Below are positions 1-64,000 of a stretch of 64,000 nucleotides of DNA, piece after piece. This DNA comes from Isoptericola jiangsuensis (GTDB lineage Bacteria; Actinomycetota; Actinomycetes; Actinomycetales; Cellulomonadaceae). The notes beneath the pieces are model-generated. The model worked only from the letters and a program-made list of their open reading frames with translations, did not search any database and was not told the DNA's origin. Both the position numbers and the translations under genes were made by a program. The DNA lies in the NCBI RefSeq assembly GCF_002563715.1, contig NZ_PDJJ01000001.1:124001-188000 (forward strand), written 5' to 3'. The stretch's first letter is position 1; every line of letters starts with the position of its first letter.

Positions 1-160
1 CGCTCTCGGCGCCCGACGACGACGGCGGCCCGGCGCTCGCGGTGGTCGCGACGGCGGTGGTGGCAGCGAGGGTGGCCGCGGCGACGGCGGCGACCAGCCG
101 GGGGCCGGTGCGCCGTCTCGTGCCGGGACGGGTCCGGGGTGCGGAACGACGGTGGTCCAT
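1..160 (-). CDS. Secreted protein, N-terminal fragment (cut by the window edge)
   Basis: Only the first 53 codons are inside the window; the gene continues beyond base 1. The ATG at 158-160 is preceded on its own strand by an AGGCAGGA ribosome binding site. The translation opens with an Arg-rich stretch (MDHRRSAPRTRPGTRRR), then an Ala/Val/Thr-rich hydrophobic core ending in a TTASAG-like cleavage region. This is a good Sec signal peptide, so the product is probably exported. The mature part is not visible, so no function can be given. It is divergent from the MOSC gene. Confidence 0.6.
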   Translation of the reverse strand, partial: MDHRRSAPRTRPGTRRRTGPRLVAAVAAATLAATTAVATTASAGPPSSSGAES

Positions 161-270
161 GGGTCCTGCCTCTCGGTCGGGCGGAGGAACGTCCAGGGTC
201 ACCACCGTCGCGCGGGGCAACGGTTCTCGCGACCGGAGACGCCGGCCGGCGGGTGGGGGAGACTGCGGGG

Positions 271-834
271 GTGAGCGTCCACGAGTACCCCGTCGAGGTG
301 CTGCACCTCCTCGTCTCGCCCGAGCACGCCTACTTCGGGCGGCCTCGCGACGGTGCCGCGGACGTGCCGACGGCGGACGTCGAGGAGGTGCGGGTCGTGG
401 CGGGCAAGGGGATCGTCGGGGACCGGTTCTTCGGCAAGGCCGCGCACATGGACGCCGCGGTGACGCTGTTCGCCGTGGAGGCGCTGGAGGGTGTGGCGCA
501 CGACCTCGACGCCGGGCCGTTCGACCCGTTGGCGCCGCGTCGCAACGTGGTGCTGCGCGGGGCGGAGCTGGGGCCGCTGGTGGGGCACGACGTCACCCTG
601 CGCACCGGTGACGGGTCGGTGACGCTGCGCGTGGGTCGGCCCGCGAACCCGTGCGCGTGGATGGACCGGGTGCTGGCCCCGGGCGCGTTCCACGCCCTGC
701 GTGGCCGGGGCGGGGTGCGCTGCATGCCGCTCACCGACGGGACGCTGCGCCGTGGCTCCGGGGTGCTGGAGAGCCCGGTGGAGCTCGACCCGGCGCGGGC
801 CGGTCTGGCGGTCCGCAGGCCCCGGCTGCCCTGA
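271..834 (+). CDS. MOSC domain-containing protein
   Basis: A 187-residue protein with one MOSC domain, the fold of molybdenum cofactor sulfurases and YiiM-like proteins, which handle sulfur or molybdenum cofactor. Visible marks are GKGIVGDRFFGK (about residues 45-56), the RRNVVLRGAEL segment (about 90-100) and the conserved cysteine in RPANPCAW (Cys128), where the family carries its sulfur-binding Cys. The GTG at 271 is chosen because a GGGGGAGA ribosome binding site precedes it; an in-frame ATG at 139 would add a sequence of no protein-like character. It stands alone with no cofactor-biosynthesis genes nearby, so the substrate is unknown. Confidence 0.8.
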   Translation: MSVHEYPVEVLHLLVSPEHAYFGRPRDGAADVPTADVEEVRVVAGKGIVGDRFFGKAAHMDAAVTLFAVEALEGVAHDLDAGPFDPLAPRRNVVLRGAELGPLVGHDVTLRTGDGSVTLRVGRPANPCAWMDRVLAPGAFHALRGRGGVRCMPLTDGTLRRGSGVLESPVELDPARAGLAVRRPRLP

Positions 835-842
835 GCGGGGAC

Positions 843-848
843 TACGCT
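843..848 (+). promoter_or_regulatory. -10 element TACGCT of a leaderless gene
   Basis: TACGCT ends 7 nt before the ATG at 856 and there is no ribosome binding site. This is the arrangement expected for a leaderless transcript. The same layout recurs at several genes in this window. Confidence 0.5.
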
Positions 849-855
849 GGGCCCC

Positions 856-1074
856 ATGAGCGACTTCCAGGTGAACCCGGCCCCGAAGAACGACGCCCCC
901 GGCGCCATGCTCGGGCGGGTCATCGTCTCGATGATCCTGTTCGTGGGTGGCCTGGTCCTCATCGGCACCGGCGCGATCGCCGACCCGGCCATCGCCCCGT
1001 ACGTCTTCACCGGCGGCATCCTGGCGATCGGTCTGGCGTTCGGCCTCCCGATGATCGGCGCTTCGGAGCGCTGA
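856..1074 (+). CDS. Small two-helix membrane protein of unknown function
   Basis: A 72-residue protein. A polar N-terminus (MSDFQVNPAPKNDAPG) is followed by two hydrophobic segments, about residues 23-42 and 50-67, separated by a short loop with DPAIAPY. It is probably a small inner-membrane protein. No family was recognised. Translation appears leaderless, with TACGCT 7 nt upstream and no Shine-Dalgarno. It starts 22 bp after the MOSC gene, but the promoter-like box suggests its own transcript. The stop codon lies inside an inverted repeat that may end transcription. Confidence 0.6.
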   Translation: MSDFQVNPAPKNDAPGAMLGRVIVSMILFVGGLVLIGTGAIADPAIAPYVFTGGILAIGLAFGLPMIGASER

Positions 1075-1107
1075 ACCGGAGCGAGCTTGCGAGTGCAGGT
1101 TCAGCGC
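1068..1107. terminator. Inverted repeat between convergent genes, probable terminator
   Basis: Perfect 10-bp arms GCGCTGAACC (1068-1077) and GGTTCAGCGC (1098-1107) flank a 20-nt loop that itself contains a GAGCGAGCTTGCGAG partial hairpin. A related AGCGCTGAGCCGG copy follows at 1121. The structure covers the stop of the small membrane protein gene and faces the 3' end of the MATE gene. There is no T-run, so it may be a transcript-stabilising hairpin instead. Confidence 0.5.
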
Positions 1108-1135
1108 GACCACGAGACCGAGCGCTGAGCCGGAG

Positions 1136-2458
1136 CTAGGCCCCCGTCACCATCCAGGTCGTGCCGCGTGCGCGCAGGCCGGTGGTGAGGGCGCGGGCGA
1201 GCATGAACACGCCGGCGAACGCGATCCACAGCCAGGCGAGCCCGGCGGCGCCGTCGGGTGCGAGGGCGCGGACGGCGAGCGCGACGGGCGCGTAGGCGAC
1301 GAGCGTGAGCATGCCCGCCCAGGCGAGGTAGCGGCCGTCGCCGGCGCCGATGAGGACGCCGTCGAGGACGAACACCCAGCCCGCCATGGGCATGAGGACG
1401 CCGGTGACGACGAGCCCGGCGGTGATGGCGACGCGCACGTCGGGGTCGGTGCTGAACAGCGGCGCGATCCACCACGATCCGGCGGCGAGGATGACGCCGA
1501 TGACGGCGCCCGCGCCGACGCCCCACTGGAGGCAGCGGCGCAGCACCTCGCGGACACGGTCGGTGTCGGCGGAGCCGAGGCCGTGGCCGACGAGGGCCTG
1601 CGCGGCGATGGCGAGGGCGTCGAGCGCGAACGCGGCGAGCCCCCACAGGCTGTTGACGACCTGGTGACCGGCGAGCGCGGTGGCGCCGAGCCCGGTGGCG
1701 ACCCACACGGTGAGCAGGATGGCGAGCCGCAGGGACACGGTGCGCACGAGCAGGGGGGCGCCGGTGACGGCGTTGGCCCAGATCCCGGCGTGGTGGGGGC
1801 GCAGGGAGGCGCCGCGGCGGCGGGCCCCGCGGACCACGACGACGCCGAGGACGACCGCCATGGTGAGCTGCGCCGTCGTCGTGGCGAGGGCGGACCCGGC
1901 GATGCCCATGCCCGCGCCGTAGACGAGGGACACGGAGCCGACGGCGTTGAGGACGGCGCCGCCGGACGCCACCCACAGGGGGGTGCGGGTGTCCTGGAGG
2001 CCGCGCAGCACGCCCGTGGCGGCCAGCACGAGGAGCATGCCGGGCAGGCCGGGCGCGGACCAGCGCAGGTAGGTGACGGCGTGCGTGGCGACCTCGCCGT
2101 CGGCGCCCATCGCGGACACCGCCCACGGCGCGACGGCGGCGAGCAGCGCGGCGAGGACGACGCCGAGGCCCAGCGCCAGCCACAGCCCGTCCACACCCGA
2201 CTGGAGGGCCTCGCGCTCGGCCCCCGCCCCGAGGCGGCGCGCCACGGCCGCCGTGGTCGCGTACGCGAGGAACACGCACAGCCCCACGAGCGTGAGCAGC
2301 AGCGTCGAGGCGAGCGACAGACCCGCGAGCTCGGCCGTGCCCAGGTGCCCGACGACGGCGGTGTCGACGAGGACGAAGATCGGCTCGGCGACGAGCGCCC
2401 CGAGCGCCGGGACGGCCAGGGCGAGGATGTCGCGGTCGAGCCGACGCACGTCACTCAC
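1136..2458 (-). CDS. MATE family efflux transporter (DinF-like)
   Basis: A 440-residue polytopic membrane protein, the usual length for the multidrug and toxin extrusion family, which exports cationic drugs or metabolites by proton or sodium antiport. The N-terminus reads DRDILALAVPALGALVAEPIF with LVDTAVVGHLGTAELAG just after, the signature of the DinF branch. About twelve hydrophobic helices follow in two repeated halves. The GTG at 2456-2458 is used because a GGAGGAAAG ribosome binding site sits just before it; a longer reading frame upstream crosses the dnaB control region and is not protein-like. It is divergent from dnaB, and the 295 bp between them hold the DnaA-box-like cluster. The substrate cannot be read from sequence. 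Confidence 0.9.
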   Translation of the reverse strand: MSDVRRLDRDILALAVPALGALVAEPIFVLVDTAVVGHLGTAELAGLSLASTLLLTLVGLCVFLAYATTAAVARRLGAGAEREALQSGVDGLWLALGLGVVLAALLAAVAPWAVSAMGADGEVATHAVTYLRWSAPGLPGMLLVLAATGVLRGLQDTRTPLWVASGGAVLNAVGSVSLVYGAGMGIAGSALATTTAQLTMAVVLGVVVVRGARRRGASLRPHHAGIWANAVTGAPLLVRTVSLRLAILLTVWVATGLGATALAGHQVVNSLWGLAAFALDALAIAAQALVGHGLGSADTDRVREVLRRCLQWGVGAGAVIGVILAAGSWWIAPLFSTDPDVRVAITAGLVVTGVLMPMAGWVFVLDGVLIGAGDGRYLAWAGMLTLVAYAPVALAVRALAPDGAAGLAWLWIAFAGVFMLARALTTGLRARGTTWMVTGA

Positions 2459-2516
2459 CTTTCTTTCCTCCACAGCCTGCGAACAGCGAAGGCGCAGGTC
2501 AGAGGCGATCCGAGGG

Positions 2517-2616
2517 TTGTACACAGGAGATGTCCCCAGGTGTGCACAGGGTTGTCCACCGTCTGTGCACAGGGCGTCGGTAGTCTTCCACACCCCTCTC
2601 CACACCTGTGTCCACA
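2517..2616. promoter_or_regulatory. Cluster of DnaA-box-like 9-mers upstream of dnaB
   Basis: Compared with the high-GC DnaA box TTGTCCACA, this 100-bp stretch has TTGTACACA (2517-2525), TTGTCCACC (2552-2560) and GTGTCCACA (2608-2616) with one mismatch each. Five more sites have two mismatches (starting at 2530, 2540, 2563, 2584, 2596). Two of these contain the self-complementary TGTGCACA. It lies between dnaB and the divergent MATE gene, upstream of promoter-like TAGCGT (2647) and TAGAAC (2677). The sequence shows the motif density; DnaA binding is inferred. Confidence 0.5.
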
Positions 2617-2753
2617 GGCTCCGTTGCAGACGGTCGCGGGCGCGCCTAGCGTCGTCCCGAGTGTCGGTAGGGCACGGTAGAACGAGATCACGACGGCGAG
2701 CCGCAGGCTCGCGGCCGGGGTCGGGTGCGGCACGTGCCGACGAGGGGGAGAGC

Positions 2754-4121
2754 ATGTCGATCGAGGAGCTCGAGGCGGGTTACGGCTCGTCGTCCGGAGC
2801 CGCGTTCGACCGCACCCCGCCGCAGGACATCGATGCCGAGATGAGCGTGCTGGGCGGCATGCTGCTGTCCAAGGACGCCATCGCGGACGTCGTCGAGCAG
2901 ATCCGCGGCAACGACTTCTACCGCCCTGCGCACGAGGCCGTCTACGAGGCGATCATCGACCTCTACGGCCGTGGCGAGCCCGCCGACGCCATCACCGTCG
3001 TCGCCGAGCTCACCAAGCGCGGCGAGATCGGCCGCATCGGCGGCGCCTCCTACATCCACGACCTCATGGCGGGCGTCCCCACCGCCGCCAACGCCGGCTA
3101 CTACGCCCGCATCGTGCAGGAGCGCGCCGTGCTGCGCCGCCTCGTGGCCGCCGGCACCAAGATCGTCCAGCTCGGGTACGCCACCGACGGCGGCGACGTC
3201 GACGCCGTCGTCAACAACGCCCAGGCGGAGATCTACGCCGTCACCGAGCGCAAGACGACCGAGGACTACATGCCGCTCGCCGACATCATCGGCGGCACCA
3301 TGGACGAGATCGAGGCCGCCGGGAACCGCGGCGAAGGCATGACCGGCGTGCCCACCGGGTTCGCCGACCTCGACCGCCTCACCAACGGACTCCACCCCGG
3401 CCAGATGATCGTCATCGCTGCGCGCCCCGCAATGGGCAAGTCAACATTGGCCATTGATATTGCCAGGGCTGCCTCTATTAAACACCAGAAGGCGTCAGTC
3501 GTCTTCTCCCTGGAGATGAGCCGCAACGAGATCACGATGCGACTCCTGTCCGCCGAAGCGCGCGTCCACCTCCAGAAGCTCCGCAACGGCTCCATGGGTG
3601 ACGACGACTGGCAGAAGCTCGCCGGTGTCATGGGCAAGGTGTCCGAGGCGCCGATGTTCATCGACGACTCGCCCAACATGTCGCTCACCGAGATCCGCGC
3701 CAAGTGCCGCCGACTCAAGCAGAAGCACGACCTTCAGCTCGTCGTCATCGACTACCTCCAGCTGATGTCCTCCGGCAAGAAGGTCGAGTCGCGTCAGCAG
3801 GAGGTCTCCGAGTTCTCCCGCGCGCTCAAGCTTCTCGCGAAGGAGATCGAGGTCCCCGTCATCGCGCTGTCGCAGCTGAACCGTGGTCCCGAGCAGCGCG
3901 GTGACAAGAAGCCGCAGATGTCGGACCTTCGTGAATCGGGCTCGATCGAGCAGGACGCGGACATGGTCATTCTTTTGCACCGAGAAGATGCTTATGAGAA
4001 GGAGTCTCCTCGCGCTGGAGAGGCCGACCTGATCGTGGCCAAGCACCGAAACGGTCCCACCGACACCATCACCGTCGCGTTCCAGGGTCACTACTCGCGT
4101 TTCGTCGACATGCAGGTCTGA
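2754..4121 (+). CDS. dnaB: Replicative DNA helicase DnaB
   Basis: A 455-residue hexameric helicase that unwinds DNA at the replication fork. The N-terminal domain starts at about residue 20 (PPQDIDAEMSVLGGMLL). The RecA-like motor has Walker A at about 224-231 (ARPAMGKST), Walker B in LVVIDYLQLMSS, and the C-terminal QLNRGPEQR and DLRESGSIEQDADMV motifs. The ATG at 2754 follows a GGGGGAG ribosome binding site. No intein is present. Two stretches are much less GC-rich than the rest: 3431-3490 (27 of 60 bases G+C, by hand count) just at and after Walker A, and 3961-4020 (30 of 60) just after DLRESG. These are the two positions where inteins interrupt DnaB in other organisms. It is probably controlled from the DnaA-box-like region upstream. 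Confidence 0.97.
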   Translation: MSIEELEAGYGSSSGAAFDRTPPQDIDAEMSVLGGMLLSKDAIADVVEQIRGNDFYRPAHEAVYEAIIDLYGRGEPADAITVVAELTKRGEIGRIGGASYIHDLMAGVPTAANAGYYARIVQERAVLRRLVAAGTKIVQLGYATDGGDVDAVVNNAQAEIYAVTERKTTEDYMPLADIIGGTMDEIEAAGNRGEGMTGVPTGFADLDRLTNGLHPGQMIVIAARPAMGKSTLAIDIARAASIKHQKASVVFSLEMSRNEITMRLLSAEARVHLQKLRNGSMGDDDWQKLAGVMGKVSEAPMFIDDSPNMSLTEIRAKCRRLKQKHDLQLVVIDYLQLMSSGKKVESRQQEVSEFSRALKLLAKEIEVPVIALSQLNRGPEQRGDKKPQMSDLRESGSIEQDADMVILLHREDAYEKESPRAGEADLIVAKHRNGPTDTITVAFQGHYSRFVDMQV

Positions 4122-4422
4122 CGCGTCGTTGTCGACGTGCAGCCAACATTGCCAATTCCTCCAGACAGGTTGCTCTGGGGGCACTGTCGGATCCTTGGAC
4201 GGATCGACTTCGCGCACTCGGGTCGCGCCTCTGTTGGTTCGTCATCGAGCTGCGGGGATCCGCCTCCGAGGCGGACGTGCCCAGGAACCTACCAGTGCAG
4301 GAGTGTCGCCCGGCGTGCCCTCCGCGTGAGGCGGGCGTCGCCGCCGGTCACGCCGCCCTCGACGCCACGAGACCCGGCGCCCCGCGCGCAGGACGTAGCC
4401 CAGGCGAGCTCGTCCCGTTGCG
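4122..4422. other. Intergenic region after dnaB
   Basis: No gene is recognised in these 301 bp. The first 120 bp are less GC-rich than the surroundings. A hairpin with 7-bp arms TCCGCCT and AGGCGGA around CCG lies at 4259-4275. It is a weak candidate for the end of the dnaB transcript. Short open frames here have no protein-like composition or ribosome binding site. Confidence 0.4.
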
Positions 4423-5109
4423 TCAGGGGTGAGGGCGCGGACGTACTTCCTCGCCGCGAGTGCGCAGGTGCTGCTCACGTACCGCGTTCGGGGTGCGGTC
4501 GGGGTCGAGGAACCGTGCCGCGAGCGCCTGGGCCTCGCGCAGCCCGGCGTCCCGGTTCTCGGTCTTGTCGGTGCCTTCGACGTCGAACACCAGGTGGCTC
4601 TCGACGTCGTCGATGCCGCAGTAGGCGAAGGTGCCGACGTCGATCTGGGTCTGCATGGCCTCGCGGTAGCCGTAGCGGTCGTAGGTGCGCTCGGTGGAGC
4701 CGGCGAGCCCGAGGAGCAGGGTCGGCGTGTTGGTGAGCTTCGAGGCCACCGGCGCCCGACCGCGGTCCTGCACGCCTGCTCCGTACTGGTAGGCCCAGCC
4801 GCCGGTGAAGACGCGCTCGATCCAGCCCTTCATGAGGGCGGGCATGCCCCACCAGTAGACCGGGTACACGAAGGCGAGGCGGTCGGCGGCCTCGACGCGG
4901 GCGTGCATCTCGGCGATCCCGGCCGGCGCAGGCCCGCCCCAGAAGTGGTCGTGGTCGGCGGTGCCGAAGCGCGGGTCGAAGTCCTCCTCGTGCAGGTCCA
5001 GGAGGTCGATGGTGTGTCCCGCGGCGTGGACCGGCTGGTGGAACGCGTCGACGACGGCGCGGGGGTAGGACGTCGGCACCGGGTGGGCGAACACGGTGAG
5101 CAGGTGCAT
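4423..5109 (-). CDS. NAD(P)H-dependent oxidoreductase, flavodoxin-like fold
   Basis: A 228-residue protein of the NQO1/MdaB-like quinone reductase family, which reduces quinones or related electrophiles with an FMN or FAD cofactor. The start MHLLTVFAHPVPTSYPRAV forms the first strand and phosphate-binding loop. The central PVYWWGMPALMKGWIERVF motif (about residues 82-100) is diagnostic. A VTGGWAYQYG-like segment and a Gly-rich nucleotide region follow. The last 25 residues are an Arg-rich tail. There is no strong ribosome binding site before the ATG. It points the same way as the F420-reductase-like gene but is separated by 112 bp, so it may be transcribed alone. Confidence 0.85.
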   Translation of the reverse strand: MHLLTVFAHPVPTSYPRAVVDAFHQPVHAAGHTIDLLDLHEEDFDPRFGTADHDHFWGGPAPAGIAEMHARVEAADRLAFVYPVYWWGMPALMKGWIERVFTGGWAYQYGAGVQDRGRAPVASKLTNTPTLLLGLAGSTERTYDRYGYREAMQTQIDVGTFAYCGIDDVESHLVFDVEGTDKTENRDAGLREAQALAARFLDPDRTPNAVREQHLRTRGEEVRPRPHP

Positions 5110-5221
5110 GGAGCGGGCCCCAGTTCGGTCGTGGGTGCGGGAGCGGGTCGCTTCACCGCCGGTCTTCGACCGTGTCAGAGATCCGGCCTGGTGTCAGCGG
5201 TCGCGCTCGGCGCTGCGCGGG

Positions 5222-5872
5222 TCAGCGCTGGGCGGCCACGACGAGGTCGCGGAGCTCCTCCGCGCTGACGTTCGCCCCGAACGCGGCGTTCCCGGGCTCC
5301 AGGTGGCGCCCCGCGGCGAGGGGGCCGATGTCGACGGGGTCGAACCCGAGGCGGTCGACGACGGCGACGACGGTGGCGACGTCGTCCGGCTCGTCCCCGG
5401 CGACGGCGATCGCCTTGCGGTGGGGGTCACCGGCAGGTCGCGCGCCCTCGTCGAGGTCGTGGTAGCCCATGTGATTGAACGCTTTGACGACGCGCGCGCC
5501 GGCCAGGAAGTCCTGGACGAGCTCGCTGGTGGAGGTGGCGGGGTGGGCGAGGTCGTCGCGGTGCCCGTCGATCTCCCACCAGTAGTTCATGGCGTCGACG
5601 ACGAGCTTGCCGGTCAGGGCGTCGGCGGGGACGGTGTGGTGCTTGCCGAGCGGCAGGGCGAGGACGACGACGTCGGCCTTGGCGGCGGCCTCGGTCGCGG
5701 TGACGGGTTCGGCGCCGGGGGCGAGGACCTCGACGGTCAGGGCGATCCGGGCCGGGTCGCCGGAGCCTGCGACGAGGACGCGGTAGCCGGCGGCGACGGC
5801 GAGGCGGGCCAGCACGGTCCCGACCTTGCCTGCGCCGAGGATGCCGATGGTCTGGACGGTGTCGGTGCTCAT
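5222..5872 (-). CDS. NADPH-dependent F420 reductase-like dehydrogenase
   Basis: A 216-residue Rossmann protein. The nucleotide loop [16 protein letters not shown] lies at about residues 9-24. The rest matches the F420H2:NADP oxidoreductase-like family: [38 protein letters not shown], and a C-terminal [16 protein letters not shown]. Members transfer hydride between NADPH and cofactor F420 or act on related substrates. It overlaps the upstream luciferase-like monooxygenase gene by 4 nt (ATGA), so the two are translationally coupled. The pairing suggests that this protein supplies reduced cofactor to the monooxygenase, which is an inference. Confidence 0.82.
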
Positions 5873-6921
5873 GCGGGGTCCTCGGGCCGGTCGGCGAGCA
5901 GGTCGCGGACCATGGGGACGACCTTGGTGCCGTAGAGCTCGACGTTGCGCGTCCGGGCGTCGGCGGGCTGCGCGCCGGTGGTGTAGATGAGGTCGAACCG
6001 GCCGACGTCGAGCGCTGTCACGGCGGCGGCGATCTTGCGGGCGACGGTCTCGGGCGACCCGACGTACAGGGAGCCGCCGGCGATCTCGGCGTCGAACTCC
6101 GCCTCGGTGATCGGGGGCCAGCCGCGGGACGCGCCGATGCGGTCGCGCTGGGTGCGGTAGTGGGGCCAGTAGATCTCGCGGGCCTCGTCGTCGGTGTCGG
6201 CGATGAAGCCGGGGGAGTGCATGCCGACGGGGTGGGCGGTGGTGCCGAGCTGCGTGGCGGCGCGTCGGTAGAGGTCGACGTAGGGGGCGAACCGGGCGGG
6301 CTGGCCGCCGATGATCGCGAGCATGAGGGGGAGGTCGTAGTGCGCGGCGCGGACGACGGACTGCGGGGAGCCGCCGACGCCGACCCACGTGTTCAGGTGC
6401 CCGGACTCCGTCTTGGGGAAGACGTCGGCGTCGGTCAGCGCCGGGCGCGTGGTCCCGGCCCAGGTGACGGGCTGTTCCTTGAGCAGCTCGGCGAAGAGCT
6501 GGATCTTCTCCTCGAAGAGGATGTCGTAGTCGGCGAGGTCGTAGCCGAACAGCGGGAACGACTCGGTGAACGAGCCGCGCCCGAGGATGACCTCCGCGCG
6601 GCCGTTCGACAGGGCGTCGACGGTGGCGAACCGCTGGAACACGCGGACGGGGTCGTCGGAGGACAGGACGGTCACGCCGGAGGCGAGCCGGATGTCCCGG
6701 GTGACGCCGGCGAGCCCGGCCAGCACGGTGTCCGGGGAGGAGATGGCGTACTCGGGGCGGTGGTGCTCGCCGAGCGCGATGACGTCGACGCCGGTCTGGT
6801 CGGCCAGCACGGCCTCCGCGACGACCTGCCGGATGGCGGCGGCGTGCGAGACCAGGGTGCCGTCGGCGGCCATGGGGCGGTCGCCGAACGAGTCGAGGCC
6901 GAACTCCACGGTGGTGCTCAT
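5869..6921 (-). CDS. LLM class flavin-dependent monooxygenase (luciferase-like)
   Basis: A 350-residue TIM-barrel monooxygenase of the bacterial luciferase superfamily, which uses reduced FMN or F420. Visible family segments are [20 protein letters not shown] near residue 50-70, [15 protein letters not shown], and [18 protein letters not shown] at about 110-127. A C-terminal segment, [16 protein letters not shown], is also typical. The ATG at 6921 has a GGAGGACGAGAG ribosome binding site. It is the first gene of a two-gene operon with the F420-reductase-like gene. It faces a MarR regulator across a 92-bp intergenic region with three TTGA-N4-TCAA-type palindromes, so it is probably repressed by that regulator. 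The substrate is unknown. Confidence 0.88.
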
Positions 6922-6936
6922 CTCTCGTCCTCCGAG

Positions 6937-6992
6937 TTGATACGTCAATAGTTGACGCGTCAATAGTGCCTCCGGCATGATGGACATGTCAA
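6937..6992. promoter_or_regulatory. Operator array for the MarR regulator
   Basis: Three related 12-bp palindromes lie between the divergent genes: TTGATACGTCAA (6937-6948), TTGACGCGTCAA (6952-6963, perfect) and TGGACATGTCAA (6981-6992). Their starts are 15 and 29 bp apart. The common form is TTGA-N4-TCAA, typical of winged-helix MarR dimers. The TTGA halves could also serve as -35 boxes, which would let the bound protein block both promoters. Confidence 0.65.
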
Positions 6993-7013
6993 CACCCAGC
7001 GAGGAGGGCCATC

Positions 7014-7493
7014 GTGGCCGAGACGACGACGCGACGCGCGCCCACGACGCAGGAGCTGGCCGCCTGGCGCGCGTTCATCGAGACGACCGAGGCGCTGCGC
7101 TCCCGCCTCGGCGCCCGGATGCAGGCCGAGTCGGGGATCTCGATGCAGGACTACGCCGTGCTGCTCGCCCTGCGTGAGGCCCCCGAACGCAACCTGCGGT
7201 CCTCCGAGCTCGCGGACGTCGTCGGCTGGGAACGCAGCCGGCTGTCGCACCACGTCGGGCGCATGGAGCGCCGCGGCCTCGTCGAGCGCCAGGGCCCCGC
7301 CGGCGGCGGCTGGGGGTCCTGCGTCCACCTGACCGCCGACGGTGCCGCCGTCTTCCGCCGCGCCTCGGTGCCCCACCTGCAGGCCGTCGCCGAGCTGTTC
7401 GTCGACGCCCTCACCCCGGAGCAGGTCGACGCGGCCGGCCAGATCGCCCGGACTCTGGGTGCCCGTCTCGCCGAGGACGACACGTCGCGCTGA
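7014..7493 (+). CDS. MarR family transcriptional regulator
   Basis: A 159-residue winged-helix regulator of normal MarR length. The HTH lies at about residues 60-85 (LRSSELADVVGWERSRLSHHVGRMERRGLV) and is followed by the wing (ERQGPAGGGWGSCVHLT). Family members are dimeric repressors released by phenolic or oxidising ligands. The GTG at 7014 follows a GAGGAGG ribosome binding site. It is divergent from the monooxygenase operon, and the shared intergenic palindromes are the likely binding sites for self- and target-repression. A hairpin with a T-rich tail follows the stop. Confidence 0.92.
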   Translation: MAETTTRRAPTTQELAAWRAFIETTEALRSRLGARMQAESGISMQDYAVLLALREAPERNLRSSELADVVGWERSRLSHHVGRMERRGLVERQGPAGGGWGSCVHLTADGAAVFRRASVPHLQAVAELFVDALTPEQVDAAGQIARTLGARLAEDDTSR

Positions 7494-7519
7494 GGGCCGC
7501 GACGAGACCGGCACGGTGG

Positions 7520-7548
7520 CCCCGCCCGGGGCGGTGGGGTTGTCTTTC
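7520..7548 (+). terminator. Rho-independent terminator after marR gene
   Basis: CCCCGCC (7520-7526) pairs with GGTGGGG (7533-7539) through a G-T wobble, with a 6-nt loop. TTGTCTTT follows directly. It sits 26 bp after the MarR stop. Confidence 0.6.
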
Positions 7549-7742
7549 GTTGATGACGAGCTCCGCGTCGGTGCGCGTGGTGTGCAGCCGCCAGTGCTCG
7601 GCGGCGATCGAGTCCGGCCCGCGGTGAGGCGCGCACCGGACGACGCCGTCACGGTGGCGTCGGCACCGCCGGCGGACGACGACGGGTACCCGAGGGGCTC
7701 CTACCTGCGAGCGATGCCCGGCCCCGAGCGACCCGGACGACG
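7549..7742. other. Intergenic stretch with a possible coding remnant
   Basis: No complete gene. Reading the minus strand across roughly 7540-7620 gives SIAAEHWRLHTTRTDAELV, which looks protein-like but has no start, ribosome binding site or family. It could be the decayed end of a lost gene. Confidence 0.2.
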
Positions 7743-8957
7743 TCAGGGCGCGGCGACGTCGACGGACTTCTCCCGGAACCGGCTCGCGATGAACGACCGC
7801 ATGGCCTTGTTGGTGAGCCGGTTGCTCGTCATCGTGGACATGACGCCCCGCAGGGCGAGGTCGCGGCGGTTCTGCGGGACGAACATGGCGAGGCCGTCGG
7901 TGCGCCCGGACTTCTGCTGCACGGCGACGAACGGTCGCAGGCGCTGCTCCCACTCCCGCAGGGCGCGGGCGGGGTTGCCGGGGTTGCGGGCCAGGGTGGT
8001 GCCGAGGAGGTCGGCGCCGGCGAGGCCGAGCGACGCCCCCATCCCGGAGTAGAGGGTGAGGCACCAGGCGGAGTCGCCGACGAGGACGACCCGGTCGGAG
8101 TGCCAGGTCGGCATGTCGACCTGGTGGACGGAGTCGAAGAGGGTGTCGTCGACGTCGGCGAACTGACCGAGCAGGTTCTCCAGGACGGGTCCGGCGGGTT
8201 CGGGTCCGAAGGCGGCGCGCAGCGACTCGAGCGGCGGGCGGCGGAACTGGGCGTCCTCGTCGTCGGTCCGGTAGGTGAGGAGCAGCCCGGGGGCGTGGTC
8301 GGCGAACGGGAAGACCCAGGCCGCGCGGCCCTCCTCGGCGAGGGTGAGGCCGTCGCCGGTGCGGAACCCGGGGACCTGTTCCTTGAGCAGGGTGGCGGCG
8401 ATGATGTGGTTCAGGGGCCGGAGCAGCTCGGAGTCCGGGCCGAACACGAGGCGTCGGACGGTCGACCGCAGGCCGTCGGCGCCGACGACGAGGTCGAAGC
8501 GTTCGGTGGTCCGGGTCTCGTGGTCGCCGGTGGCGGTGCTGAGGGTGACGTCGACGCCGTCGGGGTGCTCGTCGACGGCGACGGGGGTGGTGCCGTAGCG
8601 GATCTCGACGTCCTCGCCGATCTGCGCGTGGAGGGCGGCCTCGATGTCGCCGCGCATGATGAGGCGGGGTTCGCCGGGCAGGTCGCCGTACCCCATGCTC
8701 GGTCGGCGCCGGGTGCCGGAGCGGTCGACGTCGTACGTCACGCCCTCGGGGTCGATCCGGTTGCCGATGGCGTCGAGGACGCCCATGCGTTGTGCCGTGG
8801 CGCGGCCGGTCTCGAACAGTCCGACGAAGTAGCCCGCGGGCCGGCGTCCGGGTGCGCGTTCCACGAGCAGTGGTTCCCAGCCGATCTCCCGCAGTCGCAT
8901 CGCGGCGGCCAGTCCGGCGATGCCGGTCCCGACGACGAGGGCGCGCGGTGCAGTCAT
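7743..8957 (-). CDS. FAD-dependent monooxygenase (aromatic hydroxylase type)
   Basis: A 404-residue group A flavoprotein monooxygenase related to tetracycline- and phenol-hydroxylating enzymes. The FAD-binding loop is ALVVGTGIAGLAAAMRLREIGW (about residues 5-26), the DG motif is DLVVGADGLRSTVR (about 155-168), and the GD motif is RVVLVGDSAWCLTLYSGMG (about 285-303). The ATG at 8957 has a GGAG ribosome binding site 8 nt upstream. It is divergent from a TetR regulator with a palindromic operator between, so it is probably a drug- or xenobiotic-inducible detoxifying enzyme. The real substrate is not known. Confidence 0.9.
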   Translation of the reverse strand: MTAPRALVVGTGIAGLAAAMRLREIGWEPLLVERAPGRRPAGYFVGLFETGRATAQRMGVLDAIGNRIDPEGVTYDVDRSGTRRRPSMGYGDLPGEPRLIMRGDIEAALHAQIGEDVEIRYGTTPVAVDEHPDGVDVTLSTATGDHETRTTERFDLVVGADGLRSTVRRLVFGPDSELLRPLNHIIAATLLKEQVPGFRTGDGLTLAEEGRAAWVFPFADHAPGLLLTYRTDDEDAQFRRPPLESLRAAFGPEPAGPVLENLLGQFADVDDTLFDSVHQVDMPTWHSDRVVLVGDSAWCLTLYSGMGASLGLAGADLLGTTLARNPGNPARALREWEQRLRPFVAVQQKSGRTDGLAMFVPQNRRDLALRGVMSTMTSNRLTNKAMRSFIASRFREKSVDVAAP

Positions 8958-9017
8958 CCCGTCACTCCGATCTATGCCGAGAACTCTTCTCCACTTGATC
9001 CCGAGCGTAGCACTAAC

Positions 9018-9034
9018 CGGAGGTGTCACCTCCG
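9018..9034. promoter_or_regulatory. Palindromic operator between TetR regulator and monooxygenase
   Basis: CGGAGGTGTCACCTCCG is a perfect palindrome with 8-bp arms around one central base. It lies between the divergent genes, immediately upstream of the regulator's TAGGAT -10 box. This form is typical of actinobacterial TetR operators. Confidence 0.75.
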
Positions 9035-9038
9035 CTTG

Positions 9039-9044
9039 TAGGAT
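9039..9044 (+). promoter_or_regulatory. -10 element TAGGAT of the TetR gene (leaderless)
   Basis: TAGGAT ends 7 nt before the ATG at 9052. No ribosome binding site is present, so the transcript is probably leaderless. The operator abuts this box, so repressor binding would block it. Confidence 0.5.
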
Positions 9045-9051
9045 GGTCGGC

Positions 9052-9702
9052 ATGAGCACGTCCACCGCGCCCGAGCCGCGACCCCTGCGCGCCGACGCCG
9101 AGCGCAACCGGCAGCGCCTCGTCGCGTCCGCCCGCGAGCTGTTCGCGACCCGTGGCCTCGAGGTCACGCTCGACGACGTCGCCCACCACGCCGGGGTCGG
9201 CGTCGGGACCGCCTACCGCCGGTTCGCCAACCGCGCCGAGCTCGTCGAGGCCGTGCTGGCCGGCGCCGTGGACCGGGTCGCGGACGTCGCGGAGCGGGCG
9301 CTGACCAGCGACGACCCGTGGGGCGCGTTCGAGCAGTTCTTCCTCGAGGCCACCACCGACTTCGCCGAGAACCGCGGCCTGCGGCAGATCCTGCTCGAGG
9401 GCGGGCGCGGCACCGGCGCAGGCTTCGACGCCGCGCGGGACCGGCTCGCCCCCGCCGTCGAGGCGCTCATCACCCGGGCGCAGGAGTCCGGGCACCTGCG
9501 CACCGACATCGCCCCCACGGACTTCCCGCTCATCCAGCTCATGCTCGGCGCCGTCACCGAACGCAGCCGCGACGTCGCCCCGGACCTGTGGCGGCGGTAC
9601 GTCACGCTCCTGCTCGACGGGTTGCGCACCCACCGCGACTCCCCCACCCCGCTCGGGACGCCCGCGCTGAGCAGCGACGACCTCGACCGCAGCACGGCCT
9701 AG
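9052..9702 (+). CDS. TetR/AcrR family transcriptional regulator
   Basis: A 216-residue regulator. The TetR HTH is clear at about residues 17-65: RNRQRLVASARELFATRG, then VTLDDVAHHAGVGVGTAYRRF. The C-terminal helical ligand domain has no recognisable specificity. The ATG at 9052 was chosen because TAGGAT lies 7 nt upstream; longer frames would cross the operator. It is divergent from the FAD monooxygenase and probably represses both genes through the palindrome at 9018-9034. Confidence 0.93.
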   Translation: MSTSTAPEPRPLRADAERNRQRLVASARELFATRGLEVTLDDVAHHAGVGVGTAYRRFANRAELVEAVLAGAVDRVADVAERALTSDDPWGAFEQFFLEATTDFAENRGLRQILLEGGRGTGAGFDAARDRLAPAVEALITRAQESGHLRTDIAPTDFPLIQLMLGAVTERSRDVAPDLWRRYVTLLLDGLRTHRDSPTPLGTPALSSDDLDRSTA

Positions 9703-9752
9703 CCTCGGGCCGCGCCGTCCGGACTCGGCGTGCGTCAGGCCGCGGCGAGGCG

Positions 9753-10610
9753 TCAGGCCCGGGCGTCCCGCAGGAACTGCTCGAGACCGGTGGGCGCCCG
9801 CCCCGTGAGGTGCTCCACGGCGTCGCTGACCTGCGCCATCACACCGCTCGCGATCGCGGTGTACGTGCTGACCCACGCGTCGACCTGCCAGTCCGGCGCC
9901 CCGTACGGCGCACGCGACGCGTACGCCTCCGCGAGCGTCTCGTCGTGGTAGGTCACCGGGGTCCCGCGCACCGCCGTCAGCACGGACGCGGCGTCGTCCA
10001 GCGTCAGCGCCTCCGGGCCGGTGAGGTCGTAGGTCCGGCCCGCGTGCGGGCCGGGGTCCGTGAGGACGGCGGTCGCCGCCCGTGCCACGTCGGCCCGGGT
10101 GACGAACGCGCACGCCCCGTCCCCGGCGGGACCGCGGATGACGCCGTCGTCGCCCACCATCGCCTCGATGAAGTCGAGGTAGAAGCTGTCCCGCAGGAAC
10201 GTCCACGCCATCCCCGAGTCGCGCAGGTGCTGCTCGGTGGCGTGGTGGTCGCGCGCCAGCGTGAACGTGGCGTCCGGGGCGGCACCGAGGAACGACGTGT
10301 AGACGACGTGCCCGACGCCCGCGGCGGCCGCGCCGTCGACGAACGTGCGGTGCTGCGCCAGCCGGTCGGCGCTCTCCGAGGCCGACACCATCAGCACGAC
10401 GTCGACGCCCGCCAGGGCCTCGCGGACCGCGTCGAGATCACCGAACTCGGCGGCCCGGACGTCGGCGACGTGCGGGTGCTGGGGCAGCCGGGGGCTGGCC
10501 GGGTCGCGGACCACCAACCGGTGCGGGACCCCGCGCGCGTCGAGCGCCCGGGTCACCATCCCGCCCAGCTGGCCGGTCGCGCCGGTGACGGCGAGCGTCG
10601 AGGCGGTCAT
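9753..10610 (-). CDS. NmrA-like NAD(P)-binding SDR family protein
   Basis: A 285-residue atypical short-chain dehydrogenase of the NmrA/quinone-oxidoreductase-2 type. The Rossmann loop is VTGATGQLGGMV (about residues 8-19). VYTSFLGAAPDATFTLARDH marks the position where classical SDRs have the catalytic Tyr-Lys; here, as in NmrA proteins, the pair is altered. Family members reduce quinones or azo dyes or act as redox sensors. The ATG follows a GAAGGAGACG ribosome binding site. It lies 81 bp downstream of the cupin gene in the same orientation, so the two may share a transcript. Confidence 0.85.
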   Translation of the reverse strand: MTASTLAVTGATGQLGGMVTRALDARGVPHRLVVRDPASPRLPQHPHVADVRAAEFGDLDAVREALAGVDVVLMVSASESADRLAQHRTFVDGAAAAGVGHVVYTSFLGAAPDATFTLARDHHATEQHLRDSGMAWTFLRDSFYLDFIEAMVGDDGVIRGPAGDGACAFVTRADVARAATAVLTDPGPHAGRTYDLTGPEALTLDDAASVLTAVRGTPVTYHDETLAEAYASRAPYGAPDWQVDAWVSTYTAIASGVMAQVSDAVEHLTGRAPTGLEQFLRDARA

Positions 10611-10691
10611 GGGCGTCTCCTTCGGGTGCGGTTGCCGGACCAGCCTCGCCGCTCGCGGACGTCCCGGCCACCCGGGGGCGTCCCGGAACGG

Positions 10692-11126
10692 TCAGGCGTC
10701 GTCGGCGGCGGTCGGCAGGCTCCCGTACACGTCGTCGTCGACCGGCTCGAGCCACTCGTTGCGGACGTCCCCGCCCGGGGTGATGAAGGCGAGGTGGCTG
10801 AACCACGAGTCGGCCTTCGCGCCGTGCCAGTGCTTCGTCCCGGCCGGCACGCGGACCACCGACCCCGGCTCCAGGCTGACCGGCTCCTCGCCGTCGGCCT
10901 GGTACCAGCCGCTGCCCGCCGTGCACAGCAGGACCTGGTCGCCACCGCCGTCGGTGCCGTGGTGGACGTGCCAGTTGTTGCGGCAGCCCGGCTCGAACGA
11001 CACGTTGCTCACCGGGACGCTGCCGCCCGCGAGCGGGGCGAGGTAGCTCTGCCCGACGAAGTACTGCGCGAACGCGTCGTTCGTCTCCCCGAGGGGGAAG
11101 GGCTGGTCGAACTCGTGGGTGCTCAT
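10692..11126 (-). CDS. Cupin domain protein, (R)-mandelonitrile lyase-like
   Basis: A 144-residue single-domain cupin. The metal-binding motif 1 is WHVHHGTDGGGDQVLLCTAG (residues about 62-81; His64 and His66 as likely ligands). Motif 2 is PAGTKHWHGAKADSWFSH. VSNVSFEPGCRNNWHVHH and the WFSHLAF ending match the manganese cupins described as (R)-selective hydroxynitrile lyases. Many relatives are annotated only as cupins, so the reaction is uncertain. The ATG at 11126 has an AAGGAG ribosome binding site. It is upstream of, and probably co-transcribed with, the NmrA-like gene. Confidence 0.85.
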   Translation of the reverse strand: MSTHEFDQPFPLGETNDAFAQYFVGQSYLAPLAGGSVPVSNVSFEPGCRNNWHVHHGTDGGGDQVLLCTAGSGWYQADGEEPVSLEPGSVVRVPAGTKHWHGAKADSWFSHLAFITPGGDVRNEWLEPVDDDVYGSLPTAADDA

Positions 11127-11316
11127 GCCGTCTCCTTGTCGTTCCGGGCGCTGTGGTCGCGCGAGGACGGGGCGCCGTTCGCGGGGTGCCGCCGGCGCGT
11201 GGTCATGCCCCCAGGTTCGCCCCGGACCAGGTGTCCACGACAGGCACTGCTGGTACACCCCTCGCCGGGGCGGGGCTTGGTAGCCGTGCGACCCGCGCTC
11301 TCGCGTGACGTCGATA

Positions 11317-11378
11317 AAGTAGTCAAGGACCTTGACTACTTATCCGTAGTCGACCAGGATGACTACGGATAAGTAGTC
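11317..11378. promoter_or_regulatory. hipBA operator array with embedded promoter
   Basis: Five half-sites alternate in direction: GTAGTC (11319), GACTAC (11334), GTAGTC (11346), GACTAC (11361), GTAGTC (11373). Their starts are 15, 12, 15 and 12 bp apart. They build a perfect 12-bp-arm palindrome with one central base (11317-11341), and an overlapping inverted repeat with 18-bp perfect arms (11334-11351 and 11361-11378) and a 9-nt loop. TTGACT (11332-11337) and CAGGAT (11355-11360), 17 bp apart, could be the promoter inside it. HipB dimers are the expected ligands. Confidence 0.75.
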
Positions 11379-11391
11379 GGAGGAGGCCCGC

Positions 11392-11631
11392 ATGGCATAC
11401 CAGGGCAAGGTCACCGGGCCGGAGTCGCTCGGGCGCATCCTGCAGCAGGCCAGGCTGCTCAACGGATGGAGCCAACGGGAGCTGGCCGCGCGCATCGGGA
11501 CGACCCAGCGCTACATCTGGGAGATCGAAGCCGGCAAGCCGTCGATCTACACGGAGCGGCTGTTCGCCGTCCTGCGGGAGACAGGCACCGAGCTCTCGGC
11601 GACGATCGAGCCGCGGCACGACGATGAGTGA
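11392..11631 (+). CDS. hipB: HipB-type antitoxin, XRE family DNA-binding protein
   Basis: A 79-residue protein with one XRE helix-turn-helix: LGRILQQARLLNGWSQRELAARIGT, then TQRYIWEIEAGK (about residues 13-50). It is the expected antitoxin partner of the HipA-like kinase and also the autorepressor of the operon. The ATG has a GGAGGAGG ribosome binding site and follows the operator array directly. It overlaps hipA by 8 nt, so translation is coupled. The short C-terminal tail after the HTH (ATIEPRHDDE) is charged, as in HipB proteins where it is flexible. Confidence 0.9.
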   Translation: MAYQGKVTGPESLGRILQQARLLNGWSQRELAARIGTTQRYIWEIEAGKPSIYTERLFAVLRETGTELSATIEPRHDDE

Positions 11632-12868
11632 CCTGACGGTCGAGCTGTACGGGACGACGATCGGGTCGTTGACCGGACAAGGTCAGGGCTTCGACTTCGT
11701 CGCCTCCCCCCAGGCGGTCGAGGTGTTCGGCCTCGACAGTCTCGTGCTGTCCGTGGCGGTACCGCTGGCAGCCGTCCCGGCGCGGGCGCGGCGAGCCAGA
11801 CGCCAGAACTTCTTCCGTGAGCTCCTGCCCGAAGGGCAGATGCTCGTCCGGCTCGCCCAGCAGGCCCGTGTCGCGCAGCATGACGCCCTGGGGATGCTGC
11901 GCACCTATGGGCGTGACGTTGCCGGCGCCCTGCAGATCTGGGACCCGGACGTGCCAGGCGAACCTCGGTCACCTGCGCTCGAACAGCTGACCGAGGCGGG
12001 GGTCGGGAAGCTGCTGGACGAGGTGACCGCATTCCCGCTCGCGAACAAGCCAGACCGGGGAAAGACGTCGTTGGCCGGCGTCCAGGACAAGATCGTGCTG
12101 ACCCGCACCAGCCAGGGGTGGGCGCGGGCCCTCGACGGCTACCCCTCCACGCACATCCTCAAGCCGGTCTCCCGCGAGTACCCGTCGATCATCTACGACG
12201 AGGAGTACGGCGCCCGCCTGGCGAGGAGACTCGAGCTGGCCGACTTCGACACGACGATCAGCGAGTTCGACGGTGTCCCGGCGCTCGTGGTCGAACGGTA
12301 CGACCGCGACGTCGACAGTGCTGACCCGATGCCGCGGCGCGTTCACCAGGAGGACTTCAACCAGGCGCTCGGCCTTCAGGGCGACCAGAAGTACCAGCGT
12401 TACGGCGGGAAGGCATCGTTGGCGCGCGTCGCACGGGAGCTCACGCTGCTCGGCGACCGGAAGGCGCTCGACCGGCTGGCCCGCATGACCGTGCTCGCCG
12501 TCGCGGTCGGCAACCTGGACATGCACGCCAAGAACTTGGCACTGGTGCACCGCCGCGACGGTAGCGTCGAGCTCGCGCCCGCCTACGACGTCGTCCCGCA
12601 GACCCACCTGCCCAACGACGGCGAGCTCGCGCTCGCGGTCGACGGCGTCTACCGGCACGCCGCGGTCACGCGGGACCACCTGGTTGCCGAGCTCTCCTCC
12701 TGGGGGGTCCGCGACAGCGTGGCCGTCGTCGGTGACGTCCTGGTCGAGGTGCGCGACGCCGTCCAGCAGGAGGTGCCCCACTCGTCGGCGCATCAAGGGC
12801 TCGTCGAGGACATCGTGCGCTTCACCACCAACCTCCTGGGAGGTCGCGCCGTGGGTTCGGAGCCCTGA
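11624..12868 (+). CDS. hipA: HipA-type serine/threonine kinase toxin
   Basis: A 414-residue HipA family kinase. In E. coli, HipA phosphorylates glutamyl-tRNA synthetase and causes persistence. Visible here are the couple_hipA N-terminal domain (about 1-110), the Ser-containing activation loop KTSLAGVQDK (148-157), the ATP-binding THILKP (Lys180), VERYDR (about 223-228), HQEDFNQALG (241-250), the catalytic loop GNLDMHAKN (Asp299, Asn304) and the metal-binding APAYDV (Asp322). All key residues are intact, so the toxin is probably active. Translation is coupled to hipB by an 8-nt overlap. The kinase target in this organism is unknown. Confidence 0.93.
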   Translation: MSDLTVELYGTTIGSLTGQGQGFDFVASPQAVEVFGLDSLVLSVAVPLAAVPARARRARRQNFFRELLPEGQMLVRLAQQARVAQHDALGMLRTYGRDVAGALQIWDPDVPGEPRSPALEQLTEAGVGKLLDEVTAFPLANKPDRGKTSLAGVQDKIVLTRTSQGWARALDGYPSTHILKPVSREYPSIIYDEEYGARLARRLELADFDTTISEFDGVPALVVERYDRDVDSADPMPRRVHQEDFNQALGLQGDQKYQRYGGKASLARVARELTLLGDRKALDRLARMTVLAVAVGNLDMHAKNLALVHRRDGSVELAPAYDVVPQTHLPNDGELALAVDGVYRHAAVTRDHLVAELSSWGVRDSVAVVGDVLVEVRDAVQQEVPHSSAHQGLVEDIVRFTTNLLGGRAVGSEP

Positions 12869-12927
12869 CGGGCCGGGGCGGGGGCAGGGCGATAGAGCCG
12901 ATCGCCGCAGAGTGACGCCGGCCCGGC

Positions 12928-12960
12928 GGCCGGGCCCGCCCGTCGGGGCGGGACCCGGCC
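12928..12960. terminator. Bidirectional terminator between hipA and the GH43 gene
   Basis: GGCCGGGCCCGCCC pairs with GGGCGGGACCCGGCC with one bulged base, around a short GTCG loop. The hairpin lies between the convergent hipA and GH43 genes. Confidence 0.6.
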
Positions 12961-12966
12961 GCGGGT

Positions 12967-14799
12967 TCACCGGACGTCGATGGCGTCGATCTCGGCGTAC
13001 CAGGCCACGCGGGTCAGGGTCACGGTGTTCCAGCCGGGCTCGAGGTGCACCTCGTGCTCGACGACGTTCCAGTTGCCCCAACGGGTGTGCGGGTAGACGA
13101 CGGTCCCCTGGGCGTCGCCGTCAACGCTCACGGCGTGCCGGGCCTGCAGCGGGTAGCCGCCACGCTCGGAGCCGTTGGCGAACCGGATGCCGAGCACCGA
13201 CCGCCCGCCGTCCTCGGACCAGACCTGCACGGACAGCGAGCTGTCGGCGAAGTCGAGGCCGCCGACGACCTGCCCGCCGGAGGCGGAGGCGTCGGCCCGG
13301 GTGCGGGCCCGGACGATGTCGCCGTCCTCCGCCTCGTAGCGGGTGGCGTCGACGAGGTCCTCGGGGTGCACGGGGGTGGGCCGGTCCGTCCTGCCGGCCG
13401 ACAGGTAGAGGGCGTCGATCTCCGCGAAGAGGCTCTCGCGGGTCAGGGTGATGGTGTTGGTGCCGCGCTTCAGCTGCACGGGGACCTCGAGCACCTGCCA
13501 GTTGCCCCACCGGGTGTGCCAGTACTCGGCGGTGCCGGCGTCGGCGCCGTTGACGGTGATCGCGTGCCGTGCGGTGGCGGGTCGACCGGTCTGGTCGAGC
13601 GAACCGTTCGCGAACCGGATGCCGAGGGTGTGAGGTCCGCCGCGGTCGGCCTCGACGGTGACCTCGATGCTGGAGTCGGCGTGGTCGAGCCCACCGACCT
13701 TGGCGAGGGCGGACGCCGTCCGGTCGGTCACGACCGACGCGTGGGACACGACGCCGTCCTCGGCCTCGTACCGGGCGGCCGCGCCCCGCACGACGGGCGT
13801 GCCGTCCGGCCCGTAGCTCAGCGCGGCGGTGTACACGCCCCGGTAGGTGAAGGTGTCGTCCCAGCCGTGGAACATGACGGTGGGGCGGCCGTGGCGGTCG
13901 TCGAAGGCGTCGAGACCGCCCGGTCCGACGACCTCGCCCGCGAAGTCCTCGCTGGTGAGCAGCTCCGCCTCGGCGACGTCGAAGGGTCCGGTGACGCTGT
14001 CGGCCACGGCCCACCCCGTGCGGTACCTGCCGCCGTAGTAGTCGTTGGCCGCGAAGTACAGGTAGAACCGACCGTCGTGCTCCACCATGGCGGGCGCCTC
14101 GACGACGGCGCCCTGCCAGGGCAGGTCGTTGCGCATCAGCTCGACGGGCGGGCCGGTGAGGGTGGTGCCGTCGGCCGAGAGCGGCTGGGCGTAGAGGATG
14201 GCGGGCAGGGAGCAGCAGTTCCCGTCGGTCTTCCACAGCAGGTGGAGCTGGTCGCCGTCGCGGACGGTGGCGGCGTCGATGGCGCCGCCCAGCTCGACGG
14301 GGCAGACCAGGGGCTCGCCGCGGGTGTCGACGAACGGCCCGTCGGGGCTCGTCGACGTCGCGAGGCCGATGCACTGCCGGCCCGACGCGGCGTCGCGGGC
14401 GGTGTAGTAGAGCGCGAAGCCGCCCTCGACGGCGGACACCTCGGGCGCCCACACGCAGTAGTCGACCGAGCCGTCGGGCAGGGTGCGGCAGGGTCCCACC
14501 CAGTCGCCGGGCGCCTCGCCGATGCCGGGTGCGGCGTCGGGCTCGGCCTTCCACTCCTTGAGGTTGCGCGAGGTGCGGTGCTGCACCTTCTGCGCGACGT
14601 TGTTGGTCGCGTACGCGTGGTACACGCCGTCGACGAGCAGGACGTCAGGGTCGGGGAAGTCCTCGTCGACGACGGGACTCGGCGGGTGGGGTGAGGCGCC
14701 CTGGGCGGACGCGGGGGCGGCGGCCACCAGGCCGACCGTGGCCGCGAGCAGACAGCTCAGGGCCGCGGCGAGGGCTCTGCGGGGCGTCGGACGGGACAT
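12967..14799 (-). CDS. Secreted glycoside hydrolase family 43 with two CBM35/6-like modules
   Basis: A 610-residue secreted enzyme. Residues 1-33 are a Sec signal peptide ending APASAQG. Residues about 45-335 form a five-bladed GH43 catalytic domain: base Asp in DEDFPDPDV (Asp50 or 52), pKa-modulating Asp175 (GGAIDA), acid Glu234 (VVEAPAM). Two similar beta-sandwich modules follow (about 345-472 and 483-610), each with YEAEDG, GGLD.ADSS, HTRWGNWQVLE and AEIDAL segments, characteristic of CBM35/CBM6-type carbohydrate binding. GH43 enzymes cleave arabinan, arabinoxylan or galactan side chains; the exact linkage is not readable. GCAAAGGAG precedes the ATG. It is the last gene of the sugar-uptake cluster and sits 61 bp after a second GH43 gene. 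Confidence 0.9.
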   Translation of the reverse strand: MSRPTPRRALAAALSCLLAATVGLVAAAPASAQGASPHPPSPVVDEDFPDPDVLLVDGVYHAYATNNVAQKVQHRTSRNLKEWKAEPDAAPGIGEAPGDWVGPCRTLPDGSVDYCVWAPEVSAVEGGFALYYTARDAASGRQCIGLATSTSPDGPFVDTRGEPLVCPVELGGAIDAATVRDGDQLHLLWKTDGNCCSLPAILYAQPLSADGTTLTGPPVELMRNDLPWQGAVVEAPAMVEHDGRFYLYFAANDYYGGRYRTGWAVADSVTGPFDVAEAELLTSEDFAGEVVGPGGLDAFDDRHGRPTVMFHGWDDTFTYRGVYTAALSYGPDGTPVVRGAAARYEAEDGVVSHASVVTDRTASALAKVGGLDHADSSIEVTVEADRGGPHTLGIRFANGSLDQTGRPATARHAITVNGADAGTAEYWHTRWGNWQVLEVPVQLKRGTNTITLTRESLFAEIDALYLSAGRTDRPTPVHPEDLVDATRYEAEDGDIVRARTRADASASGGQVVGGLDFADSSLSVQVWSEDGGRSVLGIRFANGSERGGYPLQARHAVSVDGDAQGTVVYPHTRWGNWNVVEHEVHLEPGWNTVTLTRVAWYAEIDAIDVR

Positions 14800-14859
14800 G
14801 CGTGCTCCTTTGCAGCATCGGCGGTCCCCGGGTGGGCCGCCGCGGTCCTTGCGAGGTCG

Positions 14860-15849
14860 TCACGGGCCGGGCGGCACCGTGCCGGCGGGCCGCCGGACCT
14901 GAGGTCCGGCGGCCGTCCAGTCCAGGGGGAGGGTGTAGGTCTCGCGGGCGATGTACGCGCCGTCCCAGGCGTGGAAGACGAGGACGTCGCCGTCCGGCGT
15001 CCCGACGACGTCCTGCCCGCCGGGGCCCCGGTAGAGGCCGCCGGTGCTCCCGGTGGACAGCAGCGGCTCGGGATCCTTGGTCCACGGGCCCGTCAGGGCG
15101 GGTGCGGTGGCGTGCCCGACGGCGTAGGTGTCGTCGCCGTAGAAGCTCGCCGAGTACAGCGCGTGGTAGGTGCCGTCGCGCTCGAGGAGGGTCGGCGCCT
15201 CGACGAGGTCGCCCTCCCAGGGCAGGTCCTGCTTGAACAGCCGGAAGGGCTCCCCGTCGAGGGACAGGCCGTCGTCGGCGAGCGGTGCGGCCTGGATCCA
15301 GGTGTCGTGGCCGCAGCAGTTCCCGTCGTTCTTCCACACGAGGTACGTCTGCTCGCCGTCGCGGAAGACGTCGGCGTCGATCGCGCCGCCCTGGTCGACG
15401 GGGCAGACGAGCATCTCGCCGCCGACCACCTCGAAGGTGTCGAGCGGGCCCGCGGCGGCCGCGACACCGATGCACTGCAGTCCGGTGTCGCGGTCGCGGG
15501 CGGTGAAGTACAGCCGGTACCCGTCGTCGGTCGCGGCGACCTCGGGTGCCCACGTCAGGCCGGGGATGATCCAGGGCGGGAGGTCCGGCAGCGCGTCGCC
15601 GCGGTGCTCCCACGTGCGCAGGTCCGGGGAGGTCGCGACCTGCACGTTCGACGTGTGGTCGTTGGTCGCGAACGCGACGTACCCGTCGTCCGTCGCCACG
15701 ACGTCGGGGTCGGGGAAGTCCCGGTCGATGACCGGCTGCGGACGCGGCACGTCGGGGGAGGGGGCGGCGTCGCCGCCACCGTCCGGCGCGCCGCACGCGG
15801 CGACGAGCAGGACGGCGGCGACGAGCGCCGCCGGTCGGCCGACCGTCAT
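14860..15849 (-). CDS. GH43-type glycoside hydrolase lipoprotein
   Basis: A 329-residue GH43-like enzyme. The signal peptide ends in a lipobox, LLVAACG, with Cys19 as the lipid-modified residue, so it is anchored on the outside of the membrane. Catalytic residues match those of the neighbouring paralogue: FPDPDVV (Asp47), GGAIDAD (Asp158), LVEAPTL (Glu217). It also shares the WKNDGNCC segment with a vicinal Cys pair. It carries no binding modules. It overlaps the upstream permease gene by 4 nt (ATGA). A membrane-tethered and a free secreted GH43 side by side suggest stepwise trimming of a plant polysaccharide at the cell surface before import. Confidence 0.88.
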   Translation of the reverse strand: MTVGRPAALVAAVLLVAACGAPDGGGDAAPSPDVPRPQPVIDRDFPDPDVVATDDGYVAFATNDHTSNVQVATSPDLRTWEHRGDALPDLPPWIIPGLTWAPEVAATDDGYRLYFTARDRDTGLQCIGVAAAAGPLDTFEVVGGEMLVCPVDQGGAIDADVFRDGEQTYLVWKNDGNCCGHDTWIQAAPLADDGLSLDGEPFRLFKQDLPWEGDLVEAPTLLERDGTYHALYSASFYGDDTYAVGHATAPALTGPWTKDPEPLLSTGSTGGLYRGPGGQDVVGTPDGDVLVFHAWDGAYIARETYTLPLDWTAAGPQVRRPAGTVPPGP

Positions 15850-16733
15850 CCCTTGAGGCCCGACCTGGACACGCCCTCGATGATGAACCGCTGCAGGAAC
15901 GAGAACAGCAGCATCACGGGCACCGACGCGATGACCGCTCCGGCCATGAGCACGTCGTAGCGCACCTGGTTGGCGCCCTGGAGGGTCGCCAGGCCCGCGG
16001 GGAGGGTACGGGTCTCCGGGCTGAACAGGACGTACACCGGCCACAGGAAGTCGTTCCAGTTGGTGAGGAAGGCCAGCAGCGCCAGGGTGGCCATCGCGGG
16101 TCGTGCCAGCGGGACGACGACCTGGACGAACACCTGGAAGCGGTTGGCGCCGTCCAGCAGCGCCGCCTCCTCGAGCTCGACGGGCAGGTTCATGAAGAAC
16201 TGCCGCATGAAGAACACGCCGAAGGCGCTCGCGGCCGAGGGCACGATGATCGCGGTCAGCGTGTTCAGCCAGCCGAGCTCGGACACGATGAGGTAGTTCG
16301 GGATCACGAGGATGACGCCCGGCACCATGAGCATCGCGATGACGAGGGCGAACACGACCCGCTTGCCGCGGAACTCCATCCGCGCCAGGGGGTAGGCCGC
16401 CAGGGAGGCGGTCGCCACGACGAGCGCCGCCGTCGCGGTGGCGGCCAGCATCGAGTTGGCGAACCACGTCAGCACGGGGGTGTCCGGGGCGCTGAACAGG
16501 TACTGGTAGGCCTGCGTGGTGAACGGGTCGGGGATCCACGACGGCACCGTGCTGGCGGCCTCGGTGCGCGTCTTGAACGACGTGGCGAGCATGTACACGA
16601 GCGGGCTGACGAAGCCGAGCGCGAGCAGGTAGAGCACGAGGTAGCGCAGCGAGCGTCGGCGTGCGGGCCGCAACGACGGGTCGGTCCTCGACGTGCCGAC
16701 CGGGGGTGCTGCGGTGTCCTGGAGGGAGGTCAT
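15846..16733 (-). CDS. ABC sugar transporter permease, MalG type
   Basis: A 295-residue inner-membrane permease with six predicted helices. The cytoplasmic EAA loop is VELEEAALLDGANRFQVF, followed by the VPLARPAMATLALL segment (about residues 180-215), where the ATPase docks. The N-terminus is a polar 30-residue extension. It belongs to the carbohydrate uptake transporter-1 family. It overlaps the first permease by 4 nt upstream and the GH43 lipoprotein by 4 nt downstream, so the four genes are translated as a chain. No ATPase gene lies in the cluster; actinobacterial transporters of this class commonly share one MsiK-type ATPase encoded elsewhere. Confidence 0.93.
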   Translation of the reverse strand: MTSLQDTAAPPVGTSRTDPSLRPARRRSLRYLVLYLLALGFVSPLVYMLATSFKTRTEAASTVPSWIPDPFTTQAYQYLFSAPDTPVLTWFANSMLAATATAALVVATASLAAYPLARMEFRGKRVVFALVIAMLMVPGVILVIPNYLIVSELGWLNTLTAIIVPSAASAFGVFFMRQFFMNLPVELEEAALLDGANRFQVFVQVVVPLARPAMATLALLAFLTNWNDFLWPVYVLFSPETRTLPAGLATLQGANQVRYDVLMAGAVIASVPVMLLFSFLQRFIIEGVSRSGLKG

Positions 16734-17728
16734 GAACGCACCTTCTTGCGGGGACGGACGGCGTCACGGTCGCGGAAGAGCCAGAACACGAGCGCGCTGA
16801 GCGCCATGAGGACGACGGTCAGCAGGTAGCTCATGGCGGCCGCGCTGCCCATCTGGAACGAGCTGAGCCCGGTCTCGGCGATGCGCATGATGGCGGTGCG
16901 GGTGCTCCGGCCGGGCCCGCCGTCCGTCATCAGGTAGGACTGCCCGAACATGTTCGCCGACATGATGATCGTGTTGACCGTGACGAACATCAGCACGGGC
17001 CGCAGCCCGGGCAGGGTCACGTGGCGGAACCGCTGCCAGGCGCCGGCGCCGTCCATCTTGGCGGCCTCGTACAGCTCGGCCGAGATGTCCTGGAGCGCCG
17101 CGAGGTAGATGACGGCGTTGAACCCGAGGGTCCACCAGACGGTCACGCCGACGAGCGACGCCCAGGCGGCGGGCTGCGACGTGAGCCACGCGGTGGAGTC
17201 GGGCAGCCCGAGCACCCCGAGGTAGTGGTTGACGAGGCCGATGTTGGTGTCCAGCAGGTAGCGCCAGAGCACCGAGATGACGGCCACGCCGAGCACGTAG
17301 GGCGCGAAGTAGACGGCGCGCAGGAAGTTCCGCCCGGGGAACCGGGCGTTCATCATGAGCGCGACGCCGAGGGGCACGACGAGCAGCAGGGGCACGCTCA
17401 GGACGGTGAAGATCCCGGTGGCGCGCATCGACTCCCAGAACGGTCCGCCCGCGGTCGACGACGGGTCGAACAGGGCCTGGTAGTTGCTCAGGCCCACGAA
17501 CGGGTGGGTGGGGAACGTGTAGTCCCAGTCGTGCAGGGAGATCCAGACGCCGAAGCCGGCGGGGAGCAGCACGAACGTGCCGAACAGCACGAGGAACGGC
17601 GCCAGGAAGAGCCAGGGCGTCGCCGGTGCGGGGGCGATCGGGCTGCGCCGACGGCGCGAGCCCGCGGGCGGGCCGGACGCCCCCGCACGTGCGGGGGCGT
17701 CCGGCCGGTGGGTGACCGCTTCGGACAT
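16730..17728 (-). CDS. ABC sugar transporter permease, MalF type
   Basis: A 332-residue permease with six membrane helices. The N-terminus is a 38-residue Pro/Arg/Ala-rich cytoplasmic tail, then PWLFLAPFLVLFGTFVLLP is the first helix. The EAA loop is ELYEAAKMDGAGAWQRF at about residues 218-234. It starts 2 nt after the binding-protein gene. Codons 8-19 lie in a 36-bp perfect palindrome (17671-17706), which would fold into a very stable mRNA hairpin just after the start codon. That could lower permease synthesis relative to the binding protein. Confidence 0.93.
   Translation of the reverse strand: MSEAVTHRPDAPARAGASGPPAGSRRRRSPIAPAPATPWLFLAPFLVLFGTFVLLPAGFGVWISLHDWDYTFPTHPFVGLSNYQALFDPSSTAGGPFWESMRATGIFTVLSVPLLLVVPLGVALMMNARFPGRNFLRAVYFAPYVLGVAVISVLWRYLLDTNIGLVNHYLGVLGLPDSTAWLTSQPAAWASLVGVTVWWTLGFNAVIYLAALQDISAELYEAAKMDGAGAWQRFRHVTLPGLRPVLMFVTVNTIIMSANMFGQSYLMTDGGPGRSTRTAIMRIAETGLSSFQMGSAAAMSYLLTVVLMALSALVFWLFRDRDAVRPRKKVRS
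17671..17706. repeat. 36-bp perfect palindrome inside the first permease gene
   Basis: The arms, 17671-17688 (GGCCGGACGCCCCCGCAC) and 17689-17706, are exact reverse complements with no spacer. The palindrome is fully coding (part of the permease's N-terminal tail) and starts about 22 bp into the gene. The position, directly after the binding-protein gene, is where sugar ABC operons often have an expression-tuning stem-loop, usually in an intergenic gap. Confidence 0.85.
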
Positions 17729-17730
17729 CG

Positions 17731-19041
17731 TCAGCCGCCGAACCGAGCCAGGTTCTCTTCCATGAGCGAGGTGGCGCGCGCGCTCTCCTCCGTGAGGGCG
17801 GTCTCCGGCGGGCGCGTGCCGAGCACGCCGTCGGCCACCGCGACCTCGAGCGTCTCCGACTGGATGGTGCCCAGGCCGGGGACCGGCGGCAGGAACCGCA
17901 TCGTGTCGATCGCGTCGGCGATCGGCTGCTGCACGGTGCCGTCGAGCACGCCGGACGAACGCACCGACTCGCGGGCGGGGATCATGCCGGCCTGCGCCCA
18001 GTCGCCGGAGTGCTCGCTCATCCAGGCGACGAACACCTGCGACGCGGCGACCTTGTCCTCGTCCGGGTCGTTCTGGTGCGCGAGGAAGAACTGGTGCGAG
18101 CTCGCCCACACGGCCTGCTCGCCCAGGACCGCGGGGACGGGCGCGGCCGCGTACGGCAGGCCGGAGTCCTCGAGGTCGTTGATCTGCCAGATGCCGTCGA
18201 AGGTGATCGACGTCGCGCCGTTCTTGAAGGCGACGTACTGGGCGTCCTGCGCGACGTCGGCGGGGCTGTAGCCGTCGTCGACGATGGAGCGCATCCACTC
18301 CAGGGACGCGACGCCCTCGGCGGAGTCGAACTGGGCGGCGGAGCCGTCCGTGGCGTAGGGCTCGCCGCCGCCCTGCCACTGCCCGGACAGGAACATCAGG
18401 TGCGCGGGCCAGCGGGCGGGCATCCAGAAGGGGTGCTCGTAGCCGGCGGCCTGGAGCTTGTCGAGCGCGTCGGCGAAGGAGTCCGCGTCGGTCGGGGCCT
18501 CGGTGATGCCGGCTTTCTCGAAGTGCTCGGTGTTGTAGTACATCGCCAGCGAGTGCACGTCCAGGGGCACGCCGTAGCGCTGACCGTCGTACTCGATGGC
18601 GTCCCAGATCGCGGGGGTGAAGTCGTCGGCGGTCAGGCCGATGCCGTCGAGCAGCGGGTCCACCGGGTCGATGACGCTGCGGGCGGCGTTGGTCGACAGC
18701 TGCTCGACGTGCATGACGCCGACGTCGGGGCCTTCGCCGGCGGTCACCGCGGCGGGGAGCTTCTGGTAGAACTCCGCCCACTCCACGGTGTTGGACTTGA
18801 CGGTGATGTTCTCGTGCTCGGCGTTGAACTGGTCGACGAGGCCCTGCATGAAGGGGCCGTCGCCGCCGGTGAAGCCGTTCCAGTAGTCGATGGTCACGGC
18901 GGGGCCGTCGTAGGTGTCGCTGAACGCAGCGGGCTGCTGCTGTGCGGCGTCGCCGCCCGAGCATGCGCCCAGGGCCAGCACGCCGAGCGCCGCGACAGCC
19001 GCGGTGAGGCGCGTGCCTCGGGTGCGGTACGTCGTCGTCAT
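17731..19041 (-). CDS. ABC sugar transporter substrate-binding lipoprotein
   Basis: A 436-residue extracytoplasmic solute-binding protein of the family 1 (MalE-like) type. The signal peptide ends in the lipobox VLALGAC (Cys27). The mature protein begins with a Ser/Gly/Ala/Gln-rich linker, then VTIDYWNGFTGGDGPFMQGLVDQFN, the typical first strand and helix of sugar-binding proteins. WDAIEYDGQRYGVPLD and ATSITFDGIWQI are also family segments. It is the first gene of the importer operon. The promoter region carries TACAGCGCTGTA at 19091-19102, between it and the divergent LacI gene. The ligand is probably an arabino-, xylo- or galacto-oligosaccharide released by the GH43 enzymes, which is an inference. 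Confidence 0.93.
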   Translation of the reverse strand: MTTTYRTRGTRLTAAVAALGVLALGACSGGDAAQQQPAAFSDTYDGPAVTIDYWNGFTGGDGPFMQGLVDQFNAEHENITVKSNTVEWAEFYQKLPAAVTAGEGPDVGVMHVEQLSTNAARSVIDPVDPLLDGIGLTADDFTPAIWDAIEYDGQRYGVPLDVHSLAMYYNTEHFEKAGITEAPTDADSFADALDKLQAAGYEHPFWMPARWPAHLMFLSGQWQGGGEPYATDGSAAQFDSAEGVASLEWMRSIVDDGYSPADVAQDAQYVAFKNGATSITFDGIWQINDLEDSGLPYAAAPVPAVLGEQAVWASSHQFFLAHQNDPDEDKVAASQVFVAWMSEHSGDWAQAGMIPARESVRSSGVLDGTVQQPIADAIDTMRFLPPVPGLGTIQSETLEVAVADGVLGTRPPETALTEESARATSLMEENLARFGG

Positions 19042-19090
19042 GGTCGTCCTCCTCGTCGAAAACGGTGCGCGGTCGCGCTGGGGGCGAATG

Positions 19091-19102
19091 TACAGCGCTG
19101 TA
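19091..19102. promoter_or_regulatory. LacI-family operator, copy 1
   Basis: TACAGCGCTGTA, a perfect 12-bp palindrome with the central CG step typical of LacI-family operators. It lies between the binding-protein gene and the divergent regulator gene. An identical copy stands before the GH2 gene. Confidence 0.8.
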
Positions 19103-19186
19103 ATGTCGTTTGTCGAGAGTGGTGCCGTACCCCCGCGCGACCACTACGATCAGTGCGACCGGGGGGACAGGGGCGCGGAGGTGGCG

Positions 19187-20203
19187 ATGGCGGGCAAGGG
19201 CCGGGTGCGGCTGGTCGATGTCGCCGAGCACGCCGGCGTGTCGATGAAGACCGTCTCGAACGTCGTCAACGGCTACGCCCACGTCCAGCCTGCCACCCGC
19301 GCGCGCGTGCAGGCGGCCATCGACGAGCTCGGCTACCGCCCGAACCTCACCGCGCGCCGCCTGGCCACCGGGAGGACCGGCATGATCGCGCTGGCGATGC
19401 CGGAGATCGACCACCCGTACTTCGGCGAGCTGGCCCGCCACGTGGCCGAGGTCGCCGCGACGCAGGGCTACCGGGTGATCATCGAGCAGACCCTGGGGGA
19501 CGAGGCCGCGGAGCGCGCGGTCCTGCGGGACCGCGAGGCAGGCCTCGTCGACGGCGTGATCTTCCAGCCCATGCGCATCGCGACGCTCGACATCGCGCGG
19601 CTGCACCGCGACCTGCCGCTGGTGCTGCTCGGCGAGGTCGAGGCCCCGGTGACCACCGACCACGTCATGATCGACAACGTGCAGGCCGCGGCGGACGTCA
19701 CGGCTCACCTGCTGGCCCAGGGGTGCACGCGCATCGGGTTCCTCGGCATGGTCGAGGGCGACATCACGGTGACCAACAGTCGCCGGCTGCTCGGCTACCA
19801 GGAGGCGCTGGTCCGTGCGGGCCTGCCGCTGGACCCCCGGCGGGTGCTCACCGTCGGAGGGTTCACCTCGGGCGACGCCGCGGCGGCGGTGCGGGCCGCG
19901 ATCGCGGAAGGTCCGGCGTTCGACGCGCTCGTCTGCCGCGACGACCGGTTCGCCGTCGGCGCGCTGGCGGCGCTGCGCGAGGCGGGCCGGACGGTCCCCG
20001 ACGACGTGGCGATCGCCGGCTGGGACGACTCGGCGCTGGCCCAGTGGACCTGGCCCGCGCTGACGTCGGTCGCGCCGGACAAGCACGAGCTGGCCCGGGT
20101 CGCGTTCGACCTGCTGGTCGAGCGGATGGGTGGCGCCCAGGGGGTCGGGCGTCACCGCGTGGTGCGGCACTCCGTGAGCGTCCGGGCCTCGACCGCCCGC
20201 TGA
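19187..20203 (+). CDS. LacI family transcriptional regulator
   Basis: A 338-residue repressor. The N-terminal HTH and hinge are RLVDVAEHAGVSMKTVSNVVNGYAHVQPATRARV in pieces across residues 7-40, followed by LGYRPNLTARRLATGRTG. The periplasmic-binding-protein-like effector domain follows (about 60-338). The ATG at 19187 has GGAGGT a few bases upstream; a GTG at 19181 is an alternative. It lies between the importer operon (divergent) and the GH2 gene (76 bp downstream), and the same palindrome marks both target promoters. It is therefore the local repressor, relieved by the imported sugar. Confidence 0.94.
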   Translation: MAGKGRVRLVDVAEHAGVSMKTVSNVVNGYAHVQPATRARVQAAIDELGYRPNLTARRLATGRTGMIALAMPEIDHPYFGELARHVAEVAATQGYRVIIEQTLGDEAAERAVLRDREAGLVDGVIFQPMRIATLDIARLHRDLPLVLLGEVEAPVTTDHVMIDNVQAAADVTAHLLAQGCTRIGFLGMVEGDITVTNSRRLLGYQEALVRAGLPLDPRRVLTVGGFTSGDAAAAVRAAIAEGPAFDALVCRDDRFAVGALAALREAGRTVPDDVAIAGWDDSALAQWTWPALTSVAPDKHELARVAFDLLVERMGGAQGVGRHRVVRHSVSVRASTAR

Positions 20204-20245
20204 GCCTCCCGCGGATCGTGGAGGACTATTCCTGTGCGCACGCTT

Positions 20246-20257
20246 TACAGCGCTGTA
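20246..20257. promoter_or_regulatory. LacI-family operator, copy 2
   Basis: TACAGCGCTGTA again, identical to 19091-19102, 21 bp before the GH2 start codon. Its position over the promoter implies direct repression. Confidence 0.8.
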
Positions 20258-20278
20258 GAAATGGTCCATCCTCAACCC

Positions 20279-22105
20279 ATGCGTGAAACCTCGACGACGA
20301 GCCCCGCCAGCGGCGACGGCGCCTACCCCCGACCCCAGCTCGTCCGCCCGCGGTGGCAGGACCTCTGCGGCGAGTGGGACTTCGCCATCGGCGACCCCGC
20401 CGACGACGAGGGCGCGGCCCTCCGCCGCCGCGGCGCCGCCCTGCCGGGCCGCATCCGCGTGCCGTTCCCGCCCGAGTCGACCGCGTCCGGGGTCGGTGAC
20501 ACGCGGCCGTACGACACCGTCTGGTACCGCCGCGAGGTCACGCAGGCCGACGTCGTCGCGGCAGGCGGCGGGACGCAGGGCGACGTGCTGATGGTCCGTT
20601 TCGGCGCGGTGGACCACAGCGCCCAGGTCTGGGCGGACGGGGTGCTGCTCGGGGCCCACGACGGCGGTCAGACGCCGTTCGCCCTCGAGGTGCCGCCCGA
20701 GATCGCCGCGCGCGAGACGTTCACCCTCGTCGTGCGTGCCCAGGACGACCCCCGCGACGTCACCCAGCCCCGGGGCAAGCAGGACTGGCGCGACGAGCCC
20801 CACTCCATCTGGTACCACCGCACGACCGGCATCTGGCAGCCCGTCTGGCTCGAGGTGGTGCCGCGCACCGCCGTCGAACGCTGCGACTGGACGACGGACG
20901 TGCCCGCCGCCGCCGTGCGCTGCGACCTGCGACTGACCCGGCGCCCCGAGCCCGGCAGCACGGTCGAGATCGTGGTCAGCCACCAGGGCGACGTCCTGGC
21001 GCGCCAGCGCCTCGCGGTCGACGACAGCGAGACGTCGTCCGTGATCGGGCTGCACCGGCAGGGCAACGGCCAGGCGTACGAGGAGCTCCTGTGGTCCCCG
21101 GAGCGGCCCACCCTGCTCGACGCCACCGTGACCGTGACGGGCCCCGACGGCGACGTCGTCGACCACATCGCGTCCTACCTCGGGCTGCGCTCCACCGGCG
21201 AGGCAGGTGGACGCTTCCTGCTCAACGACCGCCCGTACTACGTGCGCGCCGTCCTCGAGCAGGGCTACTGGCCGCAGTCGCACCTCGCCGCCCCCGACGC
21301 CGAGGCGCTGCGGGACGAGGTGCGGCTCATCAAGGACCTCGGGTTCAACGCCGCACGCGTGCACCAGAAGGCGGAGGACCCCCGGTTCCTCTACTGGGCC
21401 GACCGCCTCGGCCTGCTCGTCTGGGGCGAGATCGCCGCGCCCTTCGCCTTCACCCCGCGCGCGGTCGAACGCACCCTGCGCGAGTGGGTCGACGTCGTCG
21501 CGCGGGACCGGTCGCACCCCAGCGTCGTGACCTGGGTGCCGGTCAACGAGAGCTGGGGGGTGCAGCACATCGCCCACGACGCGGCGCAGCAGCACTTCAC
21601 CCAGGCCCTCTACCACCTCACCAAGGCGCTGGACCCCACGCGGCCCGTCGTCTCGAACGACGGCTGGGAGCACACCCGGTCCGACCTCCTCACCGTGCAC
21701 GACTACACGACCAGCCGCGAGCCCCTGGAGGCGCGGTACGCCACGCACGAGGCGCTGGCCGACCTGCCCGGGCAGATCGGGCCCGCCGGCCGCCGGGTCG
21801 CGCTGCAGCCGTCCGCCGTGGCCGGCAAGCCCGTGATGGTCACCGAGTTCGGCGGCATCACCTGGGCCCCGGGATCACCCATCGAGACCTGGGGGTACGC
21901 CGTGGCCGACTCGGCCGACGACTTCGAGCGTCGGGTCCGGGACGTGTTCGAGGCCCTGTACGCCAGCCCGGGCCTCGCCGGCATCTGCTACACCCAGCTC
22001 ACCGACACCCTCCAGGAGGCCAACGGGCTCGTCGACGAGAACCGCAAGCCGAAGCTGCCGCTGGAGACGATCCGCTCCATCGTGCAGGGCGAGCACCACC
22101 CCTGA
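20279..22105 (+). CDS. Glycoside hydrolase family 2 enzyme (beta-galactosidase/glucuronidase type)
   Basis: A 608-residue cytoplasmic enzyme without signal peptide. The order is a GH2 sugar-binding domain (about 20-195: LCGEWDFAIGDP, DTVWYRREV), an Ig-like domain (about 200-300) and a TIM barrel (about 305-600). The acid/base is Glu424 in PVNESWGVQH and the nucleophile Glu523 in MVTEFGGI. The length fits the shorter GH2 enzymes. ATG 20279 is chosen because the longer frame from 20234 would run through the operator; there is no clear ribosome binding site. It probably hydrolyses the imported oligosaccharide. The sugar specificity (galactoside, arabinopyranoside or glucuronide) cannot be told. 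Confidence 0.9.
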   Translation: MRETSTTSPASGDGAYPRPQLVRPRWQDLCGEWDFAIGDPADDEGAALRRRGAALPGRIRVPFPPESTASGVGDTRPYDTVWYRREVTQADVVAAGGGTQGDVLMVRFGAVDHSAQVWADGVLLGAHDGGQTPFALEVPPEIAARETFTLVVRAQDDPRDVTQPRGKQDWRDEPHSIWYHRTTGIWQPVWLEVVPRTAVERCDWTTDVPAAAVRCDLRLTRRPEPGSTVEIVVSHQGDVLARQRLAVDDSETSSVIGLHRQGNGQAYEELLWSPERPTLLDATVTVTGPDGDVVDHIASYLGLRSTGEAGGRFLLNDRPYYVRAVLEQGYWPQSHLAAPDAEALRDEVRLIKDLGFNAARVHQKAEDPRFLYWADRLGLLVWGEIAAPFAFTPRAVERTLREWVDVVARDRSHPSVVTWVPVNESWGVQHIAHDAAQQHFTQALYHLTKALDPTRPVVSNDGWEHTRSDLLTVHDYTTSREPLEARYATHEALADLPGQIGPAGRRVALQPSAVAGKPVMVTEFGGITWAPGSPIETWGYAVADSADDFERRVRDVFEALYASPGLAGICYTQLTDTLQEANGLVDENRKPKLPLETIRSIVQGEHHP

Positions 22106-22226
22106 CCCGGGCAGCGCCCGGCAGCGCCACCGCGGCCCTCGACCCGCGACGCCACCACCGCGGCGAGACGGGTCGGGGGCACGGCGGAGCGGCGGGGCGG
22201 CCGCCGTCACCCGGACCGCACAGGCG

Positions 22227-22232
22227 TACGGT
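22227..22232 (+). promoter_or_regulatory. -10 element TACGGT upstream of the desaturase
   Basis: TACGGT ends 6 nt before a GTG at 22239. By analogy with other genes here this predicts a transcript starting at or next to that GTG. It is the only promoter-like box seen upstream of the desaturase. Confidence 0.4.
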
Positions 22233-22238
22233 GGAGGT

Positions 22239-22370
22239 GTGGGTGTTCGAAGCAACGGCCCACACGAGGCCGAGCACGACGCCTCGCCGACGGGGGTCCA
22301 CACCTCCGGTCCTGACGCGGGGTGGCCGGGCGAGCCCCAGGGGGTGACGGAACATGTCCGTCTCGAGTGA
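22239..22370 (+). CDS. Possible leaderless 43-residue upstream ORF
   Basis: GTG at 22239, TGA at 22368-22370, overlapping the start of the desaturase gene (22354) in another frame. The product begins MGVRSNGPHEAEHDASP and is rich in His, Glu and Pro. A TACGGT box 6 nt upstream makes leaderless translation plausible. No family is recognised. It could couple translation to the desaturase, or be only the non-coding 5' leader of that gene. Confidence 0.25.
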   Translation: MGVRSNGPHEAEHDASPTGVHTSGPDAGWPGEPQGVTEHVRLE

Positions 22371-23448
22371 ACGTCCTGTCCTGTCCGACGTGGCCGCCGC
22401 CGCCCGCCCGGCGCGGCGTGCGGCCCGCGACTACTCGGTGCTGGCGAAGATCGTGCGGGAGTCGGGTCTGCTGCGCCGCCGGTACGCCTACTACTGGGTC
22501 CGGCTGATCGGGGCGGTGGTCGCGTTCGGCCTGGTGTGGGCGGGGGTCGTGCTGGTGGGCGACTCGTGGTGGCAGCTGGCGCTCGCGGCGGCGCTGGCGG
22601 TGGTGCTGGCGCAGCTGGCGTTCCTGGGGCACGACAGCTCGCACCGGCAGGTGTTCCGGTCGCGGGCGTGGAACGACTGGACGGGCCGGGTGCTCGCGAA
22701 CGGGTTCGTGGGCCTGAGCCACGCGTGGTGGACGGCGAAGCACGACGCGCACCATGCCGCCCCGAACCAGGAGGGGCAGGACCCGGACATCGCGTCGCGG
22801 GTCGTCGCGTTCACGCCGGCGGCGGTGGCGGAACGCCGCGGATGGCGGGCCTGGTTCGCGCGCCGCCAGGGCTGGTTCTTCGTCCCGCTGCTGACGTTGG
22901 AGGGGCTGAACCTGCACGTGGCGAGCGTGCGGAAGGCGCTGGGACGGCGCCCGGTGGTGCACCGAGCGGTGGAGGTCCCGGTGCTGCTCACCCGCCTGCT
23001 GCTGAACGTCGTGGTGCTGCTGGTGCTGCTGCCCCCGGCGATGGCGGGCGCGTTCCTCGCGGTGCAGCTGGGCCTGTTCGGGGTGCTGCTGGGCGGGGCG
23101 TTCGCACCGAACCACAAGGGCATGCCGATCGTGCCGGCGGACGCGGAGGTCGACTTCCTGCGCCGCCAGGTGCTGATGTCGCGCAACATCCGGGGGAACG
23201 CCCTCGTGGACTTCGTCATGGGTGGCCTCAACCGGCAGGTGGAGCACCACCTGTTCCCCAGCATGCCGCGCCCGAACCTGCGGCGGGTGCAGCCGCTGGT
23301 CCGGGAGTACTGCGCCCAGCTGGACGTCGCGTACACGGAGGTGGGGTTCTTCGCGTCGTACCGGATCGTCATCGGCTACCTCAACGACATGCAGCACCGC
23401 GCCCGGGACCCGTTCGGCTGTCCGCTCGCGGCGCAGCTCGGGCGCTGA
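22354..23448 (+). CDS. Membrane fatty acid desaturase
   Basis: A 364-residue membrane di-iron desaturase that introduces a double bond into an acyl chain using oxygen and reduced ferredoxin. All three His boxes are present: HDSSH (93-97), HDAHH (130-134) and QVEHH (295-299). The Q in the third box is typical of front-end or acyl-lipid desaturases without fused cytochrome b5. Helices lie at about 50-92 and 185-245. The ATG at 22354 has only a weak GGGGGTGACGG site. It stands alone and probably adjusts membrane fluidity. The regiospecificity is not readable. Confidence 0.93.
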   Translation: MSVSSERPVLSDVAAAARPARRAARDYSVLAKIVRESGLLRRRYAYYWVRLIGAVVAFGLVWAGVVLVGDSWWQLALAAALAVVLAQLAFLGHDSSHRQVFRSRAWNDWTGRVLANGFVGLSHAWWTAKHDAHHAAPNQEGQDPDIASRVVAFTPAAVAERRGWRAWFARRQGWFFVPLLTLEGLNLHVASVRKALGRRPVVHRAVEVPVLLTRLLLNVVVLLVLLPPAMAGAFLAVQLGLFGVLLGGAFAPNHKGMPIVPADAEVDFLRRQVLMSRNIRGNALVDFVMGGLNRQVEHHLFPSMPRPNLRRVQPLVREYCAQLDVAYTEVGFFASYRIVIGYLNDMQHRARDPFGCPLAAQLGR

Positions 23449-23550
23449 CGGGCCGCTCCGGGGCCGCCCGGGGAGGCGTAGAGTCGAGAGTATCCGGGTG
23501 AAGGTGCCTCGTCCGAGGCGCGCGGACCCGGAGGCGCAAGGGAGGCCGTC

Positions 23551-23904
23551 ATGGCCACCACCCCTCCGACGCGGCTCACCTCCGCGGTCAACGGCAGTCC
23601 TCGCCGGTCGGTGACCGGCACCAGCCAGGTCCTTCCCGACAACCGGGGGAGCGTGAGGTCCCCGCGGAGCCGGGTCGGCGCACTCTGGGTCGGCATCTGC
23701 GTCGCGGCGCTCGTCCTCGTGGCCCTCATCGTCTTCATGCTCCAGAACACCAAGCCCGTGCTGGTGACGTTCCTGGGGTTGCAGGGGTCGGTCCCGCTGG
23801 CCGTGGCGCTGCTCATCGCCGGCGTCGGCGTCGGCGTGATCGCGCTGGTGATCGGCACGATCCGCATCACCCAGCTGCGGCGGCGCCTGCACGACCGCGG
23901 CTGA
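23551..23904 (+). CDS. LapA family (DUF1049) small membrane protein
   Basis: A 117-residue protein. A polar 50-residue N-terminus with PRSRVGALWVGICVAALV starting the first helix (about 43-65) precedes QNTKPVLVTFLGLQGSVPLAVALLI, the hallmark of lipopolysaccharide-assembly-protein-A-like proteins. A second helix (about 78-100) ends in RITQLRRRL. The ATG follows a GGGAGG ribosome binding site. In Gram-positive bacteria the role of this family is unclear. It lies 102 bp after the desaturase. Confidence 0.8.
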   Translation: MATTPPTRLTSAVNGSPRRSVTGTSQVLPDNRGSVRSPRSRVGALWVGICVAALVLVALIVFMLQNTKPVLVTFLGLQGSVPLAVALLIAGVGVGVIALVIGTIRITQLRRRLHDRG

Positions 23905-23929
23905 GCGATGCTCGGCGCCTGCTCTCCGC

Positions 23930-23935
23930 TACGGT
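23930..23935 (+). promoter_or_regulatory. -10 element TACGGT of a leaderless gene
   Basis: TACGGT ends 6 nt before the ATG at 23942, with no ribosome binding site. Confidence 0.45.
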
Positions 23936-23941
23936 CGGCGC

Positions 23942-24205
23942 ATGGATCTCAGCCCGGTGCGACGTGTGGCCCGGCCGGTGGCCGTGGTGGCGCTCCTGCT
24001 CGCGGTCGCCGACGTGTTCCGGTGGGGCAACCGCTGGTACGTCTCGACGATGTTCGGCGGCGCGGCGAGCGGCGACCCGCTGGCGGTGGAGCGGCTGGTC
24101 GGCGCGTACACGGCCCTCCTGACCGGCCTGGTGTGGCTGGCCGTCGCGGTCGTCGCGGCGACCGTGGGGTGGCGGCTGCGCGTCGTGGCGACGGTGTCGC
24201 CGTGA
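23942..24205 (+). CDS. Small membrane protein of unknown function
   Basis: An 87-residue protein with two predicted helices: VARPVAVVALLLAVADVFRW (about 9-28) and TALLTGLVWLAVAVVAATV (about 57-75). They are joined by GNRWYVSTMFGGAASGDPLAVERL. No family recognised. TACGGT 6 nt before the ATG indicates a leaderless transcript. It begins 38 bp after the LapA-like gene. Confidence 0.55.
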   Translation: MDLSPVRRVARPVAVVALLLAVADVFRWGNRWYVSTMFGGAASGDPLAVERLVGAYTALLTGLVWLAVAVVAATVGWRLRVVATVSP

Positions 24206-24229
24206 CGGCGCTCGCGCGCTGACCGGCGC

Positions 24230-24370
24230 TCGGGGCAGGAGCACGTGCTCGTGCATGTCGTGCCAGCCGTCGTCGTGCAGCACGAGGCGTCGACGGATGC
24301 CCTCGAGGACGGGCTGGCCGGTCGCGGCGATGGCCGCCACGTCGAGCGAGGGTGTCGTGGTGCGGGGCAC
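24230..24370 (-). pseudogene. Possible gene remnant
   Basis: Reading from an ATG at 24370 on the minus strand gives MPRTTTPSLDVAAIAATG and then PVLEGIRRRLVLHDDGWHD, which looks like real protein. After about 45 codons the frame becomes Arg/Pro-rich shadow sequence over the neighbouring gene. No ribosome binding site or family is seen. It may be the truncated start of a lost gene; a chance frame is equally possible. Confidence 0.2.
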
Positions 24371-24451
24371 GGTGCCACGTGTGTCGTCGCCGGGCGGGTC
24401 CGGCCGTGATGCGGACGCCCTCGACTCGGCATCCGCGGCTGACGAGGCAGG

Positions 24452-25008
24452 ATGACGCCCGTGGACGGTGTGGAGTGGGAGGACGACGAGTTCGACGACC
24501 TGCGCGACAGGGAGTACGCGACCGTGTTGACCGCGGAGGCGGCACGGTGGCCGTGCCCGCCGTCCGACCTGCGGATCGATCCGCCCGTCGGGGACTTCCC
24601 GCTGGTGGCGTGGATCGACGTCGTCTCCGACGGTCTCGCGATCCTCACGGTGGGGTGCACTTCTTCGGTGACCGGGTCGTGGGCGACCAGGTGCACAACC
24701 AGCTCATGTTGCTGCCGGCCGTGCCGACGGCGATCGAGCTGCGGGCGTCGGGCGACCCGGCGTCGCTCGCGCGGGTCAGCAGCGACTGGTTGCAGGGGCT
24801 GCTCGAGCGCCGGTATGTGCGCGAGGAGTGGGTGCACCGACGGACCGTGTACGCCCACCGCTACGTCGTCGCGGGCACGGGGGAGCCGTTGTGCGAGGCG
24901 TTCGACTACCGGTCCGCTCCGGCCGGGCTCGGCAGCGGCACGAGTCGAGTGGCGATCGGCGAGCTGGGTCCCCCGGACCGGGTCGTCGAGGTCGAGGTCG
25001 AGCGCTGA
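24452..25008 (+). pseudogene. Hypothetical protein gene with a single-base frameshift
   Basis: From ATG 24452 one frame reads WEDDEFDDLRDREYATVL to VSDGLAILTV (about 67 codons). The continuation GVHFFGDRVVGDQVHNQL is in another frame and runs to the stop at 25008. The two join smoothly if the G-run at 24652-24655 (four G) had five, giving ILTVGVHFFGD. The restored product would be about 185 residues, acidic at its start, with no recognised family. The single-base loss in a homopolymer may be a true mutation or a sequencing error. Confidence 0.6.
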
Positions 25009-25032
25009 GCCTCGAAGCGATCGGCGCGGTGG

Positions 25033-26205
25033 TCAGAGCGTCGTGACGACCTGCCGTCCCGCCTGCCACACCGCCGCGGTGAGGGGTACGCCGGGCCGGT
25101 AGGCGAGGTGCGCGGCCGACGGCGCGTCGAGGACGTGCAGGTCGGCCCGCCCTCCGACCTCGATCATGCCGACGTGGTCGGGGTGGTCGGCGAGCCCGAG
25201 CGCGAGGGCTCCGCCGCGGGTGGCGGCCCAGACGGCCTCGGCGACGGTGAGCCCCATCTGGAGGACGGCGGTGGCGACGCAGAACGGCATGGACGTGGTG
25301 TGGCTGGTGCCGGGGTTGGCGTTGGTCGCGATGGCGACGGTGGCACCGGCGTCGACGAGGGCGCGGGCGGGGGCGAGGGGTTGGCGGGTGGACAGGTCGC
25401 AGGCGGGCAGCACGGTGGCGACGGTCGACGACGACGCGAGCGCGTCGATGTCGGCGGGGGACAGCGCGTTGCAGTGGTCGACGGACGCGGCGCCCGCCTC
25501 GACGGCGAGCGCCACCCCGCCCGACGGGCCGAGCTGGTTGCCGTGGACGCGCAGCCCGAGCCCGGCGCGGCGTCCGGCGTCGAGGACCTCGCGGGACTGG
25601 TCGACGTCGAACGCGCCGTCCTCGCAGAACACGTCGATGAACTGCACCCAGGGGCGGACGGCGTCCAGCATGGGGCCGGTGACGAGGTCGAGGTAGTCGC
25701 GGGGGTCGAGCCTGTCGGGCACGAGGTGCGCGCCGAGGTACGTGACGACGTCGACCTGTGCGGCGGCGATGCGGGCGGAGGCCTCCTCGGTGGCGACGTC
25801 GAGCCCGTACCCGGTCTTGGTCTCGATGACGGTGGTGCCCTGCCGCAGCGCTTCGTGGCGCAGGCGTCGCAGGTTGACGGCGAGCTCGGCCTCGGTGGCG
25901 GCGCGGGTGGCGCGCACGGTGGTGGCGATGCCGCCGGCGGCGTACTGCTGCCCGGCCATGCGGGCCTCGAACTCGGCGGTGCGGTCCCCGGCGAACACGA
26001 GGTGGGTGTGGGAGTCGACCCAGCCGGGGAGCACGGCCCGCCCGTGCAGGCGCACGACGTCGTCGGTGGCGGGCGCGTGGGCGGCGGGGCCGATCCAGGC
26101 GACGCGGTCGCCCTCGACGACGACGGCGGCGTCGGTGAGCCGGTCCTCGCCGGCCCGGTGGGTGGTGAGCTCGCCGATGTCGGTGAGCAGGGTCGACCAG
26201 GTCAA
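25033..26205 (-). CDS. hutI: Imidazolonepropionase
   Basis: A 390-residue amidohydrolase-superfamily enzyme that opens 4-imidazolone-5-propionate to N-formimino-L-glutamate, the third step of histidine breakdown. Visible are the metal site DSHTHLVFAGDR (about 68-79), ETKTGYGLD, VHGNQLGPSGG, SVDHCNAL and ATNANPGTSHT. The start is an unusual TTG at 26203-26205, supported by GGAG 5 nt upstream and by a TTGA overlap with the hutF stop codon; no ATG or GTG lies closer. It is the last gene of the hut operon. Confidence 0.95.
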   Translation of the reverse strand: MTWSTLLTDIGELTTHRAGEDRLTDAAVVVEGDRVAWIGPAAHAPATDDVVRLHGRAVLPGWVDSHTHLVFAGDRTAEFEARMAGQQYAAGGIATTVRATRAATEAELAVNLRRLRHEALRQGTTVIETKTGYGLDVATEEASARIAAAQVDVVTYLGAHLVPDRLDPRDYLDLVTGPMLDAVRPWVQFIDVFCEDGAFDVDQSREVLDAGRRAGLGLRVHGNQLGPSGGVALAVEAGAASVDHCNALSPADIDALASSSTVATVLPACDLSTRQPLAPARALVDAGATVAIATNANPGTSHTTSMPFCVATAVLQMGLTVAEAVWAATRGGALALGLADHPDHVGMIEVGGRADLHVLDAPSAAHLAYRPGVPLTAAVWQAGRQVVTTL

Positions 26206-27629
26206 GGTCGCTCCTTCGCGGGGTCGGGGAACCGGGTGAGCGCCTGGCCGAGCAGCAGTGCGGGGTCGCAGGCCCGGGGTCGGCCGTCGGTGGCGGGGGC
26301 GAGGGTGCCGCCGTGGGCGCGCACGGCCCCGCCGACGACGACGCGCCGCACGTCCGCGGCGGTCGCGGCGAGCACGACCTGGTCGGGGGTCGCGCCGACG
26401 GTCCGCACGGAGGCGGCGTCGACCTCGACGAGGTCGCACCACGCGCCGGGCCGGATCCCGCCGTCGAGGCCGAGCGACGCGTACCCGGCGGTGGTGGCCG
26501 CGGTGACGAGCTCGGTGGGCGCGAACCGCCCGCGCCGCCCGGACGCGAGGCGTTCCTCGGCTTCCAGGGAGCGGGCCTCGACGAACGGGTCGACGACGGC
26601 GTGCTGGTCGGTGCCGAGCGCGATGCGTGCCCCGGCGTCGGCGAGGCGCCGGGCGGGGCCGATGCCGTCGCCGAGGTCCGCCTCGGTGGTGGGGCACAGC
26701 ACGGCGGTGACGCGGGCGTCGCCGAGGGCGCGGACGTCGTCGTCGGTGAGGTGGGTGGCGTGCACGACGGACAGCCGCGGGCCCAGCGCCCCGGCACGGG
26801 CGAGGACGCCGGTGGGGGTGCGGCCGTGCGCGGCGAGGCTGTCGGTGTTCTCCTGCGGCTGCTCGGACAGGTGGACGTGCAGCGGCACGTCGTCGGGGAG
26901 TTCCCGGACGATCTCGGCGATGGCGTCCGGCGGCACGCCCCGCACGGAGTGCAGCGCGGCACCGAGGACGACGTCGCCCGGCAGGGACGCGCGCAGCGCG
27001 GTCCACCGCCGGAGGAACCCGGCCGCCGTGCCGTCGCCGAACCGTCGCTGCTCGGGCGCGAGCGGCCGCCCGATGCCGCCGGTGAGGTAGCAGGTGTCCA
27101 GCAGGGTGAGCCGGATCCCCACGCTGCGCGCCGCCTCCGCGAGCGCCCGCTCCATCGCGTGCAGGGGCGCGTAGGGGGTGCCGTCGGGGCGGTGGTGCAC
27201 GTAGTGGAACTCGCCGACGGCGGTCCAGCCCGCGGCGAGCATCTCCCCGTACACGCCGAGGGCGAGGTCGTGGTACCGGTCCGGGTCGAGCGCGGCGGCG
27301 GCGTCGTACATCTGCTTCCGCCACCGCCAGAAGTCCCCGCCGCCGGAGTGGGTGCGCCCGCGCAGCACCCGGTGGAACGCGTGCGAGTGCGCGTTCCCCG
27401 CGCCGGGCAGCACGAGTCCGAGCCGCAGGTCGCCGGGGCGGGGCGCGACGCCGCGTTCGACGGCGGCGGTCCGCCCGTCGTCGGTGACGGTGAGGCGTAT
27501 GCCCGCCACCGCGACCCCGTCGATCAGCGCCGTCGCGCAGTGCACAGCCCTGTGGACGGTCGCTCCGATGCTCCGGCCCGCCGGGGCGTCGGAGCTCGCG
27601 GACGCCGCGGTGTCCTCGGCGCCGGTCAC
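26202..27629 (-). CDS. hutF: Formimidoylglutamate deiminase
   Basis: A 475-residue amidohydrolase that converts N-formimino-L-glutamate to N-formyl-L-glutamate and ammonia. Metal-binding HSHAFHR follows GAGNA at about residues 78-84. LHVHLSEQPQEN, VVHATHLTDD and GTDQHAVVDPFVEARSLE complete the site. The N-terminal 25 residues are Ala/Ser-rich. The GTG start at 27629 overlaps the stop of the M20 gene (GTGA), and its own stop overlaps hutI (TTGA). Its presence means the pathway runs through formylglutamate, which then needs a deformylase. Confidence 0.93.
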   Translation of the reverse strand: MTGAEDTAASASSDAPAGRSIGATVHRAVHCATALIDGVAVAGIRLTVTDDGRTAAVERGVAPRPGDLRLGLVLPGAGNAHSHAFHRVLRGRTHSGGGDFWRWRKQMYDAAAALDPDRYHDLALGVYGEMLAAGWTAVGEFHYVHHRPDGTPYAPLHAMERALAEAARSVGIRLTLLDTCYLTGGIGRPLAPEQRRFGDGTAAGFLRRWTALRASLPGDVVLGAALHSVRGVPPDAIAEIVRELPDDVPLHVHLSEQPQENTDSLAAHGRTPTGVLARAGALGPRLSVVHATHLTDDDVRALGDARVTAVLCPTTEADLGDGIGPARRLADAGARIALGTDQHAVVDPFVEARSLEAEERLASGRRGRFAPTELVTAATTAGYASLGLDGGIRPGAWCDLVEVDAASVRTVGATPDQVVLAATAADVRRVVVGGAVRAHGGTLAPATDGRPRACDPALLLGQALTRFPDPAKERP

Positions 27630-28837
27630 AGCAGACCCCGCAGCACGGTCGTCAGTGCGACGACGCCCTCGACGCAGTCCGCCAGCTCCGCGTGCTCCTC
27701 CGGTGCGTGGGACACCCCGGACGGGTTGCGGACGAACAGCATGGCGGTGGGGACGTGGCCGGCGAGCACCCCGGCGTCGTGCCCGGCGCCGGTGGGCAGC
27801 GCGGGCACGCCGCCGAGCCCGGCGGCGAGCCGGTCGCGCAGCGCCGGGTCGAACACGACCCGCCCGCTCCAGGACTCCTCGGTGACGCGCGCGTCGCAGC
27901 CCTCCGCGGCGGCGGCCTCGGTGGCGCTCGCGGTGATGCGGGCGACGAGGTCGCGGGTGTCGTCGTCGAGGTCGCTGCGGGCGTCGAGCCAGGTGGTGAC
28001 GCGCGAGGGGATGACGTTGGTGCCGCCGGGGACGGCCTCGATCCGGCCGATGGTGGCGCGGTCGTCGCCGCGGACGGCGTCGCGCACGGCGAGGATGCCG
28101 CGGGCGGCGGCGACCATGGGGTCGCGGCGGTCGGTCATCCGGGTGGCGCCGGCGTGGTTGCCCTGCCCGGTGAAGTCGATCCGCCACCGGCCGTGCGCGA
28201 GGATGCCGGACGCGACGGCGAGCGGTCCGTCGAGGTCGGCGAGCGCCCGCCCCTGCTCGACGTGCAGCTCGACGAACACGCCGATGCGCGCGAGCCGGTC
28301 CGGGTCGGCGCCGACGTGCCGCGGGTCGGTGCCGTGCGCGGCGGCGGCCTCGGCGAACGTGACGCCGTCGGCGTCGCGCAGCGCCCGCACCCGGTCGGGG
28401 GACACGGACCCGGTGAGCAGGCGGGACCCGAGACAGGCGATGCCGAACCGGGAGCCCTCCTCCTCGGCGAACACGACGACGGCGAAGGGCCGGGTCGGGC
28501 GCACGCCCTGGGCCTGGAGCAGCGCGACGGCGTCCAGGGCGCTGACGACGCCGAGCGGCCCGTCCATCTCGCCGCCGCCGGGCACGGAGTCGAGGTGGCT
28601 GCCGACGACGACGGCGTCCGGGCCGGGGGCTCCCCACCAGGCCCACAGGTTGCCGTTGCGGTCGGTCTCGACGTCGAGGCCGAGCCGCTCGGCGCGCTCC
28701 ACGAACCAGGTGCGCAGCTCCGTCTCGGCGGCGTCCCACACGTGCCGGGACCAGCCGCCGCGTCCGGCGTCCCGGCCGACGTCCACGATCTCGTCGAGGC
28801 CGGCCAGGCGGCCGTGCGCCAGCGCGACGTCGGTCAC
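27626..28837 (-). CDS. M20 family amidohydrolase (allantoate/N-carbamoyl amidohydrolase-like) in the hut operon
   Basis: A 403-residue zinc hydrolase of the allantoate amidohydrolase/N-carbamoyl-L-amino acid hydrolase group. Metal ligands are visible in [19 protein letters not shown] (about 80-98), [10 protein letters not shown] (about 124-133), ELHVEQG and [22 protein letters not shown] is the dimer/substrate segment. It overlaps hutU and hutF by 4 nt each (GTGA), so it is an integral hut gene. No HutG-type N-formylglutamate deformylase is present, and this enzyme occupies that step's place. It most likely releases formate from N-formyl-L-glutamate, an inference from position and chemistry. 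Confidence 0.9.
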
Positions 28838-30495
28838 GCCTCCTCCATGGGGACGCGCAGGCCACGCTCGCGGGCGACCTCGCGGGCCCGCTCGTACCCC
28901 GCGTCGACGTGCCGCATGACGCCGGTGCCGGGGTCGTTGACGAGCACGCGCGCGATCTTCTCGGCAGCGAGCGCGGTGCCGTCCGCGACGACGACCTGCC
29001 CCGCGTGGATCGAGCGCCCGATGCCGACGCCGCCGCCGTGGTGCAGCGACACCCAGGTGGCGCCGGACGCGGTGTTGAGCAGGGCGTTGAGCAGCGGCCA
29101 GTCGGCGATGGCGTCGGATCCGTCGGCCATGGCCTCGGTCTCGCGGTAGGGGGAGGCGACGGACCCGGAGTCGAGGTGGTCGCGGCCGATGACGACGGGG
29201 GCGGACAGCTCGCCGGACGCGACCATCTCGTTGAACCGGAGGCCGGCGAGGTGGCGCTCCTGGTAGCCGAGCCAGCAGATGCGGGCGGGCAGCCCCTCGA
29301 AGTGCACCTTGTCGGCGGCGCCGGTGATCCAGCGCTTCAGCTTCTCGTTCCCGGGGAACAGGTCGAGGATTGCCCGGTCGGTGGCGGCGATGTCGGCGGG
29401 GTCGCCGGACAGCGCGACCCAGCGGAACGGCCCGAGCCCCTCGGCGAACAGGGGGCGGATGTACGCGGGCACGAACCCGGGGAAGTCGAAGGCGCGGTCG
29501 TAGCCGCCGAGCTGCGCCTCGGCCCGGATCGAGTTGCCGTAGTCGAAGACGACGGCACCGGCGTCCTGGAACCCGACCATCGCGGCGACGTGCTTCGCCA
29601 TGGAGGCGCGGGCCGCGGTCGTGAAGGCCTCCGGGTCGGCCTCGGCGCGTGCGTGCCAGTCGGCCAGCGGCACACCTTCGGGCAGGTAGCTCAGCGGGTC
29701 GTGGGCGGAGGTCTGGTCGGTGACGACGTCGACGGCGACGCCCCGCTCCAGGAGCTCGGGGAACACGGTCGCGGCGTTGCCGACGAGGCCCACGGACAGC
29801 GGCCGGCGCTCGGCCTTCGCGGCGAGGGCGCGGGCGAGCGCGTCGTCGAGGTCGTGCGTCGTCTCGTCGAGGTAGCCGTGCTCGACGCGCCGCGCCAGGC
29901 GGGCCGGGTCGACGTCGACCACCAGCACGACGCCCTCGTTCATCGTCACGGCGAGCGGCTGCGCGCCGCCCATGCCGCCCGCGCCCGCGGTGAGCGTCAG
30001 GGTGCCGGCGAGCGTCCCGCCGAACCGCTGGTCGGCCACCGCCGCGAACGTCTCGTACGTGCCCTGGAGGATGCCCTGCGTGCCGATGTAGATCCACGAC
30101 CCGGCCGTCATCTGCCCGTACATCGTCAGCCCCGCCTGCTCCAGGCGGCGGAACTCCGGCCAGGTCGCCCAGTCGCCCACGAGGTTCGAGTTCGCGATGA
30201 GCACCCGCGGCGCCCACTCGTGCGTGCGGAACACCCCGACGGGCTTGCCGGACTGCACGAGCAGCGTCTCGTCCGCGTCCAGCGTCTCCAGGGTGCGCAC
30301 GATCGCGTCGAACGCCTCCCAGCTCCGCGCGGCCCGGCCGGTGCCGCCGTAGACGACGAGGTCGTCGGGGCGCTCGGCGACCTCGGGGTCGAGGTTGTTC
30401 ATCAGCATGCGCAGCGGGGCCTCCGTGGCCCAGCTCTTCGCGGTGAGCTCGGGGCCGCGGGCGGCGCGGACGGGACGCGGCAGGTGCTCGGTCAT
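28834..30495 (-). CDS. hutU: Urocanate hydratase (urocanase)
   Basis: A 553-residue NAD+-dependent lyase, full length, converting urocanate to imidazolonepropionate. Typical segments are [22 protein letters not shown] near the start, the NAD+-binding [15 protein letters not shown] (about 170-184), [22 protein letters not shown] and [19 protein letters not shown] near the catalytic Cys region, then [15 protein letters not shown]. It lies 24 bp downstream of hutH and overlaps the M20 gene by 4 nt. The enzyme acts in the cytoplasm. Confidence 0.97.
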
Positions 30496-30519
30496 CTCGG
30501 TCTCCAGGAGGGCGAAGGG

Positions 30520-32079
30520 TCAGGCGAGGGTGTCGACGGCGGACTCGGCGGCGACCAGCAGCGCCCCGGAGGCGACGTCGCGGACGACGTCCTCGATCTC
30601 GGCGGACAGGAAGCGGTCCGGGCCGGGGCCGGCCACCCGCTCGCGCAGGCGTGCGACGACGGCGGCGGTGCCCGGCGCGGGCTCCAGCGGGGCGCGCAGG
30701 TCGAGGGCGCGCGCCGCGGTCAGCGCCTCGATGGCGAGCACGCGGGCGAGACCGTCCACGGACCGGCGCAGCTTGCGCGCGGCCGCCCACCCCATGGACA
30801 CGTGGTCCTCCTGCATCGCCGACGACGGGATGGAGTCGACCGACGCCGGCACGGCCAGCCGCTTGAGCTCCGACACGATGCCCGCGGCCGTGTACTGCGC
30901 GATCATCAGGCCGGAGTCGACCCCGGCGTCGTGCGCGAGGAACGCGGGCAGCCCGTGGCTGCGCGCCGGGTCGAGCATCCGGTCCGTGCGACGCTCGGCC
31001 ATGCTGGCGACGTCCGCGACCGCCACGGCGAGGAAGTCCAGCACGTACGCCACCGGGGCGCCGTGGAAGTTGCCGTTCGACTCGACCCGCAGGTCCGGCG
31101 TCACCACGGGGTTGTCGATGGCGGACGCCAGCTCCCGGTCCGCGACGGTGGCCGCGTGCGCGAGCGTGTCCCGGGCCGCGCCGTGCACCTGCGGCGCGCA
31201 CCGCAGCGAGTAGGCGTCCTGGACGCGGGTGCACTCCGGGCCCCGGTGCGACGCCATGACGCCCGACCCGGCGAGCATCCGCCGCATGTTCGACGCCGCG
31301 TCGCGCTGGCCGGGGTGCGGGCGCAGCCGCTGCAGGTCGTCCGCGAACGCCGCGTCCGTGCCGAGCAGCGCCTCCACGCTCATCGCCGCGGTGACGTCGG
31401 CCGTGCTCGCCAGGCGGCGCAGGTCGTGGATCGCGAGGGCCAGCATGCCGAGCATGCCGTCGGTGCCGTTGACCAGCGCCAGGCCCTCCTTCTCGGCCAG
31501 GACGACCGGCGCGATCCCGGCCGCGGCGAGCGCCTGCGCCGCGGGCACGAGGGCGCCGGAGGCGTCGCGCACCTCGCCCTCACCCAGGACGGCCAGCGCG
31601 CAGTGCGACAACGGCGCCAGGTCGCCCGAGCAGCCGAGCGAGCCGTACTCGCGCACCACGGGCGTGATGCCCGCGTTCAGCACCGCCGCGTACGCCTGCG
31701 CCGTCTCCAGGCGCACGCCCGTGCGGCCGGTGAGCAGGGTCGACAGCCGCAGCAGCATGAGGGCGCGCACCACCTCCCGCTCCACCTCGGGGCCGGAACC
31801 CGCGGCGTGGGAGCGGATGAGGCTCTGCTGGAGCTGGGCCCGGCGGTCCGGGGTGATGAACGTCGTCGCGAGCGCGCCGAACCCCGTCGAGATGCCGTAG
31901 TGCGGCGCCGGGTCGGTGGCGAGCGCGTCGATGGTGGCGCGGCTGGCGAGGACGGCGTCGCGGGCGTCGTCGCCGATGACGACGGGGGCGTCCAGGCGGG
32001 CGACGGCCACGACGTCGTCGATGGTCACGGGTCCCGTGCCGACGACCACCGTGGCGCGCGGGGGTGCAGAGGTGAGCAT
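30520..32079 (-). CDS. hutH: Histidine ammonia-lyase
   Basis: A 519-residue enzyme that deaminates L-histidine to urocanate using a self-formed MIO electrophile. The family's YGISTGFGALA lies at about residues 62-72. The MIO segment reads GSLGCSGDLAPLSH, so the tripeptide is Cys150-Ser151-Gly152 rather than the usual Ala-Ser-Gly. QEDHVSMG and SIPSS near residues 410-425 are also conserved. ATG 32079 is preferred over one 18 nt upstream, but neither has a strong ribosome binding site. It is the first gene of the hut operon and is divergent from the IclR regulator. Confidence 0.96.
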   Translation of the reverse strand: MLTSAPPRATVVVGTGPVTIDDVVAVARLDAPVVIGDDARDAVLASRATIDALATDPAPHYGISTGFGALATTFITPDRRAQLQQSLIRSHAAGSGPEVEREVVRALMLLRLSTLLTGRTGVRLETAQAYAAVLNAGITPVVREYGSLGCSGDLAPLSHCALAVLGEGEVRDASGALVPAAQALAAAGIAPVVLAEKEGLALVNGTDGMLGMLALAIHDLRRLASTADVTAAMSVEALLGTDAAFADDLQRLRPHPGQRDAASNMRRMLAGSGVMASHRGPECTRVQDAYSLRCAPQVHGAARDTLAHAATVADRELASAIDNPVVTPDLRVESNGNFHGAPVAYVLDFLAVAVADVASMAERRTDRMLDPARSHGLPAFLAHDAGVDSGLMIAQYTAAGIVSELKRLAVPASVDSIPSSAMQEDHVSMGWAAARKLRRSVDGLARVLAIEALTAARALDLRAPLEPAPGTAAVVARLRERVAGPGPDRFLSAEIEDVVRDVASGALLVAAESAVDTLA

Positions 32080-32132
32080 GGCTTCATCACACGGCACGGC
32101 ACGGGCGTGCCGAAGGCCCGACGGCGAGGTTC

Positions 32133-32150
32133 TGTCTCACCCGTGAGACA
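32133..32150. promoter_or_regulatory. Inverted-repeat operator between hutH and the IclR gene
   Basis: TGTCTCAC and GTGAGACA are perfect 8-bp arms separated by CC. It is the only clear palindrome in the divergent promoter region and is the likely site for the IclR-type regulator. Confidence 0.65.
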
Positions 32151-32187
32151 TTGTGGGCAGGTGCCCGCACCGCCGAAGGAGGACGCC

Positions 32188-32976
32188 GTGCCGACCGACC
32201 CGACCGCCCCCGCCGCCCGGCAGACCCTCGCGATCCTCCAGCACCTGGCGGTGCAGCGCGGCCCCGTGTCGGCGGCCGGTGTCGCCACCGCCCTCGGCCT
32301 GCCGCGCTCCACCGTCTACCGGCTGCTCGGCGTCCTCCAGGACTTCGGGTTCGTCCTGCACTTCCCCGAGGCGCGGCGGTGGGGGATCGGCCTCGCGGCG
32401 TTCGAGATCAGCTCCGGGTTCTCCCGCCAGGAACCGCTGACCCGGCTCGGGGGCCCGGTGCTCGCCGCCCTCGTGGACCGGCTCGGCGAGAGCGGGCATC
32501 TCGCGGTGCTGCACGGCCGCGACGTCGTCTACCTCATCGAGGAGCGCGCGCCCCGCCGCCCCTCGCTCGTCACCGACGTCGGGGTGCGCCTGCCCAGCCA
32601 CCTCACGGCCTCCGGACGGGCCATGCTCGCCGTCCTGCCGCGCCCCCAGCTGCGCGCCCTGTTCCCCGACAGGAACGCGTTCGTGCAGCGCACCGAGAAG
32701 TCCGTCGCGTCGTACCCGGCCCTGTCCCGGCTCCTCACCGACGTCCGCATCCGCGGCTACGCCACCGAGGACGGCGAGATCACGCCCGGGCTCGCCTCCG
32801 TCGCCGTCGCCGTGCGCGACCACGCCGGGTGGCCGCTCGCCAGCATCGCCGTCACGTTCCCCGCCGACCGCGCCGACGACGTCACCGACGTCGTCGCCCG
32901 CGTCCGCGCCGCCGCGGCCGACCTCACCCACCGCGTCCAGGGCCAGCCCCTCACCGTCACCCGACCGCCCGCCTGA
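32188..32976 (+). CDS. IclR family transcriptional regulator of the hut operon
   Basis: A 262-residue regulator. The winged HTH is at about residues 12-65 (TLAILQHLAVQRGPVSAAG, ATALGLPRSTVYRLLGVL). The IclR effector domain follows, with VTDVGVRLPSHLTASGRAMLA (about 128-148) typical of the ligand pocket. The GTG at 32188 has AAGGAGG 5 nt upstream. It is divergent from hutH with a palindrome between. The likely role is histidine- or urocanate-responsive control of hut genes, inferred from position. Confidence 0.92.
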   Translation: MPTDPTAPAARQTLAILQHLAVQRGPVSAAGVATALGLPRSTVYRLLGVLQDFGFVLHFPEARRWGIGLAAFEISSGFSRQEPLTRLGGPVLAALVDRLGESGHLAVLHGRDVVYLIEERAPRRPSLVTDVGVRLPSHLTASGRAMLAVLPRPQLRALFPDRNAFVQRTEKSVASYPALSRLLTDVRIRGYATEDGEITPGLASVAVAVRDHAGWPLASIAVTFPADRADDVTDVVARVRAAAADLTHRVQGQPLTVTRPPA

Positions 32977-32993
32977 GCCGGGCGGGGCCCGGC
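32977..32993 (+). terminator. Hairpin immediately after the IclR gene
   Basis: GCCGGGC (32977-32983) and GCCCGGC (32987-32993) around GGG, directly after the stop codon. There is no T-run. Confidence 0.45.
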
Positions 32994-33092
32994 GGGACAC
33001 CCGACATGCCGGGCGGTGACACGCGTCGGCGGCCCGACCGGCGCTAGCGTCAGGGCGACCGGCGTGCGCCGGGACCACCAAGGAGGACGACG

Positions 33093-34277
33093 ATGGGCCG
33101 CTTCGGCCGACGCACCAAGCCCCCGGCCCGCCGCGCGGCAGCGCCCGCCACCGCCGAGCGCCCCCGGCCCGAGGCGACCGAACAGCCCCCGCGCGGCGCC
33201 TCGGCCCTGTGGTCCGACGGGTTCGGCCGCGTCGGCACCCGGTCCGTGCAGACCCTCGCCGTCATCGCCCTCGTCGGCGTGCTGGCGTACATGGGCACCC
33301 GCCTCACCCTCGTCGTGGTGCCCGTGCTCATCGCGCTCGTGCTCTCCGCCGCGATCTCGCCGCTCGTGTCCCTCATGCGCCGGCGTGGCCTGCCGTCCCT
33401 GCTCGCCACCTGGATCGCCCTCCTCACGCTCGTCGTGCTGCTCGCCGCCGTCGTCTGGCTCGTCGTGCGCGCCGTCGTCGACCAGTGGGACGAGCTGCGC
33501 ACCCAGGCGCTCGACGGCTTCGACTCCCTGCAGACCTACGTGCAGGACCTGCCCTTCGCCGTCTCCGAGGAGCAGATCGCGTCCGTGCGCGAGTCCGCGG
33601 CCGGCCTGCTGCAGTCCAGCGCCGTCGGCTCCGGCGCCCTCGCCGGTGTCTCCCAGACCGCCGACTTCGTCACCGGCTTCTTCATCATGGTCGTCGTCCT
33701 GTTCTTCTTCCTCAAGGACGGCCCCGCCATGTGGGAGTTCGCGCTGCGGCCCTTCGAGGGGAAGGCGTACGCCCGCGGGCAGCGCGTCGGAGCCGCCGCC
33801 GTCGCCACCCTCGGCGGCTACGTGCGCGGCACCGCGATCATCGCGATCGTCGACGCCGTCGGCATCGGGATCGGCCTCGCCATCGTCGGCGTGCCCCTCG
33901 CCGTCCCCCTGTCCGTGCTGGTGTTCCTGCTGGCGTTCATCCCGCTCGTCGGCGCCACCCTCGCCGGCGCGCTCGCCGCCCTCGTCGCGCTCGTCGCCGT
34001 CGGACCCGTCGAGGCGCTCGTCGTCGTCGCCATCGTCGTCGCCGTCAACCAGCTCGAGGGCACGTTCCTCCAGCCCGTCGTCATGGGCCGCACCCTCCAG
34101 CTCCACCCCCTGGTCATCCTCGTCGCCCTGACCGCCGGGACCGTGCTCGCCGGGATCACCGGCGCCGTGCTCGCCGTCCCCATCGCCGCGTCCGTCTGGC
34201 GCGCCATCCAGGTGTGGGACGGCCCCGACCTGCCCGCCCGGTTCGCCCGCCAGAAGCGCGCCGAGAAGGTCCGATGA
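33093..34277 (+). CDS. AI-2E family transporter
   Basis: A 394-residue polytopic membrane protein of the AI-2 exporter/PerM family. A 45-residue Arg/Pro/Ala-rich cytoplasmic N-terminus precedes about eight helices. Family marks are VLIALVLSAAISPLV, DFVTGFFIMVVVLFFFLKDGP, GYVRGTAIIAIVDAVGIGIGL, and NQLEGTFLQPVVMGR with LHPLVILVAL (about 322-350). Members include exporters and sodium/proton antiporters, so the solute is uncertain. The ATG has an AAGGAGG ribosome binding site. It converges with the TauE-like gene, leaving 9 bp between the stops. Confidence 0.92.
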   Translation: MGRFGRRTKPPARRAAAPATAERPRPEATEQPPRGASALWSDGFGRVGTRSVQTLAVIALVGVLAYMGTRLTLVVVPVLIALVLSAAISPLVSLMRRRGLPSLLATWIALLTLVVLLAAVVWLVVRAVVDQWDELRTQALDGFDSLQTYVQDLPFAVSEEQIASVRESAAGLLQSSAVGSGALAGVSQTADFVTGFFIMVVVLFFFLKDGPAMWEFALRPFEGKAYARGQRVGAAAVATLGGYVRGTAIIAIVDAVGIGIGLAIVGVPLAVPLSVLVFLLAFIPLVGATLAGALAALVALVAVGPVEALVVVAIVVAVNQLEGTFLQPVVMGRTLQLHPLVILVALTAGTVLAGITGAVLAVPIAASVWRAIQVWDGPDLPARFARQKRAEKVR

Positions 34278-34286
34278 CGCCGCGCG

Positions 34287-35033
34287 CTACAGCAGGAGCA
34301 GGTTCAGCGCCCCGACGGCGACCATCACCGTGACCAGCCGCTCGAACAGCCGCTGGTCCACGTGGCCGATCACCCGGCGACCCACCCACGTGCCCAGCAG
34401 CACCACCGGCGCCAGCACCGCCCACAACGCCACCGTGTCCAGCCGCACGATCCCCACGCCCACCGCCACCGGCAGCTTGATCAGGTTCACCGTGCAGAAG
34501 AACCACGCCGTCGTCCCGAGGAACCGCCACTTCTCGAACCGCGACCCCAGCAGGTAGAGGCTCATCGGCGGTCCGCCGGCGTTCGCCACCATCGTCGTGA
34601 ACCCCGCCAGCCCGCCGTACCCCACCGTCGCGACCCGCGTGTCCGTGCGCAGCCGGTCCCGCCACACGTTGAGCACGAGCAGGGCCAGCAGGATCGCGCC
34701 GATCGTGCGCCGCATGACGTCGTCGCTCACGTGCACCAGGAACACCGCGCCGAGCGCCACCCCGCACAGCACCGGCACGAGCAGCCGCCCGATCACCCGG
34801 AGGTCCGCGTGCTTGCGGTACGCCCAGATCGCGACGAGGTCACCGGTGATCAGCAGGAGCAGCACCGCGCCCGTCGAGTCCTTCGCCGGGATGACGAGCG
34901 CCGTCAGCGCCGCCGCGACCATCCCCAGCCCACCCAGCGCCGTCTTCGAGAAACCCACCAGCAGCGCGACCAGGACGACGACGGCCCACCCCGTCCACGG
35001 GACACCGGCGACCAGGGGAGCGGGCTCGAGCAC
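34287..35033 (-). CDS. TauE/SafE family sulfite exporter-like protein
   Basis: A 248-residue membrane protein with about eight helices in two similar halves. VGFSKTALGGLGMVA (about residues 24-38) and GYGGLAGFTTMVANAGGPPMSLYLL (about 142-166) are the two repeated signature loops of the TSUP family, which exports sulfite, sulfoacetate or related anions. A GTG at 35033 is used. It has no ribosome binding site, but TACGCT lies 6 nt upstream, which fits leaderless translation. No sulfur-metabolism genes are adjacent, so the substrate is open. Confidence 0.88.
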   Translation of the reverse strand: MLEPAPLVAGVPWTGWAVVVLVALLVGFSKTALGGLGMVAAALTALVIPAKDSTGAVLLLLITGDLVAIWAYRKHADLRVIGRLLVPVLCGVALGAVFLVHVSDDVMRRTIGAILLALLVLNVWRDRLRTDTRVATVGYGGLAGFTTMVANAGGPPMSLYLLGSRFEKWRFLGTTAWFFCTVNLIKLPVAVGVGIVRLDTVALWAVLAPVVLLGTWVGRRVIGHVDQRLFERLVTVMVAVGALNLLLL

Positions 35034-35039
35034 GGGGAG

Positions 35040-35045
35040 AGCGTA
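35040..35045 (-). promoter_or_regulatory. -10 element TACGCT of the TauE-like gene (leaderless)
   Basis: On the minus strand TACGCT ends 6 nt before the GTG at 35033. There is no Shine-Dalgarno. Confidence 0.45.
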
Positions 35046-35107
35046 TCGAGGTGGCTCCGCGCCGCGGGGTGCCGGCCGTGCCTGACGGTGCGCCGGACGG
35101 CCGGGCC

Positions 35108-35113
35108 TAGGGT
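35108..35113 (+). promoter_or_regulatory. -10 element TAGGGT of the GNAT gene (leaderless)
   Basis: TAGGGT ends 7 nt before the ATG at 35121. Confidence 0.45.
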
Positions 35114-35120
35114 GACGTGC

Positions 35121-35567
35121 ATGGTCGTCGTGAGCCGCGCCCGTCCCGAGCACGTCGGCCAGGTCTGGCCGCTGGCACGCGACTTCGCGACCTCGTCCTC
35201 CCCGGAACGCACCGTGTTCGAGCAGACCTGTGCCGCGCTGCTCGACCGGCCCGACACGCTCGTCGCGGTCGCCACGGTGGACGGCGTCGACGACGACGAG
35301 CCGAGCCGGGTCGTCGGGTACCTGCTCGCCTCGACCCACCTGACCTTCCTCGCGAACGGACCCGTCTGCTGGGTCGAGGAGGTCATGGTCGACGCGGGCC
35401 GGCGCCGGAGCGGTGTCGGGGCAGCCCTCATGGCGTACGCCGAGGACTGGGCCGCGGGCCAGGGGTGCGCCTACGTGTCGCTGGCCAGCCGGCGGTCCGG
35501 CGACTTCTACCGGGCACTCGGCTTCGACGACTCGGCGGTCTTCTTCAAGCGTTCCCTCGAGCGCTGA
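35121..35567 (+). CDS. GNAT family N-acetyltransferase
   Basis: A 148-residue single-domain acetyltransferase. Motif A, the acetyl-CoA loop, is VDAGRRRSGVGAALMAYAEDWA (about 92-113). The preceding strand is CWVEEVMV and the C-terminal LASRRSGDFYRALGFDDSAVFFKRSL is the usual GNAT ending. The acceptor is unknown. The ATG at 35121 with TAGGGT 7 nt upstream suggests a leaderless transcript. It is divergent from the TauE-like gene with 87 bp between. Confidence 0.9.
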   Translation: MVVVSRARPEHVGQVWPLARDFATSSSPERTVFEQTCAALLDRPDTLVAVATVDGVDDDEPSRVVGYLLASTHLTFLANGPVCWVEEVMVDAGRRRSGVGAALMAYAEDWAAGQGCAYVSLASRRSGDFYRALGFDDSAVFFKRSLER

Positions 35568-35755
35568 CCGTCCGGGCCCGTGGAGGGACCGGGGCCCACC
35601 GGGCGATCGGGCTGGCGGAGGGTCCCCGGTGGGCGCCGCGGCCGTCGGTCACGGGTGGCGGTGTCGGGCCTCGTGCCGACCCGTCCAGCTCCCTCCCGCG
35701 TGCGGCCGCCCCCGGGCGCCGCGGCCCGTAGTGGTGCAGGCCACGTGGGGGCGCG

Positions 35756-35784
35756 TTGACGTGGGGCGGTCCGGTGGGTAATGT
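35756..35784 (+). promoter_or_regulatory. rRNA operon promoter P1
   Basis: TTGACG (35756-35761) and TAATGT (35779-35784) are separated by exactly 17 bp, a near-consensus sigma-A promoter. It lies about 435 bp before the 16S start. Confidence 0.75.
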
Positions 35785-35976
35785 TCTCGGAGTTCAGCCC
35801 GCCGGGCGAGGCGGACACCGAGGAGACAACCTGAGGGTTGGGTACCGGTGGCCGGGCCGGGGTTGGGAACCATCTTCCTTCTGGGTCGGGGTGTTTTGTG
35901 CGCTCTGGTTCTGGGTGGGGTGTCTTCTGTTGTTTTTCGTGTGTTTTTTCGTGGCGTTCTTCGGAGCGGGGCGGAT

Positions 35977-36005
35977 TTGCGCGGGAATGGCGGGGGCGCT
36001 AAGTT
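35977..36005 (+). promoter_or_regulatory. rRNA operon promoter P2 (probable)
   Basis: TTGCGC (35977-35982) and TAAGTT (36000-36005) are 17 bp apart. It lies directly after the T-rich tract, about 215 bp before 16S. Confidence 0.5.
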
Positions 36006-36065
36006 AGAGGGGTTGCCCCGGGCGGGGTTCGGACGAGGGTTCGGGCTTCGGATGGTGTGCGTCGG

Positions 36066-36086
36066 TTGTTTGAGAACTCAACAGTG
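36066..36086 (+). promoter_or_regulatory. rRNA leader antitermination/processing element
   Basis: TTGTTTGAGAACTCAACAGTG matches the boxA-like sequence found in actinobacterial rrn leaders. A related copy lies in the 16S-23S spacer at 38137-38160 (GTTGCTTGAGAACTGCACAG). Confidence 0.7.
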
Positions 36087-36219
36087 TGCTTGATAGTCAA
36101 TGCCAAATTTATTGAACCTTCATTGGTTCCTTTGGATCGGACATCTAGATTTTTGCTAGCTGTCTGGCCAGTATCGATTGGCATCGCACGCCCTTGGGGT
36201 GTGTGGTGTTTTTCTCTCT

Positions 36220-41366
<5,147 letters not shown>

Positions 41367-41477
41367 CATTCACTTGCATGCACGCGTCCACTGTGCGGTT
41401 CCCGAGAAACGGGCACCACCCCCCCCACACCCCACGACCACGGGTGACACGAGGGGGGACCCTGACAACTCGATAAC

Positions 41478-41594
41478 GTTACGGCGGTCATAGCGTAGGG
41501 GAAACGCCCGGTCCCATCCCGAACCCGGAAGCTCAGCCCTACAGCGCCGATGGTACTGCCCTGGAGACGGGGTGGGAGAGTAGGACGCCGCCGG
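41478..41594 (+). rRNA. rrf: 5S ribosomal RNA
   Basis: About 117 nt. It begins GTTACGGCGGTCATAGCG and contains the conserved CCCGGTCCCATCCCGAAC loop and the GGTGGGAGAGTAGGACGCCGCC end. It lies about 110 bp after 23S. Confidence 0.95.
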
Positions 41595-41607
41595 ACACCC
41601 TTCACAG

Positions 41608-41638
41608 CAGGCCCCCCAACCACCGGTTGGGGGGCCTG
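41608..41638 (+). terminator. rRNA operon terminator
   Basis: CAGGCCCCCCAACC (41608-41621) and GGTTGGGGGGCCTG (41625-41638) form a perfect 14-bp stem with a 3-nt loop, 14 bp after 5S. Confidence 0.85.
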
Positions 41639-41811
41639 ACTGCTCTGCACCCGAAACGCCCCAGAGGGGATGCAGCCTCTCCGATCGCACGGGAGACTCC
41701 CTGCCCACCGCGAGCACCCGTCGTGTGACCCGTCGGACAGCGTGACGGACGTGACCCCCGCGAAGGGCCTGGCTAGAGTGGCGATGTCGTCGTGGTCGTG
41801 AGGAGGTGCGT

Positions 41812-42339
41812 GTGATCAGGTCCCTGCGCGCTCTGCTCCTCGGGCGGCGTCAGCGGCTCTCGGCCGCCTTCCTCGTGCTCCTGCTGATCGTCGGCGTCGC
41901 GTTGATGCACGCCATGAGCGGGACCGCGTCGGGCCACGGGACCACGCGGGTCGTCGCCTCGGCGTCGGTGAGCAGTGGTCACCACGAGTCCGTGTCACCG
42001 CCGGCCACGGGCGACGGGTGGGGCGCGGCGTCCACCGCACCCGGCGCGCCGGACCGATCAGCTGCGTCCGCTCCAGCTGCGGCCGGCCTGACGACGACGG
42101 CGTCGACGCTCGTCCCGGCGGACGTGCCGTGCGACGACGGCTGCGGGCACCACCACGACATGGTCACCGCGATGTGCCTCATGGTGCTCGCGGTGCTTCT
42201 GGTGCTGACCCTGCCCGGCGCCCGCGGGCTGCTGCTCGCGGAGTCCGCCTGGCCTCGCGCGGGTGCCTGGCTCGCCGACTCGTGGCGGCGATGGGCCGAG
42301 GGGCCGTCGCTGCACGCCCTGGGGATCTCTCGGACGTAG
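41812..42339 (+). CDS. His-rich two-helix membrane protein, possible metal handling
   Basis: A 175-residue protein. An Arg-rich start (VIRSLRALLLGRRQRL) and helix one (about 17-34) are followed by a long Ser/Ala/His-rich external segment. Next comes CDDGCGHHHDMVTAMCLMVLAVLLVL, where helix two (about 120-145) begins with a Cys/His/Met cluster. GTG 41812 is chosen for its AGGAGG ribosome binding site 5 nt upstream; a GTG at 41806 overlaps that site. It resembles small actinobacterial copper-region membrane proteins, but no named function is certain. It is followed at 95 bp by a DUF305 lipoprotein gene. Confidence 0.7.
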   Translation: MIRSLRALLLGRRQRLSAAFLVLLLIVGVALMHAMSGTASGHGTTRVVASASVSSGHHESVSPPATGDGWGAASTAPGAPDRSAASAPAAAGLTTTASTLVPADVPCDDGCGHHHDMVTAMCLMVLAVLLVLTLPGARGLLLAESAWPRAGAWLADSWRRWAEGPSLHALGISRT

Positions 42340-42433
42340 TCCCGCACGGTTCCGTGGCGCGCCGTGGCGCGCCGCCGTTCCTGGGCCCGTGGCGGGCCCC
42401 CGTGTGGAAGACCCCGAGAAAGGCAAGACCCTC

Positions 42434-43021
42434 ATGACGCACACCCTGATGCGGCGCGCCCTCGCGCCCGTCGTCGCCCTTGCCGTCGTCGGCGCGCTCG
42501 CCGCGTGCAGCGACACCGAACCGAGCGGTCCCGGTACCAGGGCCGCCGCCTCGTCCCAGGACTCGGCGGCGTTCAACATGGCGGACGTGATGTTCGCGCA
42601 GATGATGATCCCGCACCACGAGCAGGCGATCGAGATGTCCGACGTGCTGCTCGGCAAGGACGGGATCGACCCCGAGGTGGTCGACCTCGCGGAGCAGATC
42701 AAGCAGGCGCAGGGGCCGGAGATCGAGACGATGTCGGGCTGGCTCGACGAGTGGGACATGGGCATGGACGGCGCCGGTCACGACGCCGTGCACGGCATGA
42801 TGTCCGGCTCGGACATGGAGTCGCTCGAGGAGGCGGACGGCGCGCAGGCCCAGACGCTGTTCCTCGAGCAGATGATCGTCCACCACGAGGGTGCGGTCGA
42901 CATGGCCGCCGACGAGGTGGACGACGGACGGTTCCCGGCGACGGTCGAGATGGCGCAGACCATCGTCGAGACGCAGACGGACGAGATCCGGTTCATGGAA
43001 GACCTGCTCGCCGCCGAGTGA
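42434..43021 (+). CDS. DUF305 domain lipoprotein
   Basis: A 195-residue exported lipoprotein. The signal peptide ends in the lipobox VGALAAC (Cys at about residue 24). The DUF305 four-helix domain has the repeated His-His/Met signature: MMIPHHEQAIEM (about 54-65) and QMIVHHEGAVDMA (about 149-161), the proposed metal-binding residues. DUF305 genes often accompany copper-resistance genes, so a copper-binding role outside the membrane is plausible. The ribosome binding site is weak. A strong hairpin follows the gene. Confidence 0.88.
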   Translation: MTHTLMRRALAPVVALAVVGALAACSDTEPSGPGTRAAASSQDSAAFNMADVMFAQMMIPHHEQAIEMSDVLLGKDGIDPEVVDLAEQIKQAQGPEIETMSGWLDEWDMGMDGAGHDAVHGMMSGSDMESLEEADGAQAQTLFLEQMIVHHEGAVDMAADEVDDGRFPATVEMAQTIVETQTDEIRFMEDLLAAE

Positions 43022-43029
43022 CGCCCCCT

Positions 43030-43063
43030 GACGGCGGCGCCCGCCGGTGCGGGCGCCGCCGTC
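43030..43063 (+). terminator. Hairpin between DUF305 and BNR lipoprotein genes
   Basis: GACGGCGGCGCCCGC (43030-43044) and GCGGGCGCCGCCGTC (43049-43063) form a perfect 15-bp stem with a 4-nt loop, 8 bp after the DUF305 stop. It may terminate part of the transcription or protect the upstream mRNA. Confidence 0.65.
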
Positions 43064-43087
43064 CCTGACGACTCCGAGGACCACCTC

Positions 43088-44011
43088 ATGAAGACCGCAT
43101 CCGCGCGCGCCCGCGCGCTCCTCTCGGCGGCGGTGCTGCCCGCTCTCGCCGCCTGTTCCACCCCCGCCGACGGCATCGACGACGCCGACGACCCGACGGG
43201 CGAATCGCTCGGCCACGTGCACGCCCTGGTGCACGACCCCGGCACCGACCAGCTGCTCGCCGCCACCCACACGGGTGTGTGGCTGCTGCCCGACCCGACC
43301 GCGCCGTCGTCCGGCGAAGACGCCGTCCGCCGGGTGGGCGCAGGCACGCAGGACACGATGGGCATGGCCCTCGGTCCGGACGGCGCGCTCTACGCGTCGG
43401 GTCATCCCGGCCCGGGCGAGGACCCGGACCTGTCCCCGCCGAACCTCGGCCTCCAGCGCAGCACCGACGGTGCGACGACGTGGGAGCCGGTGTCGTTGCG
43501 GGGCGAGGTCGACTTCCACGCCCTGACGACCGCGACGACCCCGGACGGCTCCGTGCGGGTCGCGGGGCTCGACTCCGGGACGTCCACGATCCTGGTGAGC
43601 GACGACGCCGGCCGGTCCTGGTCGCAGGGCGCGACGCTCGCGCTCCGCGACCTGGCGTTCCTCGCCGGTGAGGCGGACTCCCTGGTCGCGACGACGCCCG
43701 GCGGCGTGCAGGTCAGCGACGACGCGGCGGGTTCGTTCGCCCCCGTGCCGGACGCGCCGCTGCTGGTGCTGGTGGAGGTGCTGCCGGCCGGTGGCGTCGT
43801 CGGCCTCGACGACGCGGGAACGGTGTGGACGGCCGGGGACGACCTGACGGGTTGGCGGTCGCACGGCGGCACCGACGAGGTCGTGGAGGCGCTGACGACG
43901 GTCCCGACGGCGGACGGCAAGGACACGGCGCTCGTCGTCGCGACGTCCGCGGCGGTGCTGGTCAGCGACGATCTCGGCGGCACGTGGGACGAGCTGGCGG
44001 CCGTCCCGTGA
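43088..44011 (+). CDS. BNR/sortilin-repeat lipoprotein (F510_1955-like)
   Basis: A 307-residue lipoprotein. The lipobox is VLPALAAC (Cys at about 23). The rest is a beta-propeller of repeated blades with Asp-box-like motifs: GLQRSTDGATTWEPV, ILVSDDAGRSWSQG, VQVSDDAAGSFAPV, VLVSDDLGGTWDEL. It begins GHVHALVHDPGTDQLLAATHTGV, typical of the F510_1955 group, which often sits beside DUF305 genes. No enzymatic residues are evident; sialidase activity should not be assumed. It is 66 bp after the DUF305 gene. Confidence 0.8.
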   Translation: MKTASARARALLSAAVLPALAACSTPADGIDDADDPTGESLGHVHALVHDPGTDQLLAATHTGVWLLPDPTAPSSGEDAVRRVGAGTQDTMGMALGPDGALYASGHPGPGEDPDLSPPNLGLQRSTDGATTWEPVSLRGEVDFHALTTATTPDGSVRVAGLDSGTSTILVSDDAGRSWSQGATLALRDLAFLAGEADSLVATTPGGVQVSDDAAGSFAPVPDAPLLVLVEVLPAGGVVGLDDAGTVWTAGDDLTGWRSHGGTDEVVEALTTVPTADGKDTALVVATSAAVLVSDDLGGTWDELAAVP

Positions 44012-44028
44012 GGCGCCGTGACCTGATC

Positions 44029-44057
44029 GTGACAATTCTCGGCGGACGGGATATGGT
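44029..44057 (+). promoter_or_regulatory. Promoter of the riboswitch-controlled gene
   Basis: GTGACA (44029-44034) and TATGGT (44052-44057), 17 bp apart. The predicted transcript start (about 44064) lies about 35 bp before the riboswitch. Confidence 0.6.
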
Positions 44058-44097
44058 CCAGTCACCCCTCGGGAACGAGGGTCGTCCGGACGGACGC

Positions 44098-44256
44098 CGA
44101 GCCCTGTCACCGTCCCGGACCACCGACGAACCGAACGACAGGGGCGGGGGAACCACTTCCGGGCACTGCGGTGTCCTCGGGGTGAAGCCGAGCGGATGTC
44201 ATCCGCTGGCCGGGTCAGTCTCCGACCCGAACCCGACAGCTAACTTCGTAGGCGTC
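44098..44256 (+). ncRNA. Cyclic di-AMP riboswitch (ydaO/yuaA type)
   Basis: Conserved blocks of this aptamer are present in order: GGGCGGGGGAACCAC (about 44141), TCGGGGTGAAGCCGAG (about 44175), then GACCCGAACCCGACAGCTAA (about 44224) ending CTTCGTAGGCG. Paired elements CCCTGTC/GACAGGGG frame the 5' part. This class binds c-di-AMP and usually turns off potassium-transport or cell-wall hydrolase genes. Here it precedes an M15 peptidase. No terminator hairpin with a T-run was seen, so control may be at translation initiation. Confidence 0.93.
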
Positions 44257-44268
44257 AGGAGATCGTGC

Positions 44269-44406
44269 ATGCCATCCCGCACCTGCGGGCGCCGTCCTGC
44301 GCCCCGCACCCCGGGCCTCGCGCCCGTCGCCGCTCCGTCGGCTCCGTCCTCCCGGTCGTCGCGTCCCGTGACGTGCGTCGCCGCGCACCTGCGGGGGGTG
44401 CGATGA
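44269..44406 (+). CDS. Possible 45-codon leader ORF after the riboswitch
   Basis: An ATG at 44269 has AGGAG 7 nt upstream, the best ribosome binding site after the riboswitch. The ORF reads MPSRTCGRRPAPRTPG and continues Pro/Ser/Arg-rich to a TGA at 44404-44406. That TGA overlaps the ATG (44403) of the peptidase frame as ATGA. The composition is not that of a folded protein. It may serve only to couple translation, or the ATG may be unused. Confidence 0.4.
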   Translation: MPSRTCGRRPAPRTPGLAPVAAPSAPSSRSSRPVTCVAAHLRGVR

Positions 44407-45353
44407 GGCACGCGCGTGAGGCGGCCCCGACCGCGCCGCCCACCGTCACGTCGTCCGGCCCCCCGACCCGGTCCGCCGCGAGCCGCGGCCGCGGCCGCCA
44501 CTTCGCCGAGCCGGCCCCGCGCCGGCACCGGCAGGGCCCGACCTGGTCGTCCCTCGCGCCGAAGAGCTGGCCCCTGAGCATCGGGGTGGGCCTCGCGGTG
44601 ACGATGGCGACGACCACCGGACTCGCGGTGGCGTCCGGCACGCCCGTGCCCGTCCTGGGTGACGCGCCCGAGGGTGCCGCGCCGGTCGCGGACGCCGGGA
44701 CGACGACGGACACCGTGGACGCGTCACGGGCGGCCGCCCTGCTGGCCGACCGTGACGGCGTCGGCGGCGGCGGGTCGGCGTCGCGCTCCGGCGTGCGCGC
44801 GGCCGCGCCCGTCGCGGCCGCCGCGACCGGTGGTGTCGTCGTCGACGCGGACGCCACCCTCACCACGGAGAAGGTGCGGGTGGACGTCGAGGCGGCTCCC
44901 GAGCCTCCCGTCCTGCCCGGCTGCGACGGCCTCGCGACCGGCGCCGGCACCAACGGCAGCATCTCGTCGTCCGAGATGTGCAACCTGTGGGACGGCGGCC
45001 CGGCGATCCGTGCGGACGCAGCCGTGGCGCTCGCCCGTCTCAACCAGGCGTACCGCGGGGTGTTCGGCGAGGACATGTGCGTCACCGACGGCTACCGCAG
45101 CTACAGCCAGCAGGTCGCGACGAAGGCGGCCAAGGGCTACCTCGCGGCCACGCCCGGCACGTCCAACCACGGGTGGGGCCTCGCCGTCGACCTGTGCCCG
45201 GAGACGTACGCGGGTGACCGGTGGACGTGGCTCGCCGCGCACGGCCCCGACTACGGCTGGGACAACCCGGACTGGGCGCGCGCCGGCGGGTCGAAGTACG
45301 AGCCGTGGCACTGGGAGTTCACCGCCGCGGTGGCCGTGAAGTCCGCCTACTGA
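44403..45353 (+). CDS. M15 family D-alanyl-D-alanine carboxypeptidase-like protein
   Basis: A 316-residue protein if started at ATG 44403. The N-terminus is a long Pro/Arg-rich cytoplasmic tail, then one helix (WPLSIGVGLAVTMATTTGLAV, about 59-79). A variable Ala/Val/Asp-rich linker follows, then the C-terminal VanY-like domain: VTDGYRSYSQQ, SNHGWGLAVDLC (zinc ligands His256 and Asp263), EPWHWEF (His303). Such enzymes trim the peptide stems of peptidoglycan. A GTG at 44265 is an alternative start but lies only 3 nt after the ribosome binding site. Control by the c-di-AMP riboswitch fits a cell-wall enzyme. Confidence 0.88.
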   Translation: MRHAREAAPTAPPTVTSSGPPTRSAASRGRGRHFAEPAPRRHRQGPTWSSLAPKSWPLSIGVGLAVTMATTTGLAVASGTPVPVLGDAPEGAAPVADAGTTTDTVDASRAAALLADRDGVGGGGSASRSGVRAAAPVAAAATGGVVVDADATLTTEKVRVDVEAAPEPPVLPGCDGLATGAGTNGSISSSEMCNLWDGGPAIRADAAVALARLNQAYRGVFGEDMCVTDGYRSYSQQVATKAAKGYLAATPGTSNHGWGLAVDLCPETYAGDRWTWLAAHGPDYGWDNPDWARAGGSKYEPWHWEFTAAVAVKSAY

Positions 45354-45364
45354 GGGCTGCACCC

Positions 45365-45404
45365 CGCGCGGGCCGGCCTGCGACACCGCAGGTCAGCCCG
45401 CGCG
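45365..45404 (+). terminator. Terminator after the M15 peptidase gene
   Basis: CGCGCGGGC (45365-45373) pairs with GCCCGCGCG (45396-45404), and inside it CCTGCG pairs with CGCAGG around ACAC. Confidence 0.6.
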
Positions 45405-45422
45405 TGGCAGGGACGGTGGCCC

Positions 45423-45428
45423 TATCGT
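45423..45428 (+). promoter_or_regulatory. -10 element TATCGT of the LAL regulator gene (leaderless)
   Basis: TATCGT ends 6 nt before the GTG at 45435. No ribosome binding site is present. Confidence 0.45.
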
Positions 45429-45434
45429 CGTACC

Positions 45435-48176
45435 GTGCACGGCAGCACCGGCGGCCTGCTGGGCCGTGACGACGAGCGGCGACGGATCGCCGCCGTCGTC
45501 GGTGCTGCCCGGAACGGCCGTGGCAGCGCTCTCCTGCTCCTCGGTGAGCCGGGCGTCGGCAAGTCGTCGCTGGTGGCCGACGCGGTGCAGGACGCCGGGC
45601 TCGACGTGGTCCGGGCGGACGGGTTCGAGGCCGAGTCGTCGATGCCGTACGCGGCCGTGCAACGCGTCGTCGGGCGGCTGACCGGCCATCTCGACGCCCT
45701 CCCGGCCCGGCAGCGCGAGCCGCTGCTCGTCGCGTCGGGCAGCGCCGAGGGCCCGCCGCCCGACCGGTTCCTCGTCGGTCTGGGCGTGCTCAGCCTCCTC
45801 GCGGCGGCGGGGAGCAGCCGCCCGGTGCTGTGCGTGGCCGACGACGCCCATCACCTCGACGCCGAGAGCCTGGACGTCCTGGCGTTCGTCGCGCGTCGGC
45901 TGGGGGCCGAGCGCGTGGCCCTGCTGCTCGCCGGCCGCGTCGAGAGCGGGCTCGAGCAGCGCCTCGCGGGGATGCCGGTCCTGGAGGTCGGAGGCCTGGC
46001 ACCCGAGCCCGCCGCCGCGGTGCTGAACAGGTCCGCCGGCGCCCCCTTCCCGCCGACGACGACCGCCGCCATCGTGCGGGCCACGGGTGGCAACCCCCTC
46101 GCCCTGACCGACCTCGCCGCCGACCCTCTGCTGCGCGAGCTCGACGGCCTCGGCCTCGGCCCCGACCCCGTGCCGATCGGCAGCCACCTCGAGGCCCACT
46201 ACCTGCGCCGCGTCATGCACACGTCGGCCGCCGTGCAGGGGTGGCTGCTGCTCGCCGCCGCCGACTCCTCCGGCGACCCCCGGCTGCTCGCCGAGGCCGC
46301 ACCACGCTGCGGGGTGAAGGTCGACGACGGCGACGAGGCCGAGGCGGCGGGGCTGGTCGCGCTCGACCCCGGGGTGCGGTTCCGGCACCCGCTCGTGCGG
46401 TCGGCCGTCTACCGGTCGGCGTCCGGGGTGCAGCGCCGTCGCGTGCACGCCGCGCTCGCGCGGGCCGCGGCCGACCTGGGACTGGTCGAGGCCGAGGCGT
46501 GGCACGCGTCGCGCACGGTCACCGGGGTCGACGCCGACGTCGCGGACCGGCTCGATCGGGCCGCGCTGCTCGCCGCCCGCCGCGGCGGGTCGACGTCGCG
46601 CGCCGGCATCCTCACGCGGGCGGCCGAGCTCACGCCGCCCGGGCCGGCGCGGGACGTCCGGCAGGTCGCGGCGGCGGAGGCGACGCTCGAGGCGGGGGCC
46701 GCCGACGTCGCGCGCCGCCTGCTGGGCACCGTCGACGAGTCCCGCCTCGACCCGGTGTCCCGCGGCCGGCTGGTGAGCGTGCGCAGCGCCGCGGCCATGT
46801 TCCTGGCGGACCCGGAGGGCGTGCGCTCGGCGTCCGCGGACCAGCTCCGGGCCGCGGACGCGTTCCGCGGCCACGACCCCGCCCGCGAGCAGGAGGCGCT
46901 GCTGCACGCGTTCGAGATGTGCCTGACCGCGGAGCGCCTGGTCACCGGGACGACGTTGGAGGCGGTCGGCCGCCGGGTGGCGCAGGGCGCCGCCGAGGCC
47001 GAGGGGGCGGGCGCCGTCGTGCTGCGCGGCATCGCCGCCCTGATGCTGGAACCGTACGCCCGTGCCGTCGGTCCGGCCCGCGCCGCCCTCGAGACCGTCC
47101 TCGCGCAGCCCGACGACCTCCTGCGGTTCCGCGGGACGCTCGTCGCCGCCGTCGGCGTGTTCCTCTGGGACGAGCGCGGCCGCGCGCGCGGGCTGGACCG
47201 GGCGCGGCGGGCGGCGCGCCGGCTCGGGGACCTGCAACGGCTCGACACCCTGCTGTGGGTGAGCGCGCTCGGGGAGCTCTCCGGCGGGACGGTCCGCCGG
47301 GCGCAGGAGTTCGACGACGGCGTCCGCGAGGTGCGTCGTGCGATGGGGTACGACGGCGAGAACGTCGTCAACGGCGCCGTGCTCGCGTGGACGGGGGCAC
47401 CCGCGGCGCTCGTCGAGGCGGTCGCGGCCGGGGCCGAAGCGACCGGGTTCGGCGGCGTCGCGTCCTCCACCCTGTGCGCGCTGGCCGTCCGGGAGATCGC
47501 CGGCCGCGACCACGCGTCGGCCCGGGCCCGCCTGGACCCCTACGTCGTCCGGGATCCGTTCCTGCAGACCAGCCCGCTGTTCCTCGCCGACCACGCCGAG
47601 GCCGCCGTGCGCAGCGGGCACCCGGACGCCGCGGCGCGCTCCGCCGCCGACCTCGTGGCGCGGGCGGACGCCAACGGGTCCGCCTGGTGCCGGGGGCTCG
47701 CCGAGCGGGCCCTCGCGCTCACGTCGTCGGACGACGTCGAGCAGCACCACGCCGCGTCGGTCGCCGCGCTCGCGGCCACGGAGGCGACGGTCGACCGCGC
47801 CCGGTCGCACCTGGTGTACGGCGAATGGCTGCGTCGCGCCCGCCGGCGCCGGGAGGCGGTCGCACAGCTGCAGGAGGCGGTCGCGCTGTTCGACCGCAGC
47901 GGGGTCACGATGTTCGCGGCGCGCGCGGAAGCCGAGCTGGCCGCCGCCGGCGGGGCGCGGCGGCCGGTGCCCACCGGGGACGACCTCGACCTGACGGCCC
48001 AGGAGCGCACGGTCGCCCGCCTGGCCGCGGCGGGACGCACCAACGCCGAGATCGGTGCGCGGCTGTTCATCAGCCCCAACACCGTGGACTACCACCTGCG
48101 CAAGGTGTTCCAGAAGCTGGGGGTCACGTCACGACGCCAGCTCGCCGATCGGCTCGGTCCCCGTCCGACGGCGTGA
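45435..48176 (+). CDS. LuxR family ATP-binding regulator (LAL type)
   Basis: A 913-residue regulator of the large ATP-binding LuxR group. An N-terminal STAND-type AAA module has Walker A GEPGVGKSS (37-45) and Walker B VLCVADDAHHLDAES (about 131-145). The middle is about 500 residues of helical TPR-like repeats. The C-terminus is a LuxR HTH (about 850-910: LTAQERTVARLAAAGRTNAE and ISPNTVDYHLRKVFQKLGV). Such proteins activate catabolic or secondary-metabolite genes on binding an inducer. It starts with a leaderless-type GTG. Two alpha/beta hydrolase genes follow in the same direction (first at 135 bp) and may be targets. Confidence 0.93.
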   Translation: MHGSTGGLLGRDDERRRIAAVVGAARNGRGSALLLLGEPGVGKSSLVADAVQDAGLDVVRADGFEAESSMPYAAVQRVVGRLTGHLDALPARQREPLLVASGSAEGPPPDRFLVGLGVLSLLAAAGSSRPVLCVADDAHHLDAESLDVLAFVARRLGAERVALLLAGRVESGLEQRLAGMPVLEVGGLAPEPAAAVLNRSAGAPFPPTTTAAIVRATGGNPLALTDLAADPLLRELDGLGLGPDPVPIGSHLEAHYLRRVMHTSAAVQGWLLLAAADSSGDPRLLAEAAPRCGVKVDDGDEAEAAGLVALDPGVRFRHPLVRSAVYRSASGVQRRRVHAALARAAADLGLVEAEAWHASRTVTGVDADVADRLDRAALLAARRGGSTSRAGILTRAAELTPPGPARDVRQVAAAEATLEAGAADVARRLLGTVDESRLDPVSRGRLVSVRSAAAMFLADPEGVRSASADQLRAADAFRGHDPAREQEALLHAFEMCLTAERLVTGTTLEAVGRRVAQGAAEAEGAGAVVLRGIAALMLEPYARAVGPARAALETVLAQPDDLLRFRGTLVAAVGVFLWDERGRARGLDRARRAARRLGDLQRLDTLLWVSALGELSGGTVRRAQEFDDGVREVRRAMGYDGENVVNGAVLAWTGAPAALVEAVAAGAEATGFGGVASSTLCALAVREIAGRDHASARARLDPYVVRDPFLQTSPLFLADHAEAAVRSGHPDAAARSAADLVARADANGSAWCRGLAERALALTSSDDVEQHHAASVAALAATEATVDRARSHLVYGEWLRRARRRREAVAQLQEAVALFDRSGVTMFAARAEAELAAAGGARRPVPTGDDLDLTAQERTVARLAAAGRTNAEIGARLFISPNTVDYHLRKVFQKLGVTSRRQLADRLGPRPTA

Positions 48177-48311
48177 GCGGCGGCGCGCGACGTCTCGTGG
48201 CGGGTGCCGGCGCGGCGCGGCCGACGGACTACGTGCCGCGCGTGGTCCGCTGCGGGTGACCGCCCGGCAGTGTCGGAGCGAAGCCGTTCCCGAGCACGCC
48301 AGGAGGTCACC

Positions 48312-49136
48312 ATGCCGTACGTCACCACCGACGACGGGACCGAGATCTTCTACACCGACTGGGGTGGCGGCGGTTCGCCGGTGCTCCTCAGCCACGGCTG
48401 GCCGCTGAACTCCGACGCGTGGGCCGCGGCCGCGCTGTACCTCGCCGAGCACGGGCACCGGGTGATCGCCCACGACCGGCGCGGTCACGGCCGCTCCGGC
48501 CGGACGTGGGACGGCAACGAGATTGACACCTACGCCGACGACCTCGCCTGCCTCGTCGAGACGCTCGACCTGCGCGACCTCACGCTCGTGGGGCACTCGA
48601 CCGGCGGCGGCGAGGTCGTGCGGTACGTGGGGCGTCACGGGACGGACCGGTTGGCCGGCGTCGTCCTGGTGTCCGCGGTCCCGCCGCTCATGCTGCGCAC
48701 GGACGACAACCCGGACGGTCTGCCGCTGGAGGTGTTCGACCGGATCCGCGCCGGGGAGAAGGCCGACCGGTCCCAGCTCTACCGGGATCTGGCCGACGGG
48801 CCGTTCTTCGGCCACAACCGCTCCGGCGACGTCGACCAGGGGTTCCGGGACGCGTTCTGGCTGCAGTCCATGGCGTGCGGGCACCGCGCCGCCTACGAGT
48901 GCATCGCCGCGTTCTCCGCCACCGACTTCCGCCCCGACCTCGCCAAGGTCGACGTCCCCGCCCTGGTGATCCACGGGGACGACGACCAGATCGTCCCCTT
49001 CGACGTCGGCGGGAGGCGCTCGGTCGAGCTGCTGCCGGACGCCCGCCTGCTGACCTACCCGGGCAGCGGGCACGCCCTGCCCGACACCGACCGCGACCGA
49101 CTGCACGCCGACCTGCTCGCCTTCATCGACGCCTGA
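48312..49136 (+). CDS. Alpha/beta hydrolase, non-heme chloroperoxidase type
   Basis: A 274-residue alpha/beta hydrolase. The oxyanion segment is [13 protein letters not shown] (about 25-37). The nucleophile elbow is GHSTGG (Ser96). The acid is in [13 protein letters not shown] and the catalytic His in [27 protein letters not shown] and HDRRGHGRS are typical of cofactor-free haloperoxidases and perhydrolases, which are mostly esterases in vivo. The ATG has an AGGAGGTCACC ribosome binding site. It is 11 bp upstream of the next hydrolase gene, so the two form an operon. Confidence 0.9.
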
Positions 49137-49147
49137 GGAGCACCGCC

Positions 49148-49990
49148 ATGACCGCACAGGGACCCGGACCCACCGCACCCGACACCGTCGTCCTCGTCCA
49201 CGGCCTGTGGATGACGCCACGGAGCTGGGAGGGGTGGGTCGCGCACTACGAGAGCAAGGGCTTCACCGTCGTCACGCCGCCGTACCCGGGGTTCGAGATC
49301 GAGGTGGAGGCGCTGCGGGAGAACCCGCAGGTCATCGCCGACCTCACCGTCCCGGAGACGGTGGACCACCTCGCCGGCGTCATCGAAGCGCTGGACCGGC
49401 CTCCGATCATCATGGGGCACTCGTTCGGCGGCACCCTCACCCAGCTGCTGCTGGCCCGCGGGCTGGGTGCGGCCGGGGTCGTCATCGACTCCGCGCCGAC
49501 CGAGGGCGTGCGGGTCAACCCGGTGTCGCAGGCACGGTCCCTGTTCCCGGCGCTGAAGAACCCCGCGAACCGGCACCGGGCCGTCGGCTTCACGCCGGAG
49601 GAGTTCCACTACGCGTTCACCAACACGCTGTCCGCGGAGGAGTCGCGGGCCGTGTGGGACCGGTACGCGATCGCCGCGCCCGGGTTCTGGGTGTGGGAGT
49701 ACGGGCTGTTCGCCAACTTCAAGCCCGGGCACCAGGACACCTGGGTGGACTACGCCGCCCCGCGGGCGCCGCTGCTGTTCATCGCGGGGGAGCTCGACCA
49801 CATCATGCCGCCGGCGGTGAACCGGTCGAACGCGAAGCACTGGGAGAGGTCGCCGTCGCTCACGGAGTACCGCGAGCTGGCCGGCCGGGACCACTGGACG
49901 TGCGCGGCCCCCGGCTGGGAGGAGGTGGCGGACCTCGCCCTGGAGTGGGCGTTGGAGCACGCGGTGAGCGCGGAGCGGGCCTCCTCCTGA
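49148..49990 (+). CDS. Alpha/beta hydrolase
   Basis: A 280-residue alpha/beta hydrolase different from its neighbour. The N-terminus has TVVLVHGLWMTPRSWEGWV (about 14-32). The nucleophile is Ser92 in IMGHSFGGTL, the acid in FIAGELDHIMPP, and the catalytic His is probably in GRDHWTCAAPGWEEV near the C-terminus. This arrangement is common in uncharacterised actinobacterial hydrolases. It has a GAGGAG ribosome binding site, and a bidirectional terminator follows. The substrate is not known. Confidence 0.88.
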   Translation: MTAQGPGPTAPDTVVLVHGLWMTPRSWEGWVAHYESKGFTVVTPPYPGFEIEVEALRENPQVIADLTVPETVDHLAGVIEALDRPPIIMGHSFGGTLTQLLLARGLGAAGVVIDSAPTEGVRVNPVSQARSLFPALKNPANRHRAVGFTPEEFHYAFTNTLSAEESRAVWDRYAIAAPGFWVWEYGLFANFKPGHQDTWVDYAAPRAPLLFIAGELDHIMPPAVNRSNAKHWERSPSLTEYRELAGRDHWTCAAPGWEEVADLALEWALEHAVSAERASS

Positions 49991-50001
49991 GCGGTCGTGT
50001 G

Positions 50002-50031
50002 CCGCCGTCCCGGGACCTGCCGGGGCGGCGG
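50002..50031. terminator. Bidirectional terminator between convergent genes
   Basis: CCGCCGTCCCGG (50002-50013) pairs with CCGGGGCGGCGG (50020-50031) with one T-G wobble around a 6-nt loop. Confidence 0.6.
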
Positions 50032-50048
50032 TGCCGCGCGCGCCCGGG

Positions 50049-51284
50049 TCAGTCCGGGGGCCGCCCGGGCAGGTCCAACGACTCGGCCAGCACCCGACCC
50101 TGCGTGCCCGACGGCGGCGCGACACCCAGCAGCGCGGCGATCGTGGGAGCGACGTCGACGTGCCGGGGTGCGGCCGGGGGAGCGCCGGGCCGGACGCCGG
50201 ACCCGGCGAGGAGGAACGCGACGTCGAGCTCGGCGGTCGTGCCGTGCCGTCCGCGGGGAGGGTGCCGGAGGAAAGCCGGGGCCGCGCCGCCCGGCGACCA
50301 GCCGGGCCGTGGTTCGACGACGAGCTCGCCGAGGCGCGGGCTCATGCGGTGCTCGGCCTGCTCGTGCCGGTCCCAGACTGCCTGGACCTGCGGCAGCGAG
50401 GCGACGGCCCGACGGATCGTGGCGACGGCGTCCGATCGGTGACGCGCGGCCCCGAGCAGGTGCAGGCTGGCGACCCCGCCGACGACGACCGCCACGTCGG
50501 TGCGGGGCTCGGGACGCCCACCGGGCCGCAGGATCTCGGCGCGGAGGCCCGCCCGGGCGAGCCGGCGCCGCAGGACGCGGCCGAACCCTCGGGTGAACGC
50601 CGTCATGCCGTGGTCGCCGAGCAGCACGAACGCCGTGCGGTCGGCCGTGCCGATCTCCTCGGTGGTGGAGACGAGGCGTCCGAGCTGCGCGTCGATCTCG
50701 CGCAGCGCAGCGGGGATCCGCGGGTGCCCGGGGCCGCCCGCGTGCCCGAGGCCGTCGAGGACGTCGCTGTAGACGGCGAGGAACCGGGGCGGGCCGGGCA
50801 CGGTGACGGTGCGTCCGCCACTGCGCACGGGCCTGCCGCGGAGCACCGCGACGGCATCGTCGAACCGCCGTGTACAACCGCCGCCGGGCTGGGTGTACAG
50901 GGCGTCCGGGTCGCCGAACCGGGTGCCGTGGTCCTGCACGATCGGCCACTGCACGGACGCCACGGCCATGCCCGCGTCCCGCACGGCCTCGGCGATCGTC
51001 GGCACGGCGAGGTCCCGTTGCTGACCCTGCGCGGACCCCGCGACCGGGTCGAAGAAGTACGCCGTGTTGAGATGGCGCTCCGGCCACGCGCCGGTGGCGA
51101 CCGACGCCCAGGACGGGTTGGTCACGCTCGGCAGCACGCCGCGCCCCGTCGTCAGACTGCCCCGGGCCGCCAGCGCGTCCAGGTGCGGCGTCGGCAGGTC
51201 CGCGGCGACGTCGAGGTACGCCGCGCCGAACCCGTCCAGCGCGACGAGCACCACGTGGTCGGCCGGCGGCCGGAGCGACTCCAT
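50049..51284 (-). CDS. Alkaline phosphatase superfamily protein (type I phosphodiesterase/NPP-like)
   Basis: A 411-residue metal-dependent hydrolase. The first metal-binding segment is HVVLVALDGFGAAYLD (about 10-25). The nucleophile region is LPSVTNPSWASVATGAWPE (about 51-69), with the Thr or Ser as nucleophile. A further metal site is FVLLGDHGMTAF (about 219-230), and the last ligand is in RHVDVAPTIAALLGV. The group hydrolyses nucleotide or lipid phosphodiesters and phosphonoacetate. No signal peptide is seen. The ATG at 51284 has no clear ribosome binding site. It lies 82 bp downstream of chrA in the same direction. Confidence 0.85.
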   Translation of the reverse strand: MESLRPPADHVVLVALDGFGAAYLDVAADLPTPHLDALAARGSLTTGRGVLPSVTNPSWASVATGAWPERHLNTAYFFDPVAGSAQGQQRDLAVPTIAEAVRDAGMAVASVQWPIVQDHGTRFGDPDALYTQPGGGCTRRFDDAVAVLRGRPVRSGGRTVTVPGPPRFLAVYSDVLDGLGHAGGPGHPRIPAALREIDAQLGRLVSTTEEIGTADRTAFVLLGDHGMTAFTRGFGRVLRRRLARAGLRAEILRPGGRPEPRTDVAVVVGGVASLHLLGAARHRSDAVATIRRAVASLPQVQAVWDRHEQAEHRMSPRLGELVVEPRPGWSPGGAAPAFLRHPPRGRHGTTAELDVAFLLAGSGVRPGAPPAAPRHVDVAPTIAALLGVAPPSGTQGRVLAESLDLPGRPPD

Positions 51285-51366
51285 CGGACCATCGTCGCCG
51301 ACGCCGGGCCTCGCGTCAGCGGTGACACGTGCGCACGCGCCGGGCCGCGACGGGAGGCGGCGAGCC

Positions 51367-52569
51367 TCAGAGCAGGGCGAGCAGGACGCCCCCGGCGGCA
51401 CCCACCAGGACGACACCCCACGGCGGCACCCGCCACGCCGTCAGCGCCACGAAGCAGACCAGCGCCAGGCCGAACGTCGCCGGCCCGGTGACGGCCGTGA
51501 CGAAGACCGGGTCGTACAGGGCCGCGGCGAGGACGCCGACCACGGCGGCGTTCGCCCCCCGCAGCGCAGCCTGCGCGGACGGCCTGGCACGCACGGCGTC
51601 CCAGAACGGCAGCACGCCCACGAGCAGCAGGAACCCGGGCAGGAACACCGCGACCAGCGCCGCGGCGGCACCGAGCAGCGCGGAGCCGGGCAGCGCGAGA
51701 GCGCCCAGGTACGCCGCGAACGCGAACAGCGGGCCCGGCAGCGCCTGCGCGGCTCCGTACCCCGCGAGGAACTGCTCCGGGGTCACCCAGCCCCCGCCGA
51801 CGGCCTCGGCCTCCAGCAGCGGCAGCACCACGTGGCCGCCCCCGAACACGAGCGCGCCCGACCGGAACGCGCCGTCCACGACGTCGAGCAGCCGCCCGCC
51901 CGTGACCGCCGCGGCCACCGGCAGCGCCGCCAGCAGGACGGCGAACAGCACGAGCGCCGCCGCACCCGTGCGGCGGGACACCCCGGACCGCAGCCCCGCC
52001 GGCGCGACCTGCTCGGCGGTGCGGCACCACAGCAGACCGGCCGCGACCCCCGCCGCGACGGCCCCCACCTGCGCCACCGGACCCCCGACCAGCAGCACGA
52101 GCAGCGCCGCACCCACGGCGATCCCCGCCCGCGGCGCGTCCGGCGTCAGGGATCGAGCCATGCCCTGCACCGCGTGCGCCACCACGGCGACCGCCACCAC
52201 CTTGAGGCCCGCCACCACGCCCGCTCCGACGGTGGTGCCCAGCACCGACGTCCCCGAGGCGAACGCCACCATCAGCACCGCCGACGGCACCGTGAACGCG
52301 AACCACGCGGCCAGGGCACCCGCCCAGCCCGCCCGGGTCAGCCCGAGCGCGAACCCGACCTGGCTCGACGCCGGGCCGGGGAGGAACTGCCCGAGCGCGA
52401 CGAGCTCGCCGTACGCGCGGTCGTCCACCCACCGGCGTCGCGCCACGAGGTCGTCGCGGAAGTAGCCGAGGTGCGCGACCGGACCCCCGAACGAGGTCAG
52501 GCCGAGGCGCAGGAACGCCCGGAACACCTCACCGGCCGTGCCCGGGCGGGCGGGGGTCGCGTCGGTCAC
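51367..52569 (-). CDS. chrA: Chromate transporter ChrA, two-domain form
   Basis: A 400-residue membrane protein of the CHR family, which exports chromate by proton antiport. Both homologous CHR halves are present. The first begins FRAFLRLGLTSFGGPVAHLG (about 15-34) with FLPGPASSQVGFALG after it. The second has FRSGALVFGGGHVVLPLLEAE (about 230-250) and ALPGPLFAFAAYLG. About ten to twelve helices are expected. The GTG at 52569 has GGAGG 5 nt upstream. No other metal-resistance genes adjoin it. Confidence 0.93.
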   Translation of the reverse strand: MTDATPARPGTAGEVFRAFLRLGLTSFGGPVAHLGYFRDDLVARRRWVDDRAYGELVALGQFLPGPASSQVGFALGLTRAGWAGALAAWFAFTVPSAVLMVAFASGTSVLGTTVGAGVVAGLKVVAVAVVAHAVQGMARSLTPDAPRAGIAVGAALLVLLVGGPVAQVGAVAAGVAAGLLWCRTAEQVAPAGLRSGVSRRTGAAALVLFAVLLAALPVAAAVTGGRLLDVVDGAFRSGALVFGGGHVVLPLLEAEAVGGGWVTPEQFLAGYGAAQALPGPLFAFAAYLGALALPGSALLGAAAALVAVFLPGFLLLVGVLPFWDAVRARPSAQAALRGANAAVVGVLAAALYDPVFVTAVTGPATFGLALVCFVALTAWRVPPWGVVLVGAAGGVLLALL

Positions 52570-52638
52570 CGTGGCCTCCGTTCCGTGGTCCGCACCGACC
52601 CTAACCGGGGTGCGGGCGGAGCCGCGGCGCACGGGCCG

Positions 52639-52694
52639 CCGTCACCGCCCGGCCGTCACCGCCCGGCCGTCACCGCCCGGCCGTCACCGGACGG
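52639..52694. repeat. 14-bp tandem repeat, four copies
   Basis: CCGTCACCGCCCGG is repeated exactly at 52639, 52653 and 52667, with a fourth copy (52681-52694) differing at two bases. It overlaps the last codons and stop of the maleylpyruvate-isomerase-like gene. Because 14 is not a multiple of 3, each copy is read in a different frame. Confidence 0.9.
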
Positions 52695-53219
52695 CCACGC
52701 CGGGTCGCGCCCGGTGCGAGCCACGAGCCGGTCGAGTCGCGACGCATCCGCGGGCGCGACGACGGCCGGTCCGAACGGCGCCTCGCCGAAGACGTCGAAG
52801 AAGTCCTCCACGTGGTCGAGGCGGGTGCCGTCCACGACCAGCTCCTGACTCGTCGCACGGGCGAGGTCCCACCCGTGCACCGTCAGCTCCTCCACGGCGA
52901 CGACGGCGTTGTGGTGCGCGTCCATGTCCACCCCGCCCGCCGACACCCGTCCCTCCCAGGCGGTCGGCGCACGCCAGGCGCACGCCAGCGCGTCGAGCTG
53001 CACGGGCACGGCGACGCGCCAGGCGTCGACCAGCGACGACGGCGGGCGCACGGGCTCCTTGCGGGCGTTGGCGGTGAACACGACGGTGAGCTGGTGGACG
53101 TGCGCGAGCAGGTCGGCGACCGTCCACCCGGTGCACGGGGTGGGCAGGTCGAGCTGGTCGTCGCGGACGCCGGCGACGAGCCGGCGCATCTCGTCGGTCG
53201 CGGGGGCGAGGTCGAACAC
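52656..53219 (-). CDS. TIGR03086-type metal-binding protein (mycothiol-dependent maleylpyruvate isomerase-like)
   Basis: A 187-residue DinB-fold protein. LPTPCTGWTVADLLAHVHQL (about 27-46) holds the first metal-binding His. GGVDMDAHHNAVVAVEELTVHGWDLARAT in the centre holds the others. Relatives use mycothiol, the actinobacterial thiol, or are uncharacterised. GTG 53219 has GGAG 5 nt upstream. The C-terminus runs into the 14-bp tandem repeat, and the stop codon itself is made by the repeat, so the length may vary between strains. Confidence 0.82.
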   Translation of the reverse strand: MFDLAPATDEMRRLVAGVRDDQLDLPTPCTGWTVADLLAHVHQLTVVFTANARKEPVRPPSSLVDAWRVAVPVQLDALACAWRAPTAWEGRVSAGGVDMDAHHNAVVAVEELTVHGWDLARATSQELVVDGTRLDHVEDFFDVFGEAPFGPAVVAPADASRLDRLVARTGRDPAWPSGDGRAVTAGR

Positions 53220-53403
53220 GGGTGCTCCGTCCGGAGGGCTGCACGGTCTCCGGTGTGGACCGCCGAGGCGTCGCAACCTCATCGGCGGGCGCCTCCACCA
53301 GTATGTGAGACGACCTGACAAATCTCTTCCCGCCGTGCGGCGGCGCTGCCACGATCGGGGCACGCCGTCCGACGAGGGACGGCCCCGTCGAAGGTGAGGA
53401 AGC

Positions 53404-53697
53404 ATGAACAAGAAGCTCGTGGGCGGACTGGTCGGCCTGGTCCTGGCGCTCGGTGCCGTCGTCGTCCCCGCCGGCACGGCGAGCGCGTTCGGTTCGGTGA
53501 CGTGCCCGTCGGGACGCGTCGTCTCGTTCACCTCGGCCAAGCCGTTCTCGGTGCGCGTGTACGGCCCCAACCCGGGGACCGTCTACACGTCCTTCAAGTC
53601 CGGCACCGTCTACAAGGTGATCACCGGCCGGCAGAGCATCGCGGAGTGGCACATCGTGTCCTCCTCGGCCACCGTCACGCCGGGCTGCACGGTCTGA
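53404..53697 (+). CDS. Small secreted protein of unknown function
   Basis: A 97-residue protein. MNKKLVGGLVGLVLALGAVV and VPAGTASA form a signal peptide with cleavage near residue 28. The mature 70 residues hold two cysteines (in VTCPSGR and PGCTV at the end), which could form one disulfide joining the two termini. Between them are alternating Ser/Thr/Val/Tyr stretches that suggest beta strands. No family recognised. GGTGAGGA precedes the ATG. It is alone, with a terminator hairpin after it. Confidence 0.75.
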   Translation: MNKKLVGGLVGLVLALGAVVVPAGTASAFGSVTCPSGRVVSFTSAKPFSVRVYGPNPGTVYTSFKSGTVYKVITGRQSIAEWHIVSSSATVTPGCTV

Positions 53698-53705
53698 CGA
53701 GGGAT

Positions 53706-53745
53706 GCCGGGGTGCGTCGTCGGCCGCTCCGACGACGCACCCGGC
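53706..53745. terminator. Bidirectional terminator
   Basis: GCCGGGGTGCGTCGTCGG (53706-53723) pairs with CCGACGACGCACCCGGC (53729-53745) with one bulged G and a 5-nt loop, between convergent genes. Confidence 0.7.
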
Positions 53746-54681
53746 TCAGGCGAACCGGACGCCCGTCAGCTCCTCGGACGTGGTCCACAGGCGGGCCGCG
53801 TCCCCGGTGCTGCGCAGCGGCGCCCACGGCGTCCGCTCGGCGGGCGCACCACCGGCCCCGCCGAGGCCGCGCGGCCCGTAGAACCGTCCGTCCGCGTCGG
53901 GCGCGGTGGCCGCCAGGACGGCAGGCAGCGCGGCGCTGGCAGGAGTGCCCACCAGCAGGCCCCGCGCGGACAGCCAGCGGACGACGCGCACCTCGCGGGT
54001 GTCCTGCGCGCGCCCCATCTCGGGGCGGGCGGCGAGCAGGCTCGTGGGTGCCACCCCCGGGTGCGACACCGCGCTGGTGATCCCCCAGCCCGCGGCGCGG
54101 CTGCGGCGCGCGAGCTCCAGCCCGAACAGCGCGCACGCCAGCTTCGACTGGGCGTAGACCCGCATCCCGTCGTAGGAGCGCTCGGCGTCCAGGTCGTCCC
54201 AGTCGATCGTGGCGCGGCGGGCCGCGATGCTCGTCTGGGACACGACGCGGGCCTGCCCCGCCCGCAGCAGGGGCAGCAGGCCGGCGGTGAGCGCCACGTG
54301 CCCCAGGTGGTTGGTGCCGAGCTGCAGCTCGAACCCGTCCGCGGTGGTCCGGCGCTCGGGCGGCGTCATCACACCGGCGTTGTTGACCAGCAGGTGCACG
54401 GGCGCGCCGTCCGCGAGCAGCTTGCCCGTGAACGCGGCGACGGACGCCAGCGACGACAGGTCGAGGTCGTGCAGGGTCAGCTCGGCGCCCGGGTGCCGGT
54501 CCCGGACCCGCGCGGCGGCGGACGCGCCCTTGGCCTGGTCGCGCACGGGCATGACGACCTCGGCGCCCGCGGCGGCCAGCCGTGCCGCGATCTCGAGGCC
54601 GACCCCGTCGCTCGCGCCCGTCACCACCGCCCGCCGTCCGGAGAGGTCGGGGGTCTCGACGTCGTACCGCCTGGCTGCCAT
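53746..54681 (-). CDS. SDR family oxidoreductase (retinol dehydrogenase-like)
   Basis: A 311-residue short-chain dehydrogenase. The NADP loop is [17 protein letters not shown] (about 19-35), and LLVNNAGVM (about 99-107) is the structural motif. The catalytic Tyr-Lys pair is in [11 protein letters not shown] (YxxxK, about 176-180), and a Ser lies upstream in [11 protein letters not shown]. The C-terminal extension [21 protein letters not shown] is typical of RDH-like actinobacterial SDRs. The ATG has a GGAG ribosome binding site. The substrate is unknown. Confidence 0.9.
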
Positions 54682-54822
54682 CGGGTCGCTCCTGTCGTCG
54701 CGTCCGGACGCCGGTGCGGCGCCCGGGTACCACCGTGCCACCCCGGCGGAGCGCCCCTGCACGTCCCGGGTACCCGGGACTCCAGCCCGGAGGGACTGGG
54801 CGGCGGGCGACCGGCGCGCCCG

Positions 54823-56217
54823 TCAGTCCGCCAGGAGGTCGACCGGGACGAGGGTGTAGCCCTCCTTGCGCAGCGCGCGGATCAGCGGGCCGACGGCGTC
54901 CACCGTCGACGGGTGGATGTCGTGCATGAGGATGTTGCTGCCGTCCGTGACTCGGTCCATGACGTCCTCGCGGACGCGCTTCGGGTCGCGGGTGCGCCAG
55001 TCGTCCGAGTCCAGGCTCCACAGCACGACGTCCATCCCGGCGCTGGTCGCGATGCCGCGCACCCGGTCGTCGACGTCCCCGTACGGCGGGCGCACCAGGT
55101 AGGGGCGGAACCCGGTGGCGTCCACGATCGCGTCGGTGGTGCTGCGCAGCTCTTCGCGCACGTCCGCGTCGTCGAGCGTGGTGAGCAGCGGGTGGTTCCA
55201 CGAGTGGTTGGCCACCAGGTGCCCGGCGTCCAGGATGTCCCGCGCGATGCCGGGGTTCCGCTCGACGTTGCTCCCCACCAGGAAGAACGTGGCGGGCGCG
55301 TCCTTCCGGTCGAGGATCTCGAGCAGCCGTTCGGTGTCCGCGACGGGGCCGTCGTCGAACGTCAGCGCGACGCACCTGTCGACCGTGCAGTCGACCCCGT
55401 CGGCCTTCGCCGCGGCACGTCGGGCGGAGACGATCCGGTCGATCCGGTCCGTCCACACCGCGCGGGTGGTGTCCTCCAGGGTGTCCCGCAGCTCGACGGC
55501 GGCGTCGCCGTCGACCTCGTCCGGCCCCGCGTCGAGGACCGCCGTGCCCTGCGCGGCAGCCTCGCCGAGGGTGTCCCGCAGCCCGGCGCCGACCTTCTCG
55601 CCCTCCAGGGCGTCGAGGGCGTCGCGGGCGTCCTGCACCGCCGGTTCCAGCGCGTCGTACGCCCACTCCCGGCGCGCCTGCACGACGGCGTCCGTCGCCT
55701 CGGCCACGTCCGCGGCCGCCGCGTCGAGGGCCGCCCGCGTCGGGTCCGAGTCCTCCACGACCTCCGCCTCCACCGCGGGCAGCGTCTCGGGGCGGAACGG
55801 GTTCGGCCGGGTCACGGCCTCGACCGTGCTCGTCGTCGTCGGGTACGTCACCGGGGCGTCCCGCAACGCCTCCGCGTCCTCCAGAGCGGCCGCCAGCGTG
55901 CGCCGCACCTTCGGGTGCTCCACCTGACCCCTGCTCTGCGTGAGCACCGGGCGGCCCTCGTCGATCGCGGCCACCACGTCGTCGTGACCCGCCGCGTACG
56001 CGGCCTCGGCGTCCGCCCGCGAGCCCGCCGCCGCCTCCTCCTGCACGGTGACCGCGGCGGCGTACCGCGCCTGCGTGTGCTCCCACACGCGGTGCTCCAC
56101 GTCGGCGGCGACGACGACCGCCGCCACCACCAGCGCCACGGCCACCACCACGACCCACCACCACCGGCGATGACGGCGGGCGGGCGACGGGTCGGGCGCG
56201 TGCGGGGTGGTGCTCAC
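54823..56217 (-). CDS. Membrane-anchored polysaccharide deacetylase (CE4) with long helical stalk
   Basis: A 464-residue protein. One N-terminal helix (about 19-38, WWWVVVVAVALVVAAVVV) anchors it with the rest outside. Residues about 50-270 are Ala/Glu/Asp/Arg-rich and predicted helical, a stalk or coiled coil. The C-terminal NodB domain (about 281-464) has all CE4 motifs: TFDDGP (Asp288, Asp289), NHSWNHP (His338, His342), RPPYGDVD, LWSLDSDDW and ILMHDIH. It probably removes acetyl groups from peptidoglycan. The GTG at 56217 has GGAGG upstream. It lies 118 bp downstream of the response regulator gene in the same direction, a possible target. Confidence 0.9.
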   Translation of the reverse strand: MSTTPHAPDPSPARRHRRWWWVVVVAVALVVAAVVVAADVEHRVWEHTQARYAAAVTVQEEAAAGSRADAEAAYAAGHDDVVAAIDEGRPVLTQSRGQVEHPKVRRTLAAALEDAEALRDAPVTYPTTTSTVEAVTRPNPFRPETLPAVEAEVVEDSDPTRAALDAAAADVAEATDAVVQARREWAYDALEPAVQDARDALDALEGEKVGAGLRDTLGEAAAQGTAVLDAGPDEVDGDAAVELRDTLEDTTRAVWTDRIDRIVSARRAAAKADGVDCTVDRCVALTFDDGPVADTERLLEILDRKDAPATFFLVGSNVERNPGIARDILDAGHLVANHSWNHPLLTTLDDADVREELRSTTDAIVDATGFRPYLVRPPYGDVDDRVRGIATSAGMDVVLWSLDSDDWRTRDPKRVREDVMDRVTDGSNILMHDIHPSTVDAVGPLIRALRKEGYTLVPVDLLAD

Positions 56218-56335
56218 CCCTCGATCCTCCGGCCTCCCGGACGCCCGGGTCGACCGCTGCGGGCGTGACGCTGCTCATGCCCAGGTCACGGCCCTGCCCG
56301 GTGCGGCGGGAGGTCCTGGCGCCGTCCGGTCCGCG

Positions 56336-56983
56336 TCAGGGCACCAGGCCGGACTCGTAGGCGGTGATGACGAGCTGGACGCGGTCGCGACGGCCGAGCT
56401 TGCGCAGCACCTCCGAGACGTGCGACTTCACGGTCTGCTCGCCGATGAACAGCGCGCTCGCGATCTCCGCGTTCGACAACCCACGCGCGACGGCGAGCAG
56501 CACGTCCGTCTCGCGGGCAGTCAACGAGTCCAGCGCGGCACGGCGCGGGCCCGAGCCCCCGCGGCGGGCCGCGAAGTCGTCGACGAGGCGGCGTGTCACC
56601 TGGGGGCCCAGCAGCATCGAGCCGTCCGCGACCATCCGGACGCCCTCGATCAGGCGTTCGGCGGTGACATCCTTGAGCAGGAACCCGCTGGCTCCGGCCT
56701 GCAGAGCGTCGAACACGTACTCGTCCAGGTCGAACGTCGTGAGGATCAGCACCCGTGTGCCGGGATGGTCGGACACGATCCGGGCCGTCGCGGCGATCCC
56801 GTCGAGCACGGGCATGCGTACGTCCACGACGGCGACGTCCGCCTCCGTCTGCGCGACGACCTCCAGCAGCGCGGCGCCGTCGGCCGCCGTCCCGACGACC
56901 TCCAGGTCCGGCGCCGACCCGAGGATCGCGGCGAATCCGTGCAGGACGACGGGCTGGTCGTCGGCGACGACGACGCGCGTCAT
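56336..56983 (-). CDS. NarL/FixJ family response regulator
   Basis: A 215-residue response regulator. The receiver domain has Asp8/Asp9 (VVVADDQ), phospho-acceptor Asp54 (VAVVDVRMP), Thr83 and Lys104 (FLLKD). The C-terminal LuxR-type HTH (about 150-210) has LTARETDVLLAVARGLSNAE and EQTVKSHVSEVLRKLG. It overlaps the histidine kinase gene by 4 nt (ATGA). Together they form a NarL-type two-component pair of the kind that senses membrane or antibiotic stress in Actinobacteria. Confidence 0.95.
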   Translation of the reverse strand: MTRVVVADDQPVVLHGFAAILGSAPDLEVVGTAADGAALLEVVAQTEADVAVVDVRMPVLDGIAATARIVSDHPGTRVLILTTFDLDEYVFDALQAGASGFLLKDVTAERLIEGVRMVADGSMLLGPQVTRRLVDDFAARRGGSGPRRAALDSLTARETDVLLAVARGLSNAEIASALFIGEQTVKSHVSEVLRKLGRRDRVQLVITAYESGLVP

Positions 56984-58317
56984 GCCTGGCCGTCCACGGG
57001 CGTGGCCGCCACAGCGGGCACGTTCCACGAGGTCGTGTCCCCCGACGGCGCTCCTCGCTCCTGACTGACCTCCGGGCCGACCGGGAGCGTCACGACCAGC
57101 ACGAACTCGCCGTCTTCCACGTCGGCGCTCAGGTCGCCTCCGAGCGCCTCCACCCGCTCCCGCATGCCGATCAGCCCGCGGCCCGGGTCGATCGCGCCCC
57201 GCCCCGATGTCGCGTTGGTGACGCGCAGGCCGATCACGGCGGACACGTCCGAGAGCGTTATCCGTACCGGTACGCCCGGGGCGTGCCGGCGCGCGTTCGT
57301 CAGTGCCTCCTGCACGGCGCGGTAGAGCACGTACCCCTGCGCGTCCGGTACGTCCTCGCAGCGTCCCGTCAGCGTCACGTCCTGGCCGGCCGCCCGGGCC
57401 GCCGCGACGAGGTCCGCGACGTCGCACGCGCCTGGCTGCGGAGCGCGCTCCGCCTCGTCGCTGCGGCGCAGCACCGCCAGTACCTGCCGCAGCTCGCCCA
57501 ACGCCGAACGCGCGTCGGAGGCGATGGCGGCCAGGACCTCCCGGGTCGCCGTGTCCATCTTCGGGTGCGAGTACGGCGCCGACTCCGCCCGCACCGCCAC
57601 CAGCGACACGTGGTGCGCGACGACGTCGTGCAGGTCGCGGGCCAGCCTGGCGCGCTCCGCAGCGACCGACTCCACCTCCAGCGCGCGCCGCTCGGTGGCC
57701 GCAGCGGCGTCGCTGCGCCTGATCGCCCGGTTCGCCACGCGGATCACCGCGGCGACCCCGACGACCAGCGCCACGGCGGCGGTGTAGATCAGCCCCGCGG
57801 AGATCGCGCGGCCACCGTCGTAGTCGCCCGCGTTCACCGGGCCGATCGGGAGCGCGGCGGGCACCCCGGTGAGTGCGTAGAGCCACGCGATCGCCACCGT
57901 CACGACGAGCGGGACGACGGCGCGGCGCCAGGAGTCCTGCAGGACCAGGCACGTGATCATCAGCAGCGCCAGCCACCAGCCCCACACGAACGTGCCCATC
58001 AGGAGAATGGTCACGAAAGGCCACGCTGCGAGGACGGTCGCGGTCACCGGCCGTCCGCGGCTGAGCAGGACGGCCACGATGCAGCTCACCCCACCGAGCG
58101 CACTGACGAAGAGGCTGAACTGGTAGGGAGCGTCGAACCACGACACCTGGGCCAGCCATGGGTCGACGGGGAGCAGAGCGCTGCTCGGTTCGGCCACGTA
58201 GTCCGCGTACGGGATCGTCCAGATGAAGGGCGATGTCAGCAAGAGGAGGGCGAGCAGGCCCGCCATCACGGCGGACGCGACCCATCGACGGTCGGCGGGG
58301 CGGGCGGGCGTCGTCAT
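56980..58317 (-). CDS. Sensor histidine kinase (HPK7/NarX-like)
   Basis: A 445-residue kinase. The N-terminal membrane domain has about five to six helices (12-34, 65-85, 92-112, 115-128, 133-155, 172-195). The dimerisation box has the phospho-acceptor His230 in ERARLARDLHDVVAHHVSLV. The ATPase domain follows (YRAVQEALTNARRHA for the N-box, GRGLIGMRERVEALGG for the G-box). No extracellular sensing domain of size is seen, so the stimulus is probably sensed in or at the membrane. It is followed by its partner regulator. Confidence 0.94.
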   Translation of the reverse strand: MTTPARPADRRWVASAVMAGLLALLLLTSPFIWTIPYADYVAEPSSALLPVDPWLAQVSWFDAPYQFSLFVSALGGVSCIVAVLLSRGRPVTATVLAAWPFVTILLMGTFVWGWWLALLMITCLVLQDSWRRAVVPLVVTVAIAWLYALTGVPAALPIGPVNAGDYDGGRAISAGLIYTAAVALVVGVAAVIRVANRAIRRSDAAAATERRALEVESVAAERARLARDLHDVVAHHVSLVAVRAESAPYSHPKMDTATREVLAAIASDARSALGELRQVLAVLRRSDEAERAPQPGACDVADLVAAARAAGQDVTLTGRCEDVPDAQGYVLYRAVQEALTNARRHAPGVPVRITLSDVSAVIGLRVTNATSGRGAIDPGRGLIGMRERVEALGGDLSADVEDGEFVLVVTLPVGPEVSQERGAPSGDTTSWNVPAVAATPVDGQA

Positions 58318-58496
58318 GCGGACGATCCTCGCTGCCCGGCCCGGCTGCGCACCACCACCTTGTGGGGGAGATCGGCCCGCCTACGGCGGGATTCTCTGGG
58401 TGCGGGTGCTCGACCCCTGGGAGTTGGCCGTCAGTTGTTGACGAGGTGTGGTCGCCGGTCGACCACGCCGCCGATGCTGGACCTCTCCGCACGCAC

Positions 58497-58530
58497 GGAC
58501 CGCCCGGCGCCGTGGGGCACCGGGCGGTCC
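58497..58530 (-). terminator. Terminator after the ThuA-domain gene
   Basis: GGACCGCCCGG (58497-58507) and CCGGGCGGTCC (58520-58530) are perfect 11-bp arms with a 12-nt loop. It lies 14 bp beyond the ThuA gene stop on the minus strand. Confidence 0.65.
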
Positions 58531-58543
58531 GGGGTGCGGGCTG

Positions 58544-59707
58544 TCAGAGACCGGCCTCGGCGAGACCCTTCTGCCAGTCGGCGATGTCCTCGACCTTGTC
58601 CTGCAGGACGTCGCCGGCGTCGCCGCGCACGAGGGCGTCGGCGAGCACCGCGGTGGTGCGGAGCACGACGACGGCCTTGAGGGGCTTGTCGGCGTCGGCG
58701 AGCTGCTGGGCCTGGTCGAGCTTCTTGTCGAGGATCTTCGCGGCGGCGCGGTCGCGGGCGTTGCCGTCGGCGAGCTCGTCGACGAGGGCGTCGACCTCGG
58801 ACCAGGTGACGCAGTTGCCGCCGCCCTCGACCTTCCCGGCGGTCCACTCCACGCCCCGCAGGACGGAGGTGAGGAAGACCGGGTCGGTCCACGACGCCTC
58901 GACGTGGCCGGCGCCCTGATACCAGGAGCGGCCGCCCTCGAAGTTCTGGCACCAGGCGATCGGGTGGTCCTCGCCCATGGTGCCGCCGGTGTACGTGGAC
59001 TCGTCGAGCGTCATGAGGACGTGGACGTTGTCACGCGGGTTGAGCGTGTAGTTGTACCACTCGTCCCAGCGCTCCCACTCGAGGGGGACGCCCTCCATGG
59101 ACGGGTGGGCGGGGCTCTCGACGCGCATGGTGGCGTACTGCTGCTGGGGGTGCCCGGAGAACCGGGCGCCGCCGCCGACGAGCTGCGTGTACCAGGCGTT
59201 GGTGTGCATGGAGTCGGTGGCGGCGTGCAGGCCGACGACGCCTCCGCCGGCGTGCACGTAGCCCTGCAGCGCGGCGACCTCGGCGTCGTCGAGGAGGCGC
59301 GGGGTGGCGGGGTTGAGGCTGTTGGTGTTGTCCACGGGGGAGACGAACACGATGGAGTCGTACTGCCCGAGCGCCTCGGCGCTGGTGAACGGCGTGGAGG
59401 GGAGGGTGAGGTCGGGCTGGCCCGGCGAGCCGGGGCCCCACCAGCCGGCGGAGGTGTTCGGCGGGTCCCAGACGTCCACGGTGAACCCGTTGTCCTGGCC
59501 GAGGCCGATGAGGGCGTGGGTGACCTCGTCGATGTGGGAGTGGCGGAACCCGAGGGTCTCGCCGACGACGAGGATCTCGTAGTCGTCGTCCGCGTCGACG
59601 GCGGTGGCGGTGGCGGGCAGTGCGGCGCCCAGGGCAGTGACGCCGAGGACGGCGACGGAGGTGGCGGTGGCCGCGGCGAGGCGACGGCCGGTGGATCGAG
59701 TGCTCAT
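58544..59707 (-). CDS. Secreted ThuA domain-containing protein
   Basis: A 387-residue secreted protein. Residues 1-36 form a signal peptide ending ATATA. The ThuA/trehalose-utilisation-type glutamine-amidotransferase-like fold covers about 42-285: YEILVVGETLGFRHSHIDEV, VGLHAATDSMHTNAWYTQLVGG, ARFSGHPQQQYATMRV, GAGHVEASWTDPVFL. A C-terminal helical repeat (about 300-385, ARDRAAAKILDKKLDQAQQL) resembles the FIVAR-like tails of extracellular actinobacterial proteins. The reaction is uncertain; related domains occur with oxidised sugar metabolism. CAAGGGAG precedes the ATG. Confidence 0.88.
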   Translation of the reverse strand: MSTRSTGRRLAAATATSVAVLGVTALGAALPATATAVDADDDYEILVVGETLGFRHSHIDEVTHALIGLGQDNGFTVDVWDPPNTSAGWWGPGSPGQPDLTLPSTPFTSAEALGQYDSIVFVSPVDNTNSLNPATPRLLDDAEVAALQGYVHAGGGVVGLHAATDSMHTNAWYTQLVGGGARFSGHPQQQYATMRVESPAHPSMEGVPLEWERWDEWYNYTLNPRDNVHVLMTLDESTYTGGTMGEDHPIAWCQNFEGGRSWYQGAGHVEASWTDPVFLTSVLRGVEWTAGKVEGGGNCVTWSEVDALVDELADGNARDRAAAKILDKKLDQAQQLADADKPLKAVVVLRTTAVLADALVRGDAGDVLQDKVEDIADWQKGLAEAGL

Positions 59708-59825
59708 GACGCTCCCTTGCGCATGTGGCGGTGGCCGGTGTGGCGCTGCTCACTTTAGGCGCTCGCGGAGCAGATGTCAGGAGGTTGCGCACGATCTTTT
59801 GAAACTTGTCAGGCAAAAGTGGCGG

Positions 59826-60848
59826 ATGACCTCCACGGACGGGCGCGGCACGGTGGACACCCGCCCCGTCTGGTTCGCCACCGGCGCGTCCCTGGGCCTG
59901 GCGACGCTGCCCGTGTGGGGCGAGAGCCCGGACGACGTGCGGCCCGAGCACGCGGTGTGGTGGACGGGCGGCACGCTGCTCGTCCTCGCCGTCCTCCAGG
60001 CGTGCACCGGCATGACGCCGGGCAAGCGGGCCGTCGGGATCGCCGTCGTCGACGCCCGGTCCCACCGGCCGATCGGCCTCGCGGGCACCCTGCTGCGCTG
60101 GTTCGCGCACTTCCTCGACGCGATCCTCATGCTCGGCTACCTGCGCGCCGCCTGGCACCACGAGGGCCGCACGTGGGCCGACTCCCTGCTCGGCACCGTG
60201 GTCGTCCGCTCCACCCGCCCGCACCCGCACCCCCTGGTCGCGTGGGTCCGACGCGTCGCCCCCCGCCTGCGGTGGCCGTCGTGGATCACCAGCACGGCGG
60301 CCCTGGCCGGGTGCGCCCTCGCCGCGGCGGCGTGCCTCGTGACCGGCGGCGGGGTCGACCGGACCGAACCCGTGCCCACCTCCTGCCGCGGCGACGGGCC
60401 CCTCGCCGCCACCACGATCGTCGAGACGACCCAGACGCAGCCCTGGGAGTCGCGGCTGGGCGTGCGCCGGGACGGGGAGCCGACGACCCAGGTCGTGGCC
60501 GGCTGGACGACCGGCCTCGGCCTCGACGACGAGGCCGGTCCCGAGGCCGGTCCCGAGGTCGGTCCCGTCGTCGTCTCGCTCGAGCTGCGCTCGTCCGACG
60601 GGTACACGCTGAGCTCCGTGGCGGACGACCGCACCGGCGAGCTCACCGGTGACGTCCCCGCCGGCGGCGACACCTACCTCATGTCCACGCTGCCCGCGCA
60701 GGTCGGCGGCACGGCCGCCGTCGAGGTGCCGGGCGACCCCGCCGGATGGACCGCCCGCACCGTCCTCGCCGACGCCACCGACGGCCGCGCGCTCGCCGAG
60801 TGCACCGTCCCGCTGCCCGACCCCGGCCCGGTGCTCGACCCGTGGTGA
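59826..60848 (+). CDS. RDD family membrane protein with C-terminal extracytoplasmic domain
   Basis: A 340-residue protein. The first 125 residues are an RDD-type membrane domain with helices around VWFATGASLGLATLPV, GGTLLVLAVLQACTG and WFAHFLDAILMLGYL. TPGKRAVGIAVVDARSHRP is the family's central motif. A third hydrophobic segment (about 157-175, ITSTAALAGCALAAAACLV) is followed by an outside domain without recognised fold. That domain contains a short EAGPEAGPEVGP repeat from a 12-bp DNA repeat near 60535. The function is unknown. The start has no strong ribosome binding site. Confidence 0.75.
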   Translation: MTSTDGRGTVDTRPVWFATGASLGLATLPVWGESPDDVRPEHAVWWTGGTLLVLAVLQACTGMTPGKRAVGIAVVDARSHRPIGLAGTLLRWFAHFLDAILMLGYLRAAWHHEGRTWADSLLGTVVVRSTRPHPHPLVAWVRRVAPRLRWPSWITSTAALAGCALAAAACLVTGGGVDRTEPVPTSCRGDGPLAATTIVETTQTQPWESRLGVRRDGEPTTQVVAGWTTGLGLDDEAGPEAGPEVGPVVVSLELRSSDGYTLSSVADDRTGELTGDVPAGGDTYLMSTLPAQVGGTAAVEVPGDPAGWTARTVLADATDGRALAECTVPLPDPGPVLDPW

Positions 60849-60895
60849 GCGCCACAGAGCGGACATCTCGCCGCGCGCGGGCGCGAGGTTGCCGC

Positions 60896-60901
60896 TAGCG
60901 T
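60896..60901 (+). promoter_or_regulatory. -10 element TAGCGT of the first PAP2 gene
   Basis: TAGCGT ends 7 nt before the ATG at 60909, the same leaderless-type spacing as elsewhere in the window. Confidence 0.45.
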
Positions 60902-60908
60902 CCCGGGG

Positions 60909-61592
60909 ATGCCGAGCCGAGCGACCCGTACCCGCACCCAGGCCCTGACCCGGGCCGTCGCCTGGGGCCTGGCCGGGTTCGTGCCGTTCCTCGTCCTCGC
61001 GTGGCTGGTCCGCACCAACGGCGCCCTGCACGACGCCGACCAGGCCGTGGTGGACGCCGCCGTCGCCGTCACCGTCGCGCACCCTGCGCTGCACACCTTC
61101 TGGTCGGCCTGGTCCGCGATCACGCAGCCCGGGCTCGTCATCGCCGCCGGCGCCCTGCTGGCGCTGTGGACCTGGCGCCGGCACGGTCTCGCGTCCCGGT
61201 CCCTGTGGGCCGTCGTCACCCTCGCGGTGTCCTGGGGGCTCGTGCAGCTCGCCAAGCTGCTCGTGGCGCGCGTGCGCCCGCTCGTCGACGACGCCCTGCT
61301 CGACGCGCCCGGCTACAGCTTCCCGTCCGGGCACGCGACGTCCGCCGCGACCGCCGCCGTCACCCTCACCCTCCTGGTCTGGCCGCTGCTCGGCCGCCGC
61401 GGACGGGTCGTGGTGCCGGTCGTCGCGACCCTGTTCGCCCTGCTCACCTGCGCCGACCGCATCTTCCTCGGCGTGCACTTCCCGACCGACGTCGTCGCCG
61501 GCCTGCTCCTCGGCACCGTCGTGTCGGTCTCGTCCTATCTCGGCTACCGCGGGTGGAACCCCTCCACCGGCACCGCAGCACCGGAGGCCTGA
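60909..61592 (+). CDS. PAP2 family phosphatase (first of two)
   Basis: A 227-residue membrane phosphatase with about six helices. The three acid-phosphatase motifs are KLLVARVRPLVDD (about 118-130), YSFPSGHATSA (about 137-147) and DRIFLGVHFPTDVVAG (about 182-197). The catalytic His residues lie in the second and third. Family members dephosphorylate undecaprenyl diphosphate or phosphatidic acid on the outer face of the membrane. The stop is directly followed by the start of the next PAP2 gene, so they form an operon. Confidence 0.92.
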   Translation: MPSRATRTRTQALTRAVAWGLAGFVPFLVLAWLVRTNGALHDADQAVVDAAVAVTVAHPALHTFWSAWSAITQPGLVIAAGALLALWTWRRHGLASRSLWAVVTLAVSWGLVQLAKLLVARVRPLVDDALLDAPGYSFPSGHATSAATAAVTLTLLVWPLLGRRGRVVVPVVATLFALLTCADRIFLGVHFPTDVVAGLLLGTVVSVSSYLGYRGWNPSTGTAAPEA

Positions 61593-62306
61593 ATGCACAC
61601 GTTCGTCCACCGTTACGAGCTCGACGAGAGCCGACCCAGCGGCAGGCAGTTCGGCCGCGACCTGGCGCTGCGCGCGCTGCTCCCGGCCGCCGCCCTGTGG
61701 TGCCTGATCGTCGGGCTCGGGTTCCTCATCGTCGAACCCCTGGGCGACCTGCCCGCCGGCGACGGCATCGAGGGCTGGTTCGCCGAGCGTCGCACCCCCG
61801 TCATGAACACCGTCACCGAATGGGTCGGCCACCTGGGGATGACGGAGTTCGTCATCGGCGCGACCGCGCTCACCGTCATCCTGGTGTGGTGGCGCACCCG
61901 CCAGTGGTGGTTCGCCGTCGTGCCGGCGCTCGCGGTGTCCCTGCAGGCGCTGATCTTCCTCACGTCGTCCCTGGTCGTGGGGCGCGAGCGCCCGGACGTC
62001 GAGAAGCTGGACGACGCCCCGCCGACGTCGAGCTTCCCCAGCGGGCACACGGGGGCGTCGGCCGCCCTGTGGTTCACGCTCGCGATGCTGGCGCAGCGGA
62101 TCGAGAACCGTGCGCTGCGCGTGACGCTGACGACGGTGTGCCTGGTGATCCCGTTCGCGGTCGGCACGTCGCGTCTGTACCGGGGGATGCACGGCCCGGC
62201 GGACGTGACGGCGGGCCTGCTCAACGGTGCGGTCTGCGTGGTGCTCGCGTGGGGCTACCTGCGCCGGGACGCCCGGCATGGCGCCGCGGCGGCCCGCACC
62301 GACTGA
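61593..62306 (+). CDS. PAP2 family phosphatase (second of two)
   Basis: A 237-residue PAP2 protein. Motifs are VVGRERPDVEKLDD (about 129-142), TSSFPSGHTGAS (about 146-157) and TSRLYRGMHGPADVTAG (about 191-207). The spacing is normal. It begins with no gap after the first PAP2 gene; the GGAGG in the end of that gene (CCGGAGGCCTGA) serves as its ribosome binding site. The two are clearly diverged, so they may act on different lipid phosphates. The short conserved N-terminus MHTFVHRYELDESRPSGRQF is cytoplasmic. Confidence 0.92.
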   Translation: MHTFVHRYELDESRPSGRQFGRDLALRALLPAAALWCLIVGLGFLIVEPLGDLPAGDGIEGWFAERRTPVMNTVTEWVGHLGMTEFVIGATALTVILVWWRTRQWWFAVVPALAVSLQALIFLTSSLVVGRERPDVEKLDDAPPTSSFPSGHTGASAALWFTLAMLAQRIENRALRVTLTTVCLVIPFAVGTSRLYRGMHGPADVTAGLLNGAVCVVLAWGYLRRDARHGAAAARTD

Positions 62307-62396
62307 GCCTCTTCGTTGCCCCGGTCGCTGATCGCGGCCGGGCGACGCAGACTGACAAGGTTCTCGACCACCGATCCACGAGGAGGAGAGGGAACG

Positions 62397-63986
62397 ATGA
62401 CCGACATCCCCCAGCCCGACGACGGCACGTCGGTGAAGGCGAACCCGTCGCCCGAGTCGCAGCAGGGTTCCACGACGGACACCGGTGCACCCGCGGAGAG
62501 CGACCGCAACAGCCTCACGCTCGGCGCGGACGGCCCGATCCTGCTGCACGACGTCCACTTCCTCAACCAGATGGCGCACTTCAACCGGGAGCGCGTCCCC
62601 GAGCGCAACGTGCACGCGAAGGGCTCGGGCGCGTTCGGCGTCTTCGAGACCACCGAGGACGTGTCCGCGTACACGAAGGCCGGCCTGTTCCAGCCGGGCA
62701 CCCGCACCGAGATGCTGGCCCGCTTCTCCACGGTCGCCGGCGAGCAGGGCTCGCCCGACACGTGGCGCGACCCCCGCGGCTTCGCGCTGAAGTTCTACAC
62801 CGACGAGGGCAACTACGACCTCGTCGGCAACAACACCCCCGTGTTCTTCATCCGGGACACGATGAAGTTCCCGCACTTCATCCGCAGCCAGAAGCGGCGC
62901 GGCGGCAACGGCCTGCGCGACAACACCATGCAGTGGGACTTCTGGACGCTCAACCCGGAGTCCGCGCACCAGGTCACCTACCTCATGGGCGACCGCGGCA
63001 TCCCGCGGACCTACCGGCACATGAACGGGTACGGCTCGCACACCTACCTGTGGGTCAACGCCGCCGGGGAGAAGTTCTGGGTCAAGTACCACTTCCACTC
63101 CGACCAGGGGGTGGAGGGGCTCACCGACGCCGACGCCACCCGCATCGCGGGCGAGGACGCCGACTTCCACCGTCGTGACCTGTCCGAGGCGATCGACCGC
63201 GGCGAGTTCCCGTCGTGGACCCTGTCGGTGCAGGTCATGCCCTACGAGGACGCGAAGGTCTACCACACCAACCCGTTCGACCTGACGAAGATCTGGTCGC
63301 ACCGCGACTACCCCCTGATCAAGGTCGGCACGATGACCCTGAACAGGAACCCGGAGAACTTCTTCGCGCAGGTCGAGCAGGCGGCGTTCGAGCCGTCCGC
63401 GCTGGTGCCCGGCATCGGGTTCAGCCCCGACAAGATGCTGCTCGGGCGCGCGTTCGCCTACGCGGACACGCACCGGCACCGCATCGGGGCGAACTACCTC
63501 CAGCTCCCCGTCAACCGCCCCCGCGTCGAGACGAACACGTACACCCAGGACGGGCCGATGGCGTACGACCACCGCGGCGACGACCCGGTGTACGCGCCCA
63601 ACTCGTTCGGGCGGGGCTACGCCGACTCCACCGGCGTCGTCGACACCTGCTGGGAGACCGACGGCGAGATGGTGCGCCAGGCGTACACGCTGCGGGAGCG
63701 GGACGACGACTTCTCCCAGGCCGGGACCCTCGTGCGCGACGTGTGGGACGACGGGCAGCGCGCCGCGTTCGTCAAGACCGTCGCCGGGCACCTGCTCGGC
63801 GGGGTGACGGGCGACGTCCTCGAGCGGGCGTTCGCCTACTGGAAGGCCGTCGACGCCGACACCGGCAAGCAGATCGAGGACCTGGTCCGCGGCGAGGCGG
63901 ACCTCGGTGCACCGGGCGCCCAGCCGGGCGAGGCGAAGGCGGACGCGTCCGAGCCGATCGTCGAGTCGGACACGCACGCCGGCTGA
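62397..63986 (+). CDS. katA: Monofunctional heme catalase
   Basis: A 529-residue clade-3-like small-subunit catalase that destroys hydrogen peroxide. The distal His73 is in [16 protein letters not shown], the distal Asn at 145/146 in [12 protein letters not shown], and the proximal heme ligand Tyr355 in [14 protein letters not shown]. The N-terminus has a 38-residue polar extension rich in Ser, Thr and Pro. The C-terminus is also polar ([14 protein letters not shown]). The ATG at 62397 has a very strong AGGAGGAGAGG ribosome binding site. It lies 90 bp after the PAP2 pair and may have its own promoter; no clear OxyR or Fur box was seen. Confidence 0.97.
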
Positions 63987-64000
63987 GCACGACCGCGACG

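Follow-up and report, generated by a model that had tools for sequence, protein, structure and literature searches.

A Phased Array of DnaA-Box-Like Sites Ahead of dnaB in Isoptericola jiangsuensis as a Probable DnaA-Bound Regulatory Region

The gene for the replicative helicase, dnaB, is preceded in Isoptericola jiangsuensis by a dense array of DnaA-box-like sites, and sequence comparisons make it very likely that this cluster is a regulatory region of the dnaB promoter that is bound by DnaA. DnaA binding upstream of dnaB has been published for mycobacteria, and thus the kind of site is already known. What is added here is a phased architecture found throughout the class, the constant register that it keeps with the predicted -35 hexamer, and an additional element, GCAGGTCA. 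The region was originally singled out in a stretch of 64,000 nucleotides (C1:124001-188000, called the window hereafter) from a genome of 4,041,252 bases in a single contig. Positions of promoter features are those of the window, and positions at or beyond oriC, as well as those of whole-genome matches, are those of the genome.

Results

An array of DnaA-box-like sites ahead of dnaB

The original prediction counted at least eight 9-mers close to TTGTCCACA, three of them with a single mismatch, within 100 bp ahead of dnaB, and held that no such clustering occurs elsewhere in the window. Both statements are borne out. Positions 2517-2616 carry eight 9-mers on the forward strand that differ from TTGTCCACA in no more than two letters, namely three with one mismatch, five with two, and none that is perfect (Table 1). 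Together with two reverse readings of the palindromic TGTGCACA, they make this the densest 100 bp of the window, with 10 box positions. When the window was scanned in 150-bp segments at 10-bp steps, the array yielded 10 matches versus at most three anywhere else (the next densest place lies near 4000), and 200 dinucleotide shuffles of the whole window reached a maximum of five per 100 bp. The window total of 84 matches is close to the shuffled mean of 86.4 (s.d. 9.1), and it is therefore the clustering of the boxes, not their number, that is special. A cluster of boxes beyond chance expectation upstream of a gene is one hallmark of a DnaA-regulated promoter.

Table 1. Positions of features at the dnaB promoter, numbered within the window
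Feature	Sequence	Position	Strand	Remarks
Divergent gene, taken to encode a MATE-type transporter		1136..2458	-	start GTG at 2458
Solo upstream "anchor" box	TCCTCCACA	2466..2474	+	2 mismatches; overlaps likely Shine-Dalgarno of divergent gene
Conserved non-DnaA motif	GCAGGTCAGA	2494..2503	+	identical 10-mer in own oriC
DnaA-box-like site	TTGTACACA	2517..2525	+	1 mismatch
Weak box	ATGTCCCCA	2530..2538	+	2 mismatches
Box	GTGTGCACA	2540..2548	+	2 mismatches; overlaps palindrome TGTGCACA
Box	TTGTCCACC	2552..2560	+	1 mismatch
Box	CTGTGCACA	2563..2571	+	2 mismatches; overlaps palindrome TGTGCACA
Weak box	TCTTCCACA	2584..2592	+	2 mismatches; 21 bp past previous box, i.e., one empty slot
Weak box	CTCTCCACA	2596..2604	+	2 mismatches
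Box	GTGTCCACA	2608..2616	+	1 mismatch; final box ahead of -35
Predicted -35 hexamer	TTGCAG	2624..2629	+	starts 16 bp past start of last box
Predicted -10 hexamer	TAGCGT	2647..2652	+	17-bp spacer
dnaB, replicative helicase		2754..4121	+	455 aa

A scan of the whole genome and a comparison with oriC, both proposed along with the original prediction, point in the same direction. The pattern SCACA-N5-8-SCACA-N5-8-SCACA occurs at two places in the 4.04 Mb, at oriC (57739-57765) and in the array (126588-126616), although the same pattern reversed, used as a control, gave 14 matches, and hence composition alone does not make the triple pattern rare. In the organism's own oriC region, the densest 100 bp contains five box positions versus 10 at dnaB. 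With up to two mismatches allowed, the array has eight boxes versus 14 in oriC, but they are packed more densely. Some of the array's box variants (GTGTCCACA and TTGTCCACC) are also used in oriC, and a single gene in the genome encodes the DnaA box-binding domain (PF08299).

As had been claimed, the cluster does not adjoin dnaA: none was seen in the part of the window that was read, and the organism's own dnaA and oriC lie 69 kb away. The placement of boxes at a distance from dnaA is real, but it is less surprising than first argued, because DnaA boxes in promoters outside oriC have been published. It is hardly credible that the cluster is a secondary or relic replication origin, even though dense boxes beside a replication gene might suggest one. 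An ordinary oriC is present between dnaA and dnaN at about 57.6 kb of the genome, whereas the dnaB cluster is located beside neither gene, and an AT-rich unwinding region is absent upstream of dnaB. The upstream region has 66% G+C, and its lowest value per 40 bp is 55%, which is equaled in 106 of 434 window tiles, versus 45% at oriC. GC skew, calculated over 6 kb only, becomes negative within dnaB and returns to positive values at about 4.5 kb, tracking gene changes, and so speaks neither for nor against an origin.

The dnaB gene itself is 92% identical to those of Isoptericola sp. AK164 and of an Isoptericola metagenome-assembled genome. In two stretches of the gene, 3411-3509 and 3951-4040 (about codons 220-252 and 400-429), the G+C content at third codon positions is low, falling in 12-codon segments to 0.42 and 0.33, respectively, versus 0.89 overall. 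Intein-like interruptions of dnaB in several other Isoptericola genomes sit at these same two places, with an insert of 1281 bp at the second site in three genomes (L040, L042, and L102) and an apparent 438-bp insert at the first in another (L113). The uninterrupted gene may thus carry the footprints of past inteins.

Conservation of the array

For each relative, the 600 bp upstream of dnaB were searched for the best 150-bp cluster, which was then scored against 100 dinucleotide shuffles. Among 80 named relatives with dnaB, one (L053) was left out with only 66 bases upstream, and in all 79 usable loci the cluster was matched by at most one shuffle in 100. An even draw from the phylum contained 36 further members of the order or class (L131-L166), a set that may share species with the first, and every one of them gave the same result. 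The idea that related genomes might lack the motif, raised along with the original prediction, therefore did not hold within the class, which we take to be Actinomycetes. Outside the class the cluster is patchy, with 13 of 33 genomes at the same threshold, a proportion that is no survey of other classes, the genomes having been picked from the stronger dnaB matches on usable contigs. Conservation at the same gene in relatives is a second property of a DnaA-regulated promoter.

Within the genus, the triple-SCACA pattern is present at the dnaB promoter in all 18 Isoptericola genomes (our own and 17 further ones). A rule that would confine this pattern to oriC and dnaB throughout the genus was rejected; it is true of our genome, but the relatives have further matches. 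Away from dnaB, seven of the 18 have runs of GCACA at 13-bp steps, a step unlike that of DnaA arrays (for example, G002:C1:264227-264270, with single places in G004, G010, G011, G014, G015, and G017). In 12 of the 18, a near-identical triple string like CCACAGCAGCGGCCACATGATCGTCCACA is likewise found away from dnaB, perhaps within a conserved gene (for example, G006:C1:2239524-2239552).

Spacing of the boxes and phase with the promoter

The geometry of the array was examined in 41 representatives, about one per genus (two each for Cellulomonas and Nocardioides, with other repeats of genera possible), among which our genome is L017. Distances between forward boxes peak at 11-12, 21-23, 32-33, 44-45, 54-56, 65, 76, and 87 bp, with hardly any at 15-19, 25-30, 37-41, 48-52, or 58-63 bp. 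A period of 10.90 bp fits these distances best (R 0.65); when equal numbers of sites were placed at random 500 times, R did not exceed 0.15. The most common steps, 11-12 bp, correspond to gaps of 2-3 bp, and our array consists of 10- to 13-bp steps plus one of 21 bp. In E. coli, DnaA in vivo favors pairs of boxes with gaps of 2-3 bp, and one added base pair between paired boxes strongly reduces binding (PMC11317965). By this rule, the spacing seen here fits cooperative DnaA binding.

It is quite improbable that some other DNA-binding protein reads the sites and that their likeness to DnaA boxes is incidental. Several boxes (GTGTGCACA, CTGTGCACA, and TTGTACACA) do have G or A at position 5, unlike the consensus, but similar variants (TCGTGCACA and TTGTACCCA) are present in the organism's own oriC. 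The gaps of 2-3 bp fit DnaA (spacing according to PMC11317965), and in two mycobacteria the region upstream of dnaB is bound by DnaA (PMC7738170).

The array also appears to be registered with the predicted promoter. Across Isoptericola and four neighboring loci, two features stand out from the other conserved columns, the cores of the boxes and, following the final box, a TTGC-N-TAGCGT-like promoter. A promoter-like match follows the array in 25 of the 41 representatives; in the other 16, no match of the form searched for was found. In all 25, the -35 element starts 16-18, 27-29, or 38-39 bp past the start of the last box. When the flanks were shuffled, a promoter-like match was obtained in at most six representatives, and nearly all such matches were in phase (mean 4.1 of 4.3). 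These are apparently left-over real promoters, and the control thus supports the presence of the promoter better than its phase.

A solo box and a second motif

Upstream of the array are a solo box, TCCTCCACA, and the motif GCAGGTCAGA. In our genome the first box of the array, TTGTACACA, starts 51 bp past the solo box, and the distance from the start of the solo box to the C of CAGGTCA is 29 bp. A fixed distance of 65 bp between the solo box and the array was considered and rejected; although frequent (18 of 41 representatives), it is just one of several helical steps. The automatic registration of box tracks is imperfect and served as a guide only.

The sequence GCAGGTCA is found between the solo box and the array in our genome and in Puerhibacterium, Antribacter, Promicromonospora, and Myceligenerans, and also in Cellulosimicrobium, Ornithinimicrobium, Nocardioides, Marmoricola, and several other genera, with some of the solo boxes in this composite counted at three mismatches. 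Exact GCAGGTCA sites number 17 among the 41 representatives, and for 11 of them a box with no more than two mismatches begins 28-30 bp ahead of the C of CAGGTCA, versus a mean of 1.1 and at most five in a random-position control. If one mismatch to the motif is allowed, 30 representatives can be compared. In 14 of these a box starts at -29, and the boxes of the array recur at +35 to +37, +46/47, +58/59, +69, +80, +90, +101/102, and +114 relative to the motif. Across all 18 Isoptericola genomes, the pattern CACA-N19-22-CAGGTCA-N34-44-CACA matches the dnaB promoter in 14 and one other place; the four genomes lacking a match at dnaB have an altered motif.

A sequence-only profile of the composite was built from 19 aligned promoters and applied to 38 whole genomes in which dnaB had been located. 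Its best match in the genome falls at the dnaB promoter in at least 26 of the 38, including 24 of 25 genomes outside family f7, a family that is probably mycobacteria-like, and at least two of 13 within it. The 12 misses comprise 11 genomes of f7 and one other (G232), and three genomes for which the top match was not listed (G051, G224, and G252) were counted among them. For genomes that had not entered the profile, the best match is at dnaB in at least 19 of 31, of which 10 share a genus with a profile member (nine of genus g9, and G006). In our genome the dnaB promoter scores 83.5 bits, versus 21.7 for oriC and 21.3 for a place at 703481.

Lower scores, near the noise and comparable to those of various other places, were obtained upstream of gyrB (61997-62066, 17.0) and upstream of dnaA (55987-56089, 15.9). 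Both regions lie outside the window and have box-like sequences of their own. Upstream of gyrB (C1:62000-62020), the boxes TTCTCCACA and TTTTCCACA are 12 bp apart on the minus strand. Upstream of dnaA (C1:55986-56093), there are five DnaA-like boxes, and a CAGGTCA starts 54 bp before the first.

Candidates for a possible second factor

The 10-mer GCAGGTCAGA occurs 12 times in the genome, and two of these copies are at oriC (57897-57906, minus strand) and at the dnaB promoter. In all four Isoptericola oriC stretches examined, CGCAGGTCAG lies 323-335 bp past the end of dnaA. Ten stretches following dnaA were taken from other families, of which one (L205) was too short; in the nine used, no motif of the CGCAGGTCAG type was seen at that place. 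Exact copies of CAGGTCA are found in other contexts within 600 bp of the end of dnaA in two of the nine (L204 and L209), and further away, probably in dnaN, in three. The motif in oriC was thus seen for Isoptericola, and a second factor shared between the two sites is accordingly a hypothesis for this genus. We tentatively suggest that the dnaB promoter might be a fixed composite throughout the class, made up of a solo DnaA box, a site for a second protein (GCAGGTCAG), and an array phased against the -35 element, and that the second protein might also act at the Isoptericola oriC, where with DnaA it could set both origin firing and helicase supply. Among the matches listed in a literature search for CAGGTCA, nothing relevant was evident from titles or the beginnings of abstracts.

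The motif could instead belong to the promoter of the divergent gene, which we presume to encode a MATE-type transporter from its original annotation. This seems doubtful. The motif is 37 bp from the start of that gene here, and all representatives in which the gene was found have it in divergent orientation. However, for motifs that are in register with an array, the distance to the extrapolated MATE-type start ranges from 37 to 234 bp (strain KH10, L055, was left out of this range, its motif being out of register with any array), and the distances to the solo box and the array are nearly fixed. By eye, no sequence resembling a -10 element is present 17 bp beyond the motif on the MATE-type strand. 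The variable distance to the MATE-type gene indicates that the motif goes with the dnaB element.

If a second protein does recognize this part of the dnaB element, the response regulator MtrA is one candidate, albeit an improbable one. In M. tuberculosis and Streptomyces venezuelae, the targets of MtrA include oriC, dnaA, and dnaN (PMC5487470), dnaB is among the listed M. tuberculosis MtrA targets (PMC11215152), and some Isoptericola copies of the motif read GGTCACAG, close to the MtrA sequence GTnAC. Most copies, however, lack the C of GTnAC, and dnaB is absent from the main text of two S. venezuelae MtrA papers. When GCAGGTCA was compared by eye with the direct repeat of 7-mers bound by MtrA, GTCA was there, the next C was mostly missing, and a clear 11-bp repeat was not seen.

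Discussion

Three readings were originally offered for the cluster: a DnaA-controlled dnaB promoter, a DnaA-titrating site, and a secondary origin-like element. The last finds no support, since an AT-rich unwinding region is lacking. The first gains from the conservation of the cluster, its phasing with the -35 element, the single gene for a DnaA box-binding domain, and the mycobacterial binding data. In M. tuberculosis, five regions of the genome, including one upstream of dnaB, were enriched with purified DnaA; homologs of these regions were found by DnaA ChIP-seq in M. smegmatis; and an M. tuberculosis DnaA mutant showed weaker binding at the dnaB promoter and under-expressed dnaB (PMC7738170).

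A plausible mechanism can be outlined for such a promoter. DnaA, probably in its ATP form, would bind cooperatively along one face of the helix to eight or nine weak boxes. The last box lies just upstream of the predicted -35 element (TTGCAG, 17 bp, TAGCGT) in fixed phase, and DnaA bound there might touch RNA polymerase. This contact would change dnaB transcription, with activation more likely than repression, a sign that is suggested by the one mycobacterial mutant described above. The supply of replicative helicase could in this way be tied to the level of active DnaA near initiation. The solo box, which precedes the array by about 50 bp, and the intervening GCAGGTCA suggest that a second protein might shape or modulate the complex.

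The second reading, that the array mainly titrates or converts DnaA after an early duplication and that regulation of dnaB is secondary, is unlikely but deserves some weight. Its boxes are fewer than those of oriC but more densely packed. The distance between dnaB and dnaA is 69 kb here and ranges from 26 to 91 kb across 11 genomes including our own (two of these distances assume circular contigs, and three further genomes with dnaA located were left out). With dnaB this close to dnaA, the site would duplicate early after initiation, which gives room for a titration role. In E. coli, datA and DARS are clusters of DnaA boxes outside the origin that are combined with a site for another protein, and the composite with a second motif is reminiscent of them. 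The cluster here differs in adjoining the dnaB promoter, and a helical phase with the dnaB -35 element would be needless for a pure sink. Titration of DnaA as a side effect of a DnaA-controlled promoter is possible.

For the promoter reading, the main gain is to move from DnaA peaks in two mycobacteria to a promoter architecture found across a class. This architecture predicts which bases matter and what spacing is required, and it makes the activation of helicase supply by DnaA directly testable. Furthermore, GCAGGTCA, common to the dnaB promoter and oriC in the genus, could serve as bait for an actinobacterial replication regulator. No description of a fixed geometry with a second motif across the class was found in the open-access literature searched, although Streptomyces work on DnaA-box clusters from 2006 might overlap.

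The closest known parallel is the dnaB region of M. tuberculosis and M. smegmatis (PMC7738170), in which DnaA is bound upstream of dnaB as it is predicted from sequence to be here. The phased geometry, the solo box, and GCAGGTCA are features of the present promoters that are not part of the mycobacterial description in the available portion of that report. Similarly, the presumably mycobacteria-like f7 genomes have box clusters upstream of dnaB, yet the composite profile ranks dnaB first in as few as two of the 13, a lower bound. The double boxes of E. coli (PMC11317965) have the same gaps of 2-3 bp, but they come in pairs, whereas the present array lines up eight or nine boxes and leaves a single slot empty. 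In Caulobacter, a member of a distant phylum with which the mycobacterial result is said to agree (cited in PMC7738170), DnaA is likewise reported upstream of dnaB, as is proposed here for Isoptericola.
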